Under the pieces are notes generated by a model. It saw nothing but the letters and a program-made list of their open reading frames with translations, was not told the origin of the DNA and did not search any database. From an uncultured Aquabacterium sp. (lineage in GTDB: Bacteria > Pseudomonadota > Gammaproteobacteria > Burkholderiales > Burkholderiaceae_C), in assembly GCF_947366995.1 (NCBI RefSeq), contig NZ_CANBCC010000001.1:1-64000 (forward strand): DNA of 64,000 nt, read 5' to 3'. Position 1 is the first letter of the stretch, and every line of letters begins with the position of its first letter. The position numbers and the translations under genes are program-made. Shown here piece by piece: positions 1 to 64,000 of the stretch.

Positions 1-51
1 CCAAATTTGCTGTGTTGCACTGCATGCTGCAGCACAGATGCAAAAGCAGTT

Positions 52-78
52 AAAAGCCACCCGACGGGTGGCTTTTTT
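52..78 (+). terminator. Rho-independent terminator (bidirectional-looking)
   Basis: An 11-bp stem, AAAAGCCACCC paired with GGGTGGCTTTT around a GAC loop, is followed by a T run. The A run on the 5' side means it could also work on the opposite strand. It probably ends a gene lying left of the window, since the first gene here starts at 156. Confidence 0.85.
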
Positions 79-155
79 CTTTGGCGCGCGACCTGCAGCG
101 GCGTGATCTTGTAGAAACGCGAGCGTGTCTGAACAGACGTGCAAGTGAGGTCGAC

Positions 156-500
156 ATGCGGTGCGGTTGGTTGAAGCTCGTGGCGCTGGGGTGGCTGGGC
201 GCCCTGCTGCAGCCCGCCAGCGCCGAGTCGCTGCGGTGCACCGGTGGCAGCGTGACCGAAGGCGATCTGCGCATCACGCTGATGGACCGGTGTGGCGCCC
301 CCCGGCTGAGCGATGCCTACTGCGCCCCCGTCGCAGGCCCCGGCTTTCAGCCCGTTCCGCCCTGGCTCGGGTCGTTCGTGGCGCCCTGTGTGGTGACGGA
401 AGAGTGGCTTTACGACCGCGGACCCGGTAATCTGCCTGTGACGGTGCGTTTGCGCGCGGGGCAGGTGCAGTCCATTCATTACGGGCACTCCTCGCGCTGA
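156..500 (+). CDS. DUF2845 domain-containing exported protein
   Basis: Protein of 114 residues with a signal peptide (about residues 1-23, ending ASA) and a short mature domain. The LRC...G..EGD pattern followed by a DRCGAP motif is typical of DUF2845, a small family of unknown function. Four cysteines in the mature part could form disulfides in the periplasm. The ATG at 156 is chosen because GTGAGG lies just upstream and the signal peptide begins there; a frame extension back to 81 adds only a polar, Arg-rich stretch. The gene follows a terminator and has no evident operon partner. Confidence 0.75.
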   Translation: MRCGWLKLVALGWLGALLQPASAESLRCTGGSVTEGDLRITLMDRCGAPRLSDAYCAPVAGPGFQPVPPWLGSFVAPCVVTEEWLYDRGPGNLPVTVRLRAGQVQSIHYGHSSR

Positions 501-601
501 CCTCGGCAGGCCCGAGGGCATGGCACCGTCCGGCTGCGCAAGGCTGCACACTGGCGCGAACCAGGGGCTTCGGCCCTGTCACGACACCAAGGAGGCAGAC
601 C

Positions 602-823
602 ATGGGGGGTTCATCCCGACAGGGCATGACGCCTGCGCAGCAGGAGGATCGGCCAAAGCCGCACGAGGGGCCAGCGCCGGGCTATGTGCCAGGTGAATCG
701 GCTGCCGGTGAGGAAGACCCTGGCGCTTCGCTCGACACCCCGCCTGACGAGCCGGAATCGGTTCCGCCGGTGCCCGATGCGGATGCATCCACAGGCCATG
801 GGGCAGGGGCCCTGCGACGCTGA
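602..823 (+). CDS. Small acidic proline-rich hypothetical protein
   Basis: 73 codons, hydrophilic, rich in Pro, Glu, Asp and Gly, with no signal peptide or membrane segment and probably disordered. A textbook ribosome binding site (AAGGAGG, 589-595) lies 6 nt before the ATG. That is the best reason to believe it is translated, as the amino acid sequence matches no family I know. Its stop at 821-823 is 10 nt before the start of the periplasmic binding protein gene, so it may be a leader gene of the sensory operon that follows. It could instead be a chance frame whose SD serves no product. Confidence 0.5.
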   Translation: MGGSSRQGMTPAQQEDRPKPHEGPAPGYVPGESAAGEEDPGASLDTPPDEPESVPPVPDADASTGHGAGALRR

Positions 824-833
824 TGGAATGAGC

Positions 834-1823
834 ATGACACGGCGGTGCCTGTGGCTGATGCTGACGCTGCTGTGCTGGGCGGCGGGAATCGCCCCCGCCG
901 GGGCGGCCGGGATGGTGTTCGGGCTGGCGGGCAAGCGGGTGGACGATGCCAATTTTCAGGCGGCGTGGCGGGGGTGTGAGGCGGAAGCCCGTCGCCAGGG
1001 TGACCGGTGCCTTCATCTGGGTGAGCCGGGCCCGGCCAACGTGCGGGTGCAGGACGCCGCCATTCGGCAGGCGCTGGAAGAAGGTCTTCATGGGCTTGCG
1101 GTGTCGGTGACGCACTCGGCGTACCTTGCGGAGCACGGTCTGGCGCGCGCACGAGCGGATGGCGTGCCCGTGGTCACGTTCGACTCCGACCTTGATGCAT
1201 CGCACCAGGCGCTGCGCCGCAGCTACATCGGGCCGGATAACGAGGCCTTCGGGCGCACGCTGGGTGATCTGGTGCGCCAGCGCCTGCCGCGCGGCGGCAA
1301 GGTCTGCCTGATGAGTGCCGACGCCCATGATCCCAACCTCGATCTGCGTCTCAAGGGCGTGCGTCGGTCGCTCGGGCAGGACGCGAGTGCCGGTGCGGCG
1401 CCGCTGCGGGGGCAGGCGGGCTGGACGGAGTTGGCGCGCTGCCCCTGGTTCAACGGCGATCAGCCCGAGCGGGCCCGCCGGCAGATGGTGCTCTCGCTTG
1501 ACACGTTGAAGGCGGACGTGCTGATTTCGGTCGGGCACTGGCCGGTGGCCGACGTGGCCGCCTATGAAGCTGCGATACAGGGCCTTGCGCCCCGGAAAGA
1601 GAACGCGGGCGAGGCGGTGTTCGTCGGCATCGGCACGATGACAGCGGGGCAGGTTTTGCTGCTGAGGCGAGGGCTGCTGGGTGGGGCGGTCGAGCTGGAT
1701 TTCGACGCCATGGGTCGCGCTGCCTACCTCGCCATGAAGCGGCTGGCCGGCGGCGGGCGTGTGGACGCGTTCGTTCGCACCCCGTTCAAGGTTCACGTGG
1801 GCGCGGCGGGAGGCACGCCATGA
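834..1823 (+). CDS. Periplasmic sugar-binding-type protein (RbsB/LuxP-like), sensory partner of the adjacent kinase
   Basis: About 329 residues: signal peptide (residues 1 to about 24) and a two-lobe periplasmic binding protein fold of the ribose/galactose class. Visible landmarks are the GLAGKRVDDANFQ start of the first strand, the VPVVTFDSD segment and YIGPDNEAFG, which matches the family's Y.G.DN..aG motif. No permease or ATPase gene is nearby. The gene overlaps the next one, a hybrid histidine kinase, by ATGA (1820-1823), implying translational coupling. I infer that it presents a ligand to the kinase's periplasmic domain, as LuxP does for LuxQ or TorT for TorS. ATG 834 is preferred over 828 because GATGGA lies 6 nt upstream. 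The ligand cannot be told from sequence. Confidence 0.75.
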   Translation: MTRRCLWLMLTLLCWAAGIAPAGAAGMVFGLAGKRVDDANFQAAWRGCEAEARRQGDRCLHLGEPGPANVRVQDAAIRQALEEGLHGLAVSVTHSAYLAEHGLARARADGVPVVTFDSDLDASHQALRRSYIGPDNEAFGRTLGDLVRQRLPRGGKVCLMSADAHDPNLDLRLKGVRRSLGQDASAGAAPLRGQAGWTELARCPWFNGDQPERARRQMVLSLDTLKADVLISVGHWPVADVAAYEAAIQGLAPRKENAGEAVFVGIGTMTAGQVLLLRRGLLGGAVELDFDAMGRAAYLAMKRLAGGGRVDAFVRTPFKVHVGAAGGTP

Positions 1824-4800
1824 GTGCATCCCGACCGGAGCCGGGACCGGACCGCATCACGCCGCTGTCGAGGGTGTTGCTGTGGCGGGTGATTGGCTTC
1901 AGCCTGCTGTTGTCCATCGGGGCGGCGTTGCTGGTGGCCCATCTGCAGAAGAACCACGAGGCGGCGCAGCAGCGCGCCTTGCTGGACGCCGTGGTGTCCG
2001 TGCACCGGGTTGCGCTGTCCCGGGCCTTGTGGGAGCTCGACGACCAGGCGGTGGCCGCGCAACTGGCCGCGCTGCACCGTTTCCCGGTGGTGTTGTCGGC
2101 CGAAGTGCAAGGTGGCGGCCTGAGTCAGCGCTATGCCCGCGAGGGCGTGGCCGCGCGGGGCAGCGTGCAGACCGTGCGCGAGCCGCTGCACGCCCCGGGC
2201 AGCGACGAGGTCATCGGCATCTGGCATCTGACGCTCGATGAGGCCGCTCTGCAGGGTGAGGTGTGGACTCAGACCCGACGCTTCCTGATGCTGGTGGTGC
2301 CCTTGCTGCTGCTGATGGGCGGGCTGGTGTTCTGGCTGGTGCGCAGGCGGGTCGGGCATCCGGTCTCGGCGTTGTCGCACCACCTGGGCACGCTGCTGTC
2401 GGGGAACCTGGCCACGCCAGCGCCCGAACCACGGCATCGCCCCGCCACGGAGTTGCACCGGCTGGCCAGGGGCATCACGGGACTTCAGCAGGCGCTGGCC
2501 CAGGAACTGGCCCATCGGGACGCGGTGGCGCGCGAACTGGCCACCCAGCGTGACGAGCTCAACATGGTGCTGGCGCGTCAGACGCAGCGCCTTGACGGCG
2601 TGCTGAGTCACATGGCCGACGGCGCCGGCCTGCTGGACGAGGCGGGCAGCATTGTGCTGATGAACCCGGCGTGGGCCCAGATGCTGGGTTGTGGCGCGCC
2701 GCACGAGGCCACGCCCATGCCGGTGGAAAGCTGGCTGCGGTCGCCATCCTGGCCCGAGGTGTGCCAGATGCTGCGCGAGCAGGACCGGGTGGTGGGCTGC
2801 GAACTGACGATGTCGCACCAGGGGGGCGTGTTGCCGGTGGAGGCCAGCCTGTCGGTGATCGAGCGGGGACACGCGGGGGCGGTGGTGCGGGTGCAGATCG
2901 TGCTGCGCGACCTCAGTCAGCGGCGCCAGACCGAGCAGGCCCTGATCGACGCGCGGGAGGAGGCCATGGCCATGGCGCGCGCCAGGAGCGCCTTCCTGAC
3001 GAACATGAGCCACGAGATCCGCACCCCGATGAACGCGGTGCTGGGCATGACGGAGCTGGCCCTGCGGACCAGCCTGTCGCCCCAGCAGCGTGACTACCTG
3101 CAGAAGTCTCGGCAGGCGGCCACCTCGCTACTGGCCATGCTGGACGACATCCTCGATTTGTCCGGCATCGAGAGCGGGCGTCTGACACTGCAGCATCAGC
3201 CCTTCCTGCTGGACGACGTGCTGGACCAGGTCATGGGCGCCGTGGCCCTGCCGGCCCAGCAGAAGGGGCTGGTTCTGGTTCTGGATGCGGTGTTCGACCA
3301 GCCGCAACGGCCGGTGGGCGACGGGCCCCGGTTGGCACAGGTGCTCACCAAGCTGTGCCACAACGCCGTGAAGTTCACCGATGCGGGCGAAGTGAGCCTG
3401 ACGGTGCGCATGACCTCGCCGCCCGGCGCGCAGACGAGCTGGCTGGTGGCCGCTGTGCGGGACACGGGGGCGGGCATCCCACCGGAAGACCAGGCTCGCG
3501 TGTTCCAGCCGTTCCAGCAGGGCGACGACTCGGCGACGCGGCGGCATGGGGGCGGGGGACTGGGGCTGGCCATCAGCCGCCATGTGGTCGAGCGCATGGG
3601 CGGCACACTGACCTTGCGCAGCGACGTCGACACCGGGTGTGACGTCACGGTGCAACTGCCGCTGAGCCTGGATCCCGTGGATGGGGCGGGCGAGAGCCCC
3701 GCAGCCTGGCCGGAGGGGCCGTGGCGAAGCTGGCGCGTGCTGGTCGTGCATGCTCACCCGGAAGCGGCCCACGTGTTGCAGAGGCAACTGGAAGTCCTCG
3801 GGTTGACGGCGTCGGTGGCGAGCGGACGAGAGGCCGCCTTGCGCGCGCTTTCCGAGGCCGATGCAGCAGACGCCCCCTGGGACGCCGTTGTCCTGAACTG
3901 GTTGATGCCCGATGCCGATGTGCTCGCACTGGCCCGAGACGTGGCGCAACTCGGACTGGCGCAGGTGCCATTGCGGCTGCTCGCGTGTGCGCCGGGCAGC
4001 GAGGCGCCGCTGCTGGCGGCCGGCGGCAACCTGTTCGATGCGGCGCTGCCCCAGCCAGCCTCGACCACCGCGCTGGCACACGAGCTGGCCCGCCTGGCCG
4101 AGCGGGCGAGATCGGCCAGCGCGCCCGGCGAGGCGGCGGCGCGGACGCCGTCGGCTGCGCCCACGGTTTCCTCGAGCGTGAAAGGAGCGGCACTGTCCGG
4201 GCTGCGTGTGCTGCTGGTCGAAGACAACCCCTTCAATCAGCAGGTGGCGGCTGAGTTGCTGATGGATGCGGGTGCCCGGGTGACGGTGGCCGAACAGGGC
4301 CAGGCGGCGCTGGACCACCTGGCACGTGAACCGGTCGACGTCGTGCTGATGGACATCCAGATGCCCGTGATGGACGGCCTGGAGGCCACCCGCCGCATTC
4401 GAGACAACCCGGCGTGGGCCGATCTGCCCGTGCTGGCGGTGACCGCCCACACCCAGGCCAGCGACCGCGAGGCCGCGCTGGATGCCGGCATGGACGAGGT
4501 GCTGACCAAGCCGCTCGGCGTGGCGATGCTGATCGATGCGCTGTGTCGCTGGCGGCATGGACGCCGCCAGGCGGCCCCGGTTCAACAGGCCGCACCCGCA
4601 CCAGTGCCGGCTGCGGCGCCAGTGGCGGCAGCTGCACCCCCCGACTTGCCAGGCATCGACCGCGCGCTGGGAGAGCTGCACTGCGGTGGCCGCCCTGCGC
4701 TGCACCAGCACCTGCTGGACATCTTTTTCAAGGCTCACCGGGACGTGGCCCGGCGGCTGTCCGATCAGATCGCGGCACCAGACTGGCCTGCCGCTGCGCG

Positions 4801-5008
4801 AGTGCTTCATGTGCTGAAGGCCGACGCGGCCACGGTGGGGGCCACGCGGCTGGCCGATGTGGCTCGCTCACTGGAAACCGCCTTGCTTGGCGAAGACCAG
4901 GCGGCCGTTCAGCTGCACAAGGCCGAACTGGACCTCGCACTGGACGAGGTGCTGCGCGGGCTGGCGCGCCGGCCGGCCTCCGGTGCCCCGAGCCCGGCAC
5001 CGGCCTGA
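1820..5008 (+). CDS. Hybrid sensor histidine kinase (PAS-HisKA-HATPase-REC-REC-HPt)
   Basis: 1062 residues. TM1 at about 18-41, a periplasmic segment of about 110 residues, TM2 at about 154-174, HAMP-like and coiled linker, PAS domain (about 260-375), and HisKA with phospho-acceptor His398 in MSHEIRTPMN. HATPase_c shows N-box N515 and a glycine-rich GGGGLGLAISRH lid. The first receiver is degenerate: the phospho-acceptor position carries Asn693 (VVLNWLMP) and its acidic pocket is replaced by HAH. The second receiver is intact (VEDN, Asp845 in LMDIQMP, TKP lysine). A C-terminal HPt domain carries His997 (HVLKADAATVGA). This is the usual layout for a multi-step phosphorelay ending on a separate response regulator, but none is encoded nearby. 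The ATGA overlap ties it to the binding protein upstream. Confidence 0.9.
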   Translation: MSASRPEPGPDRITPLSRVLLWRVIGFSLLLSIGAALLVAHLQKNHEAAQQRALLDAVVSVHRVALSRALWELDDQAVAAQLAALHRFPVVLSAEVQGGGLSQRYAREGVAARGSVQTVREPLHAPGSDEVIGIWHLTLDEAALQGEVWTQTRRFLMLVVPLLLLMGGLVFWLVRRRVGHPVSALSHHLGTLLSGNLATPAPEPRHRPATELHRLARGITGLQQALAQELAHRDAVARELATQRDELNMVLARQTQRLDGVLSHMADGAGLLDEAGSIVLMNPAWAQMLGCGAPHEATPMPVESWLRSPSWPEVCQMLREQDRVVGCELTMSHQGGVLPVEASLSVIERGHAGAVVRVQIVLRDLSQRRQTEQALIDAREEAMAMARARSAFLTNMSHEIRTPMNAVLGMTELALRTSLSPQQRDYLQKSRQAATSLLAMLDDILDLSGIESGRLTLQHQPFLLDDVLDQVMGAVALPAQQKGLVLVLDAVFDQPQRPVGDGPRLAQVLTKLCHNAVKFTDAGEVSLTVRMTSPPGAQTSWLVAAVRDTGAGIPPEDQARVFQPFQQGDDSATRRHGGGGLGLAISRHVVERMGGTLTLRSDVDTGCDVTVQLPLSLDPVDGAGESPAAWPEGPWRSWRVLVVHAHPEAAHVLQRQLEVLGLTASVASGREAALRALSEADAADAPWDAVVLNWLMPDADVLALARDVAQLGLAQVPLRLLACAPGSEAPLLAAGGNLFDAALPQPASTTALAHELARLAERARSASAPGEAAARTPSAAPTVSSSVKGAALSGLRVLLVEDNPFNQQVAAELLMDAGARVTVAEQGQAALDHLAREPVDVVLMDIQMPVMDGLEATRRIRDNPAWADLPVLAVTAHTQASDREAALDAGMDEVLTKPLGVAMLIDALCRWRHGRRQAAPVQQAAPAPVPAAAPVAAAAPPDLPGIDRALGELHCGGRPALHQHLLDIFFKAHRDVARRLSDQIAAPDWPAAARVLHVLKADAATVGATRLADVARSLETALLGEDQAAVQLHKAELDLALDEVLRGLARRPASGAPSPAPA

Positions 5009-5026
5009 AAAGCCGTCCGCCGATGC

Positions 5027-5368
5027 TCAGCGGGCGTCCGGGCAGCGGTAAACCTGAGCCGACAGGGTGGTGCGGCGGTCTCCCACCACGGGCTTGTCCC
5101 AGACGACGTGGGTGCCACCCAACCGGTCGGCCTGCCACAGCAGGGTCTGGCGCGCATTCTCGGCGCCCTGCGGCCCCAACAGGCCCACGAGGCCCGAACT
5201 GGTTTCGATGCGTTCCAGGAACGTGCAGCCCTGGGGGGCATCGCCGGCAATGACGCGCACGGGGCCGCTGTAGCGGTCGGGCGTCATCGGGTTGCTGGCA
5301 CAGCCGGCGAGGCCGACGAGGATGGCGCCGGCGATCAGCGCGCGCGTCAGGGTGGTGCAGGTCGTCAT
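5027..5368 (-). CDS. Small outer-membrane-type lipoprotein, DUF4156-like
   Basis: 113 residues with a lipoprotein signal peptide ending LVGLAGC, followed by ASNP, so the acyl-Cys is about residue 22. The mature part contains GCTFLERI and a C-terminal strand-rich region, resembling DUF4156/RcsF-like small lipoproteins, whose function is mostly unknown. The ATG at 5368 is chosen because AAGGA precedes it and it leaves a normal signal peptide; in-frame upstream starts would add a non-signal extension. It converges with the hybrid kinase gene with only 18 bp between stop codons. Confidence 0.7.
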   Translation of the reverse strand: MTTCTTLTRALIAGAILVGLAGCASNPMTPDRYSGPVRVIAGDAPQGCTFLERIETSSGLVGLLGPQGAENARQTLLWQADRLGGTHVVWDKPVVGDRRTTLSAQVYRCPDAR

Positions 5369-5489
5369 GATTCTTGTCCTTCTGCTCACCATTGAGCCAC
5401 CTGCACACTCTATTACCACCGGGGCGCGGGTGGGGGCCTGCATCCCTGATGCGGATCAGGTCGAGTGCGCTCGGCGTGGTGCCGGCGCC

Positions 5490-6107
5490 TCATTGCGCTG
5501 CGATGGGCGCCAGGGCGGGAAAGGCGCGATGCAGGCCCGAGATCAGCATCTCGACCGCCATGGCCGACAGCAGCAGCCCCATGAAGCGTTCCAACGCCAC
5601 GAGGCCCGAGGGCCCCAGTCGCCGCGACAGGCGGTCGGCCGAAGCAAGCACCACCCAGCCCACCGCCATGGCCAGCACAATGGCGGCCGTCCATGACCAG
5701 GCGCGATCCGGCTGCCGTGAGGCCAGCAGCACCACCGTGGCCAGCGCCGAGGGGCCGGCGATCAGCGGGATGGCGAGCGGCACCAGCATGGGTTCGCCCT
5801 CGGTGGTCTGCGACGCGAAGCTCACGCCCATGCTGGGAAAGGCCATGCCCAGGGCGATCAGGAAGAGGATGACGCCGCCTGCGATCTCGAGCGACACGTT
5901 GGTGAGGTGCATGGCCTGCAACAGGCGCTCGCCCACCAGCATGAACAGCAGCAGCATCACCGTGGCGATGAGGCATTCCCGCGTGATGACGAGCAGGCGT
6001 CGCTCGCGCGGCACATTGCGCAGCAGGCTGATGACGACGGGCACGTTGCCCAGCGGGTCGGTCACGATCAGCAGCACGATGAAGGCAGAGAGGAAATCGT
6101 GTTCCAT
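5490..6107 (-). CDS. MarC family integral membrane protein
   Basis: 205 residues, six hydrophobic segments. The N-terminal FIVLLIVTDPLGNVPV and the central AIPLIAGPSALATVVLL are the repeat signatures of the MarC/UPF0056 family (Pfam MarC). The family has unknown function, and the early link to multiple antibiotic resistance has not held up. It sits inner-membrane, 23 bp downstream of the EamA transporter on the same strand, so the two are probably co-transcribed. The start is placed at 6107 because this Met begins the first membrane segment. Confidence 0.88.
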   Translation of the reverse strand: MEHDFLSAFIVLLIVTDPLGNVPVVISLLRNVPRERRLLVITRECLIATVMLLLFMLVGERLLQAMHLTNVSLEIAGGVILFLIALGMAFPSMGVSFASQTTEGEPMLVPLAIPLIAGPSALATVVLLASRQPDRAWSWTAAIVLAMAVGWVVLASADRLSRRLGPSGLVALERFMGLLLSAMAVEMLISGLHRAFPALAPIAAQ

Positions 6108-6130
6108 GGTGCGCTCGGCAAGAAGGAGGG

Positions 6131-7054
6131 TCAGACGCGGGCCGCTTCGGCATCCGGCGCCCGGGCCGGCCACTGCGACAGCATCACGCCGAGCACGATG
6201 AGCGCCGCGCCGATCAGCGCGCGCCCGGCCAACACCTCGTTGATGTACCAGATGGCCGTGAGCGAAGCGAAGACCGGCTCCAGCCCGTAGATCAGGGCCG
6301 CCTCGACCGCCCGCACCCGCGCCTGGCCCCACGCCTGCAGCCACACAATGCCGGCGCTGGCCAGCAGCCCCAGGTAGATCAGCGGCAGGAGGTGGTCTTC
6401 GGCACGCGCCAGCACCTCGGCCGGCACACCGCCTTGCCAGGCCACGCCCACACCACCCAGGCCCAGCATGACGACCGCCTGCACGGCGGCCAGCCGCTCG
6501 GGACGGCACCGCACGGGCGATCGCGCGCAGTACTCGAACAGCAGCACGTACACCGCGTAGACAAAGGCGCTGGCCAGCGTCAGCGTGTCGCCGAAGCTCC
6601 AGGGTGCGGCCTCGTAGAAAAGGCCGTACATGCCCACCACGCTGAGGGCCGCCCCAGCCAGCACGGGCCAGCCCAACCGCTGCCCCAGGCCGGCAGCCAG
6701 CAGGGGCACGATGACGACGTTCAGCCCGGTGATGAAGGCGTTGCGGTTGCTGCTGGTGAGCCCCAGACCGCTGACCTGCAGCGCCGTGGCACCGAACATC
6801 ACCGCCCCCATCAGCAAGCCCCAACGCAGCTCATGCGCCTGCACGCCCCGCAGGAAGGGCCACAGCACGGCACAGGCCACTGCAAAGCGCAGCGAGATGA
6901 TCTCGAGCGCCTGCAGGTCGCCGCTCATGGCCTTCATCGCCGGGAAGGTGGTGCCCCATACGACGGTGACGAGCACCAGCGCCGCAATGCCGACGCGGTG
7001 GCGAGAGCCCGCGCGCACGGGCGATGCAGGCTGAAGGGAAGACGTCTCACTCAT
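6131..7054 (-). CDS. DMT superfamily transporter (EamA domains)
   Basis: 307 residues, about ten membrane segments in two EamA repeats (about 20-145 and 165-295), the usual size for a drug/metabolite transporter. Family features include the VVWGTTFPAMK first helix and the E-P pair in YGLEPVFASL in the second repeat. Substrate cannot be predicted; relatives export amino acids, metabolites or drugs. It lies between the porin gene (25 bp upstream) and marC, all on the minus strand, so it may be the tail of the amino-acid transport operon. Export of an amino acid or catabolic intermediate is possible but unproven. Confidence 0.85.
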   Translation of the reverse strand: MSETSSLQPASPVRAGSRHRVGIAALVLVTVVWGTTFPAMKAMSGDLQALEIISLRFAVACAVLWPFLRGVQAHELRWGLLMGAVMFGATALQVSGLGLTSSNRNAFITGLNVVIVPLLAAGLGQRLGWPVLAGAALSVVGMYGLFYEAAPWSFGDTLTLASAFVYAVYVLLFEYCARSPVRCRPERLAAVQAVVMLGLGGVGVAWQGGVPAEVLARAEDHLLPLIYLGLLASAGIVWLQAWGQARVRAVEAALIYGLEPVFASLTAIWYINEVLAGRALIGAALIVLGVMLSQWPARAPDAEAARV

Positions 7055-7079
7055 GCGCGCGATGGGGCGGGTTGGCAGA

Positions 7080-8555
7080 TCAGTTGAAGGTGTAGCGCGC
7101 CATCAGGTTGAAGCGCGACAGCGAGCCCTTCTCGCCGGCCAGCGTCTCGCGCTCGCCCCAGATGTACTCGGCGCCCAGGTCCACGTTCTTCACCGGGTTG
7201 TAGATCAGACCGGCGTGCAACTGGTACATCCGCTTGTTGATGCCGTACTGGCCCGTGCCGAAGCCGTTGGTCAGCGCGTACTCGGTGTAGGCGTTGTTGA
7301 AGTTCTTCTGCCAGCCGCCCACGAAGTTGGCGCGCAGCGTGTCGCTGGCCTTGTACTGGTAGCCGATCACGGTGCCCAGGGCGCGCTCCATCAGGATGCG
7401 GTTGGCCTCGGTGTTGACGATCGCGCCTTCCAGGTAGTTGAAGTAGCGGCCCACGCCGTCGCCATAGGTCAGGCCCACGCTGAGGGTGTCCTGACCGCCG
7501 CGCAGCTTGATCAGGCCGGTGCCGGCGATGCCGTAGCCGCGCTTGTCGGCGTTGATGCCCGCATCATCGATGACCTTGACCTGCTGGGTCACGCCGCGCA
7601 CGCTGGCAGCGCCCCAGTCGAAGCCCTTGTCCCAACGGAGCACCAGATCGGGCGTCTTCGAGAAGCCAGATGCCGTCGTGCCGCGGGAGATTTCGCCCGT
7701 GTCAGGATCGACCGTCTTGGCGAGCGCATAGCTCACCGGGTTCTCCACGGCCACCGTGAAGCCACCCAGGTCTGGCGTGGCGTAGGTGTAGCGCACCACC
7801 GGCTGACGGATGAAGGTCGAACCGATGGGGCCGTTGAAGTCGACCGTCTCGGGCGCGTTGTCCACGTCCATGAAGGTCGACCAGGTCTGCCCCACCGTGA
7901 AGCCGGCGAACGTGGCCACGGCCTGACGCAGTCGGAAGTTGTACGAGTTGGTGGCCTGCTGGGTGTAGATGGCCTTCACGTCGCCGCTGACGGCCGAGCC
8001 ACCCAGGCGCGGGTCGTTGTTGAAGTCGCCTTCCAGCTTGATGCCCAGCGGGCCGTACGCCGTCGGGGTCGAGGTCTCGATGCCGATGCGCGACGTGCGG
8101 GCGTGCAGGTACGTTTCGCCCTTGCGCGCGGTGCTGCCGTTCAGCGGGGCGTAGGGGAGGAAGGTCGAGTAGTCGTTGCCGCCATTCGCGCCCTTGAATT
8201 CGCGCACGGCGTTCACTTCCACGTAGCCGTACAGCTTGATGGACGTGTCCGAGCCCGGCAGACGGAAGCTGCCCGGGATGTCGCCGGCCACGACCGCGTC
8301 CTTCTGCTTGAGCTCGACCTGCTCGATGCGCTCGGTCAGTGCGGCGGTGTCGGCGGCTGGCTGGGGCGCGGCCACCACGGCAGGTGCGGGCGCCGGCTTG
8401 GCGGCCTGCTGGCCCTTGAGCTCGTCCAGTTCCTTGCGCAGGCGCAGCACTTCGTTGCGCAGCAACTCGAAATCCTTGGCCGACTGGGCCAGGGCGGGCA
8501 GGGACGTGACGGAGGCGGCCAGCAGGGCCAGGCTCAGGGCGCTACGTTTCATCAT
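7080..8555 (-). CDS. Outer membrane porin, DcaP-like
   Basis: 491 residues: signal peptide (ends ALAQS), then a coiled-coil stretch (FELLRNEVLRLRKELDELKG), an Ala/Pro-rich linker, and a long beta-barrel domain beginning IKLYGYVEVNA and ending ARYTFN. The combination of N-terminal coiled coil and barrel is characteristic of DcaP family trimeric porins, which admit dicarboxylates and other small anions. The terminal residue is Asn after Phe, slightly off the usual terminal aromatic. Start chosen at 8555 (ATGATG) because CAAAGG lies 6 nt upstream. It follows the ABC transporter ATPase gene by 36 bp, suggesting it provides outer-membrane entry for the same nutrient. Confidence 0.82.
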   Translation of the reverse strand: MMKRSALSLALLAASVTSLPALAQSAKDFELLRNEVLRLRKELDELKGQQAAKPAPAPAVVAAPQPAADTAALTERIEQVELKQKDAVVAGDIPGSFRLPGSDTSIKLYGYVEVNAVREFKGANGGNDYSTFLPYAPLNGSTARKGETYLHARTSRIGIETSTPTAYGPLGIKLEGDFNNDPRLGGSAVSGDVKAIYTQQATNSYNFRLRQAVATFAGFTVGQTWSTFMDVDNAPETVDFNGPIGSTFIRQPVVRYTYATPDLGGFTVAVENPVSYALAKTVDPDTGEISRGTTASGFSKTPDLVLRWDKGFDWGAASVRGVTQQVKVIDDAGINADKRGYGIAGTGLIKLRGGQDTLSVGLTYGDGVGRYFNYLEGAIVNTEANRILMERALGTVIGYQYKASDTLRANFVGGWQKNFNNAYTEYALTNGFGTGQYGINKRMYQLHAGLIYNPVKNVDLGAEYIWGERETLAGEKGSLSRFNLMARYTFN

Positions 8556-8591
8556 GGTGTGCCTTTGCATGGGGAAAGTGGGGAAGGAAGC

Positions 8592-9335
8592 TCAGTGCGC
8601 GATCTGGCCGAGGAAGGCCCGGATGCGTGGGTTGTCCTGTTGGTCGAAGAAGGCCTCGGGCGGTCGGTCCTGCAGGATCTCGCCCTGGTTCAGGAACAGC
8701 ACCCGGTCGGCCACCTCGCGGGCAAAGCCCATTTCGTGGGTGACGATGATCATCGTCATGCCACTGCGTGCGAGCTGCTTCATCACGTCCAGCACCTCCT
8801 TGACCATCTCCGGGTCGAGGGCCGACGTGGGCTCGTCGAACAGCATGACTTTGGGCTCCATGGCCAGTGCGCGTGCAATGGCCACGCGCTGCTGCTGCCC
8901 GCCCGACAGGGCGAACGGGTGCTTGTGCGCATGGGCTTCCATGCCCACCTTGCGCAGCAGCTCCATGGCCTTGGCTTCGGCTTCGGCCTTGGGCGTGCCT
9001 CGCACACGGCGCGGCGCGCGCGTCACGTTGTCGAGCACGGTCAGGTGCGGAAACAGGTTGAACTGCTGGAACACCATGCCGACCTCGCGGCGCAGCGCGT
9101 TCAGGGCCTTCGCGTCGTCGCTCACCTCGATGCCATCGACGGTGATGGTGCCGCTGTCGTGCTTTTCCAGTCGGTTGAGCATGCGCAGCAGCGTGCTCTT
9201 GCCCGAGCCCGATGAGCCCAGGATGACCGTGACCTTGCCCGCATCGAAATGCGTGTTGACGTTGCGCAGCACCTGATGCGCCCCGAAGGCCTTCTGCACC
9301 TGCTGCACGGTGATGAACGGTTGCGGGGGGCTCAT
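8592..9335 (-). CDS. Polar amino acid ABC transporter, ATP-binding protein (GlnQ/HisP type)
   Basis: 247 residues, typical of the family. Walker [11 protein letters not shown]-loop [10 protein letters not shown], signature ALSGGQQQR, Walker [13 protein letters not shown] and switch His in [10 protein letters not shown] are all present. It energises uptake through the permease gene upstream, which it overlaps by 4 bp (ATGA, 9332-9335). Together with the binding protein at 10136-10912 it forms a complete importer next to arginase and ornithine cyclodeaminase genes, so arginine or ornithine is the likely substrate (inference from context). Confidence 0.93.
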
Positions 9336-10117
9336 GGCCGGCGGCCCTCCACGTCGTAGCGGTGCTCGATGGCGTCCGAGATCTGCGTGAGCATGGTGGT
9401 CAGCACAAGGTAGATGCAGGCCGTGGTCACCAGCGTGGCCATGGGCTGGAAGGTGGCCGCCTGGATGCGGTTGCCGACGTTGGTCAGCTCAACCACACCG
9501 ATGGTGTAGGCCAGCGACGAGTCCTTCAGCAGCGACACGATGTTGTTCACCAGCGAAGGCAGCGAAATCTTCATCGCCTGCGGGAAGACGATGTCGAGAA
9601 AGGTGTGCCACGCGGACATGCCCAGCGAGCGGGCGGCTTCCGTCTGCCCCTTGGGCACGGCCTGCAGACCCGAGCGGATTGCCTCGGCGTTGTAGGCGCC
9701 GATGTTGAGCGCGAGCGCAATGCAGGCCGAGGTGAAGTCGCTCAGCCGCAGCGAGGGAATCAGCGCGGGCAGCGCGAAGTACACGAACAGCACCTGCACC
9801 AGCAGCGGCGTGCCCCGCACGACCCAGATGTAGAACGAGGCCAGCCAGCGCACCGGGGCCACGCGCGAGAGCTTGCCCATCGCGGCCACGAGGCCGATGG
9901 CGATGCCCGCCAGGCCGGAAACGATCGTGAGCTCGACGGTGATCAGCGTGCCGTCGGCGAAATCGCGTGCGGCCGGGCCGATCGGCTCGGGCGCCCACGA
10001 CAGAGGAATGGCCATCAGCCAGAGGAACAGGACGAGCGCAGCACTCGCCACCACCATGGTGGCGTTGCTACGCGTCGACCTGCTCCAGCCGGCGGGCCAG
10101 CCAGGCAGGGTCAGCAT
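9332..10117 (-). CDS. Polar amino acid ABC transporter, permease (HisM/GlnP type)
   Basis: 261 residues, about five membrane segments, with the EAA-loop region [22 protein letters not shown] that docks the ATPase. The start [19 protein letters not shown] and the [18 protein letters not shown] segment are hallmarks of the HEQRo family of polar amino acid permeases. There is a single permease gene, so the membrane channel is presumably a homodimer. It lies 18 bp after the binding protein gene and overlaps the ATPase gene, one transcription unit. Confidence 0.92.
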
Positions 10118-10135
10118 GGTGTCAGGCCCTCGGGC

Positions 10136-10912
10136 TTACTTGCAACGAACGTCTTCGTTGAAGTACTTCTTCGAGAGCGCGGCATAGCTGCCGTCGGCCA
10201 TCACCTCGGCCAGGGCCTTGTTGTAGCCCGCGGCCACGCTTTGGTTGCCCTTGGCCACGGCAGCGGCAATGCGCTCGATGAAGACCATCTCACCCGCCTT
10301 CATGCCAGCGTTCGGGGCGGCGGCCAGAGCCTGCTTGGCCACAAAGCGGTCGCTCACCCAGGCATCGACCCGCTGGCTCAGCAGGGCAGTGCGTGCGTCG
10401 GTGTCCTTCGGGAAGTTCTTCACTTCCTTGATGCCGGGCAGCTTCTTGACGCTCTCGAGGTAGGTGGTGCCCGTCTGCACGGCCACCACCTTGCCGGCGA
10501 GGTCGGCACCGGTGCGGATGGCCGGGTCGAGCGCGATCACCTGACCGCCCGAGCAGTAATGCGGGTTCGCGAAGGTGACCGCCTTGGCGCGTTCTTCGGT
10601 GATGCCATGCGAGGCGATGACCAGATCCCAGCGGTCCTGACGCAGGCCCGCCAGCAGCGCGTCAAAGCCCAGTGCCTTCCATTCGATGGTTACGCCCATC
10701 TTGTGCGCCACCAGTTCGGCCAGTTCGACCTCGAAGCCGGTGAGCTTGGTGCCCTGGAAGTAGTTGAACGGAGGAAACTGACCCTCTGTGGCGACGAGGA
10801 TCTTGCCGTCCTTCTTGATGTCATCGAAGCTGCGGGCCTGTGCGCCCATGGCGGCCATCAGGCTGACGGCGATCAGCACGCCGCGTCGAATCCACTTGCC
10901 GGGTTGCGTCAT
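10136..10912 (-). CDS. Periplasmic polar amino acid-binding protein (SBP family 3)
   Basis: 258 residues with signal peptide (ends GAQA) and the full SBP_bac_3 fold. ILVATEGQFPPFNY is the first-lobe signature, GFEVELAELVAHKMG and LLAGLRQDRWDLVIASHGIT follow, and GKVVAVQTGTTY starts the second lobe. It captures an amino acid for the downstream permease and ATPase. SBP family 3 members bind Arg, Lys, His, Gln, Glu or cystine; the adjoining arginase/ornithine cyclodeaminase genes favour a cationic amino acid, but binding residues alone do not settle this. A 138-bp gap separates it from the arginase gene, enough for its own promoter. Confidence 0.9.
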   Translation of the reverse strand: MTQPGKWIRRGVLIAVSLMAAMGAQARSFDDIKKDGKILVATEGQFPPFNYFQGTKLTGFEVELAELVAHKMGVTIEWKALGFDALLAGLRQDRWDLVIASHGITEERAKAVTFANPHYCSGGQVIALDPAIRTGADLAGKVVAVQTGTTYLESVKKLPGIKEVKNFPKDTDARTALLSQRVDAWVSDRFVAKQALAAAPNAGMKAGEMVFIERIAAAVAKGNQSVAAGYNKALAEVMADGSYAALSKKYFNEDVRCK

Positions 10913-11050
10913 TGTCGGGTCCTTGGGGGAAAGGTAGTCGGTCAGGCAAGGGGCGGTAATAGCATGAACCGTGCCTGGCTTCGTCGGACACTTCAGCGGG
11001 GGACAGACGCGCGGGATGGGGCCTCGCAGCGTGTGGAAAGGCAGAAGGCG

Positions 11051-11977
11051 TCAACGCCGCATCAGCGTGCTCTTGCCGAACAGGCTCTCGATCAGGTCGA
11101 CAGCCAGTTGCGCGGTCTGGTTGCGCACGTCCAGCGCTGGGTTCAGTTCGACCACATCCAGCGAAGCCAGCCGACCCGTGTCGGCAATCATCTCCATGCA
11201 CAGCTGCGCTTCGCGGTAGTTGGGCCCGCCGCGCACCGTGGTGCCCACGCCCGGCGCGATGTCCGGGTCGAGGAAATCGACATCCAGGCTCACGTGCAGG
11301 TGGGTGTTCTCGTCCAGATCAAGCAGGGCCTGCTCCATCGTGTGGCGCATGCCCATCTCATCGATGTAGCGCATGTCGAACACCTCGATGCCTGCCTCGT
11401 GCACAAAGCGCTTTTCGCCTTCGTCGACACTGCGGATGCCGATCTGCCGGATGTCGGCGGGCGACAGGGCCGGCACGTGACCGCCGATGTGGGTCAGCGC
11501 ATCCGGGCCGTGGCCGCACAGGCACGCCACCGGCATGCCGTGGATGTTGCCGGTGGGTGTAAGGGCCGCGGTGTTGAAGTCGGCATGGGCGTCGAGCCAC
11601 AGCACGCGCAGCTTGCGGCCCGTGGCGCGGCAGTGGCGGGCCACGGCGCTGATCGAGCCGATGCCCAGACAATGGTCGCCACCCAGCACGATGGGCAGGC
11701 GGCCGCTGCTTAGCTCGGCAAACACCGCATCGTGCAAAAGCTCGTTCCAGCGCACCACCTGCGGCAGATGGCGAAAGCCGTCCACGGCGGACTCCCAGGG
11801 GTTGTCGGGGCCGTGCAAATCTCCGGAATCCCGTACATCAAGTCCGAAATTTCGGATGGCCTGCGCGATGCCGGCCACGCGCAAAGCGCTGGGCCCCATG
11901 CGGGCGCCGATGCTGCCGGCGCCCACGTCGGTGGGCACGCCGACCAGGGTGACGCCCTGGATGTCGGGATGGATCAT
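11051..11977 (-). CDS. rocF: Arginase
   Basis: 308 residues, standard arginase length. It hydrolyses L-arginine to L-ornithine and urea. Manganese-binding motifs are all present: GGDHCLGIGS, LDAHADFNT and SLDVDFLDP, and the substrate-loop region TGNIHGMP is intact. The ATG at 11977 overlaps the stop of the ornithine cyclodeaminase gene (ATGA, 11974-11977), giving a coupled pair in which arginine goes to ornithine and ornithine to proline. An in-frame extension upstream would run into the neighbouring gene and is not needed. Agmatinase is the alternative within the superfamily, but the motif spacing and the neighbour favour arginase. Confidence 0.92.
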   Translation of the reverse strand: MIHPDIQGVTLVGVPTDVGAGSIGARMGPSALRVAGIAQAIRNFGLDVRDSGDLHGPDNPWESAVDGFRHLPQVVRWNELLHDAVFAELSSGRLPIVLGGDHCLGIGSISAVARHCRATGRKLRVLWLDAHADFNTAALTPTGNIHGMPVACLCGHGPDALTHIGGHVPALSPADIRQIGIRSVDEGEKRFVHEAGIEVFDMRYIDEMGMRHTMEQALLDLDENTHLHVSLDVDFLDPDIAPGVGTTVRGGPNYREAQLCMEMIADTGRLASLDVVELNPALDVRNQTAQLAVDLIESLFGKSTLMRR

Positions 11978-13068
11978 GCTGCGTGTTGCGTCTCGGGTTG
12001 AGGGGCCAGCGTCACGCAGCAAGCGCCGGGCCCGTCTGGGGCCAGCGTTCCGAAGAGGTCCTTCGGGTCATCTGGCGTGGGGATGAGGTCCAGCGGCTGC
12101 CCGATGCCGTGGCGCTGTGCGGCCTCCTGAAGATGGCGCAGCGCCGAGAAATCTTCCAGCGCAAAGCCCACCGAGTCAAACACCGTGATCTCGTCGGGGT
12201 TCTGGCGGCCGGCCGCCGCGCCGGTGAGCACCTGCCACAGCTCGGTCACCGCAAAGTCGGGCGGCATCTGCTGCAGGTCGCCCTCGGTGCGCGTTTGCGG
12301 CTCGTATTCCACGAACACGCGCCCGGCCCGCAGCACGTCAGCCGCCAGCTCGGTCTTGCCGGGGCAGTCTCCACCCACGGCGTTGATGTGCTGGCCGGGG
12401 GCCAGCATGTCGGCGTGCAGGATGGTGGCGTTGGTCTTGTCGGCAGTCAGCGTGGTGACGATGTCGGCGCCGCGCACCGCCTCGGCCGCGTTCTGGCACA
12501 CCACCACCCGAAGCGCCGTGCCGGTCAGGTTGCGCACCAGCTTGGCGGTGGCCTGCCGGTCCACGTCGTACAGGCGCACGGTGTCGATGCCCAACAGGTG
12601 ATGGAAGGCCAGGGCCTGGAACTCGCTCTGCGCGCCGTTGCCGATCAGCGCCATCACGCGGCTGTCGGGCCGGGCCAGCCGCCGGGCCGCCACCACCGAC
12701 GTGGCGGCCGTGCGCAGGGCGGTGGTCAGCGTCAATTCACTGAGCAGGGTCGGGGCGCCGGTGGCCACATCAGCCAGCACGCCGAAGGCCATCACCGTGG
12801 GCAGGCCGAAACGCGTGTTGCGCGGGTGGCCATTGACGTACTTGAAGCTGTAACGCTGGCCGTCGGCGACCGGCATCAGTTCGATCACACCGTCGCGTGA
12901 ATGGCTCGCCATGCGGGCCGATTTGTCGAAATCCGGCCAGCGGCGGAAGTCTTCCTCGATGCAGCGAGCGATGCCTGACAGGGTGGGCGCCAGGCCGTCG
13001 CGGCGAACCAGCTCGACGGCATCGCGGGCGCTCAGAAAGCGGGTATCGAGGTGGGTGCGAAGGCGCAT
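11974..13068 (-). CDS. ocd: Ornithine cyclodeaminase
   Basis: 364 residues. It converts L-ornithine to L-proline plus ammonia with catalytic NAD+. Family features: substrate-site segment YSFKYVNGHPRNT, the FGLPTVMAFGVLAD stretch, the dinucleotide-binding ALIGNGAQSEFQALAF, and the NAVGGDCPGKTEL loop containing the catalytic Asp. It is longer at the C-terminus than mu-crystallin-like relatives and matches true Ocd enzymes. First gene of the pair ocd-rocF, transcribed divergently from an Lrp-type regulator with 123 bp between start codons. The ATG at 13068 is taken because the upstream in-frame residues are unlike the family. Confidence 0.9.
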   Translation of the reverse strand: MRLRTHLDTRFLSARDAVELVRRDGLAPTLSGIARCIEEDFRRWPDFDKSARMASHSRDGVIELMPVADGQRYSFKYVNGHPRNTRFGLPTVMAFGVLADVATGAPTLLSELTLTTALRTAATSVVAARRLARPDSRVMALIGNGAQSEFQALAFHHLLGIDTVRLYDVDRQATAKLVRNLTGTALRVVVCQNAAEAVRGADIVTTLTADKTNATILHADMLAPGQHINAVGGDCPGKTELAADVLRAGRVFVEYEPQTRTEGDLQQMPPDFAVTELWQVLTGAAAGRQNPDEITVFDSVGFALEDFSALRHLQEAAQRHGIGQPLDLIPTPDDPKDLFGTLAPDGPGACCVTLAPQPETQHAA

Positions 13069-13151
13069 GGTCGAAGTGCGTCGGGGTGATGCACACAGTG
13101 TGACCAAAGGCGGTGGCAATGAAAATCGTCAATCCTGCGCGAGAACGCGAA

Positions 13152-13182
13152 GACAATTGCCAGATCGTCAGATCGGATTGTC
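13152..13182. promoter_or_regulatory. Candidate Lrp/AsnC operator between ocd and its regulator
   Basis: The ocd/lrp divergent region contains the inverted repeat GACAAT...ATTGTC with 19 bp between half-sites, and a second smaller GATC-GTCA-GATC inverted repeat inside it. Lrp-family proteins bind loosely palindromic AT-containing sites in divergent spacers. This is the most AT-rich part of an otherwise GC-rich region and abuts the regulator's start codon, which suggests autoregulation. Confidence 0.45.
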
Positions 13183-13191
13183 GTTTTGCAG

Positions 13192-13617
13192 ATGGACACC
13201 CTCGACCAGCAGATCCTTTCCCTGCTCCGGCAGGACGCCCGCTTGAATGTGGCCACGGTGGCCAGCAAGCTGGGCGTGTCGCGTGGCACCGTCACCAACC
13301 GCATCCGCAAGCTGGAAGACAGTGGCGTGATCGTGGGCTACACCGTGCGGCTGCGGCCCGACACCGAACCGAACGAGATCCGCGCGTGGATGAGCATTGC
13401 CGTGGAGGGCAACGACGTGCGCTCGGTGATCGGCAAGCTGCTGGGGGAGCCCGGCGTGGCGTCGCTGCACGACACCAATGGCCGCTGGGACCTGCTGGCC
13501 GAACTCCGAGCTGAAAACCTCGCCGGGTTGTCAAAGGTGCTGGAGCGCATTCGCCTGATACGCGGCATCAGCAGCACCGAAACCAGCATCCACCTCGAAA
13601 CCTACCGCCTCGGCTGA
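13192..13617 (+). CDS. Lrp/AsnC family transcriptional regulator of arginine/ornithine catabolism (inferred)
   Basis: 141 residues, normal family length. N-terminal winged helix-turn-helix (MDTLDQQILSLLRQDAR, VATVASKLGVSRGTVTNRI) and C-terminal RAM ligand-binding domain (AWMSIAVEGNDV, TNGRWDLLAELRAENL). Family members sense amino acids as octamers or dimers and often activate the divergently encoded catabolic gene, here ocd-rocF. ATG 13192 is chosen; a TTG two codons upstream (13186) is an alternative. An operator-like inverted repeat ends 9 bp before the start. Confidence 0.88.
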   Translation: MDTLDQQILSLLRQDARLNVATVASKLGVSRGTVTNRIRKLEDSGVIVGYTVRLRPDTEPNEIRAWMSIAVEGNDVRSVIGKLLGEPGVASLHDTNGRWDLLAELRAENLAGLSKVLERIRLIRGISSTETSIHLETYRLG

Positions 13618-13624
13618 AAACACA

Positions 13625-13663
13625 ACGGCCGGCACCCGTCGCACTGGCAGCGGGTCCGGCCGT
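13625..13663. terminator. Hairpin between convergent genes
   Basis: Perfect 8-bp outer stem (ACGGCCGG with CCGGCCGT) plus an inner CACCCG/CGGGT pairing. It sits between the convergent stops of the Lrp-type regulator and the hemerythrin gene. There is no T run on either side, so it may act as an mRNA-stabilising or Rho-assisted end rather than a classical terminator. Confidence 0.5.
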
Positions 13664-13683
13664 GGTGCGGCGGCGCAGGGGTG

Positions 13684-14238
13684 TCAGACCCTGGCGCGGC
13701 GGCGCTGGGCCATTTCGCGGCCCATGCCGTTGAGATCCCACTCGGCAATGCGGCTCCTGGCTTCGGGGTAGATCAGCGACTCTTCGAGCGCCAGGTGGTC
13801 CTGATAGAGCTGCACGAACACCGGCACGGCCAGGCTGAGCTGCTCGAGGTTGTACCAGTTGTAGCCGGCGGCGATCGATTCAATCTGCGGTGCAAGCTCC
13901 AGCCAGTCCTCTTCGATCCAGCCGTGGTCCTGCTGCAGGCGCAGCGTGTGACGGATCAGGTCGTCGTCGCCACTGCGCAGCATCGCCGGGAAAATGTGCT
14001 TTTCCTCGTCGATGTGGTGTTGGCGGGCCGTGTCCATGAAGAAGTGGAAGATGGCGCGCGCCATCTCTTGCGCCTTGCCGTCCACCCCCTTGTTCTCTTC
14101 AAGGTGGGCAACCAGATCCTGCAAGCGCTGCAGGGCCGTGACCATCTGCTGGTGGCAGGCGTCCAGCACATCGAACGGCTGAACGGGACGGCCTCTGGGT
14201 GTGGTGCTTTGTTCCGGGGCAACAACGGTGGCGGGCAT
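13684..14238 (-). CDS. Hemerythrin HHE domain protein
   Basis: 184 residues, one four-helix hemerythrin domain. Candidate di-iron ligands are His in DACHQQM, His-His-x3-Glu/His in HHIDEEKHIFP, His in QQDHGW and the HLALEESLIYP motif, the pattern of prokaryotic HHE proteins. Members bind oxygen or nitric oxide or act in iron/redox sensing; no partner gene identifies the role here. Start at 14238, with GGAGG 5 nt upstream; an in-frame extension to 14319 is unlikely. Cytoplasmic: no signal peptide. It converges with the Lrp regulator and appears to be a single-gene unit. Confidence 0.85.
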   Translation of the reverse strand: MPATVVAPEQSTTPRGRPVQPFDVLDACHQQMVTALQRLQDLVAHLEENKGVDGKAQEMARAIFHFFMDTARQHHIDEEKHIFPAMLRSGDDDLIRHTLRLQQDHGWIEEDWLELAPQIESIAAGYNWYNLEQLSLAVPVFVQLYQDHLALEESLIYPEARSRIAEWDLNGMGREMAQRRRARV

Positions 14239-14337
14239 GGGGCCTCCAGCAAGGGGTGGGTTAGAACACGCGAATCTGATTCGATTCTGCGTTTCACCCC
14301 GAGAAGAGCCTTGCGCCACGTCAAGGCAAGCGGGGGG

Positions 14338-15069
14338 TCACTCGTCCTCGGCACCGCTGGCGTACCAGCGCTGAGCGTCGTCCATGCCCTTGTCCAGCTT
14401 GTCCTGCGAGCGCTCGCCGGCCGGCAGCGCCTGCCACTCCAGGAAGGCCACCGCCCGCTTGCGCATGTAGGCGGTGTTGCGGTCCTTGTCGGCCAGTTGC
14501 CGTTCGTCGGTCGGTTGCGGCGCCACGGACGCCAGCTTCTGCGTCCATTCGTCGATGCGTTGCTGGCGGCGGGTTTCGTCGGGCTCCAGATCACCGAGCA
14601 GCACGGTGCCCATCAGCACCGCTTCCATGCCTGTGAACTCGCCCTTGGCCACCCGTTCGGGCAACTGCGCCATGAGCTGCTCTGCCAGCTGGTGCCGCGC
14701 GCGCACGTTCTTCGAATCGATGGTCGATTGCCAGAACTCGAAGTCATGCTGGTAGCGCAGGTAGCTGGCAATCCGCTGGGCCTCTGCCTGCGGGTCGGGC
14801 TGGCGGCGAAGGGCTGTGTTCAGCGCCTTCCAGTCTTCCGGCTGCACGTGCACGGGCCGCCCGTCCGCCGCCACGGTGTCCACGGCGGTGCCGAACGGGG
14901 CCGCCGTGCCCGACGTGCCGGCCTCAGCGCTGGGGCTGGCGTCGGCCGCTTGACCGGACGGGGGCGCATCCGGTTTCACCAGCATCCACACGCCACCGGC
15001 CACGATGGCCCCGGTCACGACGGTCAGCAGCAGACGCTGCGCGGGCTTGGCTTGCTTGTAGATGATCAT
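14338..15069 (-). CDS. Uncharacterised protein with N-terminal membrane anchor
   Basis: 243 residues. One membrane segment near residues 13-32 (LLLTVVTGAIVAGGVWML), a low-complexity Pro/Ser/Ala linker, then an all-helical charged domain containing the repeated-looking segments RIASYLRYQHDFEFW and HQLAEQLMAQLPERV. No cysteines or catalytic pattern stand out. The layout (membrane anchor, Ala/Pro linker, helical periplasmic domain) resembles lipase or phospholipase secretion helpers, but I cannot support that assignment. ATG 15069 is preferred to an in-frame TTG at 15081; neither has a strong SD. It is not obviously in an operon. Confidence 0.6.
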   Translation of the reverse strand: MIIYKQAKPAQRLLLTVVTGAIVAGGVWMLVKPDAPPSGQAADASPSAEAGTSGTAAPFGTAVDTVAADGRPVHVQPEDWKALNTALRRQPDPQAEAQRIASYLRYQHDFEFWQSTIDSKNVRARHQLAEQLMAQLPERVAKGEFTGMEAVLMGTVLLGDLEPDETRRQQRIDEWTQKLASVAPQPTDERQLADKDRNTAYMRKRAVAFLEWQALPAGERSQDKLDKGMDDAQRWYASGAEDE

Positions 15070-15143
15070 GGCGGTCGTCAATGAAAATGATCCGGTCGCC
15101 CTGGGGGCGTCCCAGGATGAGCCGGATCACATTGTGTGCTGTC

Positions 15144-15165
15144 CCGTTGCGGTCAGCCGCAACGG
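15144..15165 (-). terminator. Perfect 9-bp hairpin downstream of the exported paralog
   Basis: CCGTTGCGG, loop TCAG, CCGCAACGG. It lies 22 bp beyond the stop codon of the exported protein gene at 15188-15883. No T run follows on the minus strand, so it is a candidate transcript end rather than a certain intrinsic terminator. Confidence 0.5.
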
Positions 15166-15187
15166 CGTGACGTCAGCGTCGTGCCGC

Positions 15188-15883
15188 TCAGGGGGCCGGA
15201 ACGTAGGGCTTGGTCGAGATCGGGGTCGAGCGCAGCTTGGTCGAGATGTCCTGCGTCAGGGTGCCGAAGCGCAGGGTGTCCAGCAGCGGCCACACGAACG
15301 TGGGCAGCTTCAGGGTCACCTTGTACAGGTTCTTGGCTTCCGGGGTCAGGGCCAGGTCGCCCAGCACTTCGTGGCCGGTGATGTTCAGAGGGAACTTGTA
15401 CTTCAGGCCCAGCGGCGTCAGCGTCTGGAAGTTGAAGATGGGAACCTGCTTGGTGGTGGCGCCGCCCATCGGCGTGGCATCGGCCAGCACCTGCTTGGTG
15501 GTGTAGTTGATGGTGAAGTTGGCCAGCGTCAGGCGGGTCGGCACTTCTTCGCCGGTCTCTTCGTCTTCAGCGATGCGGTCGAACTGCAGCGCCGAGCCGA
15601 CGGCCGTACCCGACAGGATCTTCAGCAGCGGGCTGATGGAAATGCTCGTGACCGGCAGGGTAAAGGAGTTCGTCTTGTCGGCGTTGGCGTAGGCCGTGCC
15701 CTTGGCCGACACCTGGATGCCGACCTGGCGGAAATTGGCGTTGGCTTCGATCGAGAAATCCTGGACCGAGTTCGCCACAAAGGCGTTCACGGGGATGGCG
15801 ATGCCAGCGGCGGATGCCGAAACAGCGGTGCCGGCCAGAACGGCGGAAACAGCGACAGTACGGAAAGACAGAGACAAGCTCAT
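15188..15883 (-). CDS. Exported protein of unknown family (paralog A of a tandem pair)
   Basis: 231 residues with a signal peptide ending SASAAG. The mature protein is beta-rich with alternating polar/hydrophobic residues, no cysteine, and ends STKPYVPAP. Shared blocks with the next gene up (16183-16875) are SVQ.FS.....FRQVGI, EDEETGEEV, VLADATP.GGAT, ITGHEVL and F.LTPEAK, so the two arose by duplication. I know no family that fits. It has no PEP-CTERM or LPXTG-type anchor, so it is probably periplasmic or secreted. A strong SD (AAGGAG) precedes ATG 15883. A 299-bp spacer with phased repeats lies upstream, so it may have its own promoter. Confidence 0.75.
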   Translation of the reverse strand: MSLSLSFRTVAVSAVLAGTAVSASAAGIAIPVNAFVANSVQDFSIEANANFRQVGIQVSAKGTAYANADKTNSFTLPVTSISISPLLKILSGTAVGSALQFDRIAEDEETGEEVPTRLTLANFTINYTTKQVLADATPMGGATTKQVPIFNFQTLTPLGLKYKFPLNITGHEVLGDLALTPEAKNLYKVTLKLPTFVWPLLDTLRFGTLTQDISTKLRSTPISTKPYVPAP

Positions 15884-16056
15884 GGTGCGCTCCTTTTGTA
15901 TGCCGAGCCTGACAAACCGGCTCGTTCCATGGGCTCTATCTTCACCGGCGTGGATGGGACGCCCGCCCCCCTCGACTCGATGGCCTGACCGTGCAGATGG
16001 CACATTTGCTGCCATTCCGAGGGAAAGCCGCTAGCTTGTCCAAAGGGCGGTTTTAA

Positions 16057-16116
16057 GGGTTAACCGCATCCTTCGGGTTAACCGGGGTACGTTGCGGAAC
16101 CCCCTTTTTCGGGTTA
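16057..16116. repeat. Phased GGGTTA(ACC) repeats in the spacer between the exported paralogs
   Basis: Two exact GGGTTAACC copies (16057-16065, 16075-16083) lie 18 bp apart. A shorter GGGTTA (16111-16116) lies exactly 36 bp, twice 18, further on. GGTTAACC is a palindrome, so each copy could be a dimer-binding site. The array lies about 170-235 bp upstream of the start of paralog A on the minus strand and just beyond the stop of paralog B. Confidence 0.55.
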
Positions 16117-16182
16117 GTTCGGCTCGCCGACGGAAGGGGTCGTCGCCCCGTCCGTCAGCGCGACCGTATGCCGCTTGCAGGC

Positions 16183-16875
16183 TCACTGCACCACGTACGG
16201 TGCAGTCGGGACAGCCGGGGTGCGCGCCTTGGTGCTGATGTCGTTGACGATGGTGCCGAAGTCCGTCGTGTCCAGCAGCGGGATCACGAACGTCGGCAGC
16301 TTCAGCGCGCTGATGAACAGGCTCTTGGCTTCGGGGGTCAGGAAGAGCTTGTCGAGCACTTCATGGCCGGTGATGGTCAACGGGAACACGTACTTCAGCT
16401 TCAGAGCCTCGCTGACGTTGAACTTGTAAAGCGGCATTTGCGGGATCGTGGCGCCGCCCTTGGGCGTGGCGTCGGCCAGCACGACGTTCTGCGTGTAATC
16501 GATCTTGAAGTTGGCGAGGACCAGGCTCACGGCCACTTCCTCGCCCGTCTCCTCGTCTTCACCGACGCGGTCCAGCTTGAGCGCCGAGCCCACCGCCGCG
16601 CCGGATGCGACCTTCAGGTTGGAGCCAATGCTGATGGTGGTGATGGGCAGGTTGTAGGCGCCCGCCACACCGGTGACCGCCGTGGCATTGCCCAGCGCCG
16701 TGAAGGTGATGCCCACCTGGCGGAATTGCCCCTGGGCGAATGTCGAGAAGGTCTGGACAGAGTTTGCCTGCTTGTTGGCGACGTTGAGTGTCAGCCCGGC
16801 CGCAGAGGCAGCGCCAGCGCCGAAGACCAGGGCAGCCGAAATGGCCGCGTGGCGGAAGTGCAGAGACGAGATCAT
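16183..16875 (-). CDS. Exported protein of unknown family (paralog B of a tandem pair)
   Basis: 230 residues, signal peptide ending ASAAG, then a beta-rich, cysteine-free mature domain. It aligns nearly end to end with the downstream paralog (same length, shared EDEETGEEV, VLADATPKGGAT and ITGHEVL blocks) and differs mostly at the C-terminal tail, which here ends APYVVQ. Function unknown. The acidic EDEETGEE segment could be a calcium-binding loop, which is a guess. Strong SD (AAAAGGAG) before ATG 16875. The 307 bp between it and the DUF1854 gene contain no other ORF I can support. Confidence 0.75.
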   Translation of the reverse strand: MISSLHFRHAAISAALVFGAGAASAAGLTLNVANKQANSVQTFSTFAQGQFRQVGITFTALGNATAVTGVAGAYNLPITTISIGSNLKVASGAAVGSALKLDRVGEDEETGEEVAVSLVLANFKIDYTQNVVLADATPKGGATIPQMPLYKFNVSEALKLKYVFPLTITGHEVLDKLFLTPEAKSLFISALKLPTFVIPLLDTTDFGTIVNDISTKARTPAVPTAPYVVQ

Positions 16876-17074
16876 GCGGGACTCCTTTTGCGTTACCTGC
16901 CATACGGCAAGCGTTGTTGGTGTGGTGTTAATCGTGCACCGACTCGCAAAAGGCGTGTCCCCGCAAATCCGGGTATGTCGCGCGCTGCTCGCGCCAATTC
17001 ACGTCATCTCGCGGGAAAACGCGCGGGACGCATTCCTGCCAGGGCCTCGGGCTTGCCCTAGGACCCCGCCCGAA

Positions 17075-17539
17075 TCAGAGGAAACGCTCGAGCAGCCTGC
17101 GCGAAGCCCGGTCCAGCGCAGCCATGTCAGGAATGGCAAGGTTCAGGCCGTGGCTGGTCCCGATCAGCAGCCGGCCGTTGCCCAGGCGGCGGATGTCGTC
17201 CTCGCTCTTCAGCACGACGTCCGTGGGCCCTCGGTCGGTGTCGACGGACCAGGTGCTGGGCACCGAGAAGGTCGAGACCGCTCGCAGGCGGGTGATGGTC
17301 GGGGTGAACTCGCGCACTGCCAGTTCCGCTTCCAGCAGGGCGCGTTCGGGGTTGAGCAGGGCGCTCAAGCGCGGGATCCACGCCAGTTCGTGGCCGTCCG
17401 GGCCCACGATGGACAGGCCCTCGTCGGGTGCAGCGATCGGGAAGGCGCGTACGGGCACAACGCCCACGTGGGCCACGCCGTCGGCACCGGTGTAGACGAG
17501 CTTGCCGAAAGGGTCGCGGGTGATCTGAAAGTCGCTCAT
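17075..17539 (-). CDS. DUF1854 family protein associated with cyanophycin metabolism
   Basis: 154 residues, cytoplasmic, matching DUF1854: FQITRDPFGKLVYTG at the start, HVGVVPVRAFPIAAPDEG, LAWIPRLSALL, and DVVLKSEDDIRRLG near the end. The family co-occurs with cyanophycin synthetase genes in Betaproteobacteria and its function is unknown. Here it follows the ABC exporter gene by 18 bp on the same strand, and that gene is divergent from cphA'. ATG 17539 is taken as start; a TTG at 17554 is an alternative. Confidence 0.85.
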   Translation of the reverse strand: MSDFQITRDPFGKLVYTGADGVAHVGVVPVRAFPIAAPDEGLSIVGPDGHELAWIPRLSALLNPERALLEAELAVREFTPTITRLRAVSTFSVPSTWSVDTDRGPTDVVLKSEDDIRRLGNGRLLIGTSHGLNLAIPDMAALDRASRRLLERFL

Positions 17540-17557
17540 GTCGGGGTCGTGCAAGGT

Positions 17558-19852
17558 TCAGGCCGCGGTGTCGGCGTTGGGTGAGGGTGGCTCGGCATCC
17601 AGCAGGGCGTCCTGCTCGGCCTTGCGTGCCTGCGCCTCGTACAGGCGCCAGTAGGCCCCCTGGCGCGCCATCAGCTCGTCGTGCGGGCCGACTTCCACCA
17701 CCTGGCCGCGGTCCATCACCACCAGGCGATCGGCCTTGCGAAGCGTCGACAGGCGGTGCGCAATCGCAATCGTCGTGCGGCCCTTGACCAGGTTGTCCAG
17801 CGCGCGCTGGATTTCCTTCTCGGTTTCGGTGTCCACGGCCGATGTGGCCTCATCCAGGATCAGGATCTTCGGGTCGATCAGCAGGGCCCGCGCAATGCTG
17901 ATGCGCTGTCGTTCTCCGCCCGACAGGCCCTGGCCGCGTTCGCCCACCAGCGAGTCGTAGCCCTGCGGCAGGCGCAGGATGAACTCGTGCGCGTGCGCTG
18001 CACGGGCCGCGGCAATGATCTCGTCGCGCGTGGCGTGGGGTTTGCCGTAGGCGATGTTCTCTGCGATGGTGCCGAAGAACAGGAAGGGCTCCTGCAGCAC
18101 CAGGCCGATGTGGCGCCGGTAGTCGGCCACGGCAATGCGGCGGATGTCGACGCCATCGACCTTGATCGCGCCATCGCTGATGTCATAGAAGCGGCAGATC
18201 AGGTTGACCAGCGTGCTCTTGCCCGAGCCGGAATGGCCGACCAGGCCGATCATCTCGCCGGGCTGGATGTCGAGGCTGAGGTTGCGGATCACCGAGCGGC
18301 TGCCGTAGCGGAAGGCAATCTCTTCCATCGTGATGCGGCCCTGAAGCGCAGGCAGCTTCACCGGGTTGGCCGGTTCCGGCACGTTGGAGACGTGGTCGAG
18401 GATGTCGAAGATGCGCTTGGCGCCGGCCGCTGCCTTCTGCGTGACGGACACGATGCGGCTCATGGAGTCGAGCCGGCCGTAGAAGCGGCCGATGTAGGCG
18501 ATGAAGGCCGTGAGCACGCCCACCGTGATGTCGCTTTCCGACACCAGCCAGATGCCGAAGGCCCACACCACGAGCAGCCCGATCTCGGTCAGCAGCGACA
18601 CGGTGGGCGAAAACAGCGACCACGTCTTGTTGAGCTTGTCGTTGACCTGCAGGTTGTACTGGTTGGCCGCGCGGAAGCGGTTGGCCTCGCGCTGCTCCTG
18701 CGCAAAGGCCTTCACCACGCGAATGCCGGGGATGGTGTCGGCCAGCACGTTGGTGACCTCGCCCCACACGCGGTCGATCTTCTCGAAGCCCGTGCGCAGG
18801 CGGTCTCGCACCAGGTGGATCAGCCAGGCGATGAAGGGCAGCGGGACCAGTGTGACCAGGGCCAGCCAGGGGTTGATGGACACCAGGATGGCGGCGGTCA
18901 TCGCGATCATCAGCACGTCGGTGGCGAAATCGAGCGCGTGCAGCGACAGGAAGACGTTGATGCGGTCGGTTTCCGAGCCCACGCGGGTCATCAGGTCGCC
19001 GGTGCGCTTGCTGCCGAAGTAGTCGAGCGACAGGCGCAGCAGGTGCTCGTAGGTGGTGGTGCGCAGGTCGGCGCCGATGCGCTCGGACACCAGCGCGAGC
19101 AGGTAGGTGCGGGCCCAGCCCAGCGCCCACGCCACCAGCGCCGAGGCCAGCAGGCCGCTCAGCAGCAGCGTCACCAGGTCGCGGTCGATGGCCTGGCCGT
19201 TCTGGAAGGGGATGAGCACCTCGTCCATGAGCGGCATGGTCAGGTAGGGCGGCACCAGCGTGGCGGCGGTGGAGGCCAGCGTGAGCAGGAAGCCGGCCAG
19301 CAGCTTGCCCTGGTAGGGCCGCGCGAAGCGCCACAGGCGCAGCAGCACCCAGGTCGAGGGCGGCGTCTGCAGTTCGCGGTGGCACACCGGGCACTCGTCG
19401 CTGTCCGGGGGCAGCGGGGCCTTGCAGCTCGGGCACTGGGCCTTGTCCTCGTCCGGCGACACTTCGCCGGTGTGCAGGGTGGCCTGGCGCCGTTCGAACT
19501 GTTCGATCAGACGGACAACCTGGACCTGGTGCTCCAGCGTGAAGTGCCACTGGGCCAGTCGCCCCTGGGCGTTGAGCAGCTCCAGGGTGCCCACGCCGGC
19601 GTGATCGTGGTGCTGAAGCGCCAGATCCGGGGTCAGAGGCCACATTTCCCAGGGTGCCGAGGCCGCTTCGCGTGCGCCGAGACGCTGGTCAGTCAGGATA
19701 ATGGGCGACGTCTGGAAACGGAGTTGTGCGTTCAGGTCAACCTCAAGGCGACATAAAACGTTTTCTCCGGGAGCCAGCGGCCAGTCCGTGCTGGCAAGAT
19801 CTGTAACAGCCTGACGCCCCTGGGCGTCGTCAGCAGGATGGTGATGGTGCAT
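17558..19852 (-). CDS. ABC exporter with N-terminal zinc ribbon, cyanophycin-associated
   Basis: 764 residues. The N-terminal region (about 1-135) is a beta-rich domain followed by a zinc ribbon with CxxC...CxxC cysteines 140, 143, 154 and 157. Next comes a six-helix type IV exporter transmembrane domain (about 175-480) and a nucleotide-binding domain with Walker A GHSGSGKST, signature LSGGERQR, Walker B ILILDEATSA and switch His in IAHRLST. A single fused polypeptide, so it works as a homodimer. Relatives always sit beside cphA genes and DUF1854; the substrate is unknown. Start at 19852 (MHHHHPADD) gives 139 bp to the divergent cphA' start. Confidence 0.88.
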   Translation of the reverse strand: MHHHHPADDAQGRQAVTDLASTDWPLAPGENVLCRLEVDLNAQLRFQTSPIILTDQRLGAREAASAPWEMWPLTPDLALQHHDHAGVGTLELLNAQGRLAQWHFTLEHQVQVVRLIEQFERRQATLHTGEVSPDEDKAQCPSCKAPLPPDSDECPVCHRELQTPPSTWVLLRLWRFARPYQGKLLAGFLLTLASTAATLVPPYLTMPLMDEVLIPFQNGQAIDRDLVTLLLSGLLASALVAWALGWARTYLLALVSERIGADLRTTTYEHLLRLSLDYFGSKRTGDLMTRVGSETDRINVFLSLHALDFATDVLMIAMTAAILVSINPWLALVTLVPLPFIAWLIHLVRDRLRTGFEKIDRVWGEVTNVLADTIPGIRVVKAFAQEQREANRFRAANQYNLQVNDKLNKTWSLFSPTVSLLTEIGLLVVWAFGIWLVSESDITVGVLTAFIAYIGRFYGRLDSMSRIVSVTQKAAAGAKRIFDILDHVSNVPEPANPVKLPALQGRITMEEIAFRYGSRSVIRNLSLDIQPGEMIGLVGHSGSGKSTLVNLICRFYDISDGAIKVDGVDIRRIAVADYRRHIGLVLQEPFLFFGTIAENIAYGKPHATRDEIIAAARAAHAHEFILRLPQGYDSLVGERGQGLSGGERQRISIARALLIDPKILILDEATSAVDTETEKEIQRALDNLVKGRTTIAIAHRLSTLRKADRLVVMDRGQVVEVGPHDELMARQGAYWRLYEAQARKAEQDALLDAEPPSPNADTAA

Positions 19853-19991
19853 GTTGATCTGTGGGCCCGACGCGGGGGCCAGGCTTCGGCCCCTTGTGCG
19901 AGGTGTCGCATTTTGACCGAAGCAGCCCGCGCCATGTCGATCCGCCCGTCTTTCTGCCCGTCCACGCCCCGCCTGTGACCCTTGTCGCCCC

Positions 19992-22193
19992 ATGACCAAG
20001 AAGAACGACATCAAGCTCCTGCGCATCAATTACCTGCGCGGCCCCAACATCTGGACGTACCGCTCGGTGCTGGAGGTCTGGCTGGATCTGGGTGAACTGG
20101 AAGACTGCCCCTCGAACAAGTTGCCCGGCTTCAACGAACGGCTGACGGCCTGGCTGCCGGCGCTGATCGAGCACCACTGCGGCGTCGGGGAGCGGGGCGG
20201 TTTCCTGCAGCGGCTGCAGGAGGGCACCTGGTGCGGCCACGTGCTGGAGCACATCGTCATCGAACTGCTGAACCTGGCCGGCATGGCCACGGGCTTCGGC
20301 CAGACCCGCTCGACCAGCCAGCGCGGCGTCTACCGCATGGTGTTCCGCGCCCGTGACGAGCAGGTGGCCCGGGTGGCCCTGCAGCAAGGGCATGCGCTGA
20401 TCATGGCGGCCATCAACGACGAGCCCTTCGATGTGAAGGCGGCCGTCGAACTGGTGCGCGAGCAGATCGACGACTGCTACCTCGGCCCGTCGACCGCGGC
20501 GATCGTGAACGCCGCCACCGACCGCGGCATTCCGCACATCCGGCTCAACGAGGGCAATCTGGTGCAGCTGGGCTACGGGGCCGCGCAGCGCCGCATCTGG
20601 ACGGCCGAGACCGACAAGACCAGCGCGATCGCCGAAGGCATTGCCGGCAACAAGGACCTGACCAAGACCCTGCTGAAGGCCTGCGGCGTGCCCGTGCCGG
20701 AAGGCGAGGTGGTGGACAGCCCCGAGGCCGCGTGGGAAGCGGCAGAAGACATCGGCGTGCCGGTGGTGGTCAAGCCGCTGGACGGCAACCATGGCCGGGG
20801 CGTGTCGCTGGAGCTGACCGAGCGCGCCGACATCGAGGCCGCCTTCAAGGTGGCCGAGGCCGAGGGCAGCGACGTGATCGTCGAGCGCTTCATTCCCGGC
20901 GACGAGCACCGTGTGCTGGTCGTGGGCGGCAAGCTGGTGGCCGCGGCCCGGGGCGAGAGCCTCTGGATCATCGGCAACGGCCGCGACAAGGTCACCAGGC
21001 TGATCGACGACCAGCTCAACAGCGATCCGCGCCGCGGCGAGGCCGAGGAGTTCCCGCTCGAGACCATCGTGCTGGAGCGCGAACCCACCATGCGCCTGCT
21101 GCTGGAGCGCCAGGGCCTGAACGGTGAATCGGTGCCGTCCGAAGGCCAGCGCGTGCTGGTGCAGCGCAACGGCAACGTCGCCATCGACTGCACCGACGAC
21201 GTGCACCCCGATGTGGCCTACCAGTGCGGCCTGGCTGCGCGCGCCGTGGGCCTGGACATCGCGGGCATCGACCTGGTGGTGCAGGACATCTCCCAGCCGC
21301 TCGCGCCCCAGCGTGGCGCCATCGTGGAGGTGAATGCCGGCCCCGGCCTGCTGATGCACCTCAAGCCGGCCGAAGGCCTGCCGCGCCCGGTGGGCAAGGC
21401 GATTGCCGACCACCTGTTCGACGAGACGGAAACCGGCCGCGTGCCCATCGTCGGCGTGGCCGGCTCGGTGGGCACCAGCCACATTGCCCGCCTGATCGCG
21501 TGGCTGCTGCACCTGGGTGGGCGCCATGTGGGTCTGGCGTGCCGCGACGGCCTCTTTCTGGGTACCCGCCGCGTGGAGGGCAAGGACCGCGCTAACTTTG
21601 CAGCCGGTCAACGCCTGCTGATGAACCGCGAAGTCAACGCCGTGGTGCTGGAAAACGGCGCCGCCAGCATCCTGAACGACGGCCTGGCCTACGACCGCTG
21701 CACGGTGGGCGTGGTGACAGACCTGTTGGGTGCCGAGCCGCCCGTGGCACCGGCCCTGGCGGAGCACGACATCCGCGAGCCCGAGCAGATGTTCAAGGTG
21801 CTGCGCACGCAGATCGATGTGGTGCTGTCCGAGGGCGTCGGCGTGTTGAACGCCGCCCACCCGCAGCTGGTCGAGATGGCCGAGTTGTGCGATGGCGAAG
21901 TCATCCTCTACGACGTGGACCATGCCAGCCCGGTGCTGGCCGCGCACCGCGCCCAGGGCGGCCGCACGGTGGCCGTCGAGGGCCACCATCTGGTGCTGGC
22001 TCACAATGGCCAGGTGGCCGTGCGCTGTGCCGACCTGGACAGCGCGGCAGCACGCCGCCTGGTGGCCGCGGGTGAGTCGGGGGCCGGCGTCAGCTGGCTG
22101 CTGGCCGCCGTGGCCGCGGCCTGGGCCCTGGGCATTTCGCCGGAACTGATCAGCGCCGGGATCGAGACCTTCGACCCGACACCCAAACAATAA
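19992..22193 (+). CDS. cphA': Cyanophycin synthetase-like protein CphA' with degenerate Mur-ligase P-loop
   Basis: 733 residues, same overall layout as CphA: N-terminal domain (about 1-160), ATP-grasp domain (about 200-470), Mur-ligase-like domain (about 480-733). ATP-grasp signatures are intact (VVVKPLDGNHGRGVS, VERFIPGDEHRVLVVGG, AIVEVNAGPGLLMH). The Mur ATPase loop, normally GTNGKTT, reads G491-SVGTSH: Lys and both Thr are lost, so only the ATP-grasp (aspartate-adding) half should be active. The paired cphA' cphA arrangement is known from Cupriavidus necator. It lies 36 bp upstream of cphA in one operon. C-terminally shorter than CphA by about 125 residues. Confidence 0.9.
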   Translation: MTKKNDIKLLRINYLRGPNIWTYRSVLEVWLDLGELEDCPSNKLPGFNERLTAWLPALIEHHCGVGERGGFLQRLQEGTWCGHVLEHIVIELLNLAGMATGFGQTRSTSQRGVYRMVFRARDEQVARVALQQGHALIMAAINDEPFDVKAAVELVREQIDDCYLGPSTAAIVNAATDRGIPHIRLNEGNLVQLGYGAAQRRIWTAETDKTSAIAEGIAGNKDLTKTLLKACGVPVPEGEVVDSPEAAWEAAEDIGVPVVVKPLDGNHGRGVSLELTERADIEAAFKVAEAEGSDVIVERFIPGDEHRVLVVGGKLVAAARGESLWIIGNGRDKVTRLIDDQLNSDPRRGEAEEFPLETIVLEREPTMRLLLERQGLNGESVPSEGQRVLVQRNGNVAIDCTDDVHPDVAYQCGLAARAVGLDIAGIDLVVQDISQPLAPQRGAIVEVNAGPGLLMHLKPAEGLPRPVGKAIADHLFDETETGRVPIVGVAGSVGTSHIARLIAWLLHLGGRHVGLACRDGLFLGTRRVEGKDRANFAAGQRLLMNREVNAVVLENGAASILNDGLAYDRCTVGVVTDLLGAEPPVAPALAEHDIREPEQMFKVLRTQIDVVLSEGVGVLNAAHPQLVEMAELCDGEVILYDVDHASPVLAAHRAQGGRTVAVEGHHLVLAHNGQVAVRCADLDSAAARRLVAAGESGAGVSWLLAAVAAAWALGISPELISAGIETFDPTPKQ

Positions 22194-22229
22194 GAAAACG
22201 CAGGCCTTCGCGCTAACGAGAGACCCCTC

Positions 22230-24806
22230 ATGGACGTGTCCCGCATCCGGGCCCTGCGCGGCCCCAACCTCTGGAGCCGTCATACCGCCATCGAGGCGGT
22301 GGTGGCGTGTGAACCCGCAGAGCGCAACATCGATCAGCTGCAGGGCTTCGAAGCCCGGCTGCGCAAGCGCTTTCCGAGCATGGGGCCGCTGCGGCCCGAT
22401 GGCCGTCCGGGCCACATCGGCCTGGCCCACGTGCTGGAGACCGTCGCCCTGGCGCTGCAGGCTCAGGCCGGTTGCCCTGTCACCTTCAGCCGCACGGCGG
22501 AGACGGTCGAAGAAGGCATCTACCAGGTGATCGTCGAGTACAGCGAGGAGGTCGTCGGCAAGAAGGCCTTCGACCACGCCATCGCGCTGGTCGATGCCGC
22601 GCTGAAGGACACCGCGTTCGACGTGGACGCGGCGCTCGCCGAACTGCGCGAGCTGGATGAAGACGTGCGCCTGGGCCCCAGCACCGGTTCCATCGTGGAT
22701 GCGGCCGTGGCCCGGGGCATTCCCTATCGCCGCCTGACCCAGGGCAGCCTGGTGCAGTTCGGCTGGGGCAGCAAGCAGCGCCGCATCTGGGCGGCCGAGG
22801 TCGACAACACGAGCGCCGTCTCCGAATCGATCGCCCAGGACAAGGACCTGACCAAGCGCCTGCTGGCCGCAGCCGGTGTGCCGGTGCCCACGGGGCGTCC
22901 GGTGGTCGACTTTGAAGATGCGTGCAAGGTGGCCGAAGAAATCGGCTGGCCGGTGGTGGTCAAGCCGCGCGATGGCAACCAGGGCAAGGGCGTGACGGTC
23001 AACATCGTCAGCACCGAGCACCTGGAGATCGCCTACAAGGTCGCCGCCGAGTATGGCGAGGTGATGGTCGAGAGCTACTTGCCCGGCAACGACTTCCGTC
23101 TTCTGGTGGTGGGCGACCGTCTGGTGGCTGCGGCGCGCCGTGATCCGCCCCATGTGATTGGCGACGGCGTGCACACCGTGCGCGAGCTGGTGGCCAGGGT
23201 GAACGAAGACCCGCGCCGGGGTGACGGCCATGCCACCTCGCTGACCAAGATCCGCATCGACGAGATCGCCATTGCCCGCCTGCAGGTGCAGGGGCTGAGC
23301 CCCGACGATGTGCCGGAGCAGGGCCGTCGCGTCATCATGCGCAACAACGCCAACCTGTCGACCGGTGGCACCGCCACCGACGTGACGGACGACGTGCACC
23401 CTGAAGTCGCCGCCCGCGCGATTGCGGCCGCGCAGTGCATCGGGCTGGAGATCTGCGGGGTCGACGTGCTGGCCGAGAGCGTGCACCGCCCGCTCGAAGC
23501 CCAGAACGGCGGCATCGTGGAAGTGAACGCCGCACCCGGTCTGCGCATGCACCTGTCGCCGTCTTACGGCAAGGGCCGCAACGTGGGCGAGGCCGTGGTG
23601 GCCAACCTCTACAAGCCGGGTGACGATGGGCGCATCCCCATCGTGGCCGTGACCGGCACCAACGGCAAGACGACGACGGCGCGGCTGACTGCCCACCTGC
23701 TGGCCACGAGCGGGCTGCGTGTGGGCATGACCAACACCGACGGTGTGTACGTGAATGGCCGCCAGATCGACAGCGGCGACTGCTCGGGCCCCAAGAGTGC
23801 GCGCAATGTGCTGATGCACCCGGACGTCGACGCGGCGGTGTTCGAAACGGCGCGTGGCGGCATCCTGCGTGAAGGCCTGGGCTTCGACCGCTGCGGCACG
23901 GCTGTCGTCACCAACATCGGTGCGGGCGACCACCTGGGCCTGAACTACATCACCACCGTGGAAGATCTGGCGGTGCTCAAGCGCGTCATCGTGATGAACG
24001 TGGCGCCTGAGGGCTACGCGGTGCTGAACGCGGCCGACCCGATCGTGGTGGCGATGGCGCCCAAGTGCCCGGGCGGCATCATCTATTTTGCGCTCGATCC
24101 GCACAACCCCGTGCTGGCCGCGCACCGCGCGCAGGGCAAGCGCACGGTGTACGTTGATGGCGGCGCGGTGGTGGCCTCGGAAGGCAGCTGGCGCGAGACC
24201 CTGCCGCTGCGCGACATCCCGCTGACCCGCAATGGCACGATCGGCTTCCAGATCGAGAACGTGATGGCCTCGGTGGGCGCGGCCTGGAGTGCCGGCCTGG
24301 ACTGGGAAGTGATCCGAGCCGGTCTGGCCAGCTTCGTGAACGACTCGGACAACGCGCCCGGCCGCTTCAATGTGATGGACTACCGTGGCGCGACCGTGAT
24401 CGCCGACTACGGCCACAACCCGGATGCCATGAAGGCGCTGGTGGAGGCAGTCAACGCGATGCCGGCCAAGCGGCGCTCGGTCGTCATCAGCGGTGCGGGC
24501 GACCGCCGCGACGAGGACATCCGCGATCAGACTGCCATTCTGGGTGCGGCCTTCGATGATTTCATCCTCTTCCAGGACGCCTGTCAGCGTGGCCGCGAAG
24601 ACGGCGAGGTGCTGGCGCTGCTGCGTGCTGGCCTGAGCCAGGCTGCGCGTGCACAGCACGTCGAAGAGATCCGCGGTGAGTTCCTGGCCATCGACACGGC
24701 CCTGGCCCGTCTGCAGCCGGGCGACCTCTGCCTGGTGCTGGTCGACCAGGTGGAAGAGGCCCTGGCGCACCTGGCCAGGCGGTGCGCCGAATCGCCTGCT
24801 GGGTGA
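22230..24806 (+). CDS. cphA: Cyanophycin synthetase
   Basis: 858 residues. It polymerises cyanophycin, a poly-aspartate backbone with arginine side chains, using ATP. Domains: N-terminal (about 1-160), ATP-grasp that adds Asp (about 215-465; VVVKPRDGNQGKGVT, EVNAAPGLRMH), and Mur-ligase-like domain that adds Arg (about 470-858) with intact P-loop GTNGKTTT (476-483) and GYGHNPDAM-type C-terminal segment (IADYGHNPDAMKAL). All motifs needed for both reactions are present, unlike the upstream cphA'. No cyanophycinase or isoaspartyl dipeptidase gene is seen in the window. modB starts 19 bp downstream. Confidence 0.95.
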   Translation: MDVSRIRALRGPNLWSRHTAIEAVVACEPAERNIDQLQGFEARLRKRFPSMGPLRPDGRPGHIGLAHVLETVALALQAQAGCPVTFSRTAETVEEGIYQVIVEYSEEVVGKKAFDHAIALVDAALKDTAFDVDAALAELRELDEDVRLGPSTGSIVDAAVARGIPYRRLTQGSLVQFGWGSKQRRIWAAEVDNTSAVSESIAQDKDLTKRLLAAAGVPVPTGRPVVDFEDACKVAEEIGWPVVVKPRDGNQGKGVTVNIVSTEHLEIAYKVAAEYGEVMVESYLPGNDFRLLVVGDRLVAAARRDPPHVIGDGVHTVRELVARVNEDPRRGDGHATSLTKIRIDEIAIARLQVQGLSPDDVPEQGRRVIMRNNANLSTGGTATDVTDDVHPEVAARAIAAAQCIGLEICGVDVLAESVHRPLEAQNGGIVEVNAAPGLRMHLSPSYGKGRNVGEAVVANLYKPGDDGRIPIVAVTGTNGKTTTARLTAHLLATSGLRVGMTNTDGVYVNGRQIDSGDCSGPKSARNVLMHPDVDAAVFETARGGILREGLGFDRCGTAVVTNIGAGDHLGLNYITTVEDLAVLKRVIVMNVAPEGYAVLNAADPIVVAMAPKCPGGIIYFALDPHNPVLAAHRAQGKRTVYVDGGAVVASEGSWRETLPLRDIPLTRNGTIGFQIENVMASVGAAWSAGLDWEVIRAGLASFVNDSDNAPGRFNVMDYRGATVIADYGHNPDAMKALVEAVNAMPAKRRSVVISGAGDRRDEDIRDQTAILGAAFDDFILFQDACQRGREDGEVLALLRAGLSQAARAQHVEEIRGEFLAIDTALARLQPGDLCLVLVDQVEEALAHLARRCAESPAG

Positions 24807-24825
24807 TGGCGGTACCGGCGTCGGC

Positions 24826-25524
24826 ATGAGCGTGCTGTCGCACGACGACATTCAGGCGCTGGTGCTGACGGCCGAACTGGCCGGCATCACCACGCTGGCG
24901 CTGCTCGTCATCGGCACGCCGATCGCCTGGTGGCTGGCGCACACGCGTTCGATGCTCAAGGGGCCGGTGGCCGCGGTGGTGGCACTGCCGTTGGTGCTGC
25001 CACCCACGGTGCTGGGCTTCTACCTGCTGTTGCTGCTGGGCCCGAATGGCCCGGTGGGGCAGGCGATGCAGGCCATGGGCTGGGCGCTGCTGCCCTTCAC
25101 CTTTCCGGGCCTGGTGGTGGCCTCGGTGCTGCACTCGCTTCCTTTCGTGGTGCAGCCCCTTCATCAGGCGTTCGAGGCCATGGGCCGGCGTCCGCTGGAG
25201 GTGGCCGCCACGCTGCGCGCCGGGCCATGGGATCGCTTCCTGAGCGTCGCGTTGCCCCTGGCGCGTCCCGGGTTCCTCACGGCGGCGGTGCTCGGCTTTG
25301 CGCACACCGTGGGCGAGTTCGGCGTCGTGCTGATGATCGGCGGCAACATCCCCGGCGCCACGCGCGTGCTGTCGATTTCGCTGTATGGCCATGTCGAGGC
25401 CAACGAACTCCAGCAGGCCCATGTGCTGGCCGGCGGCATGGTGCTGTTCGGCTTTGCCGTCATGTGGCTGCTGTACCTGGTGTCCGGACGCAGCCTGCTG
25501 GGCGGAGGGGCTCGCCGTGCATGA
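24826..25524 (+). CDS. modB: Molybdate ABC transporter permease
   Basis: 232 residues, five to six membrane segments, the usual ModB length. Signature segments are LPLVLPPTVLGFYLLLLLG near the N-terminus and the EAA loop EVAATLRAGPWDRFLSVALPLARPG, followed by HTVGEFGVVLMIGGNIPG typical of molybdate/tungstate permeases. The ATG at 24826 has no clear SD, so translation may depend on the cphA gene ending 19 bp before. It overlaps modC by 8 bp. No modA (binding protein) is encoded next to it, which is unusual for a mod operon. Confidence 0.9.
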   Translation: MSVLSHDDIQALVLTAELAGITTLALLVIGTPIAWWLAHTRSMLKGPVAAVVALPLVLPPTVLGFYLLLLLGPNGPVGQAMQAMGWALLPFTFPGLVVASVLHSLPFVVQPLHQAFEAMGRRPLEVAATLRAGPWDRFLSVALPLARPGFLTAAVLGFAHTVGEFGVVLMIGGNIPGATRVLSISLYGHVEANELQQAHVLAGGMVLFGFAVMWLLYLVSGRSLLGGGARRA

Positions 25525-26614
25525 CGCGGGGCTGGATGCCGTTCGCACGCTGCAGGCCGATCTGCGCGTGGCCTTTCCGGGTTTCGACCTCGACGTCCGT
25601 CTGCGCCTGCCGGCGCAGGGCGTCAGCGTGCTGTTCGGCCCCTCGGGGTGCGGCAAGACGACGGTGTTGCGCGCCCTGGCCGGTCTGGAGCGGGCCGAGG
25701 GCCGCGTGGTGTTCGCCGGAGAGGTCTGGCAGGACGGTCATACGGCGGTGCCCACGCACCGGCGGGCCATCGGGTACGTGTTTCAGGAGCCGAGCTTGTT
25801 TCCGCACCTGAGTGTGCTGGGCAACCTCGACTACGGCCGCAAGCGCGTGCCGCCGGTCCTGCAGCGCATGTCGCTGGACGAGGCTGTCGCACTGCTCGGC
25901 ATCGGCGACCTGATGGCGCGCCGGCCGGATGCGCTGTCGGGAGGCGAGCGCCAGCGCGTGGCCATTGCCCGCGCGTTGCTGACCAGCCCCCGGCTGCTGC
26001 TGATGGACGAGCCGCTGTCGGCACTGGACGCCGCGCGCAAGGCCGAGATCCTGCCTTACCTTGAGCGCCTTAACCGTGAGGCCCGCATTCCCGTGGTCTA
26101 TGTGACGCACGCGCTGGACGAGGCGGCCCGCCTGGCCGATCACCTGGTGCTGATGCAGGCGGGCCGCGTCATCGCCGAGGGCCCGGCCATTGACACCCTG
26201 TCGCGGCTGGATCTGCCCCTCAGCCAGCTGGACGACGCGGCGGCCGTGCTGGAGGCCGAGGTGGTGGCGCACGCGCCCGACTTCGGGCAGAGCCAGCTTC
26301 GTGTGGATGGCCAGCCCCTGTGGGTGGGTCTGTGCGTGCCGGCCCCGGGCGAGCGGGTGCGCGTGCGTGTGCTGGCGCGGGATGTCAGCGTGGCGCTCAG
26401 CCGCGCGCCCGACAGCAGCATTGTCAACATCCTGCCTGCGCGCATCGTGTCGCTGCGGGAGGGTGGGGCGGACACCGTCACGCTGCGCCTGGCGCTCGAA
26501 GGGGGCACCGCCCACCTCCTGGCGCGCATCACCCGGCGTTCCTGCGTGCACCTGGGCTTGCAGGTGGGCACGCCCGTGTTCGCACAGGTCAAGGGCGCGG
26601 CGTTGATGGCGTAG
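25517..26614 (+). CDS. modC: Molybdate ABC transporter ATP-binding protein
   Basis: 365 residues from a GTG start at 25517 that overlaps the modB stop. ATPase domain (about 1-235) has Walker A GPSGCGKTT, Q-loop FQEPSLFPHL, signature LSGGERQR, Walker B LLLMDEPLSALD and switch His in VYVTHALDEA. The C-terminal part (about 290-360) is a single Mop/TOBE molybdate-binding domain (SIVNILPARI...), which confirms ModC rather than another importer. No in-frame ATG fits better. Its 3' end overlaps the convergent TetR gene by 26 bp. Confidence 0.92.
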   Translation: MHDAGLDAVRTLQADLRVAFPGFDLDVRLRLPAQGVSVLFGPSGCGKTTVLRALAGLERAEGRVVFAGEVWQDGHTAVPTHRRAIGYVFQEPSLFPHLSVLGNLDYGRKRVPPVLQRMSLDEAVALLGIGDLMARRPDALSGGERQRVAIARALLTSPRLLLMDEPLSALDAARKAEILPYLERLNREARIPVVYVTHALDEAARLADHLVLMQAGRVIAEGPAIDTLSRLDLPLSQLDDAAAVLEAEVVAHAPDFGQSQLRVDGQPLWVGLCVPAPGERVRVRVLARDVSVALSRAPDSSIVNILPARIVSLREGGADTVTLRLALEGGTAHLLARITRRSCVHLGLQVGTPVFAQVKGAALMA

Positions 26615-27242
26615 CCCGCGTCATCGCGTCGACGATGAGGTCCAGGCTTCGGCGCAGCGTTGCAGCCTGATCGGAGGGTGCAACGTGCCACTGTGGCAGC
26701 TGCCCGTCCACGGCCATGCGGGCCAGCCCATAGGCGCTGCCGCGCAGGGCCAGCGCCAGTTCGGCGGCGGGCTGCGAGATGGGCAGGGCACCTTCCCGCT
26801 GCGCCTGTTCGACCAGTTGCACGGTGAGCTCGCGCACCACGGCAAAGTGGCCGGCCAGGCTGGGCGAGGCCGTGAAATCGAACAGGGCGCGGTTGGACAC
26901 CAGGCGGAACTGCGTGGGGTGCCCGGTGGCCCAGGCCAGGAAGCTGTGCCCGAGGGCTTTCAGCCGGTCGGCGGCGGTGCCGCTGCAGGCGTGCTGGTCG
27001 CGCTCCACCATCAGGCGCAACTGGCGGGTGGCCTCTTCGGCAATGGCGGTCATCAGGGCACGCTTGTCCGCAAAGTGCCGGAAAGGCGCGCCCGATGACA
27101 CGCCGACCCGTTTGGCCACCTCGCGCAGGCTGACCTGCTCGATGCCGGTTTCCTCCGCCAGGGTGAGGGTGGCTTCGATCAGTGCCTGGCGCAGGTTGCC
27201 GTGGTGATACGGGCGCGGCGGGGTGCAAGGTGATCGCAGCAT
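26589..27242 (-). CDS. TetR/AcrR family transcriptional regulator with WHG-type C-terminal domain
   Basis: 217 residues. The N-terminal helix-turn-helix is typical (YHHGNLRQALIEAT start, VSLREVAKRVGVSSGAPFRHF recognition region, DKRALMTAI). The C-terminal helical domain with FRLVSNRALFD fits the WHG effector-binding type. The YHHGNLR opening is shared by a large subgroup of TetR regulators. Target unknown; it may repress the ferric-reductase-like gene starting 117 bp away divergently (27359), as divergent TetR targets are common. It converges with modC and overlaps it by 26 bp. Start at 27242. Confidence 0.87.
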   Translation of the reverse strand: MLRSPCTPPRPYHHGNLRQALIEATLTLAEETGIEQVSLREVAKRVGVSSGAPFRHFADKRALMTAIAEEATRQLRLMVERDQHACSGTAADRLKALGHSFLAWATGHPTQFRLVSNRALFDFTASPSLAGHFAVVRELTVQLVEQAQREGALPISQPAAELALALRGSAYGLARMAVDGQLPQWHVAPSDQAATLRRSLDLIVDAMTRATPSTPRP

Positions 27243-27358
27243 GGTTGCAAGCGGGCAATGTAAGCACTGCACATTTTGGCTGGCCGGCACGACGTCGTCT
27301 GCCTAGCATCGCCCCTCATGTCCGGTCTACGGATGTCGCGTCCACCAGGAGCCCCGCC

Positions 27359-27985
27359 ATGTCCTCTTCTGCCTTGCCCTCCGCGCCCCTTGCCCGCTTT
27401 GGTCCCTGGTGGCCCGGCGTCGCGGTTCTTGTTCTGATGTGCACGGTGCTGCTGGCCAGCGGGATCACCGTCGACAACGTGCGTGCGGCCATCCGTGCCA
27501 CCGCGCGCCTGTCGCTGGTGTGCTTCTGCCTGGCGTATGCGGCCAGCGCGCTCTGGCAGGTCCGGCCCACACCGCTGTCGGCCTGGCTTCGACGGCATCG
27601 CCGTCAGTGGGGGTTGCTGTTCGTGGCCTCGCACACGGTGCACCTCGTGTTCATCGGGATGCTGCGCCTTCTGGACCCAGCCCTGTTTGCCAGCCTGGTG
27701 CCGGCGGCCACCCTGGTCTCCGGCACGTTGGCTTATGCCGTGCTGTGGGCAATGGGCCTGTCCTCCAACGATCGGGTGGCCGCGCGCATGGGTGCGCCGG
27801 CTTGGCGGCGTCTGCATACCTGGGGCAGCCATTACCTGTGGCTCAGCTTTGCCGTGGCCTATGGCAAGCGGGTCCCGCTCGATGCGGTCTATGCCCTGCC
27901 GTTCGCGCTCCTGCTGGTGGTGCTGGGCCTGCGGCTGGGATGCGCCCTCAGGCGCCCTTCGTCATCAGTTCCTTCACGGCCTTGA
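27359..27985 (+). CDS. Ferric-reductase-like transmembrane protein (heme b candidate)
   Basis: 208 residues with six predicted membrane segments. Histidines in the third segment (ASHTVH) and in the loop/helix RRLHTWGSHYLW have the spacing of the ferric_reduct/MsrQ-type domain that holds b hemes. No FAD/NAD-binding domain follows, so, like MsrQ, it would need a partner for electron supply. SD AGGAG lies 8 nt before ATG 27359. Divergent from the TetR gene. Its 3' end overlaps the convergent cNMP-binding gene by 38 bp. Physiological role unknown. Confidence 0.75.
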   Translation: MSSSALPSAPLARFGPWWPGVAVLVLMCTVLLASGITVDNVRAAIRATARLSLVCFCLAYAASALWQVRPTPLSAWLRRHRRQWGLLFVASHTVHLVFIGMLRLLDPALFASLVPAATLVSGTLAYAVLWAMGLSSNDRVAARMGAPAWRRLHTWGSHYLWLSFAVAYGKRVPLDAVYALPFALLLVVLGLRLGCALRRPSSSVPSRP

Positions 27986-29129
27986 TGATGGCACCGCCGA
28001 TCTGCTGTACCTCGATCGGGTCCACCGGCTTCATGTCCTTCAGGTCGCTTTCGATTTCTTCCCGCTTGCTACGCGACAGGGAGGCCACGATCTTCTGCCT
28101 GACGGCCTCTTCGCTGATGGACGAGAGGAGCTTGGCCAGTTCGAAGGTGTCGAACTTCGACACGACGGCAAAGACGGTCTTCTGATCGGCGAACTCGATG
28201 TCGAGGATGTCGGTGAACTCGTCCGGCGTCTTGATCTTGCGCTCGGCAAAGAAGCGGCGGCCCTTCTCGTCGAGCAGACGCATGATCTCGGTCTTGCGGA
28301 AGGTGAAAACGTCGTCGGAGAAGTCGCCGCCCGCGAGCTTGCGCAGCAACACCGGGCGTTCCACATCCACCATCGCGGCGAACTCGTCCACGCTGATGTA
28401 TTCGTAGCTCAGCTTGTCGGCGTCGTTGGCGGTGCTGTCCGTCACCTTGCGGGCCTGGCTGACGATGTCGCGCGGCGAGAACAGCACCCGCTTGCCCGTG
28501 CCCTTTTCGTCTTCGATGCGGATGAGGTGGAGGTTCAGCAGCTTGGCCAGGCAGGTGCGGATGTGCTTGTCCGAGTGGGCAAACATGATGCGCGCATTCA
28601 TCACGACGTCCTGCAGCAGCGGGCTGGCGAGCGCCTGCTTGCCGGCGGCCTCGGCCTTCACGACCGCCTGCTTGCCGATGTCGGCGATGCCCAGCAGGTA
28701 GAGCAGTTGCGCGTAGATCAGGATGTCGGGCTGGTAGTTGACGCGCGTGGCGATCAATTCGTGTGCGGCCGAGAGACGGTCCGACAGGGTGTGCAGCACG
28801 CTGCGCGCGAGTTCCGGCGTGGCCTGCACATGGGGCTCGATCGACTGGTTGTCGACCAGGTAGAGCTCGCAGTACGTGCGCGCCGCCGCATTGTTGATGC
28901 GCCGACCCTTGGGCAAGTGCGGCGTCATGCCGAAGCACTGACCGCGGCTCAGCGTCTCGACCACCACGCGCTTTTCCTCGCGCACCATGTAGATGTCGAC
29001 CTCGCCCTCCTTGATCACGTACATGTGCGTGCCGGGCATGCCTTCCGTGTAGAGCACGTCCCCGGCGAAGGCGCGCATCTGAGAGAAATTGCCTTTCTCG
29101 GCAAACCGGAGGAGGGAGCTGGCGTGCAT
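27948..29129 (-). CDS. Cyclic nucleotide-binding domain / FliG C-terminal domain fusion protein
   Basis: 393 residues, no signal peptide or membrane segment. Residues about 15-115 form a cNMP-binding (Crp-like) beta-barrel (GDVLYTEGMPGTHMYVIKEG, GQCFGMTPHL); the phosphate cassette lacks the usual Glu after FG, so the ligand is uncertain. The middle (about 165-235) looks like a winged-helix region. Residues about 314-393 resemble the FliG C-terminal domain: residues 339-375 align without gaps to E. coli FliG, sharing the R.K, S, DL and PV...V positions. FliG_C is the rotor part that contacts MotA. No flagellar gene is nearby. The start ATG 29129 is followed at once by the barrel. Divergent from modD (240 bp between them). 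Confidence 0.75.
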   Translation of the reverse strand: MHASSLLRFAEKGNFSQMRAFAGDVLYTEGMPGTHMYVIKEGEVDIYMVREEKRVVVETLSRGQCFGMTPHLPKGRRINNAAARTYCELYLVDNQSIEPHVQATPELARSVLHTLSDRLSAAHELIATRVNYQPDILIYAQLLYLLGIADIGKQAVVKAEAAGKQALASPLLQDVVMNARIMFAHSDKHIRTCLAKLLNLHLIRIEDEKGTGKRVLFSPRDIVSQARKVTDSTANDADKLSYEYISVDEFAAMVDVERPVLLRKLAGGDFSDDVFTFRKTEIMRLLDEKGRRFFAERKIKTPDEFTDILDIEFADQKTVFAVVSKFDTFELAKLLSSISEEAVRQKIVASLSRSKREEIESDLKDMKPVDPIEVQQIGGAIIKAVKELMTKGA

Positions 29130-29369
29130 GGGGTGTGCCGGGCGCGGTCCGTGCGGCGCGTCCGGCGGGAGAAGCCTTGGGAAGAGGGCCCAAGCCTACG
29201 GTAACAATAAGTAACATTCAGCCGGCATGGCGGGTCGTTCCGTGCAGATTTCTCGCGGACCCAGACCGAGGACAGCGGCGGGCGTCCATGATGCGGATTG
29301 GCCCAGCGCAAGAAAGGGTGTCTGCCTCGGTGCGACCATGCAGGCGATGCATCGCCATGAGGAGGAACC

Positions 29370-30218
29370 ATGCCCGCCGTGCTCCACGACGCCGCGCTGC
29401 AGGCGCTGCTGCTTGAAGACGCTCCGTACGGGGACCTCACCACGGACAGCCTCGGCCTGCAGGGGCTGACGGGCCGGGTGGTGTTCGCGGCGCGCCAGCC
29501 GATGACGGTGTGTGGCAGCGAGGAGGCCGTCCGGCTGTTCGAGTTGTGCGGGGCCGAGGCACACGTGCTGACCCCGACGGGGCGCCATGTGTTGGCGGGC
29601 GCCGAGTTGCTCACGGCGCACGGGCCGGCGCCCGCCGTGTTGCTGGCGTGGAAGGTGGCACAGGCGCTGGTGGCCTGCAGCAGCGGCGTGGCCAGTGAAG
29701 TGGCCCGCATCGTGACCGTGTTGCGAGCAGCGGGTTGCGGCCAGGCGCTGGCGTGCGCGGGCCCTGCCTTTCCGGGGACACGGGCCTGGATGGCCAAGGC
29801 GGTGCAGGCCGGTGGCGGCACCATGCATCGGCTGGGGCTGTCGGAGTCGCTGCTGCTGTGTCCCGAGCACCGGCTGTTCACCGACGAGCACAGCCTGGAT
29901 GACACCGTGGGCCGCCTGCGCAAGCTGCAGCCGCAAAAGCGGCTCGTGGCCGAGTGCGGTGCGATGGAAGAGGCGCTGGCGCTGGCCGCCTCGGGCGCCG
30001 ATGTGTTGCAGCTCGAGCGCTTTACTCCCGAGGCCGTGCGCGCCTGCAGGCTGGCCCTGCACACCAGCCGCCTGCATCCCATGCTGGTCGTGTCTGGCGG
30101 CGTCGACGGCGACAACGCGGTGGCCTATGCCGAGGCTGGCGCCGATGTGCTGGTGTCATCGGTGCCATGCCACGCACCCCCGCGCGATGTGGAGGTGCGC
30201 TTCTCGCGTGATGTGTGA
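29370..30218 (+). CDS. modD: ModD, molybdenum transport-associated NadC-like protein
   Basis: 282 residues, homologous to quinolinate phosphoribosyltransferase. The opening LLLEDAPYGDLTTDSLGL and the GRVVFAARQPMTVCGSEEA strand pattern are those of ModD, which accompanies molybdate transport genes. Its biochemical role is not established. NadC hallmarks are partly changed: the helix segment reads CAGPAFPGTRAWMAKAV instead of the classic T-R-K-T substrate motif, so it should not be called nadC. SD GAGGAGG precedes ATG 29370. It is separated from modBC by the TetR, ferric-reductase-like and cNMP-FliG genes. Confidence 0.85.
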   Translation: MPAVLHDAALQALLLEDAPYGDLTTDSLGLQGLTGRVVFAARQPMTVCGSEEAVRLFELCGAEAHVLTPTGRHVLAGAELLTAHGPAPAVLLAWKVAQALVACSSGVASEVARIVTVLRAAGCGQALACAGPAFPGTRAWMAKAVQAGGGTMHRLGLSESLLLCPEHRLFTDEHSLDDTVGRLRKLQPQKRLVAECGAMEEALALAASGADVLQLERFTPEAVRACRLALHTSRLHPMLVVSGGVDGDNAVAYAEAGADVLVSSVPCHAPPRDVEVRFSRDV

Positions 30219-30249
30219 GGCCGGTGCAGTGCGCGCCGGCCTGCTGCGA

Positions 30250-30930
30250 TCAGGCGGCCTGACGACGCGCGCGGCGCATCACGCTGGCGACACCCATCAC
30301 ACCCAGCCCGGCGAGGGCCAGCAGGTGCTCGGACGGCTCGGGCACCGGGGCAGCTTGCAGCACGAAGGACAGGTTGTCGGCGTAGCCGTCGTTGTCGCCG
30401 CCCGACAGGCGCTCCATCGACAGCGAGAACATCACCGACATCGTGCCCACGGGCAGCAGACCGCTGTTTTCGCGGAAGAACAGGCCCGATTGGTTGTTGC
30501 GGTCGGCTGGCATCAAGGGGCCGAGTGCGGCGTGGCCGATCTCGGTCGAGGTGCTGTCCAGGAACGAGACGTACAGCAGCGCGTTGTCTTGCTGCGCCAG
30601 CCAGCCGCCCAGCCAGCCGCTCAGCGAGTACTGCAGGGGCTGACCCGACAGCGAACCCAGCTCGACCAACTGATACCCCGCGCTCTGCGCGCCGACACCA
30701 GCGAACATCTTGCTGCCGCGGTCTGCGGGGCCGGGCTGGGTCGGCAGGACCCAGTTGCTGCCGTAAGACACGGACTGGAAGAGGTCGTGGCCGTCGAACA
30801 GCTCCCAGCCGGCCGTGCCGGACTCGGCATCGCCGTTGACGATGAGGTTGCTGCCCAGTGTGGCGGCGGCCTGCGCGCTGAAGGCGGTGGCCAGCAGGCT
30901 GGCCAGGAAGAGGTGCTTGAAGTGCTTCAT
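30250..30930 (-). CDS. PEP-CTERM sorted exported protein
   Basis: 226 residues: signal peptide (ends SAQAA), a beta-rich central domain beginning LIVNGDAESGTAGWE, a pattern often seen in carbohydrate-binding-like PEP-CTERM proteins, and a C-terminal VPEPS motif followed by a hydrophobic helix and RRARR tail. That tripartite tail directs cleavage by exosortase, which must be encoded elsewhere. Such proteins are secreted to the surface or extracellular matrix. The gene lies 23 bp downstream of the phospholipase C gene on the same strand, a possible operon. Function unknown. Confidence 0.85.
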   Translation of the reverse strand: MKHFKHLFLASLLATAFSAQAAATLGSNLIVNGDAESGTAGWELFDGHDLFQSVSYGSNWVLPTQPGPADRGSKMFAGVGAQSAGYQLVELGSLSGQPLQYSLSGWLGGWLAQQDNALLYVSFLDSTSTEIGHAALGPLMPADRNNQSGLFFRENSGLLPVGTMSVMFSLSMERLSGGDNDGYADNLSFVLQAAPVPEPSEHLLALAGLGVMGVASVMRRARRQAA

Positions 30931-30953
30931 GGTGATTCGTGATGGAGTGAACG

Positions 30954-33140
30954 TCAGACCGTGTATTGATCGAGGATGGCGATGCCGCCCATGGCCGGGT
31001 CGCTGACCGAGGGCGCGCCCGTTTCCAAGTGGCCGGCAAAGCGGCGGCTCCAGCCCGCCAGCTGCGGCACGCGCACGCTGAGGTCGTACCAGCAGTGGTC
31101 AGGCAGCGGGCGGCGCAGCGTGTGGGTGCCGCGTGCGGGCACCGTCACCTCCTGGGCCGCGCCGTCTTCATAGCGCAGCGTGCGCAGGCTGAAGGTGGCG
31201 GGCACGGTGCCGTCGTTGCGCAGGGTGACGACGAGCTCGGCGTTGGTCCGGTCGCTGGACACCGTCACCGAAGGCACCGGCACGGCGGCGCTGGCGCCCG
31301 GCACCGTGCCTGTGACGTGGCGGTGCCAGCCGTTCGGGCCGAGGATCCACAGGTCGTATGGGTTGCCCGGGGTCACCACCCAACGGTCTTCGAGGTGACG
31401 GCCCGGCTCGACCGTGTAGCGGCGGGGCACCTCGGTCAGTGCGCGGCGGTTGTAGACATGGAAGACGGCACCGGCTTCGCCATGGTTCTCGAAGCGCAGC
31501 GTCACGCCCTGGTTGTTGACCGTGGCGTGGGCCTGCAGGTCGTAGGGCAGCGCGCGGGCCGGGCGCACGCCGCGGTCCTGCTCGGGGGCGATCAGCGTGG
31601 TGGGCGTGGCCGGTGTCTTGGTGCTCGGCAGGGCCAGGGCGCGCAGTCGGCGGGTCTCGGTGGCCGGCAAGGCGTTCACGAAGGCGCTGTCCTCCGGGTT
31701 GGCGAAGTCGAAGCAGCTGGTCAGGTCGCCGCTCACCGTGCGTCGCCACGCGGAGATCATCGGTTCGGCCACACCGAATCGCGCTTCGATGAAGCGGATC
31801 ACCGAGGTGTGGTCTGCCACCTGTGAGTTCACCCAGCCGCCCTTGGTCCACGGCGAGACCACGTACATCGGCACGCGGGGGCCGAAGCCGTAAGGCCGAT
31901 GGTGGTATTGCGGATCGGAGCCGTTGAGGTGATGGTGGTACTCGCCGGTGGTGTCGACGGTCGAGGCGCCCGCCAGCCGCGCCTGGGCCGGGTCGGCGTG
32001 GTAGCTCAGATAAGAGGGCGGTGCCGGCGGCGGCATGTGGTCGAAGAACCCGTCGTTCTCATCGAAGTTGATGATCAGGACCGTCTTGCTCCAGACCTCG
32101 GGGTTGGCCGTCAGGGCGTCCAGCACCCGGGCGGTGTAGTCGGCGCCCTGTGCCGGGCTGGAGGGACCCGGGTGCTCCGAGCCTTCGGCCGTGGCGACGA
32201 TCCAGCTCACCTGCGGCAGGCGGTTGGCCAGCACGTCGGCCTTCAGCATGTCGAGGTCGCGCGTGCTGACGCCGCGGTCACGCAGGGCCTGCGAGTAACC
32301 GGGGCGCATGTACCAGGCGTCGCGGAAGGCGCGGAAGCCTGCCAGCGAGTTGTCGGTGAAGTTGTCGGCCATGTTCTGGTAGACCTGCCAGCTCACGCCC
32401 GCATCCTGCAGCCGCTCGGCGTAGGTCATCCAGGTGTAGTCGGTGGTGGGGTCCGAGTTGAACCAGTCGTGGCTGTTGTCCGTCGAGGGGCCGCCATCGC
32501 GCGCCAGCGGGTCGTTGTGCGCCGTCCAGAGGAAGAGACGGTTGGTGTTCGTGCCGGTCTGCGTGGCGCAGTGGTAGTGGTCGCACAGCGTGAAGGCGCG
32601 TGCCAGGGCGAACTGGAAGGGCAGGTCGCTTTCCTTGAAGTAGCCCAGCGAATGGTTCTGTTTGGCCTTGGGCCAGTTGTTCATGCGGCCGTGGTCCCAG
32701 GCGGCCTGGGCATCCGTCCACGAGTGCGGCGTGCCGGACACGCGCATCACCGAGAAGTCCTGCTCGGTGTTGAGGTGGAAGGGGGCGATCGCGGCGCGGT
32801 TGCTGCCCCAGTTCGGGCGGCCGGGCACAGGGGCGCCACCACCAATGGGCTGCACGAAGACCGATTTGCGCGCGAAGGTGCCCACGCGGTCGACGACAGG
32901 CACCGGGAACGGGTCACCGAAGCCGCGCACGCCGGCCAGGGTGCCGAAGTAGTGGTCGAACGAGCGGTTTTCCTGCGTGAGGATCACGATGTGCTCGACA
33001 TCGTGGATCGTACCCGTGCGCTGATTGGCCGGGATGGCCAGGGCGCGCTGGATGGCAGGCGGAAAGCTGGCAAGGGCGGCACTGGCGCCGACGGCCGAGC
33101 CGATGTTGCGCAGAAAACTGCGGCGGTCTTGCTGATTCAT
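30954..33140 (-). CDS. Phosphocholine-specific phospholipase C, Tat-exported
   Basis: 728 residues. The twin-arginine signal (DRRSFLRNIGSAVGASAAL) directs folded export through the Tat pathway, whose genes are also in this window. The catalytic phosphoesterase domain (about 45-500) opens with HIVILTQENRSFDHYFG, containing the metal-binding Asn/His motif of the PLC/acid phosphatase superfamily, and includes INFDENDGFFDH. Two C-terminal DUF756-type beta domains follow. It would release phosphocholine from phosphatidylcholine or sphingomyelin. Length and architecture match PlcN/PlcH-type enzymes; haemolytic activity cannot be judged. No lipase chaperone gene is adjacent. Confidence 0.93.
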   Translation of the reverse strand: MNQQDRRSFLRNIGSAVGASAALASFPPAIQRALAIPANQRTGTIHDVEHIVILTQENRSFDHYFGTLAGVRGFGDPFPVPVVDRVGTFARKSVFVQPIGGGAPVPGRPNWGSNRAAIAPFHLNTEQDFSVMRVSGTPHSWTDAQAAWDHGRMNNWPKAKQNHSLGYFKESDLPFQFALARAFTLCDHYHCATQTGTNTNRLFLWTAHNDPLARDGGPSTDNSHDWFNSDPTTDYTWMTYAERLQDAGVSWQVYQNMADNFTDNSLAGFRAFRDAWYMRPGYSQALRDRGVSTRDLDMLKADVLANRLPQVSWIVATAEGSEHPGPSSPAQGADYTARVLDALTANPEVWSKTVLIINFDENDGFFDHMPPPAPPSYLSYHADPAQARLAGASTVDTTGEYHHHLNGSDPQYHHRPYGFGPRVPMYVVSPWTKGGWVNSQVADHTSVIRFIEARFGVAEPMISAWRRTVSGDLTSCFDFANPEDSAFVNALPATETRRLRALALPSTKTPATPTTLIAPEQDRGVRPARALPYDLQAHATVNNQGVTLRFENHGEAGAVFHVYNRRALTEVPRRYTVEPGRHLEDRWVVTPGNPYDLWILGPNGWHRHVTGTVPGASAAVPVPSVTVSSDRTNAELVVTLRNDGTVPATFSLRTLRYEDGAAQEVTVPARGTHTLRRPLPDHCWYDLSVRVPQLAGWSRRFAGHLETGAPSVSDPAMGGIAILDQYTV

Positions 33141-33282
33141 GAAAGTCGGTCCCTGGAGGGGCTGGAGGAAGGGAACCCGCCTTCGAGGCGGGGCTTCCTG
33201 CCACTCTAGAAACCGACCTTGAAACGCCGATGGATGGCGTCTGGGCCGATCGACCTGGGGGAAGATCGGTCAGTGAGGCACG

Positions 33283-33837
33283 TCAGGCAGCGGCCGCCAG
33301 ACGACGGCGCTGGCGCCAGCACACCGCGCCCAGGCCAGCGACGGCGAGGGCAATGCTGCCCGGTTCGGGCACCGGGGTGGTCAACGTGATGTTGCCCGCC
33401 CAGTGAACGTAGTTCTCGACCGGGATGTTCAGCTCTTCGTACAGGCCTGTGAGCGTGAGACCCGAGAGGGTGCCGCTCAACCGGGCGGCCGTCCCATCGA
33501 AGAGTGAGGGATAGGCGATGTCGATCTGAACGGCGCTCCCCGGAGCGTCCGGCCCGATCGCCGTGATGACGCCCGTGTAATCGTCGCCGATCGCATCCGG
33601 CACGTCCACGCTCACCGTGCCGTAGGTGCCCCCGACCAGTCCGGTCACCACCAGGGTGACGGCCGCACTGAACGGATCACCTTCCACCTTGGTCTCACCG
33701 TCGTACCAGTCGGTGATGTTCCAGGTTCCGGTCCAGGTGCCCTGAAGGTCGGCGGCCGTGACGGCATGGGCATTGAATGCGGCGGCCACGCCCAGCGCGG
33801 CCAGGCTGGTGCGAGCCAGCTTGGAGACAAGCGTCAT
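33283..33837 (-). CDS. PEP-CTERM sorted exported protein
   Basis: 184 residues. Signal peptide (ends NAHA), a beta-sandwich-like domain beginning LQGTWTGTWNITDWYDGE, and a C-terminal VPEPG motif, hydrophobic helix and RQRRR tail recognised by exosortase. No catalytic motif is visible. It lies 142 bp upstream of the phospholipase gene on the same strand. It shares no obvious sequence with the other two PEP-CTERM proteins in the window outside the sorting tail. Confidence 0.85.
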   Translation of the reverse strand: MTLVSKLARTSLAALGVAAAFNAHAVTAADLQGTWTGTWNITDWYDGETKVEGDPFSAAVTLVVTGLVGGTYGTVSVDVPDAIGDDYTGVITAIGPDAPGSAVQIDIAYPSLFDGTAARLSGTLSGLTLTGLYEELNIPVENYVHWAGNITLTTPVPEPGSIALAVAGLGAVCWRQRRRLAAAA

Positions 33838-33891
33838 GTGAATCCCCTGTGATGTTGATGCGCCCCTCGAATCAGGGGCGACTTCACCGTA

Positions 33892-35130
33892 TCAGGGTGA
33901 GGTCGGCTTGCCAACCCCCAAACTGAGCCAACGGCGGGCCAATGCCACCCAGAACGTCGCGCCCACCGGGATCAGCGCGTCGTTGAAGTCGTAGCTCGGG
34001 TTGTGCAGCATGCAGGGCCCCAGGCCGTGCCCGCCTTCGCGGTGTGCGCCGTCGCCATTGCCGATGACGAAGTACGCCCCGGGCTTGTGCTGCAGGAAGA
34101 AGCTGAAGTCCTCGGCACCCATCGTGGGCTCGAAGGCCTGCACGCGTTCCGGCCCGACCACCTCGGCCATCACCCGCCGCGCGAACGCCGTCTCCTGGGG
34201 ATGGTTGATGGTGGGCGGGTAGTTGCGGTCGAAGTCGAAGTGCGCCTGTGTGCCGAAGGCGGCGCACAACTGCGTCGTGATCTCGCGCATGCGCTGCTCG
34301 ATCAGATCAAGGGCCTCGTGCGTGAAGGTCCGTACCGTGCCCCGCATCGTCACCGCTTCAGGGATCACGTTGGTGGCTTCGCCTGCTTCGATCATCGTCA
34401 CCGAGATCACGCCCGTTTCCACGGGCTTCAAGTTGCGCGTGAGGATGGTCTGGAAGGCCTGCACCAACTGGCACGCCACCGGTACGGGGTCGATCCCCAG
34501 GTGCGGCATGGCGCCATGGCAGCCCTTGCCCTCGATGCGGATGGTGAAGTCGTTGCTCGATGCAAAGCAGGGGCCATCCTTGATGGCGAACGTGCCGGCC
34601 GGCAGGCCCGGCCAGTTATGCATGCCGAAGATGGCGTCCATCGGGAAGCGCTCGAACAGCCCGTCGCGGATCATCTCGCGCGCGCCTCCGCCGCCTTCCT
34701 CGGCCGGCTGGAACACCAGGTACACCGTGCCCTCGAAGTCGCGGTTCGATGCCAGATGGCGCGCGGCTGCCAGCAGCATGGCCGTGTGTCCATCGTGGCC
34801 GCAGGCGTGCATGCGGCCGGGGTGGCGACTGGCGTGCGCAAACGTGTTGTGCTCGGTCATGGGCAGCGCGTCCATGTCGGCGCGCAGGCCGATCGCACGC
34901 GGACCAGGCCGGCCCTGAATCACGCCCACCACACCGGTCTTGCCCAGGCCGCGGTGCACCTCGACGCCCCAGCCCGTCAGCGTGTCGGCCACCAGGTCGC
35001 TGGTCCGCACCTCTTCAAAACACAGTTCCGGGTGTGCGTGCAGGTCGCGGCGCAAGGCCTGGATGTCGGCCGAGTGGCGGGCCACATCGGGCAGCAGTCG
35101 GTCGGCAAGGTCGGGCAGGGTGGTGGACAT
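33892..35130 (-). CDS. M20 family amidohydrolase (hippurate hydrolase/aminoacylase type)
   Basis: 412 residues with the complete M20D layout. Metal ligands are in ACGHDGHTAM and FQPAEEGGGGA, and the C-terminal MGAEDFSFF provides the distal Glu/Asp ligands; the dimerisation domain (about 185-300) starts DFTIRIEGKGCHGA. These cytosolic enzymes hydrolyse N-acyl amino acids or related amides such as hippurate, with two Zn or Mn ions. The acyl substrate is unknown. It lies 54 bp upstream of the PEP-CTERM gene, with 163 bp to the divergent PHA-system gene. Confidence 0.9.
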   Translation of the reverse strand: MSTTLPDLADRLLPDVARHSADIQALRRDLHAHPELCFEEVRTSDLVADTLTGWGVEVHRGLGKTGVVGVIQGRPGPRAIGLRADMDALPMTEHNTFAHASRHPGRMHACGHDGHTAMLLAAARHLASNRDFEGTVYLVFQPAEEGGGGAREMIRDGLFERFPMDAIFGMHNWPGLPAGTFAIKDGPCFASSNDFTIRIEGKGCHGAMPHLGIDPVPVACQLVQAFQTILTRNLKPVETGVISVTMIEAGEATNVIPEAVTMRGTVRTFTHEALDLIEQRMREITTQLCAAFGTQAHFDFDRNYPPTINHPQETAFARRVMAEVVGPERVQAFEPTMGAEDFSFFLQHKPGAYFVIGNGDGAHREGGHGLGPCMLHNPSYDFNDALIPVGATFWVALARRWLSLGVGKPTSP

Positions 35131-35293
35131 GGTCTGGACAGCAGGCGACGCGATGCGGGAATCTTACCTGCCGGGCCGAGGCTGGCGCGCTGCGTTCAAC
35201 GCCCGGCGGCGCCGTGGCACGTCCGGATCTCCGTATAGTGTGTTCGCCGGGGCGATGTCTGCCCCGGTGATCCCACAGAAGGAGACCCTCACG

Positions 35294-35602
35294 ATGAGCG
35301 AAGTGCGTTACGAACGCGACCACACCCTCGGCCTGGAGAAGGCGCGCGAGCTGGCCAAGGAATGGGCCAATGGCGCGGCGCGTCAGATGGGGCTTGAGTG
35401 CCAGCACGCCGAAGGCGCCGAGCAGGACGTGCTGACCTTTGAGCGCATGGGGGTCACGGGCACGATGACCGTCACCGGCACGCGGTTCGAGCTCGTGGTG
35501 AAGCTGGGCCTGATGATGGCCGCCTTCAAGCCCATGATCGAAGCCGAGGTCGCGAAGAACCTCGGCCGCATCATCGACAAGGCGTCGGGCGCCCAGGCAT
35601 GA
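35294..35602 (+). CDS. Polyhydroxyalkanoic acid system family protein
   Basis: 102 residues, a short basic/amphipathic protein matching the PHA_gran_rgn family (YERDHTLGLEKARELAKEWA, TFERMGVTGTMTVTG, VVKLGLMMAAFKPMIEAEV). Members are linked to polyhydroxyalkanoate granules, though their exact role is not settled. The start at 35294 has AAGGAG 9 nt upstream. A TATAGT at 35234-35239 is a possible -10 box. No phaC or phasin gene lies nearby; the neighbouring acyl-CoA-binding protein gene converges on it with 3 bp between stops. Confidence 0.85.
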   Translation: MSEVRYERDHTLGLEKARELAKEWANGAARQMGLECQHAEGAEQDVLTFERMGVTGTMTVTGTRFELVVKLGLMMAAFKPMIEAEVAKNLGRIIDKASGAQA

Positions 35603-35605
35603 AGC

Positions 35606-35872
35606 TCAGGCCTGACGGGCCTTGAGCGAGGCGATCAGGTCGATGTAGGCCTGCTGCGCCTCCGCCTGGCCCTTGCCCTTGAGGGCCGCCCAGGCGTCGT
35701 ACTTGGCGCGGCCCACGAAGTCCATCATGCCGGGGCGGTCGCCCTGCACATCGCCGGCGCTGCCCTGCTTGAACAGCGAGTAGATCTGCAGCAGGGTGTT
35801 GTTGTCGGGCTTGCTGGTCAGTTGCTTGGATTCGACGACGGCCTGTTCGAAACGGGCTTGCAGGTCAGACAT
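35606..35872 (-). CDS. Acyl-CoA-binding protein
   Basis: 88 residues, exactly the ACBP domain: LQARFEQAVVESKQL, the LQIYSLFKQGSAGDV helix with the Tyr that contacts acyl-CoA, and the GRAKYDAWAALKG signature with Lys-Tyr-Asp-Ala-Trp. It carries long-chain acyl-CoA esters in the cytosol. ACBP is common in eukaryotes and scattered in bacteria. SD GAGGAG precedes ATG 35872. It is divergent from the ABC transporter at 36028, with a repeat-containing spacer between them. Confidence 0.92.
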   Translation of the reverse strand: MSDLQARFEQAVVESKQLTSKPDNNTLLQIYSLFKQGSAGDVQGDRPGMMDFVGRAKYDAWAALKGKGQAEAQQAYIDLIASLKARQA

Positions 35873-35925
35873 GGCGGAACTCCTCAGGTCAGCATGGAAT
35901 GGAAACGGCGCGATGTTAAAGCGCT

Positions 35926-35945
35926 GTACCAGTAAGTACCACTGG
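35926..35945. promoter_or_regulatory. Operator-like repeat between ACBP and ABC transporter genes
   Basis: GTACCA occurs twice at 10-bp spacing (35926 and 35936), one helical turn. The same segment contains the inverted repeat CCAGT...ACTGG (35929-35945). The site lies 54 bp upstream of the acyl-CoA-binding protein start, where a repressor could block its promoter. Confidence 0.4.
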
Positions 35946-36011
35946 TTTGTCCCGTGCCGAAGGACTGCTCCCCTCAAAACAGTGGTTCAGCGCGGGGCAA
36001 GGGGCTGCGCC

Positions 36012-36017
36012 TAGAAT
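36012..36017 (+). promoter_or_regulatory. -10 element TAGAAT for the ABC transporter-murA-his run
   Basis: TAGAAT lies 10 bp before the ATG at 36028. If it is a -10 box, transcription would start about 3-5 nt before the ATG, making the message essentially leaderless; consistently, there is no SD. The -35 region is weak (TTCAGC, spaced 20 bp away). Confidence 0.5.
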
Positions 36018-36027
36018 CGGCCCCCTC

Positions 36028-36960
36028 ATGAGCGCCGTTTCCTTTCAGCACATCAGCAAGTCCTTCGTGTCGGCCGGTCGCACCGTCCACGCGCTGCGGG
36101 ACGTCAGCTTCGACATCGGCGAAGGCGAGTTCTTTGGCCTGTTGGGCCCCAACGGCGCCGGCAAGACGACGCTGATCAGCATCCTGGCCGGCCTCGCCCG
36201 TGCCAGCAAGGGCACTGTGCGGGTGCAGGGGCACGATGTCGTGAGCGACTACGCCGCCGCCCGCCGTGCCCTGGGCGTCGTCCCGCAGGAGCTGGTTTTC
36301 GACCCTTTCTTCTCTGTGCGAGAGACGCTGCGCCTGCAGAGCGCCTACTTCGGGCTGCGCCGCAACGACGACTGGATCGATGAACTGCTCGCCCACTTGG
36401 GCCTGAGCGACAAGGCCGACGCCAACATGCGCCAGCTGTCGGGTGGCATGAAGCGCCGGGTGCTCGTGGCGCAGGCGCTGGTGCACCGCCCGCCCGTCAT
36501 CGTGCTCGATGAGCCGACGGCCGGTGTCGACGTGGAACTGCGCCAGACGCTGTGGCAGTTCATCGCCCGCCTCAACAAGCAGGGGCACGCCGTGCTGTTG
36601 ACCACCCACTATCTGGAGGAAGCCGAGGCCCTGTGCCAGCGCATCGGCATGCTGAAACAGGGCCAGCTGGTGGCGCTCGACCGCACCTCGGCCCTGCTGG
36701 CCCGCACGGCCTCCACCATGCTGCGCTTCAAGACCGACGGCGCCTTGCCGCCTGCGCTGGCCGACAGGGCCCGCATCACCGGGCGCATCGTGCAGATCCC
36801 GGCCCGCGACGCCGTCGAGGTCGAGTCCGTGCTGGCCGCGCTGCGTCAGGCCGGCTGTCCGGTCGAAGACCTCGAAATGGGGCGGGCCGATCTGGAGGAC
36901 GTGTTCCTCGCCATCATGCATGGCCGCGGTGCCGAGGCCTCGCAGGAGGTGCACGCATGA
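36028..36960 (+). CDS. ABC-2 transporter ATP-binding protein (YadG-like)
   Basis: 310 residues. ATPase domain with Walker A GPNGAGKTT, Q-loop VPQELVFDP, signature LSGGMKRR, Walker B VIVLDEPTAGVD and switch His in LLTTHYLEEA; the C-terminal 80 residues are the accessory domain of DrrA/YadG-type exporters. It pairs with the permease gene it overlaps by ATGA (36957-36960). The start is placed at 36028, where the conserved N-terminus begins; no SD is seen. This pair often precedes bolA-murA-his in Burkholderiales. Substrate unknown. Confidence 0.92.
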   Translation: MSAVSFQHISKSFVSAGRTVHALRDVSFDIGEGEFFGLLGPNGAGKTTLISILAGLARASKGTVRVQGHDVVSDYAAARRALGVVPQELVFDPFFSVRETLRLQSAYFGLRRNDDWIDELLAHLGLSDKADANMRQLSGGMKRRVLVAQALVHRPPVIVLDEPTAGVDVELRQTLWQFIARLNKQGHAVLLTTHYLEEAEALCQRIGMLKQGQLVALDRTSALLARTASTMLRFKTDGALPPALADRARITGRIVQIPARDAVEVESVLAALRQAGCPVEDLEMGRADLEDVFLAIMHGRGAEASQEVHA

Positions 36961-37730
36961 GCTGGCTCGACACCGTTCAGGGCGCTCGCCCGCTGTTCGT
37001 CAAGGAAGTGATGCGGTTCTGGAAGGTCAGCTTCCAGACCGTGGGCGCGCCGGTCCTCACGGCCGTGCTTTACCTGCTCATCTTCGGCCACGTGCTGGAA
37101 GACCACGTCGAGGTGTTCGAAGGCGTGGGCTACACACGCTTCCTGATCCCGGGGCTGGTGATGATGAGCGTGCTGCAAAACGCCTTCGCCAACAGTTCGT
37201 CCTCGCTGATCCAGAGCAAGATCACCGGCAACCTGGTGTTCGTGCTGCTCACGCCGCTGTCACACCGGGCGTGGTTCCTGGCCTATGTAGGAGCCTCGCT
37301 CGTGCGCGGGCTGGCCGTGGGTGCCGGCGTGTTTCTGGCGACGGCCTGGTTTGCGCCGCCGGGGCTGGCCGAGCCGGTGTGGACCCTCGTGTTCGCCCTG
37401 CTGGGCGGCACGCTGCTGGGCGCGCTCGGCCTGATTGCCGGGCTGTGGGCCGACAAGTTCGACCAGATGGCCGCCTTCCAGAACTTCATCATCATGCCGA
37501 TGACCTTCCTGTCGGGCGTGTTCTATTCGGTGCATTCGCTGCCGCCGTTCTGGCAGGGCATTTCGCACCTCAACCCGTTCTTCTACCTGATCGACGGCTT
37601 CCGCCGCGGCTTTTTCGGCGTCAGCGACGTCAGTCCCTGGCTCAGCCTGGCGGTGGTCGGCGGTGCCGCATGTGGCGTCTCCCTTGTGGCCCTGCGCCTG
37701 CTGCGCACCGGCTACAAGATTCGCAACTGA
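36957..37730 (+). CDS. ABC-2 type transporter permease (YadH-like)
   Basis: 257 residues, six membrane segments. Landmarks of the family are the N-terminal FVKEVMRFWKVSFQTVGAPV, the RFLIPGLVMMSVLQNAFANSSSSL segment and the IIMPMTFLSGVFYSV segment near the end. It forms the channel for the upstream ATPase, probably as a homodimer. Translation is coupled by the ATGA overlap. It is followed after 36 bp by the BolA gene. Confidence 0.92.
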   Translation: MSWLDTVQGARPLFVKEVMRFWKVSFQTVGAPVLTAVLYLLIFGHVLEDHVEVFEGVGYTRFLIPGLVMMSVLQNAFANSSSSLIQSKITGNLVFVLLTPLSHRAWFLAYVGASLVRGLAVGAGVFLATAWFAPPGLAEPVWTLVFALLGGTLLGALGLIAGLWADKFDQMAAFQNFIIMPMTFLSGVFYSVHSLPPFWQGISHLNPFFYLIDGFRRGFFGVSDVSPWLSLAVVGGAACGVSLVALRLLRTGYKIRN

Positions 37731-37766
37731 GCCGTTTCTCCATTCCAGATCCTGAAGGTGCCCGAC

Positions 37767-38015
37767 ATGGCCAATCCCACGCCCACCGAAGTCCGTGACT
37801 ACATCGCCGAAGGCCTGCCCTGCGAACACCTTGAGGTGGACGGCGACGGACAGCACTTTTTCGCGACCATCGTCTCGACCGAGTTCGAAGGCAAGTCCCG
37901 CATTGCACGCCACCAGCGGGTCTACCAGGCCCTGGGCGATAGAATGCGGGCTCAGATCCACGCCCTGTCGATGAAGACACTGACCCCGGCCGAGTGGGCA
38001 ACCCCGGCCAAGTGA
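37767..38015 (+). CDS. BolA family protein (IbaG-like)
   Basis: 82 residues, the single BolA/IbaG domain: PCEHLEVDGDGQHFFATIVS and the FEGKSRIARHQRVYQAL helix with the conserved Arg-His that helps bind Fe-S clusters with monothiol glutaredoxins. The position directly upstream of murA is the same as that of ibaG (yrbA) in E. coli. The ATG at 37767 has AAGG at good spacing; a GTG at 37758 is an alternative. It lies in the same run as the ABC pair upstream and murA 137 bp downstream. Confidence 0.9.
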   Translation: MANPTPTEVRDYIAEGLPCEHLEVDGDGQHFFATIVSTEFEGKSRIARHQRVYQALGDRMRAQIHALSMKTLTPAEWATPAK

Positions 38016-38152
38016 GCCGCTCCGCGCGGTCCGGGCCAGCAGGCTGACACCGACTGACGCGGATCCGAACACAGGCTTCGGCCCTTCATCGACCACTTTT
38101 CTGCAAGGCGCGACCTCCGCATGGGCGGCGGCTTCGCGCCCTTTGTGCTTTC

Positions 38153-39451
<1,299 letters not shown>

Positions 39452-39456
39452 AACAC

Positions 39457-40107
39457 ATGATCACCCTCGCGTTGTCCAAGGGCCGCATCTTCGAAGAGAC
39501 CCTGCCGCTGCTGGCCGCCGCCGGCATCCAGGTGACCGAAGACCCGGAGAAGTCCCGCAAGCTCATCCTGCCCACCACCCGTGACGACGTGCGCGTGGTG
39601 CTGGTGCGGGCCACCGACGTGCCCACCTACGTGGCCCACGGCGGCGCCGACCTGGGCGTGGCCGGCAAGGACGTGCTGATCGAGCACGCCGCCGGCGAAG
39701 CCGACACCGGCCTGTACCAGCCGCTGGACCTGAACATCGCCAAGTGCCGCATGAGCGTGGCCGTGCGCGCCGACTTCGACTACGAAGCCGCCGTGCGCCA
39801 GGGCTCGCGCATCCGTGTGGCGACCAAGTACACGACCATCGCGCGCGAGCACTTTGCCAACAAGGGCGTGCACGTCGACCTCATCAAGCTGTACGGCTCG
39901 ATGGAGTTGGCGCCGCTGACCGGCCTGGCCGATGCCATCGTCGACCTGGTCTCCACCGGCAGCACGCTGAAGGCCAACAAGCTGGTCGAGGTCGAGCAGA
40001 TCATGAACATCAGCTCGCGGCTGGTGGTCAACCAGGCTTCGCTCAAGCTCAAGCGTGAGCCGCTGCGCGCCATGATCCAGGCCTTCGAATCCGCTATTCC
40101 GCGTTGA
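39457..40107 (+). CDS. hisG: ATP phosphoribosyltransferase, short form
   Basis: 216 residues: the catalytic short form without the C-terminal regulatory domain of the roughly 300-residue enzyme. It condenses ATP with PRPP to start histidine synthesis. Features: [18 protein letters not shown], the PRPP/ATP region [15 protein letters not shown], and the C-terminal P-loop-like [13 protein letters not shown]. Short HisG needs HisZ for activity and feedback control; hisZ is not in the window and must be elsewhere. Confidence 0.96.
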
Positions 40108-40212
40108 TGCGGGCCGTGGGGCAGGGGTGTTCGGTTTCCGCTAAGGCGCTGATCGAGACAAGCCATCGCCAGCCCCGTCCCCAGCCGGTCGTTTTCTGAG
40201 ATCCTCGAGACC

Positions 40213-41535
40213 ATGACAGTCCAGATCCGCCACCTCGCCACCACCCAGTCCGACTTCGAAGCCGCCTTCAAGCAGGTGCTGCACTGGTCGGCCGAGACCG
40301 ACACGGCCATCGAAGACCGCGTGGCCGCCATCCTGGCCGATGTGCGCCTGCGCGGCGACGAAGCCGTGCTCGAGTACACCGCCCGGTTCGACGGCCTGAG
40401 CGTACCCGGCATGGCCGCGCTCGAACTGGGCCAGTCCGAACTGAAAGCCGCCTTCGACAGCCTGCCCGCCGAACAGCGCACCGCGCTCGAATCGGCCGCG
40501 CAGCGCGTGCGCAGCTACCACGAGCGCCAGAAGCAGGCCTGCGGCCTGAGCTGGGCCTACCGCGACGAAGACGGCACGCTGCTGGGCCAGAAGGTCACGC
40601 CGCTGGACCGCGTCGGCATCTACGTGCCCGGCGGCAAGGCCGCCTACCCGTCGTCCGTGCTGATGAACGCGATCCCCGCCCACGTGGCCGGCGTCGAAGA
40701 GATCATCATGGTTGTGCCCACGCCGCGTGGCGAGAAGAACCCGCTGGTGCTGGCCGCCGCCTACGTGGCGGGTGTCAGCCGCGCCTTCACCATCGGGGGC
40801 GCCCAGGCCGTGGCCGCGCTGGCCTACGGCACGCGCACCGTGCCCAAGGTCGACAAGATCACCGGCCCGGGCAACGCCTACGTGGCCAGTGCCAAGCGCC
40901 GCGTGTTCGGTGAGGTCGGCATCGACATGATTGCCGGCCCCAGCGAGATCCTCGTGCTGGCCGACGGCACCACGCCGCCCGACTGGGTCGCCATGGACCT
41001 GTTCAGCCAGGCCGAGCACGACGAGCTGGCGCAGAGCATCCTGCTGTGCCCCGATGCGGCCTACATCACCCGGGTGCAGGAAGCCATCGACCGCCTGCTG
41101 CCCACCATGCCGCGCGCCGAGATCATCCGCGCCTCGCTGGAAGGGCGCGGCGCGCTGATCCACACCCGCAGCATGGAAGAGGCCTGCGCCATCAGCAACC
41201 GCATTGCGCCCGAGCACCTGGAAGTGAGCAGCAACGAGCCCAGCAAGTGGGAGCCGCTGCTCAAGCATGCCGGCGCCATCTTCCTGGGTGCGTACACCAG
41301 CGAATCGCTGGGCGACTACTGCGCCGGCCCCAACCACGTGCTGCCCACCTCGGGCACGGCCCGCTTCTCGTCGCCGCTGGGCGTCTACGACTTCCAGAAG
41401 CGCTCCAGCCTGATCGAGGTGAGCGAAGCCGGCGCCCAGACCCTGGGCAAGACGGCGGCGGTGCTGGCCTATGGCGAAGGCCTGCAGGCCCACGCCCGTG
41501 CCGCCGAACTGCGCCTGAAGGACGGCGGTCAGTGA
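40213..41535 (+). CDS. hisD: Histidinol dehydrogenase
   Basis: 440 residues. It oxidises L-histidinol to histidine in two NAD+-dependent steps with a zinc ion. Signatures: [37 protein letters not shown], and the zinc/catalytic regions [10 protein letters not shown] and RIAPEHLEV. The 105-bp gap after hisG is the largest within the his run. Its stop shares an A with the hisC start (TGATG). Confidence 0.97.
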
Positions 41536-42680
41536 TGGCCCTCGCTTCGCAGACTCCGGTGCAGGCCGACGCCCTCCAGGCCGTCTTCCGCGATGACGTG
41601 CGTGCCATGCACGCCTACCACGTGCAGGATGCGGCCGGCTACATCAAGCTCGACGCGATGGAAAACCCGTTCGCCCTGCCGCCCGCGCTGCAGGACGAGC
41701 TGGGTCGTCGCCTGAGCCCGCTGGCCCTGAACCGCTACCCCGGCCCGCGCATCAACGACCTGCATGCCGCGCTGCGCGCCCACGCCGGCATCCCGGCCGA
41801 CATGGGGCTGGTGCTGGGCAATGGCTCGGATGAACTGATCAGCCTGCTGTGCACCGCCTGTGCCCGCCCCGGCGCCACGGTGCTGGCGCCCGTGCCCGGC
41901 TTCGTGATGTATGCCGTGTCGGCGCAGATCGCTGGCATGCAGTTCGTGGGCGTGCCGCTCACCGCCGAGTTCGAGCTCGATGCCGACGCCATGGTGGCGG
42001 CCATTGCACAGCACCGCCCGGCGCTGACCTTCATCGCCTACCCCAACAACCCCACAGCCAACCTGTGGGACGATGCTGCGATCGACCGCGTGGTGCAGGC
42101 CGTGGCCGACAACGCCGCCGCCGGCCACCCAGGCCTGGTCATCATCGACGAGGCCTACCAGCCCTTTGCCTGCCGCAGCTGGCTGCCCCGCGTCGCGGCG
42201 CACCCGCATGTGCTGCTGATGCGCACACTCAGCAAGTTCGGCCTGGCCGGTATCCGCCTGGGCTACATGACGGGCCGCGCCGACCTGATCGAGCAGGTCG
42301 ACAAGGTGCGCCCGCCGTACAACATCAGCGTGCTCAACACCGAGGCCGCCTTGTTCGCGCTCGACCACGCCGACGAGTTCGCGCGCCAGGCCGAGGTCAT
42401 CAAGGCCGAGCGCCAGCGCCTCATGGCCGCGCTGGCCGCGATGCCGACGGCCCGTGCCTTCCCCAGCGAAGCCAACATGATCCTCGTGCGCGTCCCTGAC
42501 GCGGCCGCGGTCTTTCAGGCTCTGAAAGCGCGTGGGATCCTGATCAAAAATGTCGCAGGCCTGCATGGTTTGCTGGCAAACTGTGTCCGGTTGACCGTGG
42601 GCCTGCCCGCGGAAAACGACGCGCTCATCGCCGCGCTGCGCGAGGTGCTGAGCGAACCCCTGAACGCCCCTCAAGCATGA
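41535..42680 (+). CDS. hisC: Histidinol-phosphate aminotransferase
   Basis: 381 residues, class I/II PLP aminotransferase. The PLP lysine is in the [14 protein letters not shown] motif, with YPNNPTAN and IIDEAYQPF giving the Asn and Asp/Tyr contacts. It converts imidazole-acetol phosphate to histidinol phosphate. Start ATG 41535 overlaps the hisD stop; the next gene hisB overlaps this stop by ATGA (42677-42680). Confidence 0.95.
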
Positions 42681-43297
42681 ACGCTCCCGACCAGGTGCCT
42701 GCCTGCACCGACCGCGTGGCCGAAGTCACCCGGAACACCGCCGAAACCCAGATCACCGTGCGCGTCAACCTCGACGGCACAGGGGCGGCCAAGCTGCACA
42801 CCAGCATCGGCTTCTTCGACCACATGCTCGACCAGATCGCCCGCCACGGGCTGATCGACCTCGACATCCATGCGGTGGGCGATCTTCACATCGACGGCCA
42901 CCACACCGTCGAAGACGTCGGCATCACGCTGGGCCAGGCCTTTGCCAAGGCTGTGGGCGACAAGAAGGGCATCCGCCGCTACGGCCACGCCTACGTGCCA
43001 CTCGACGAGGCCCTGTCGCGTGTGGTCATCGACTTCTCCGGCCGCCCGGGTCTGCACATGCACATCCCGTTCACCGCGGGCAGCATCGGCGGCTTCGACA
43101 CCCAGCTCACGTTCGAGTTCTTCCAGGGATTCGTGAACCACGCCGGCGTGACCCTGCACATCGACAACCTCAAGGGCACGAACGCGCACCACCAGTGCGA
43201 GACCGTGTTCAAGGCCTTTGCCCGGGCCCTGCGCGGCGCGCTCGAGCGCGACCCCCGCATGGCCGGCATCATCCCGTCCACCAAGGGCTCGCTGTGA
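42677..43297 (+). CDS. hisB: Imidazoleglycerol-phosphate dehydratase
   Basis: 206 residues, the monofunctional dehydratase without the phosphatase domain fused in enterobacterial HisB. Manganese-binding motifs are [37 protein letters not shown] and [10 protein letters not shown]. Histidinol phosphatase must therefore be supplied by a separate gene, not seen here. Confidence 0.96.
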
Positions 43298-43327
43298 GCC
43301 TGTCTGCCCCGATCGCCCTCTGACCCC

Positions 43328-44014
43328 ATGAGCCAGACCCCGACCGTTGCCGTCATCGATTACGGCATGGGCAACCTCCGTTCCGTGTCCCAGGCCGTCG
43401 AGCACGCGGCCAAGGACCTGGACCTGAACGTCGTCGTCACCAACGACCCGGCTGTCGTGAAAGCCGCCCAGCGCGTCGTGCTGCCGGGCCAGGGGGCCAT
43501 GCGCGACTGCATGCGCGAACTGCGCGAAGCCCACGGTGGCGACCTGTTCGGCGCCGTGCTGGATGCTGCGGCCACCAAGCCGCTGATGGGCGTGTGCGTG
43601 GGCATGCAGATGCTGCTGGACCACTCCGAAGAGCAGGACACGCCCGGCCTGGGGCTGATCCCCGGCAAGGTGATCCGCTTCCGCCTCGGAGGCCAGACCC
43701 AGCCCGACGGCAGCCGCTACAAGGTGCCCCAGATGGGCTGGAACCGCGTCTACCAGTCGCGCCACGCGGGCGTGTGGGGCGGTGAGCCGCATCCCGTGTG
43801 GGCCGGCGTGCCCGACGGCAGCTACTTCTATTTCGTCCACAGCTACCATGCTGTTGTCGACAATCCCCAACACAGCGCCGGTGAAACCGACTACGGTGTG
43901 CGCTTTACCTGCGCGGTGGCCCGGGATAACATTTTTGCCACGCAGTTCCACCCGGAAAAGAGCGCCGAACACGGCCTGGCCCTGTACCGCAATTTCCTTC
44001 TCTGGAAGCCGTGA
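43328..44014 (+). CDS. hisH: Imidazole glycerol phosphate synthase, glutaminase subunit
   Basis: 228 residues, class I glutamine amidotransferase. Nucleophile Cys in [10 protein letters not shown], catalytic His-x-Glu in TQFHPEKS, and the oxyanion region VVLPGQGAM are present. It supplies ammonia to HisF. The order hisB-hisH-hisA-hisF is standard. A 78-bp gap separates it from hisA. Confidence 0.96.
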
Positions 44015-44092
44015 CGTCGCTCCCTGCCGAGTGGCAGGGATCTTCGCCCACAATGTGCTCCGTTTTCTTCCCTCCACTCTGGCACGACTGCC

Positions 44093-44839
44093 ATGCTGCT
44101 GATCCCTGCGATTGACCTCAAAGACGGCAAGTGTGTTCGCCTCAAGCAAGGCGACATGAACGACTCCACCACCTTCGGAGAGGACCCGGCCGCCATGGCG
44201 CGGCGCTGGCTGGATGCCGGCGCGCGCCGTCTGCACCTGGTGGACCTGAACGGGGCGTTTGCCGGCAAGCCGGTGAACGAGGCCGCGATCAAGGCCATCA
44301 TCAAGGAGGTCGGTGACGAGATCCCCGTGCAACTCGGCGGCGGCATCCGTGACCTCGACACCATCGAGCGCTACCTGGATGACGGCCTGAGCTACGTCAT
44401 CATCGGCACGGCGGCCGTCAAGAACCCGGGCTTCCTGAAAGACGCCTGCTCGGCGTTCGGCGGGCACATCATCGTGGGGCTGGATGCCAAGGACGGCAAG
44501 GTCGCGACCGATGGCTGGAGCAAGCTCTCCGGCCACGAGGTGGTGGACCTGGCCAAGAAGTTCGAGGACTACGGCGTCGAAGGCGTGATCTACACCGACA
44601 TCGGCCGCGACGGCATGCTCTCGGGCATCAACATCGAGGCCACCGTCAAGCTGGCCCAGGCGCTCACCGTGCCCGTGATTGCCTCGGGCGGCCTGTCCAA
44701 CCTGGCTGACATCGAGCAGCTCTGTGCCGTCGAAGGCGAGGGCGTCGAAGGCGTGATCTGCGGCCGTGCCATCTACAGCGGTGACCTCGATTTCGCGCTG
44801 GCCCAGAAGCGCGCCGACGACCTCAACGGCGGCCTCTGA
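44093..44839 (+). CDS. hisA: ProFAR isomerase
   Basis: 248 residues, (beta-alpha)8 barrel with an internal half-barrel repeat. Catalytic Asp residues are in [16 protein letters not shown] and in [14 protein letters not shown]; phosphate-binding loops are [10 protein letters not shown] and [11 protein letters not shown]. It isomerises ProFAR to PRFAR. The stop overlaps the hisF start as TGATG. Confidence 0.97.
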
Positions 44840-45618
44840 TGCTGGCCAAACGGATCATTCCCTGCCTGGACGTGACGGGCGGGCGTGTCGTGAAGGGCGT
44901 CAACTTCGTCGAGCTGCGGGATGCCGGTGACCCGGTCGAGATCGCGGCGCGCTACAACGAGCAGGGCGCCGACGAACTGACCTTCCTCGACATCACCGCC
45001 ACCAGCGACGGTCGCGACCTGATCCTGCACATCATCGAGGCCGTGGCCTCGCAGGTCTTCATCCCGCTCACCGTGGGTGGGGGCGTGCGCACGGTTGAAG
45101 ACGTGCGTCGCCTGCTGAACGCCGGCGCGGACAAGGTCAGCTTCAACTCGGCTGCCATCGCCAACCCGCAGGTCATCCGCGATGCGTCCGACAAGTACGG
45201 CTCGCAGTGCATCGTCGTGGCCATCGACGCCAAGAAGCGCCAGGGCGATGACCTGGCTGCGCGCGGCGAGGGCTGGGACGTCTACAGCCACGGCGGACGC
45301 AAGAACGTCGGGCTCGACGCTGTGGCCTGGGCAAAGCAGATGGCCGAGCACGGCGCCGGCGAGATCCTGTTGACCAGCATGGACCGCGACGGCACCAAGT
45401 CCGGCTTCGACCTGGCCCTGACCCGCGCCGTCAGTGACGCGGTGGGCGTGCCAGTGATCGCGTCGGGCGGCGTGGGCAACCTCGACCACCTCGCTGATGG
45501 CGTGCAGCAGGGCGGTGCCGATGCCGTGTTGGCCGCCAGCATCTTCCACTACGGTGAGTACACCGTCGGTGAGGCCAAGGCCGTGATGGCCCGGCGCGGC
45601 ATCCCCGTGCGCCTCTGA
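44839..45618 (+). CDS. hisF: Imidazole glycerol phosphate synthase, cyclase subunit
   Basis: 259 residues, (beta-alpha)8 barrel. Catalytic Asp in [16 protein letters not shown] and the second Asp in [16 protein letters not shown]; phosphate loops [10 protein letters not shown] and [11 protein letters not shown]. It makes imidazole glycerol phosphate and AICAR with ammonia from HisH. In most Burkholderiales hisI follows directly; here the plus-strand run stops, a hairpin follows, and hisI/hisE are found 9 kb away on the other strand. Confidence 0.97.
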
Positions 45619-45627
45619 CGCTCCACG

Positions 45628-45650
45628 GGCCTCGCCGCTGTGGTGAGGCC
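45628..45650 (+). terminator. Hairpin following hisF
   Basis: Nine-bp stem GGCCTCGCC / GGTGAGGCC (one G-T pair) with a GCTGT loop, 9 bp after the hisF stop. No T run follows, so it may depend on Rho. It marks the present end of the his transcript. Confidence 0.5.
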
Positions 45651-45831
45651 GACCGCGCAGCGGACGTGCAGTCCGTCACGTTGTCCGTTTCTCTCATGGT
45701 TTGCCTGATGGCGGCGCCGGCATGGTCGGCGTACGGTCCACTCAGGCATCACCGGTGTCCTGTGCCACAGGCCCTGTCAGGCTGGCAGGTCAGGCCGCCA
45801 GAACACCGGACCAGCGTGGAAGGAGCGTGAC

Positions 45832-46416
45832 ATGCCAGCTCGTCATGGTTTCAAGCCGCTTGAGCTCTCGGGCCTTTCTCAGGCCCCGACCTTGCCGCGC
45901 GTCGTGCGCGCGGCGCGCCCGGAAGACCCGGCCCTCAGCCTGATCACCGACCTGCACCACGGCCCCTGTGTGGTCGCCAGTCACCTCGATGGTCTTCCGC
46001 AGACCCTGCATCTGATGATGCGCGCGGGGGTGCGGATGGTGTTCGTGTCAGGCGCCGACGGCAAGCTGGTGGGCATGGCCACAGCCGAGGACATCCAGGG
46101 TGAGCGTCCCGTGCTGAGGGCGTCCAGCCACCACGTGCCACACCGTGAACTCACCCTGGCCGACGTCATGACCCCGGTGCACCTCTGGGAAACGGTGGAC
46201 CTGCACCGCGTGCGTCATGCCAGCCTGGGCGACGTGGCCGCCACCCTTCAGGAGCATGGTTTGCGCTACCTGATCGTCACGCAGCGCAAGGGCAGCGAGG
46301 TGACCCTGCGGGGCCTGTTCTCGGCAAGCCGGCTGGAGATGGCCATGCGCACCGCCATCGAGCCGGACCGGCACTCACGCAGCTTTGCGGAACTGGAGCA
46401 GGCCCTGGCGCACTGA
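45832..46416 (+). CDS. CBS domain protein
   Basis: 194 residues, cytosolic. Two CBS motifs form one Bateman module: about 40-100 (VVASHLDGLPQTLHLMMRAGVRMVFV...GMATAEDI) and about 110-180 (LADVMTPV...VAATLQEHGLRYLIV...GLFSASRL). Bateman modules bind adenine nucleotides and regulate a partner, but no effector domain is fused. A degenerate N-terminal part precedes the pair. It lies 213 bp after hisF, inside the segment where the ancestral his operon appears broken, and converges with the CHASE2 kinase. Confidence 0.85.
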   Translation: MPARHGFKPLELSGLSQAPTLPRVVRAARPEDPALSLITDLHHGPCVVASHLDGLPQTLHLMMRAGVRMVFVSGADGKLVGMATAEDIQGERPVLRASSHHVPHRELTLADVMTPVHLWETVDLHRVRHASLGDVAATLQEHGLRYLIVTQRKGSEVTLRGLFSASRLEMAMRTAIEPDRHSRSFAELEQALAH

Positions 46417-46440
46417 GATGGCCAGCTGCTGTCCCACCGT

Positions 46441-48888
46441 TCAACCCGCGGCGGTGGGGGCGGCTGAAGCGACAGGCAGCCACAGCGCGAAGCGGGCGCC
46501 GGAGCCCGGCCGGTTGTCGACCACCACGCGTCCGCCATGGCGCCGGGCCACCGTGTCGATGAACACGAGCCCCAGGCCGATCCCGGGTGGCAGACGCGCC
46601 GGGCGCCCTTGTTCGCCCCGCTCATAGCGCCGGAACAGGCGGCCCAGTTCGGAGGTCGGGATGCCGGGGCCCTGGTCCTCGACGGCGATCACATGGTGGC
46701 CTTCCTGAGTGGCGATGCTCACGGTGACAGTGCTGTGCGCCGGGCCGAATTTGACGGCATTGCCCAGGAGGTTCACGAGGGCGCGGTGCACCAGGTAGTC
46801 GTCCACCACAGCCGGCTGGCGGCGTTCTCCGTCCCAGGTGCGCTGCAGCGTGATGTCCTTCAGCTGCGCGCGCAGGCTCACTTCGTCGATGCACTCGTCG
46901 GCCAGAGAGTGCAGGTCGGTGCGCTGCAGGGTGACGGGGCGGTTCTCGGCGCGCATCACCTGCAGCAGCTCCTCGCACAGGTCCAGCGTACTGCGTGCCA
47001 GGCTTTCGATGTGCTGCAGCGCCTCGTCGGGGCTGGGCCCATGCCCCATCTGCTGCAGTTCGACCAGGGCGAGCAGCGAAGCCTGGGGCGAGCGGATGTC
47101 ATGCGCGATGAAGGCCATCAACTCCTGGCGCTGCATCTCGGCGTGGCGCAACTCGGTCACGTCGGTGGCGCACACGATCACCCCGCCAAGGCGTGGGACC
47201 TCATCCGGCCAGACGTCCTCGTCGTCCGGTCCTGCAGGCGCGCGCATCGGCACGAGGTGAACCAGGTACTGGCGACCATGGGGGCCGCTCGCCTCGGTGG
47301 TCACAGGAGACGGCTGGGGCATCTCGTCGTCTGCGATGCCGCGGCCCGGTTGGGACGCCACGCGCTGGAACAGCAGGTCCCACGAAGGTGCCTCGACCGG
47401 CGTCAGGGCGGCCAGCACCGCAGTGAGCGGTCGACCGAGGATCGCGGTCGATCCATCGAGACCCCCCATCACCGCGGCCTGGTGGTTGGCCTGCGTCACG
47501 CGGCCATCGGCATCGGTCACCAGCACGGCATCGGGCAGGGCGGTCAACGTGTCGGCCAGCAGTTGCCGCGCTTCACGGAGTTGGGCGCCGGCCTGGCGCA
47601 GCGCCGCGGTGCGCTGGTCCAGCAGATCCCCTGCCTTCGGGGCGGGGCGCTGTCCCGTTGTCCCGAGGGGGGCCTGCGCGATCAGGTCGAGCTCGTCCTG
47701 CAGGGCGTGCGCCGTCGCCTCCAGACGCCGCCAGCTCCAGACGGGGTAAGCCAGCATGGCGACGAGCACGGTGCTGAAGGGCGCCCACCAGATGTCGAAG
47801 GCCATGAGCAGCCACGACCCCGTGAGTGCGCCCGCCGACAGCGCGACGGCGTGGGCCAGCGCCTTGCGTGGGGTGACGGTCTGAAACGACCAGCCGAGCA
47901 GCAACACCAGCGTGGCTGCGATCGCGGCCTGAATGGGGCGGGGTACCGTGAACAGGGCGCCGTCGTGGCGCAGGTTGGCCAGCAGTTGGCCCGTCACCTC
48001 GACGCCGGGCATGCCGGTGCTCTGGCTGGTCACAGGGGTCAGAAAGGTGTCGGCCAGGCCGCGTGCCGTCACCCCGATCAGCACATCGCGCCCGGTGAAG
48101 GTGCGGGCAGGCACCTCGCCGCGCAGCAGGGCCGCCATGGACACGTGCCGGATCCGACCCGGCGGGCCGAGAAAGCGGATGGCCATGCGGTCCGTGTGCA
48201 ACCATCCCGCCTCGGGCGCAGACTCCGTTGGCGCGGGGTGCAGCGTCTGTGGCGTGTCTGCGCGCTGAAGGCGGGAGGTGCCCTGATCGCCGGCGCTGCC
48301 GACCTGCATCAGCGCCAGGGCAGGGTGCGGGTAGCCGGCGCTGCGGGTGCCGGCATGCAGCCACGCGTGCCGCAGCACGCCATCGACGTCCAGCGTCACG
48401 TCGGCGTGCGCCAGCAGCGCATGGGCGCGGAAGGCGGGCAGGGGGAGCAGTTCGTGCCCCTGGCCCAGGCTGTTCACGGCGTGGCCGACAGGCAGGACCA
48501 CCCGGGCGCTGCGGGCCAGGGCCTCGCTCATCAACTGGTCCTGCGCGGGGTCGCTGTCAGGCTCGGTCATCAGCAGGTTGTAGAGCACCGACCGAGGGCG
48601 GGCCTCGGTGATGAGGGTCAGCGCCTGGGCGTGGATGGCCCGGCGCCACGGCCAGCGGCCGATCGCTTCGAGGCTGGCGTCGTCAATGGCGACGATGACG
48701 ATGTCGTCCGGCGCGCTGCGTGTCCACGTGAGCTGTGCGGCGTCGTGCACCGTCTGGTCCAGTCTCCAGGTCCAGTGGCCCCAACTGGCCCAGCCTGCGA
48801 GGACGGCCAGCACCAGGCTCAGCCAACGCCATTCACGCTGCCACGTGGGGTCGGCGGTTCGCGCTGCCCGGTCGATGGCGGGCGTCAT
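46441..48888 (-). CDS. CHASE2-domain sensor histidine kinase
   Basis: 815 residues. N-terminal TM at about 23-40, extracytoplasmic CHASE2 domain (about 55-290; VIVAIDDASLEAIGRWPW is its signature), three clustered TMs (about 305-385), PAS domain (about 445-570; ALPDAVLVTDADGRV), HisKA with His596 in FIAHDIRSPQAS and HATPase_c with N-box LLGNAVKFG and EDQGPGIP. ATG 48888 is chosen; a TTG at 48900 is possible. Only 27 bp separates it from the FecR/LysM gene upstream, a typical CHASE2-FecR pairing. No response regulator gene is adjacent. Confidence 0.9.
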   Translation of the reverse strand: MTPAIDRAARTADPTWQREWRWLSLVLAVLAGWASWGHWTWRLDQTVHDAAQLTWTRSAPDDIVIVAIDDASLEAIGRWPWRRAIHAQALTLITEARPRSVLYNLLMTEPDSDPAQDQLMSEALARSARVVLPVGHAVNSLGQGHELLPLPAFRAHALLAHADVTLDVDGVLRHAWLHAGTRSAGYPHPALALMQVGSAGDQGTSRLQRADTPQTLHPAPTESAPEAGWLHTDRMAIRFLGPPGRIRHVSMAALLRGEVPARTFTGRDVLIGVTARGLADTFLTPVTSQSTGMPGVEVTGQLLANLRHDGALFTVPRPIQAAIAATLVLLLGWSFQTVTPRKALAHAVALSAGALTGSWLLMAFDIWWAPFSTVLVAMLAYPVWSWRRLEATAHALQDELDLIAQAPLGTTGQRPAPKAGDLLDQRTAALRQAGAQLREARQLLADTLTALPDAVLVTDADGRVTQANHQAAVMGGLDGSTAILGRPLTAVLAALTPVEAPSWDLLFQRVASQPGRGIADDEMPQPSPVTTEASGPHGRQYLVHLVPMRAPAGPDDEDVWPDEVPRLGGVIVCATDVTELRHAEMQRQELMAFIAHDIRSPQASLLALVELQQMGHGPSPDEALQHIESLARSTLDLCEELLQVMRAENRPVTLQRTDLHSLADECIDEVSLRAQLKDITLQRTWDGERRQPAVVDDYLVHRALVNLLGNAVKFGPAHSTVTVSIATQEGHHVIAVEDQGPGIPTSELGRLFRRYERGEQGRPARLPPGIGLGLVFIDTVARRHGGRVVVDNRPGSGARFALWLPVASAAPTAAG

Positions 48889-48915
48889 GCTGTGCGGCAA
48901 GGCAGTTCAGGCACG

Positions 48916-50580
48916 TCAGGGCGGCGACACGGCGAAACGACCGCTGGCGCCAAGGCACTCGCCCGTTCCGCTGCGCACACAGGCGGGCAGGACCAACTGC
49001 TGAGGGGCCGTCCACGGTCCGATGAAGCCGTCGGGGTCGATGGCGCGGTAGCGCACGTGAAGCAGCCCCCCTTCCTGGGGTTTGGGCAGCACGATGCGGG
49101 CGTCGCCACTGCGCTGCGTGGCTGCGAGCGACTGGAAGCCGGTGTCGCGCCCGAGTTGCAACTCGAACACCTGGCCCGGTTCGCCCTGCATCTGGAAGGC
49201 CAGGGTGTCGTCGGTGACCTGGGGGGCCGGCAAGGCGGCGGGCTGGGGCCGCACCGAGAACCGCAGTGGATCGCCCCAGGGCCCCCGGTCGGAGCCGGCG
49301 GCCGTGGTTGCCACGCGCCAGTGATAGTCACCCGGCGGCAGGGACACGTCCAGCGCGGTCTCGGTCAGGTCCTCCCGGTCGAGCAGCGGCGACTGGAAGT
49401 CGGCCGCGGTGGCCACCTGCACACGGTAGCGCCAAGCCTTCGGGTGGGCGGCCCATGCCAGCGGCACCGAGGCCGTTCGCCACTTCGAGCCAGGGGCCGG
49501 CGTGGCCGCAATCGGCGCCTCGGGGCGGGCCTTCAACTTGAATCGGTGGATGGCGTCAGGGCTCTCCAGGCCTTGCGCGTCGATGGCGCGTGCACGCAGC
49601 ACGTAATCGCCGTCGGGCAGATCGGCGAAGCGAAGTTGCGGGGTGTCGCTCGTCACCTCGCCCCGGACGATCTGGAACTGCTCGTCTTCGGCCACCTGTC
49701 CCCGGTAGGCCACGGCCTGGGGCACCGAGGGCAACTGAAAGCGCACGAGGATGCGTTCCTGAAGCGCAGGCAGGCCCGCAACGTCCGGTGCCACTGGCAG
49801 AGGGCGGGCTGGGACCGGCGCCATGCCCGCCTGGGCCACGGTGCCGAAGCCGGCACGCACCAGCGTTTCGCCCCGACCACCCTGTACGGCAACGGCCCCG
49901 GTAAGGGTCTCGCCACGTGTCTGGCCGCGGGTCGCATCGGCGTCCACGCGGAACTCCGTGCCGCGCACGCCCAGCACGGCCTGCGGTGTCTTGACCTGAA
50001 AGCGCGGTTCGCCCCCGGTCATGTGGGTCACCAAGGCTTCGACACGGCCGCGAACGACCTCCCACACCGAAGCGAAGAAACCGGCTTGCTGGTACTGACG
50101 CGAGGTGTCGAGCCGCGCCTCGGTGTCGGCCTGGATGCGCAACACCGAGCCGTCGGCCAGCTTCACCGTGACATAGCCATTGCCCGCTGTGCGCACCACG
50201 CTGCCCGGCGGCAAGGCATCGCCCTGGCGGATGCTGCGCGGTGCGCCGTCCGGGGCCTGCAGGCTCGCGTCACCCACGGCCGCCAGCACCGTGCCGTCAC
50301 GCGGCTCGTGCTTCAGCAGGCGGACAGGGAAACGCAGGCGCGTGCCCACCGGAATGCGACGCGGGGCCTCGATCCGGTTGAGCGCGGCCACCTGGCGCCA
50401 ATCCTGCGGTCTGGCCAGCAGGCGCTCGCCGAGCGCGATGAGCGTGTCGCCTTCGCGCGTTTCGTAGATCAGCGTGTCGGCAGTCGGGGCGGGGGGGGTG
50501 GCCTGGCTGCACGGAGCCAGTGCCAGCAGCATTCCCGCCAGCGTCAGGACCCGGCCGGGGAGGGGGTGGAAATACGCCAT
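48916..50580 (-). CDS. LysM and FecR domain exported protein
   Basis: 554 residues. Signal peptide (ends CSQA), a LysM domain (about 38-88; YETREGDTLIALGERLL) that would bind peptidoglycan, a FecR domain (about 95-220; SVVRTAGNGYVTVKLADGS, KTPQAVLGVRGTEFRVD), then fibronectin-III-like segments to the C-terminus. FecR/LysM proteins paired with CHASE2 kinases or cyclases probably convey envelope state to the kinase. It is the first gene of the two-gene unit. Ligand unknown. Confidence 0.88.
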   Translation of the reverse strand: MAYFHPLPGRVLTLAGMLLALAPCSQATPPAPTADTLIYETREGDTLIALGERLLARPQDWRQVAALNRIEAPRRIPVGTRLRFPVRLLKHEPRDGTVLAAVGDASLQAPDGAPRSIRQGDALPPGSVVRTAGNGYVTVKLADGSVLRIQADTEARLDTSRQYQQAGFFASVWEVVRGRVEALVTHMTGGEPRFQVKTPQAVLGVRGTEFRVDADATRGQTRGETLTGAVAVQGGRGETLVRAGFGTVAQAGMAPVPARPLPVAPDVAGLPALQERILVRFQLPSVPQAVAYRGQVAEDEQFQIVRGEVTSDTPQLRFADLPDGDYVLRARAIDAQGLESPDAIHRFKLKARPEAPIAATPAPGSKWRTASVPLAWAAHPKAWRYRVQVATAADFQSPLLDREDLTETALDVSLPPGDYHWRVATTAAGSDRGPWGDPLRFSVRPQPAALPAPQVTDDTLAFQMQGEPGQVFELQLGRDTGFQSLAATQRSGDARIVLPKPQEGGLLHVRYRAIDPDGFIGPWTAPQQLVLPACVRSGTGECLGASGRFAVSPP

Positions 50581-50610
50581 CTGGCGAGCTTAGCGGATGC
50601 CCAAGGACGC

Positions 50611-51360
50611 TCAGGCCGGATTGGGCACGTCGATGAACACATGGGTGAGGTCGAAACGTTCACTCAGGTGGGTACCGAGCGCCTGCACGCCGTACCGCTC
50701 GCTGGCATGGTGGCCGCAGGCGAGAAAGGCCACCCCGGTCTCCCGCGCGTAGTGCGCCTGCGGCTCGGACACCTCGCCCGTCAGGAACACATCGGCGCCG
50801 GCGCCAATGGCCTGCTCGAAGTAACCTTGCGCGCCCCCGCTGCACCATGCCACCCGGCGCAGCGGGCGCCCGTCGCCTGGCAGCACGACCGGCTCCCGGT
50901 CCAGCGCAGTCCTGACCCGGCAGGCCAGTCCGTCCAGCGTCAGCCCTTCGGGCGCCGCGCCCAGGAAGCCCAGATCCTGATCGCCGAACCGCGCATCGGC
51001 CGCCAGGCCCAGCTTTTGCCCCCATTGGGCGTTGTTGCCCAGCTCGGGGTGGGCGTCCAGCGGCAGGTGGTAGGCAATCAGGTTGATGTCGTGCGCGAGC
51101 AGCTGGCCCAGGCGCTGGCGCATCCAGCCGGTCACGCGGCCGTCCTGGCCCCGCCAGAACAGGCCATGGTGAACCAGAATGGCATCGGCTCCCTCGGCCA
51201 CGGCGGCTTCGATCAGCGCCAGGCTGGCCGTCACACCGGTGACCAGTTTGCGGATGGACGGTCGCCCCTCGACTTGCAGCCCGTTCGGCCCATAATCCTT
51301 GAAACGGCCTGCGTCCAGCAGCATCTGGGTGTAGCTGACCATCGAGTCTCTGTCGATCAC
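50611..51360 (-). CDS. Nif3-like dinuclear metal-centre protein
   Basis: 249 residues. Nif3/YbgI features: the RFKDYGPNGLQVEG start, AILVHHGLFW with the paired His ligands, and the C-terminal GHHASERYGVQALG with further ligands. Described as GTP cyclohydrolase I type 2-like with no firmly assigned role. GTG 51360 is preferred as start because the resulting MIDRDSM matches the family N-terminus and an AAAGGGA SD lies before it; an ATG at 51342 is the alternative. Divergent from the Do-type protease with only 29 bp between start codons. Confidence 0.9.
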   Translation of the reverse strand: MIDRDSMVSYTQMLLDAGRFKDYGPNGLQVEGRPSIRKLVTGVTASLALIEAAVAEGADAILVHHGLFWRGQDGRVTGWMRQRLGQLLAHDINLIAYHLPLDAHPELGNNAQWGQKLGLAADARFGDQDLGFLGAAPEGLTLDGLACRVRTALDREPVVLPGDGRPLRRVAWCSGGAQGYFEQAIGAGADVFLTGEVSEPQAHYARETGVAFLACGHHASERYGVQALGTHLSERFDLTHVFIDVPNPA

Positions 51361-51389
51361 GGCAGTCCCTTTCTGGACGGTGATGTTGA

Positions 51390-52556
51390 ATGCGTAGAAC
51401 CTGGTTGATTTTCTCCCAGACCGTGACGGTCGCCGTGGCAGTGCTTTTTGTGCTGTCCACGTTCAAGCCTCAGTGGATCCAGTCTCTGACCTGGCGCCAG
51501 GGCCTGCCTTCGCCCACCGTGCTGTCGGCCCCCACGGCCCGGTCGGCCAGTAAAACGCAGCCAGGTGGCTTTGCCGATGCGGCACGCCGTGCGGCGCCCA
51601 CCGTCGTGAGCGTCATCACCAGCAATTCCGGCGCGCGCCACCCGCACAGCCGCGATCCATGGTTCCGCTACTTCTTCGGCGATCAGGAAAGCCAGCCGCA
51701 GTCGGGCGTGGGCTCGGGTGTCATCGTGTCGCCGGAAGGCTACGTGCTGACCAACAACCACGTGATCGACCGCATGGAAGACATCGAAGTCATGCTGGTC
51801 GATGGCCGCAAGGCCCGCGCCAAGGTCATCGGCACCGATCCGGATACCGATCTGGCCGTGCTCAAGGTCGACCTCGACCGCCTGCCGTTCATCGCCTTCG
51901 GCAACTCGGATGAGCTACAGGTGGGCGATGCCGTGCTGGCCATCGGCAACCCCTTTGGTGTCGGCCAGACCGTCACCTCGGGCATTGTCAGTGCGCTGGG
52001 CCGCAACCAGTTGGGCATCAACACTTTCGAAAACTTCATCCAGACGGATGCCGCCATCAACCCGGGTAACTCGGGCGGGGCGCTGGTCGACGGGGTGGGC
52101 AACCTGATCGGCATCAACACCGCCATCTACTCACGTTCGGGGGGCAACATGGGCATCGGGTTCGCCATCCCGGTCTCCACGGCCCGCCAGGTGCTAGACA
52201 GCCTGATTCAGGAAGGCCAGGTCACACGCGGCTGGATCGGTGTCGAGCCGCGCGACCTGACGCCCGAGATCGCGGAGACCTTCAACCTGCCGGTGCGTGA
52301 CGGTGTGCTGATCACCGGGGTGCTGCAGAACGGCCCGGCCGCCCAGGGCGGCTTGCGTCCCGGCGACGTGGTGTTGAAGGTGGGCAAGACCGGGGTGGCC
52401 AACACCGCCCAGCTGCTCAATGCCGTGGCGGCACTGAAGCCGGGGCAGGCCGCACCGGTGGAGGTGCTGCGTGAAGGGCAGGTGGCCCGGCTCACGGTGG
52501 TGCCCGCGCGCAGGCCCAAGCAGCCGCTGCGCCCGCAGGAAGACGACGAGGATTGA
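51390..52556 (+). CDS. Do-like (DegS/DegQ type) serine endopeptidase, one PDZ
   Basis: 388 residues. An N-terminal membrane anchor (about 8-22), trypsin-like protease domain with His124 (NNHVID), Asp154 (TDLAVLK) and Ser228 (GNSGGAL), and one PDZ domain (about 275-370). The single PDZ and uncleaved anchor are more like DegS than two-PDZ DegP/DegQ. Periplasmic protein quality control or regulated proteolysis is the likely job. ATG 51390 starts the anchor. In relatives this gene adjoins tatC, as here (convergent, with a shared terminator). Confidence 0.92.
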   Translation: MRRTWLIFSQTVTVAVAVLFVLSTFKPQWIQSLTWRQGLPSPTVLSAPTARSASKTQPGGFADAARRAAPTVVSVITSNSGARHPHSRDPWFRYFFGDQESQPQSGVGSGVIVSPEGYVLTNNHVIDRMEDIEVMLVDGRKARAKVIGTDPDTDLAVLKVDLDRLPFIAFGNSDELQVGDAVLAIGNPFGVGQTVTSGIVSALGRNQLGINTFENFIQTDAAINPGNSGGALVDGVGNLIGINTAIYSRSGGNMGIGFAIPVSTARQVLDSLIQEGQVTRGWIGVEPRDLTPEIAETFNLPVRDGVLITGVLQNGPAAQGGLRPGDVVLKVGKTGVANTAQLLNAVAALKPGQAAPVEVLREGQVARLTVVPARRPKQPLRPQEDDED

Positions 52557-52558
52557 AC

Positions 52559-52581
52559 AAAGGGCCCCGCAGGGCCCTTTT
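52559..52581. terminator. Bidirectional intrinsic terminator between the protease and tatC
   Basis: AAAGGGCCC, loop CGCA, GGGCCCTTT and a T run, with A residues on the other flank. It serves the convergent protease (plus) and tatC (minus) transcripts, being 2 bp from the protease stop and about 23 bp from the tatC stop. Confidence 0.9.
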
Positions 52582-52604
52582 TCATCGCCGCGCCGGAAGG
52601 GGCG

Positions 52605-53414
52605 TCATGCGGAAGGCGGCTCGGACGAAGAGGCGCCCGCGGAGTCGGCGTCGGGTGCCTGCGTGTGCTTGACGAACAGGATCGCGCCCCAGATGCCCAG
52701 TTCATACAGCAGGCACATCGGGATCGCGAGCGCCAGCTGGGACACCACATCGGGCGGCGTCACCACGGCGGCAATCACGAAGGCAATGACGATGAAGTAG
52801 CTGCGGAAAGCGCGCAGCTTCTCGATCGTGACCATGCCCATGCGGGCGAGGATGATCAGCACCACCGGCACCTCGAACGCTGCGCCGAATGCCAGGAACA
52901 TGTTGAGCACGAAGCTCAGGTAGGCCTCGATGTCCGGTGCTGCGGTGATGCTTTTGGGGGCAAAACTCTGGATGAACTTGAAGACCTGCCCGAACACGAA
53001 GAAGTAGCAGAACGCCACGCCGATGAAGAACAGCACCGTGCTCGTGATGATCAGCGGGTACACCAGGCGCTTCTCGTGGGTGTAGAGGCCGGGCGCCACA
53101 AAAGCCCAGATCTGGAACAACACGACCGGCAGGGCCAGCATCAGTGCGGCCAGCATCGTCACCTTGATCGGCACCATGAAGGGCGAGATCGGGTTGGTGG
53201 CGATCAGGGTGGCCCCCTTGGGCAGGTGCGACACCAGCGGCGCCGCCAGCAGATCGTACAGACCCGAGGGTGAGGGGTAAATGGCCAGCACGGCGAAGGC
53301 GATGCCCACCGCGATCACGCACCGGATGAGCCGGTCGCGCAGTTCGATCAGGTGGGAGACAAACGGCTGCTCGGCGCCCGTGGGCTCTTCCGGGCGTTGG
53401 GAGGGGTCACTCAC
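52605..53414 (-). CDS. tatC: Sec-independent protein translocase TatC
   Basis: 269 residues, six TMs. Twin-arginine signal-binding region with the conserved ELRDRLIR start and Glu/Pro-rich first periplasmic loop region; VLFQIWAFVAPGLYTHEK is the family signature. It is the receptor of the Tat translocase. Start codon is GTG at 53414. Tat substrates seen in this window include phospholipase C and probably the Rieske protein. 6 bp after the tatB stop. Confidence 0.96.
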   Translation of the reverse strand: MSDPSQRPEEPTGAEQPFVSHLIELRDRLIRCVIAVGIAFAVLAIYPSPSGLYDLLAAPLVSHLPKGATLIATNPISPFMVPIKVTMLAALMLALPVVLFQIWAFVAPGLYTHEKRLVYPLIITSTVLFFIGVAFCYFFVFGQVFKFIQSFAPKSITAAPDIEAYLSFVLNMFLAFGAAFEVPVVLIILARMGMVTIEKLRAFRSYFIVIAFVIAAVVTPPDVVSQLALAIPMCLLYELGIWGAILFVKHTQAPDADSAGASSSEPPSA

Positions 53415-53420
53415 GGTGGA

Positions 53421-53915
53421 TCACGGATGGCGAGAGGCGCCCGAAGCGGGACGGAAGCGCGCCACGCGGGCCGCGCCAGACTGCACGTGACGGCGAACGC
53501 CGTGACGCTGCTTGTACCAGAGGGGCGTGGCGCCGCGCTTGAGGCGCCAGTTCTTGCGCTCGGGCAGCGGATTGCCGTAGTAGGGCGTGTGCGTCAGGTC
53601 GTTGTAGAAGCTGCCACCTGCTGACGACGCTTCGTTGACGTCCTGACCCGACAGGGCCTGGCTGGCCTCGTTGAGACCTTGTTGAACCTGGCTGCCCAGA
53701 TCGCGCGCCGCGTCGCTGATGTCGGTCTGCATCTTGCGCAGTTCCTCGACCTCGATGGAGCGGTTGACCTCGCTCTGGACCTGCTGCACGTAGCGCTGCG
53801 CCTTGCCGAGCAGCACGCCCACCGTGCGTGCGACGCGAGGCAGCCGCTCCGGGCCGAGCACGATCAGCGCCACAGCCCCGATCAACGCGATCTTGTCGAT
53901 GCCGAAATCAATCAT
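53421..53915 (-). CDS. tatB: Sec-independent protein translocase TatB
   Basis: 164 residues. Short N-terminal TM (IDKIALIGAVALIVLGPERLP) with the conserved Glu-Pro/Gly hinge GPERLP, then an amphipathic helix and long charged tail. It forms the Tat receptor complex with TatC. The C-terminal third is basic and variable, as usual. 51 bp after the tatA stop. Confidence 0.95.
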   Translation of the reverse strand: MIDFGIDKIALIGAVALIVLGPERLPRVARTVGVLLGKAQRYVQQVQSEVNRSIEVEELRKMQTDISDAARDLGSQVQQGLNEASQALSGQDVNEASSAGGSFYNDLTHTPYYGNPLPERKNWRLKRGATPLWYKQRHGVRRHVQSGAARVARFRPASGASRHP

Positions 53916-53966
53916 GGCGCGGAACCCCGGCCGCCTTCAGCAGGCGGCCACCGCGGGGTGTGAAGA

Positions 53967-54194
53967 TCACGACTTGGTCTTGGCGTCAACGTCGACCGTG
54001 TTGGCATCGGTGCGGTGGGCGCCGGTCACCTGCTGAGGAGGCTGCTCGGGGCTGCCGCCGTCCTTCATGCCGTCCTTGAAGCCCTTCACGGCAGCGCCGA
54101 GGTCGCTGCCAACGTTCTTGAGCTTCTTGGTGCCAAACACCATCCCCACCAACACCACCACTAAAAACCCGTCCCAGCTGCTGAATGAACCCAG
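53967..54194 (-). CDS. tatA: Sec-independent protein translocase TatA, CTG start codon
   Basis: 75 residues if read from CTG at 54194-54192. TatA features: one TM then the FGTKKLKNVGSDLG hinge and amphipathic helix AAVKGFKDGMK. Reading from CTG gives xGSFSSWDGFLVVV, and residues F20 G21 T22 K23 K24 L25 fall at the same numbers as in E. coli TatA, fixing this as the true N-terminus. No ATG, GTG or TTG is available at that point: the first conventional in-frame start (GTG at 54161) would cut away most of the TM. A strong SD (GGAG, 54205-54202) sits 7 nt before the CTG. Between hisE and tatB on the minus strand. Confidence 0.85.
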   Translation of the reverse strand: MGSFSSWDGFLVVVLVGMVFGTKKLKNVGSDLGAAVKGFKDGMKDGGSPEQPPQQVTGAHRTDANTVDVDAKTKS

Positions 54195-54331
54195 GTGCTC
54201 TCTCCAACGCGGCCTCCGGCCGCAACGACTACAGGAAAAATGACGCTCCTCGGCTGGGCCGGGGCACCGTGCATGCGCGAATGGTAGACCTGCAGGCTGT
54301 CAACTGTATGACGACCGCCCCTCGGCATCAC

Positions 54332-54712
54332 TCACACCACAGGTTTGTTGCCGGGAGCCGACCTCCGCGCGAACTCTTCGAGGCCCGAAAGCCCCTCGCG
54401 CCGCGCCAGCTCGGCGACCACATCGTGCGGACCGAGCCCGAGGTGGGCCATCGCCACCATCGAGTGAAACCACAGGTCGGCCAACTCACCCACCAGCGCC
54501 TGGCGTGCCGTGGCCGAGTCCGGTGCGGCGGCCAGGTCCTTTGCGGCGAGCACGGTCTCAGTGGCCTCCTCGCCCACCTTCTTCAAGATGGTGTCGGTGC
54601 CCTTGTGAAACAAGCGGGCCACATAACTTTTTTCCGGGTCACCGCCCTTGCGGGAAGCGATCACGTCGGCCACACGGGCCAGCACGTCGAGGTGGTCGGG
54701 GGTGTCGCTCAT
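54332..54712 (-). CDS. hisE: Phosphoribosyl-ATP pyrophosphohydrolase
   Basis: 126 residues. It hydrolyses PR-ATP to PR-AMP, the second histidine step. MazG-like fold with the [15 protein letters not shown] metal/substrate motif and [14 protein letters not shown]. It is separate from hisI, which it follows by 8 bp, unlike the fused HisIE of enterobacteria. The minus-strand orientation, opposite to the rest of the his genes, is unusual. The start ATG is at 54712. Confidence 0.95.
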
Positions 54713-54720
54713 GGTGGCGC

Positions 54721-55110
54721 TTACTTGTAAATCTGGTTCGGGTCTTTCAGCACCGGTTCGGTGCTCACCCACTGGCCATTCTCGTACTTCTGGAAAAAGC
54801 AGCTGTGCCGGCCGGTATGGCAGGCGATGCCGGGTTCGTGTCCCAGTTGCGTCACCTGCAGCAGCACCACATCGTTGTCACAGTCCAGACGGATCGCGTG
54901 CACTTTCTGGATGTGCCCCGATTCCTCGCCCTTGTGCCAGAGCTTGCCGCGCGAACGGCTGAAATACACCGCCTCACCCAGCTCGGCGGTCTTGGCCAGC
55001 GCGTCGCGGTTCATCCAGGCGAACATGAGCACGTCGCCGGTCTGTGCTTCCTGCGCAATCACGGGCACCAGGCCCTTGTCATCCCAGCGGATGTCGTCCA
55101 ACCAATTCAT
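54721..55110 (-). CDS. hisI: Phosphoribosyl-AMP cyclohydrolase
   Basis: 129 residues. Opens the purine ring of PR-AMP, the third histidine step. Zinc and magnesium ligands are in the LDCDND stretch and in [13 protein letters not shown]. The start MNWLDDIRW at 55110 fits the family; the frame stays open upstream but would run through the divergent pdxA region. First gene of the minus-strand block hisI-hisE-tatA-tatB-tatC. 88 bp separates it from pdxA. Confidence 0.95.
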
Positions 55111-55198
55111 AGACTGGCAGTGTAGCAATCGCGGGGCCGGCCCTGGGGTTTCCCCGCTCACAATATCGTGTGTCTTCCACCTCTGCTCGAACTGCGCC

Positions 55199-56275
55199 AT
55201 GACCACCTCCCCGTACTCCGCTTCCCCCGACGCAGCGGCCGCCGCGCGTCTGGCGATCACGATGGGCGACGCCTGCGGGATCGGCCCGGAGATCGTCGCG
55301 CGCTGGTGGGTCGACCAGGCAACGCCGTCTGCCGTCGTGGTGGGGGATCCGGCCGTGATGACGCGGGCGATCGGCTGGGTGGCGCCGGGCCGCGTGGCGG
55401 TACAGGCCTTGTCCTCGCCGCACGAGGCGTGGGCCTTGCCGGCCGGCACGATGGGCGTCTGGGCGCCGCCCGGCATGCCGGCCGACCTGGTGGCTGCGCC
55501 CGTCGGGCAGGTTGACGAGCGGGCAGGGCGGGCGGCGGCCGCGTGCATCCGTGAGGCCGTTCGCCTGGCGCGAAGCGGGGAAGTCGACGCGATCGTGACC
55601 GCGCCGCTGCACAAGGAAGCGCTCGCGTTGGCCGGCGAGCCTTACCCGGGCCACACCGAGCTTCTGCAGGCGGAGGGTGCGGCGCCGGGAGAGCCGCCGG
55701 CGCCCGTCCGCATGATGCTGGCCAATGACCAGCTCAAGACCGTGCTGGTCACCATTCATGTGGCCCTGCGCCGCGCCATCGAACAGGTGACGCTGCCCGC
55801 GGTGCTCGAAACCCTGCGCATCACCCACCGTGCTGCGGCCACCTGGGGTGTGGCGTCGCCCCGCATCGCTGTGGCCGGGTTGAACCCGCACGCGGGCGAG
55901 GGCGGCCTGTTCGGCGACGAGGAACTCACCATCATCGGTCCGGCCATCGAGGCAGCCCGGGCCGAGGGCATCGACGCGCATGGGCCGGTCGCACCCGACA
56001 CCGTCTTCATGCGTGCCCGCCACGATCCCCCGGCCCATCCGGGTGAGTTCGACGTGGTGGTCGCGATGTACCACGACCAGGGCCTGATTCCGGTCAAGTA
56101 CATGGGGCTCGATCAGGGCGTGAACGTGACACTGGGGCTGCCTTTCGTGCGGACCAGCCCGGACCATGGCACCGCCTTCGACATTGCCGGAACGGGGCAG
56201 GCCGATGCCAGCAGTTTTGCTCAGGCCGCCGCCATGGCGCGCCGCATGGTGGCCGGCCGAAGGGCCGCGCGCTGA
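55199..56275 (+). CDS. pdxA: 4-hydroxythreonine-4-phosphate dehydrogenase
   Basis: 358 residues. NAD-dependent step of the DXP-dependent pyridoxal phosphate pathway. Signatures: [42 protein letters not shown] and [13 protein letters not shown] with its metal His. In many proteobacteria pdxA sits with surA and ksgA; here it stands alone next to hisI. Converges with the DUF1631 gene, 4 bp between stops. Confidence 0.94.
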
Positions 56276-56279
56276 GCCC

Positions 56280-58787
56280 TCAGGCTGCCGAGCGTCCGCC
56301 GGTGCCGAGCGCCGCCAGCTGACGGCGGGCCCGCATCGTGGCGCGTTCGAGCAATTCTGACTGCTCGAAGGCCTTGAAGCGGCCGGTGTCGCACATCTTG
56401 GCCAGTGTGCGCGCCGTCAGCGAAATGGTCTTCTTGTGCAGATGCCCCTGCGTGAAGATGAAGAACGTGCGGCCGTCGCTCACCCAGGTCAGGCGCACCT
56501 TCTTCCATTCGCCCTGCATCAGCATCTGGTAGGCAGTCCCCTTCTGCACGTGGTGCACCAGCTGCAGGCCGGCCACCGGCGGCGGCGGGGCGTCGAGGTT
56601 GATGTCCACCTCCATCAGCGAAGGGTCCACCTCGCCGGCGGGCTCGTCCAGGTCGATGTCGAGCGGCTCCATCGAGACCGACGTCTCCGGCACGAAGCCC
56701 GCTTCCTGCACCTCTTCTGGCGTCAGCGCGGAGACCACCGTCAGCACGGGTGGCGACTGCAGGTCTTCGATGGCGGCGGGCAGCGGGTCGTTTGCCGCGT
56801 CTTCCCGGCTGGGGATGTCGATGCGCTCGACCTTGTTGAGTTGCTGCTCCAGCAGGCGTTGCGTCAGATCGTGGTGCGGCGCCTGCTTCAGGCATTCGGC
56901 ATGGGCGGGCAGCAGTTGCGAGAAGAAGGCCTGCTTCGCTTCCTCGGGCCATTGAATCAGCGCCAGGCCCTCGTTGAGGTCCTTCATCAGCTGGGGCAGC
57001 GTCATCAGGAAGGCCTTGCGCAGGGCGGGTGAGCCCTTGGGCTGCACACTCAGCGCCAGATCGTGACCCGCCTTGCGCATCCGGGCGGCAAATGCCGATT
57101 GCGTGCCATCGCGGGCCGAGGCCATCACCTGCACCTGGCTCCAGATCTGCGTCAGGAAGTCGCGCACGAAGTCGGGCATCGACACGTCGGCCAGTTCGCG
57201 CCGCAGCAAGTGCATGTAGCGTTGCTGCACGCGCAGGTCGGCCTCCTTGCCGCTCAGCAGTGCCTGAACAGCCGCGTTCTCGGCAGACTCGCGGGCGTTG
57301 CTCGACTCGATGTGCCGTTCCAACTCCGACAGCTTGGCTTCGTAAAGCGCCATGTTGTCGAAGTCGCCGTCCACGATGTCGTTGACCAGCGCCGTGACCT
57401 GCTCCAGACAGGATTTCCCGGGGCCTGCCTCCAGCGTGTCGTACGCGACCGACAGCGTGGCAATGCGGTTCACGAAGCGCCGCACCGGGTGCTTGCGTGA
57501 ATGGAAGAAGCCCATGTCGGCCAGCGCGACGCGGAGCACCGGCATCTGCAGCCGGGCAATCTGGCGCGCCATCTCGGGCGCCACCTTCGGGTCGGACAGC
57601 ACCTGGTCGAACAGCGCGGCCACGATGTCGATGACCATCTGGTCCAGCGCGGCCCCTCCGCTCGTGCGGATCAGTTCATCGCGGTGGGCGCGGATCAGGT
57701 TGGCGGCCATGAGCCGGCCGGCAAAGCCAGGCGCGGTGCCGGCGTCGCCCCCATCCGGCTCCTGCGGCGCCAGGGCATCGGACCACGACGGCCCCGCTGC
57801 CTGGCGGTTGATGCGTTGCAACAACGCCTGGAAGTCCGAGGAGGCCGGCGCCAGCTGGCCGGGATGCACGCCCCCGCCCGTTGCCTGGGCGCGCAGGCGC
57901 ATCGGCGGCAGCGATTCTTCGGCCGGGGCCGGCATCGTGACGCCGAACATGTGGCTCAGCGCATGGGCCGCCCGAAGGTGCGCCTCCGAGGGCGGGCCGC
58001 CCGCACCACGCCAGGTGGGGCCCTCGTCATGGCGCCCGACCTCGTCGGTCACGGGCCCGCCAAGACTGGACGGGCGGGTGCTCAGAGGCGCCTGCCCGCT
58101 GGCCAGTCCCCCGCCACTCAGCGAACCGGGCCCGGTGCTCGCACGGCTGCGCTGCACCGTCATCGCCTGCGGGCGGATGCCATGAGAGCGCAGGTGCGCG
58201 ATGATCTGCTGATAGCAGGGACCGAGCAGCGGACCCAGAACCCTGCCCAGGTGGTGGCCAAGCAGCTGCGCCACCTCAGCGTCGCTCTCGACTTCTGCGA
58301 CGGCCTCCAGCAGGGCGTCTGCCAGCCGCGCGGGGCGAAGGGCATGCCGTTCGAGCTGGTTCGCCGCCAGCAGCGTGGCAAGGTGGTTGTCGAGCTCCGC
58401 CAGCACCTCATGGCACTCGCTGGCGAGCGACTGGCCCAGCCGCTCCGCGTGAACGCCGCGCTCGACCTCGGCGTTGTCGACCAGGGTGAGGGCAGACCAG
58501 TCCGCGTCGCGTGTCAGGCGGACCTGCGTGCCATCGCCCTCCTCGCGGCCGCCAAACGTCTTCTGAAGGCGGGCAATCAGGGCCCGGGCAAATGCCTGGT
58601 TGAGACGCGGTGTCTGGCGCCGCAGCACCCCGTCCACGTTCATCAGCAACTGGCGCTGCAGGTTGCTGGTGGCGGCCATCGCCAGCGGGCCGGTCTGCAG
58701 CACCAGGCGATCGAGCGCGTCCGACACCGCCGCCTGCACTCGGCTGGCGGCGGCCTGGACGATCGCGTCGTTTCGCGGGTCGGTCAC
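56280..58787 (-). CDS. DUF1631 family protein
   Basis: 835 residues, cytosolic, largely helical, matching DUF1631: an N-terminal segment on helical tandem blocks, the QMVIDIVAALFDQVLSD and LARLQMPVLRVALAD-type central motif (IARLQMPVLRVALADMGFF), HPVRRFVNRIATL, and a C-terminal beta domain (about 735-800; MLMQGEWKKVRLTWVS) that looks PilZ-like. Function unknown; older database labels as thymidine phosphorylase are wrong. Disordered Pro/Ser-rich region at about 215-300. Its start at 58787 is divergent from petA. Confidence 0.85.
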   Translation of the reverse strand: MTDPRNDAIVQAAASRVQAAVSDALDRLVLQTGPLAMAATSNLQRQLLMNVDGVLRRQTPRLNQAFARALIARLQKTFGGREEGDGTQVRLTRDADWSALTLVDNAEVERGVHAERLGQSLASECHEVLAELDNHLATLLAANQLERHALRPARLADALLEAVAEVESDAEVAQLLGHHLGRVLGPLLGPCYQQIIAHLRSHGIRPQAMTVQRSRASTGPGSLSGGGLASGQAPLSTRPSSLGGPVTDEVGRHDEGPTWRGAGGPPSEAHLRAAHALSHMFGVTMPAPAEESLPPMRLRAQATGGGVHPGQLAPASSDFQALLQRINRQAAGPSWSDALAPQEPDGGDAGTAPGFAGRLMAANLIRAHRDELIRTSGGAALDQMVIDIVAALFDQVLSDPKVAPEMARQIARLQMPVLRVALADMGFFHSRKHPVRRFVNRIATLSVAYDTLEAGPGKSCLEQVTALVNDIVDGDFDNMALYEAKLSELERHIESSNARESAENAAVQALLSGKEADLRVQQRYMHLLRRELADVSMPDFVRDFLTQIWSQVQVMASARDGTQSAFAARMRKAGHDLALSVQPKGSPALRKAFLMTLPQLMKDLNEGLALIQWPEEAKQAFFSQLLPAHAECLKQAPHHDLTQRLLEQQLNKVERIDIPSREDAANDPLPAAIEDLQSPPVLTVVSALTPEEVQEAGFVPETSVSMEPLDIDLDEPAGEVDPSLMEVDINLDAPPPPVAGLQLVHHVQKGTAYQMLMQGEWKKVRLTWVSDGRTFFIFTQGHLHKKTISLTARTLAKMCDTGRFKAFEQSELLERATMRARRQLAALGTGGRSAA

Positions 58788-59108
58788 GGGGGCGCTTCCT
58801 CTTACATGGGCTGACCAGCCAGCGATGCCGGTGGCATCGACGGCACTCGGTACGAGCTTATCGGCCGCGCTGCCGCAGCCTTGTGTCTATTTTGCAAATT
58901 GTCACCAGTCTCACGGTGGCATACATTCGTCCAAACGGCTCTTTCCCGATCGCGAACGTGGCACTCCGTCGGCCTTGTGGCGCAAATGACGCACATTGAT
59001 CCAGACCAGAGTCTCAGCACGGCGGACAGCGATGCGCCAGGAAGGCGGTGCGCGTCCGTTAGAATGCGCGGTTGACCCCATTCAATGTCATCGTCCTCAA
59101 GGAAAACC
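58788..59108 (+). promoter_or_regulatory. Divergent intergenic region with petA promoter
   Basis: 321 bp between the DUF1631 and petA starts, without a supportable ORF. A TAGAAT -10 box lies at 59060-59065, giving an mRNA leader of about 37 nt for petABC; the -35 region is poor. AT-richer sequence around 58890-58930 could hold regulator sites or the DUF1631 promoter. I see no strong palindrome in it. Confidence 0.5.
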
Positions 59109-59708
59109 ATGAGCAATCAGCCAGTGGACCAAAGCCGTCGGACCTGGGTGACCATGGCCTGCGCCGCCGGTGGCGTGGGCGGCGTGGCCACAGCCATCCC
59201 CTTCGTTTCGACCTTCCAACCTTCCGAACGTGCGCGTGCTGCCGGCGCGGCCGTGGAGGCTGATATCAGCGCCCTCAAGCCGGGCGAGATGATGACGGTC
59301 GAGTGGCGCGGCAAGCCCGTGTGGATCATGAAGCGCACGCCCGAGCAGCTTGCCGCACTGAAGAAGATCGATCCGCAACTGGCTGATCCGAATTCCGAAC
59401 GCAAGCCGGCCGAACTCACCCCCGAGTACTGCCGCAACACCCATCGCTCGATCAAGCCGGAAGTGCTGGTGGCGGTCGGCATCTGCACCCACCTCGGATG
59501 CTCGCCCTCCACCAAGTTCCAGTCCGGCCCGCAGGCGTCGCTGCCCGACGACTGGCCGGGCGGCTTCCTGTGCCCCTGCCACGGCTCGACCTTCGACCTG
59601 GCCGGCCGGGTCTTCAAGAACAAGCCCGCTCCGGACAACCTGGAGATCCCGCCCCACATGTATCTGTCCGACAGCAAGCTGCTGATCGGTGAAGACAAGA
59701 AGGCCTGA
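59109..59708 (+). CDS. petA: Ubiquinol-cytochrome c reductase, Rieske iron-sulfur subunit
   Basis: 199 residues. A Tat-like N-terminus (DQSRRTWVTMACAAG) and membrane anchor, then the Rieske fold with 2Fe-2S ligands Cys126-x-His128 in CTHLGC and Cys155-x2-His158 in CPCHGS; Cys131 and Cys157 would form the disulfide. Transfers electrons from ubiquinol to cytochrome c1 in the periplasm. First gene of petABC. Start at 59109. Confidence 0.96.
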   Translation: MSNQPVDQSRRTWVTMACAAGGVGGVATAIPFVSTFQPSERARAAGAAVEADISALKPGEMMTVEWRGKPVWIMKRTPEQLAALKKIDPQLADPNSERKPAELTPEYCRNTHRSIKPEVLVAVGICTHLGCSPSTKFQSGPQASLPDDWPGGFLCPCHGSTFDLAGRVFKNKPAPDNLEIPPHMYLSDSKLLIGEDKKA

Positions 59709-59722
59709 TCGGAGACCCCACG

Positions 59723-61123
59723 ATGGCTGAAATGAAACAAGCCCCCGCCGGCGCTGGCGCTGGTGAAAAGCTCCTCACCTGGGTGGACAACCGGTTCCCG
59801 GCCACCAAGCTCTGGAACGAGCACGTCGGCGAGTACTACGCGCCGAAGAACTTCAACTTCTGGTATTTCTTCGGCTCGCTGGCGCTGCTGGTGCTGGTGA
59901 TCCAGATCGTGACCGGCATCTTCCTGGTCATGAACTACAAGCCGGATGCCGAACTGGCCTTCGCCTCGGTCGAGTACATCATGCGTGATGTGCCCTGGGG
60001 CTGGCTGATCCGCTACATGCACTCGACCGGCGCCTCGGCGTTCTTTGTCGTGGTGTACCTGCACATGTACCGCGGTCTGATCTACGGTTCGTACCGCACC
60101 CCGCGTGAACTGGTCTGGATCTTCGGCTGCCTGATCTTCCTGGCGCTGATGGCCGAAGCCTTCATGGGCTACCTCCTGCCCTGGGGTCAGATGTCGTACT
60201 GGGGCGCCCAGGTGATCATCAACCTGTTTGCTGCCATCCCGTTCGTCGGTCCTGATCTGGCGATCCTGATTCGCGGCGATTACGTCGTGGGCGATGCCAC
60301 GCTGAACCGCTTCTTCTCGCTGCACGTGATCGCCGTGCCGCTGGTCCTGCTGGGCCTGGTGGTCGCGCACATCATCGCGCTGCACGAAGTCGGCTCGAAC
60401 AACCCGGACGGCGTCGAGATCAAGGCCAAGAAGGACGCCAACGGCAAGCCGCTGGATGGCATTCCGTTCCACCCGTACTACTCGGTGCACGACCTGCTGG
60501 GCGTGGGCGGTTTCCTCATGGTGTTCACGGCCGTGATCTTCTTCATGCCCGAACTCGGTGGTTACTTCCTCGAGTACAACAACTTCATCCCGGCTGACCC
60601 GTTCAAGACCCCGCCGCACATTGCACCGGTCTGGTACTTCACGCCGTTCTACTCGATGCTGCGTGCCACGACCGACCTGATGGTCAACGTTCTGGCCATC
60701 ATCATCGCGCTGGGCGCCGTTCTGAATCTGGTCAAGGGCAAGGGTGACGGCAAGGCCAAGGTCGCGGGTCTGGTGATCGCCGCTGTGGTCATCGGTCTGC
60801 TCAAGACCTTCGAAGCCAAGTTCTGGGGCGTGGCCGTGATGGGCGGCGCCGTGGTGATCCTGGCCGGGCTGCCCTGGTTCGACAAGAGCCCGGTGAAGTC
60901 CATCCGCTACCGTCCGGGCTGGCACAAGATCGTCTACGCGGTCTTCGTCGTCAATTTCGTGATCCTCGGTTACCTGGGCGTGCAGCCGCCATCGCCCACG
61001 GGTGAACTGGTGTCGCAGGTTGGCACGCTGCTCTACTTCGGCTTCTTCGTGCTGATGCCGTGGTGGAGCCAGCTGGGTACCTTCAAGACGGTGCCCGAGC
61101 GCGTCACCTTCAAGCCCCACTGA
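59723..61123 (+). CDS. petB: Cytochrome b (bc1 complex)
   Basis: 466 residues, full-length cytochrome b with eight or more TMs. Heme-ligating His pairs occur in the second and fourth helices (IRYMHSTGASAFFVVVYLHMY and FSLHVIAVPLVLLGLVVAH), and the Qo-site motif PEW is here within FFMPELGGYF-type context. Long C-terminal extension beyond the split b6/IV size confirms the fused bc1 type. 14 bp after petA. Confidence 0.96.
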   Translation: MAEMKQAPAGAGAGEKLLTWVDNRFPATKLWNEHVGEYYAPKNFNFWYFFGSLALLVLVIQIVTGIFLVMNYKPDAELAFASVEYIMRDVPWGWLIRYMHSTGASAFFVVVYLHMYRGLIYGSYRTPRELVWIFGCLIFLALMAEAFMGYLLPWGQMSYWGAQVIINLFAAIPFVGPDLAILIRGDYVVGDATLNRFFSLHVIAVPLVLLGLVVAHIIALHEVGSNNPDGVEIKAKKDANGKPLDGIPFHPYYSVHDLLGVGGFLMVFTAVIFFMPELGGYFLEYNNFIPADPFKTPPHIAPVWYFTPFYSMLRATTDLMVNVLAIIIALGAVLNLVKGKGDGKAKVAGLVIAAVVIGLLKTFEAKFWGVAVMGGAVVILAGLPWFDKSPVKSIRYRPGWHKIVYAVFVVNFVILGYLGVQPPSPTGELVSQVGTLLYFGFFVLMPWWSQLGTFKTVPERVTFKPH

Positions 61124-61144
61124 TCGACGCAGGAAAGAACAACC

Positions 61145-61912
61145 ATGAAAAAACTGCTTGCCTCTTTGCTGGCTGCCCTTGCCCTGGTGACGGGTGCTCA
61201 GGCCTCGGGCGGTGACCTGGTCCTCGACAAGTTCCCCAAGGAGCGCGTGACCGACCTGGCCGCCCTGCAGAATGGCGCCAAGATCTTCGTCAACTACTGC
61301 CTGAACTGTCACGCAGCGGCCTTCATGCGCTTCAATCGCCTGAAGGACATCGGCCTGACCGAACAGCAGATCAAGGACAACCTTCTGTTCCCGACCGACA
61401 AGGTGGGTGACGTGATGAAGGTGTCCCTGAATCCGCGCGACGCCAAGGAATGGTTCGGTGCCGTGCCGCCTGACCTGACCCTGGTGGCCCGTTCGCGTGC
61501 CAGCCACTCCGGCACCGGTGCAGACTACCTGTACACCTACCTGCGCACCTTCTACCGCGACGACACCCGTCCGACCGGCTGGAACAACCTGACCTTCCCG
61601 AACGTCGGCATGCCGCACGTGCTGTGGGAACTGCAAGGGGTGCGCGAAGCAAAGTTCGTGACCGAGCCGGATCCGCATGCTGCGGGCAAGACCGTGCACC
61701 GTTTCGACGGCTTCGAGCAGGTCACGCAGGGTAAGCTGTCGCCGCAGGAGTTCGACAGCGCCATGGCTGACCTTGTGGCCTACCTGCAGTGGATGGCCGA
61801 ACCCATGCAGACTCAGCGCACCCGCATCGGCGTGGGCGTGCTGATCTTCCTGGCGATCTTCACCTTCATTGCCTGGCGCCTGAATGCCGCGTACTGGAAA
61901 GACGTGAAGTAA
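61145..61912 (+). CDS. petC: Cytochrome c1 (bc1 complex)
   Basis: 255 residues. Signal peptide (ends GAQAS), c-type heme site Cys52-LN-Cys55-His56 (YCLNCHAA), likely axial Met156 in NVGMPHVLW, and a C-terminal membrane anchor (IGVGVLIFLAIFTFIAW). It passes electrons to soluble cytochrome c. 21 bp after petB; followed by an intrinsic terminator that closes the petABC unit. Confidence 0.96.
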   Translation: MKKLLASLLAALALVTGAQASGGDLVLDKFPKERVTDLAALQNGAKIFVNYCLNCHAAAFMRFNRLKDIGLTEQQIKDNLLFPTDKVGDVMKVSLNPRDAKEWFGAVPPDLTLVARSRASHSGTGADYLYTYLRTFYRDDTRPTGWNNLTFPNVGMPHVLWELQGVREAKFVTEPDPHAAGKTVHRFDGFEQVTQGKLSPQEFDSAMADLVAYLQWMAEPMQTQRTRIGVGVLIFLAIFTFIAWRLNAAYWKDVK

Positions 61913-61952
61913 ACGCGCGACGCGGCTTCGCCCCTCGGTGAGCCCGTCACCA

Positions 61953-61993
61953 GCGCAGTGGCCTTGAAAAGGGTCACTGCGCTTCGTTGTTTT
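61953..61993 (+). terminator. Intrinsic terminator after petC
   Basis: Stem GCGCAGTG / CACTGCGC extended by GCC/GGT, loop TTGAAAA region, followed by the T-rich tract TTCGTTGTTTT. It lies 41 bp beyond the petC stop and before sspA. Confidence 0.8.
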
Positions 61994-62040
61994 GTGGCGC
62001 AACGCGCCACCTGCCTCTTTTGACCTTAGGAGCCACCGCC

Positions 62041-62655
62041 ATGATGGTGCTGTATTCCGGAACGACCTGCCCCTACTCGCACCGTTGCCGTTTCGTCCTG
62101 TTTGAAAAAGGCATGGATTTCGAGATCCGTGACGTCGACATCTTCGCCAAGCCCGAAGACATCGCCCTGATGAACCCGTACAACGAGGTGCCCATCCTGG
62201 TGGAGCGCGACCTCATCCTGTACGAGTCGCACATCATCAACGAGTACATCGACGAGCGCTTCCCGCACCCGCAGCTGATGCCCGGCGACCCCGTGGCCCG
62301 TGCCCGCGTGCGCCTGTTCCTGCTCAATTTCGAGAAGGAACTGTTCGCCCACGTCAACCTGCTCGAAGGCCGCGGCGGCATCAAGGCCAACGACAAGCAG
62401 CTCGAGAAGGCCCGTTCGCAGATCCGTGATCGCCTGACCCAGCTTGCCCCGATCTTCCTGAAGAACAAGTACATGCTGGGCGACGACTTCTCGATGCTCG
62501 ACGTGGCCATCGCCCCGCTGCTGTGGCGCCTGGACTATTACGGGATCGAGCTGTCGAAGAACGCGCTGCCGCTGTTGAAGTATGCTGAGCGCATCTTCTC
62601 GCGCCCCGCCTACATCGAGGCGCTGACGCCTTCCGAGAAGGTCATGCGCAAGTGA
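62041..62655 (+). CDS. sspA: Stringent starvation protein A
   Basis: 204 residues, glutathione S-transferase fold: N-terminal thioredoxin-like domain (MVLYSGTTCPYSHRCRFVL, NEVPILVERDLILYESHII) and helical C-terminal domain. SspA binds RNA polymerase and does not act as a transferase. ATG 62041 with GGAG upstream. The order petABC-sspA-sspB is conserved in Betaproteobacteria. Confidence 0.95.
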   Translation: MMVLYSGTTCPYSHRCRFVLFEKGMDFEIRDVDIFAKPEDIALMNPYNEVPILVERDLILYESHIINEYIDERFPHPQLMPGDPVARARVRLFLLNFEKELFAHVNLLEGRGGIKANDKQLEKARSQIRDRLTQLAPIFLKNKYMLGDDFSMLDVAIAPLLWRLDYYGIELSKNALPLLKYAERIFSRPAYIEALTPSEKVMRK

Positions 62656-62687
62656 TCGCCCCGTGACCGCCCAGGACCAGAACGAGC

Positions 62688-63275
62688 ATGTCCACTGAAC
62701 AAGAAGCACAGGGTTCGTCCACGCGGCCCTATCTGATCCGTGCATTGCACGACTGGTGCACCGACAACGGGTTCACGCCTTATCTCGCGGTGTACGTGGA
62801 CCGGTCCGTTCAGGTCCCCCAGGAGTACGTCAAGAACAACGAGATCGTGCTGAACGTCAGCTTTGAGGCGACCAGCCAGCTGCAGTTGGGCAATGAGTTC
62901 ATCGAGTTCAAGGCGCGCTTTGGCGGCGTGGCACGCGACATCTCCGTGCCGGTGGACCACGTGATCGCCATCTATGCCCGCGAGAACGGGCAGGGCATGG
63001 CGTTTCCGGTGCCGACGTCATTGGGTGGTGAAGGGCAGGACGCCCCGCCCTCGACCGGGACGGTGGTGGACGGCGTGCACGAGGGTGTCGATCGCACCCC
63101 GGTGAGCAAGGAGGAGGCCACCGAGCGGCCGCCGGCCTTGCGCCTCGCCCGAACCCCGAAGCCGGCCAAGAGCCGGCCGGTCGAGCCTGTGGCCGTGGTC
63201 GACAAGGGCAGTGAGGATCCGCCGCCCGAGCCTCCCGGTGGTGGCGCCCGACCCACACTGCGGCGGGTGAAGTGA
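62688..63275 (+). CDS. sspB: ClpXP adaptor protein SspB
   Basis: 195 residues. N-terminal SspB fold (about 10-110; RPYLIRALHDWCTDNGFTPYLAV, the FEARFGGVARDISVPV strand) that binds ssrA-tagged proteins, then a disordered acidic/Pro-rich linker and a C-terminal tail ending RPTLRRVK, the ClpX-binding peptide. Delivers stalled-ribosome products to ClpXP. 32 bp after sspA. Confidence 0.95.
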   Translation: MSTEQEAQGSSTRPYLIRALHDWCTDNGFTPYLAVYVDRSVQVPQEYVKNNEIVLNVSFEATSQLQLGNEFIEFKARFGGVARDISVPVDHVIAIYARENGQGMAFPVPTSLGGEGQDAPPSTGTVVDGVHEGVDRTPVSKEEATERPPALRLARTPKPAKSRPVEPVAVVDKGSEDPPPEPPGGGARPTLRRVK

Positions 63276-63284
63276 TCCGCTGTG

Positions 63285-63290
63285 TAGAAT
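63285..63290 (+). promoter_or_regulatory. -10 element for tRNA-Thr
   Basis: TAGAAT 9 bp before the mature tRNA 5' end, the same -10 form as upstream of petA. A transcription start close to the tRNA would leave only a few nucleotides for RNase P to remove. The -35 region is weak. Confidence 0.5.
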
Positions 63291-63299
63291 GAGGGCGTT

Positions 63300-63375
63300 G
63301 CCGGCTTAGCTCAGTTGGTAGAGCAACCGCCTTGTAAGCGGTAGGTCGTCAGTTCGAATCCGACAGCCGGCACCA
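63300..63375 (+). tRNA. tRNA-Thr (anticodon TGT)
   Basis: 76 nt including an encoded CCA. Acceptor stem GCCGGCT / AGCCGGC, D-loop AGCTCAGTTGGTAGAGC, anticodon loop CTTGTAA giving anticodon TGT, T-arm with GTTCGAATC. All stems pair. Confidence 0.95.
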
Positions 63376-63382
63376 GACAAAG

Positions 63383-63414
63383 AAAGAGGCCCCTTGCGGG
63401 GCCTCTTTCGTTTT
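63383..63414. terminator. Intrinsic terminator after tRNA-Thr
   Basis: AAAGAGGCCCC, loop TTGC, GGGGCCTCTTT followed by CGTTTT. A-rich on the other side, so it could also end the minus-strand PEP-CTERM gene whose stop is 45 bp away. Confidence 0.88.
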
Positions 63415-63458
63415 GGCCAGGCCGCAGTGTCAGATGCACTGCAGCCCGGTCAGGCAGC

Positions 63459-64000
63459 TCAGGCGGCCTTGCGGCGGCGAGCCATGACGCCAGCGACGCC
63501 CAGACCAGCCAGCATCAGGGCGACCGACGAAGGCTCCGGCACGGCCGTCACTTCGATGGTCGACACGATCGAGCCGTAGTTGGTGATGCCTTCCAGGGCG
63601 CTGATGCCAGGGGCCAGCAGGCCCAGCGACTTCGAGAACGTGTTGAAGGCTTCACCGCCGATGCCGCCGGCGATGGTCAGGCCGCTCAGCGTGTTCGTCA
63701 GGACGCCAGCACGCACCGTGGTGTCGCCGGTGATGGTGGCGAAGTCCCACAGGTAGAAGTTGGTCAGCGTGCCCACGCCGTTGCCGCCCACGATGTCCAC
63801 GTAGACGCGCTTGGTCGTCAGGTCAGCGTGGATGTTGGTCACCGACAGCGAGCCGCCGCTGGAGGCCAGGTTGTCCTCGCCGTCGATCACGCCTTCCACG
63901 GTCATGTTGGCACCGCCAGCGGTGTAGGCGTCCGTCACGTTGCCGCCGCTCACGGCCAGGCCGGTGATCGGGGCAGTGAAGGTCGGGCGGTTGCCTTCGG
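63459..64000 (-). CDS. PEP-CTERM sorted exported protein (5' end beyond the window)
   Basis: At least 180 residues in frame to the window edge; the N-terminus and signal peptide lie outside. Beta-rich Gly/Thr-rich sequence with no enzyme motif, ending in VPEPSS, a hydrophobic helix and ARRRKAA: the exosortase sorting signal. The third such protein in the window. Surface or matrix location is expected; function unknown. Confidence 0.82.
   Translation of the reverse strand, partial: EGNRPTFTAPITGLAVSGGNVTDAYTAGGANMTVEGVIDGEDNLASSGGSLSVTNIHADLTTKRVYVDIVGGNGVGTLTNFYLWDFATITGDTTVRAGVLTNTLSGLTIAGGIGGEAFNTFSKSLGLLAPGISALEGITNYGSIVSTIEVTAVPEPSSVALMLAGLGVAGVMARRRKAA

Follow-up and report, generated by a model that had tools for sequence, protein, structure and literature searches.

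A soluble protein joining a CRP-type barrel to a FliG C-terminal domain, and its relatives encoded before a second MotA-MotB pair in Burkholderiales

What would a soluble protein do with the part of the flagellar rotor that meets the stator? The question is raised by a gene in a 64,000-nucleotide stretch of DNA from an uncultured Aquabacterium (the window), for which an initial annotation had proposed a Crp-type cyclic-nucleotide barrel ending in a copy of the C-terminal domain of FliG (FliG_C), a product that might sense a ligand and compete for motor interactions. We use the name adaptor for the family of proteins with this barrel and FliG_C domain; features of the window are listed in Table 1.

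Table 1. Coordinates of the adaptor gene, its parts and nearby features in the window
Feature	Position	Strand	Description
Whole adaptor gene	27948..29129	minus	393 aa: cNMP-binding barrel, middle region and FliG_C domain; codons at 27951-29129
Cyclic-nucleotide-binding barrel, residues 22-98	28836..29066	minus	Pfam PF00027, E 5.4e-15
Middle region, residues 128-300	28230..28748	minus	Mostly helical, low-confidence model
FliG C-terminal domain, residues 304-393	27951..28220	minus	Six helices
PEP-CTERM-like protein	30250-30930	minus	PEP-CTERM-like end by eye only
Phospholipase C gene	30954-33140		Between the two PEP-CTERM-like proteins
PEP-CTERM-like protein	33283-33837	minus	PEP-CTERM-like end by Pfam
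Open frame of 1673 codons	19830-24851	minus	Probably a shadow frame
Cyanophycin-synthetase-like gene	22230-24806	plus

The proposed domain call is correct, and it withstands the two checks that the initial annotation had named as able to refute it, on structure and by profile search: the C-terminal domain of the window model takes the six-helix FliG C-terminal fold, and Pfam, the sequence profile run on the PDB and the fold comparison all rank FliG_C or FliG first here. In the Pfam search, FliG_C (PF01706) aligns to residues 307-392 with an E-value of 1.7e-9 and 38.3 bits against a curated cut-off of 23.3, and the barrel scores 55.6 bits against 27.5; nothing else in the window protein, FliG_N and FliG_M included, is over its cut-off. 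The NCBIfam model of full-length FliG gives a weak match along the C-terminal stretch (E 0.014, 14.8 bits against a cut-off of 226.7), as expected if the last domain alone is common to both proteins. The host genome has a true FliG on contig 69, besides which the window gene alone matched in a FliG_C search at E<=10. The domain is thus a homologue of FliG_C with the same fold, and we confirm that a soluble bacterial protein joins a CRP-type sensor barrel to the stator-contacting part of FliG. Chance likeness to a helical repeat of the MgtE_N or ARM-like kind, suggested by weak further MgtE_N matches (0.13 in the window protein, and in 2 of 37 relatives), is refuted by the profile search and the fold comparison, both with FliG on top, and we give it next to no weight.

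The architecture could also be that of a CRP-type transcription regulator, with the FliG_C domain as an effector-binding tail that reports the state of the stator or motor to gene expression. A CRP-type barrel would suit such a role, as would a few weak helix-turn-helix matches among the relatives (Penicillinase_R in 2/37, HTH_17 in 1/10), but the Pfam searches gave no confident helix-turn-helix match, and the middle region has no clear fold in its low-confidence model and, in the relatives, scattered weak Pfam matches and nothing more. We consider a regulator of this kind very improbable.

Of 200 sampled genomes from the window's own family, 5 carry a full-length relative, the window's genome among them; further ones lie on five named contigs. 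In a second Burkholderiales family, the adaptor is present in 58 of 249 genomes; we take this family for Burkholderiaceae, because the relatives on plasmids closely resemble its copies. Eight records of plasmids or megaplasmids from Burkholderia, Paraburkholderia and Caballeronia carry the adaptor, as do 2 of 300 genomes in an order-wide sample and 2 of 398 in a phylum-wide one.

A tree of the adaptors, into which 14 operon proteins were taken, splits in two with support 100/99, and a long branch separates nine solo proteins, including the window's, from proteins encoded with a stator pair (the operon branch, described below). Two long-branched proteins were left uncounted. One (in G161, L108 11419-12318) is a 299-residue relative in which the barrel is followed by the middle region but FliG_C gives no match; its gene comes after one of the chaperonin family, and no MotAB was called at the locus. 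A truncated form or an ancestor consisting of the barrel alone may be represented here. The other (in G902, L107 8929-10083) is a diverged adaptor with 37% identity to the operon type and without MotAB, its gene following that of a sigma54-type regulator that contains a VpsR domain. The operon type also occurs within the window's own family, in one genome (G052). Counts over 37 operon rows refer to 30 loci, six plasmid records and G052, which are related and partly redundant rather than independent.

The operon branch places the adaptor beside a motor. On a plasmid of Paraburkholderia PGU19 the gene order is chemoreceptor, adaptor, 'flagellar motor protein' and OmpA family protein, the last two being a MotA (MotA_N and MotA_ExbB) and a MotB (MotB_plug and OmpA). 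MotA and MotB lie directly downstream of the adaptor in 30/30 loci (the best-scoring 30 of the 58 genomes), and by coordinates MotA is the next gene on the same strand, after a gap of 24-186 nt, in 57 of the 58 adaptor genomes, G902 being the only one without MotAB. Outside the 30 loci, one genome (G871) has a hydrolase-like gene between MotA and MotB. The reverse search with operon MotA (E<=1e-18) returned 60 of the 249 genomes, namely 57 adaptor carriers (all at E<=1e-100), two with distant MotAs and one with a decayed fragment (G1091). The two small genomes of the same family with distant MotAs (G995, L129; G1083, C1:1085881-1086666) lack an adaptor match, and their MotAs are 38% and 35% identical to that of the operon; a MotB follows the first, and the match in the second crosses stops.

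Operon MotA resembles solved stators (9lu9 at 3e-47, 6ysl at 3e-37, PomA at about 3e-35), and in a tree it falls far from 14 flagellar MotA rows and E. coli MotA. It carries K at the position of E. coli R90 in 37/37, so that the charge is retained, and keeps E98, P173, T209 and P222, each in 37/37; operon MotB keeps SYxD in 37/37. From these conserved MotA and MotB residues the operon stator looks functional, and the charges of MotA itself are retained, as would be expected of a protein that also meets real FliG.

A chemoreceptor-family gene, which often adjoins the adaptor-MotAB genes, is present on the locus, a piece of about 20 kb, in 6 of the 13 loci of the operon set (L023, L026, L027, L028, L112 and L114); the 13 include the two loci without MotAB (L107 and L108). 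In G052 a gene for a GAF-GGDEF-EAL protein lies upstream of the operon (L106 12284-14710), and cyclic di-GMP may therefore also touch the adaptor-stator system.

We then asked how much of the MotA-facing surface of FliG_C the adaptors retain. The charged FliG residues that pair with MotA include K264 and R297, and eleven flagellar FliGs have K, R, D/E, D/E and R/K at 264, 281, 288, 289 and 297. PMC12505986 gives MotA-FliG contacts between R90 and D288-D289 and between E98 and R281. The operon proteins have A/G/Q, A/T/S, W/K, V/L/I and D/N at the five positions, with W at the D288 position in 36/37. The window protein has S, S, S, D and D, D289 alone being kept; position 289 is acidic in all nine solo proteins (D in seven, E in two), and R is present at 281 in three. 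With most of these charges gone, an adaptor would bind MotA by other contacts and without torque, or would bind something else. The proposed competition for motor interactions is weakened by this loss; in its favour are the position of the relatives' gene before a motA-motB pair and the structure 8UCS, a MotA5B2 stator on which, according to PMC11302681, FliG_C sits without the rest of FliG. Operon MotA, operon MotB, the FliG_C profile of the family and the window model all match chains of 8UCS, which was made with an engineered MotA-FliG fusion; in the adaptor, by contrast, FliG_C stands on a natural sensor protein.

The two branches differ in their distance from FliG. Eight solo FliG_C domains score 30-41 bits, closer to true FliG than seven operon domains at 18-26 bits, and of seven genomes or records with the operon type, three exceed the Pfam cut-off. 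Profile-profile alignment to 11 flagellar FliGs is weak for both (probability 6% for operon, 20% for solo). A family profile of nine solo proteins and one operon protein matches the FliG_C chain of 8UCS at 0.031; with an operon-only profile the best PDB match is FliG 1qc7 at E 0.089, and the 8UCS FliG_C chain is not matched. FliG_N and FliG_M join FliF and FliM. In the family these domains appear as weak matches (FliG_M in 3/10, best 0.008; FliG_N in 1/10, 0.036), and since neither is convincing, a seat in the C-ring as a FliG subunit is unlikely.

The operon has a promoter site of flagellar type. A sigma28-like site, T(A/C)AAG-N14/15-GNCGWWA, lies at -105 to -138 upstream of the adaptor in 36 of 37 operons (all except G052), and at -113 upstream of the adaptor without MotAB in G902. 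In 15 chosen carrier genomes, the same kind of site stands at -115 to -128 in 19/19 flagellin upstreams read (17 and two more, with two further flagellin matches without a locus left out) and in 0/11 upstreams of genes that we take, from their first residues, to be FlgL-like. Score statistics are less telling: 0.63% of 20,000 random 120-nt windows from the operon loci reach the site score, which is not a clean test because the scorer was written after the operon sites had been viewed; the E. coli consensus with per-sequence shuffles gives p<=0.05 in just 9/37 operons; and across one genome (G478) the site pattern showed no enrichment over the reversed control (5 versus 13). The match with flagellin in both sequence and position is the stronger point for a promoter.

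Of the 58 adaptor genomes, 57 have flagellar FliG (E<=1e-20), as against 134 of the 191 others (Fisher p 7e-7, uncorrected for and confounded by phylogeny); the 20 listed of the 58 FliG-less genomes are all 2.8 Mb or smaller. The sole carrier without FliG (G1095) has its adaptor frame in two pieces and its MotB in pieces.

These data bear on whether the operon might be a motor of its own, in which a MotA5B2 unit turns or pulls the soluble FliG_C protein and passes force to a non-flagellar target. Such a machine would be in keeping with a complete pair of stator proteins that brings a FliG_C partner along, and with a MotA lineage very far from the flagellar MotAs compared, but sigma28-like promoters, replaced torque charges and the near-universal FliG of the carriers, with a decayed operon in the exception, speak against it. 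The argument from decay is weakened by G1091, where the decayed operon MotA remnant sits in a FliG-bearing genome, so decay is not confined to genomes lacking FliG. On balance we consider a separate motor quite unlikely.

Whether the barrel could respond to a nucleotide depends on the branch. The phosphate-binding cassette of a working cyclic-nucleotide pocket includes G-E and P-R residues. The cassette reads FGE-N7-PRxxTA in every one of the 37 operon barrels, and nucleotide binding is therefore likely there. In the solo barrels the glutamate is replaced by M, L, I or V in 9/9 and the arginine is kept in 8/9 (the window barrel has M for E and keeps R), which makes binding doubtful in the window's branch and, with it, the ligand sensing that had been proposed for the window protein.

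The window gene has no such company. Its neighbours are the cyanophycin-synthetase-like gene, transporter genes (by reading, of molybdate type), a TetR regulator, a QRPTase (by reading, ModD-like), a protein without a Pfam match, the PEP-CTERM-like proteins and phospholipase C, none of them motor-related, in agreement with the initial annotation that no flagellar gene is nearby. The long open frame lies on the strand opposite the cyanophycin-synthetase-like gene and the stretch that precedes it, and probably arises as a mere shadow of coding sequence rich in GC. The dN/dS ratios, over four pairs per group and with dS partly saturated, are about 0.06-0.15 for operon and 0.12-0.57 for solo proteins and suggest purifying selection on both; the window gene thus looks like a maintained orphan rather than a wreck.

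Such an orphan may have left motors altogether, the FliG_C fold now serving protein-protein contact in some signalling or regulatory protein. Beside the nine solo genes we found no MotA or MotB, no neighbour family is common to more than three of the nine loci, the sigma28-like site occurs upstream of none of the nine, the cassette glutamate is always lost, and the branch to the operon clade is long. Yet the solo FliG_C domains are nearer to true FliG than the operon ones, position 289 stays acidic, and flagellar FliG is present in 7 of 8 solo genomes examined, all but the MAG G859; the last point says little, because 148 of the 200 genomes of the window's family have FliG anyway. We regard an exit from motors as unlikely.

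The reading we favour, at about even chances, is that adaptors are soluble stator-binding proteins of a flagellar accessory stator and that the window gene is an orphan branch of them. In the operon branch a complete MotA-MotB pair follows the adaptor, the promoter is sigma28-like, the hosts bear FliG and the cassette is canonical. From this we infer the docking, the switch and the effect on the motor: the FliG_C domain would dock on the MotA ring, as seen for FliG_C alone in 8UCS. By taking up or releasing a cyclic nucleotide, the barrel would then determine if the accessory stator is kept off the flagellar motor, engaged or brought to it. Because most of the torque charges of FliG are replaced, such binding would transmit no torque, and the adaptor would serve as a cap or brake and not as a rotor. 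The weakest step concerns the window protein: should it still have a motor to act on, its partner would be the single MotA of flagellar type that a search of its genome found; against this stand a lineage without stator genes, no sigma28-like promoter and an altered cassette. A more specific and rather doubtful version is a stator clutch, in which a FliG_C 'dummy rotor', stripped of its charges and tied to a cyclic-nucleotide switch, would occupy the MotA ring until the signal changes; the window lineage would have kept nothing but this dummy rotor, now directed at the main stator of the flagellum. Taken as a whole, the first interpretation is partly supported.

Several known systems come close. 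FliG shares the FliG_C domain, whereas the adaptor has a CRP-type barrel, no FliG_N or FliG_M over cut-off and replacements at most MotA-facing charges. YcgR/FlgZ, EpsE and MotI are soluble regulators of stator-rotor contact, motor-directed as the adaptor would be; to our knowledge they are not FliG_C proteins, and we know of no stator genes of their own. Pseudomonas, with MotAB and MotCD, is likewise a flagellated bacterium that has two sets of stators; the accessible part of PMC9765564 does not name FliG and presents no adaptor gene. MotAB-like ion-driven units outside the flagellar core include generic ion transporters and Zorya ZorAB (PMC12505986; see also PMC11890865); unlike them, operon MotA resembles solved flagellar stators and its operon has a flagellar-type promoter. 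In one open-access literature collection, we found no description of the barrel-FliG_C architecture, of the operon or of a like regulator.

An adaptor encoded before a second set of motor stator genes in many Burkholderia-type relatives points to an undescribed form of motor control. If so, access of a stator to the flagellum would be controlled by a natural soluble copy of the rotor's docking domain together with a cyclic-nucleotide sensor, giving a direct link from cAMP- or cGMP-type signals to the motor and a natural tool for blocking or tagging stators, and a function would be assigned to a gene, so far nameless, that lies ahead of motAB in many genomes of Burkholderia type.
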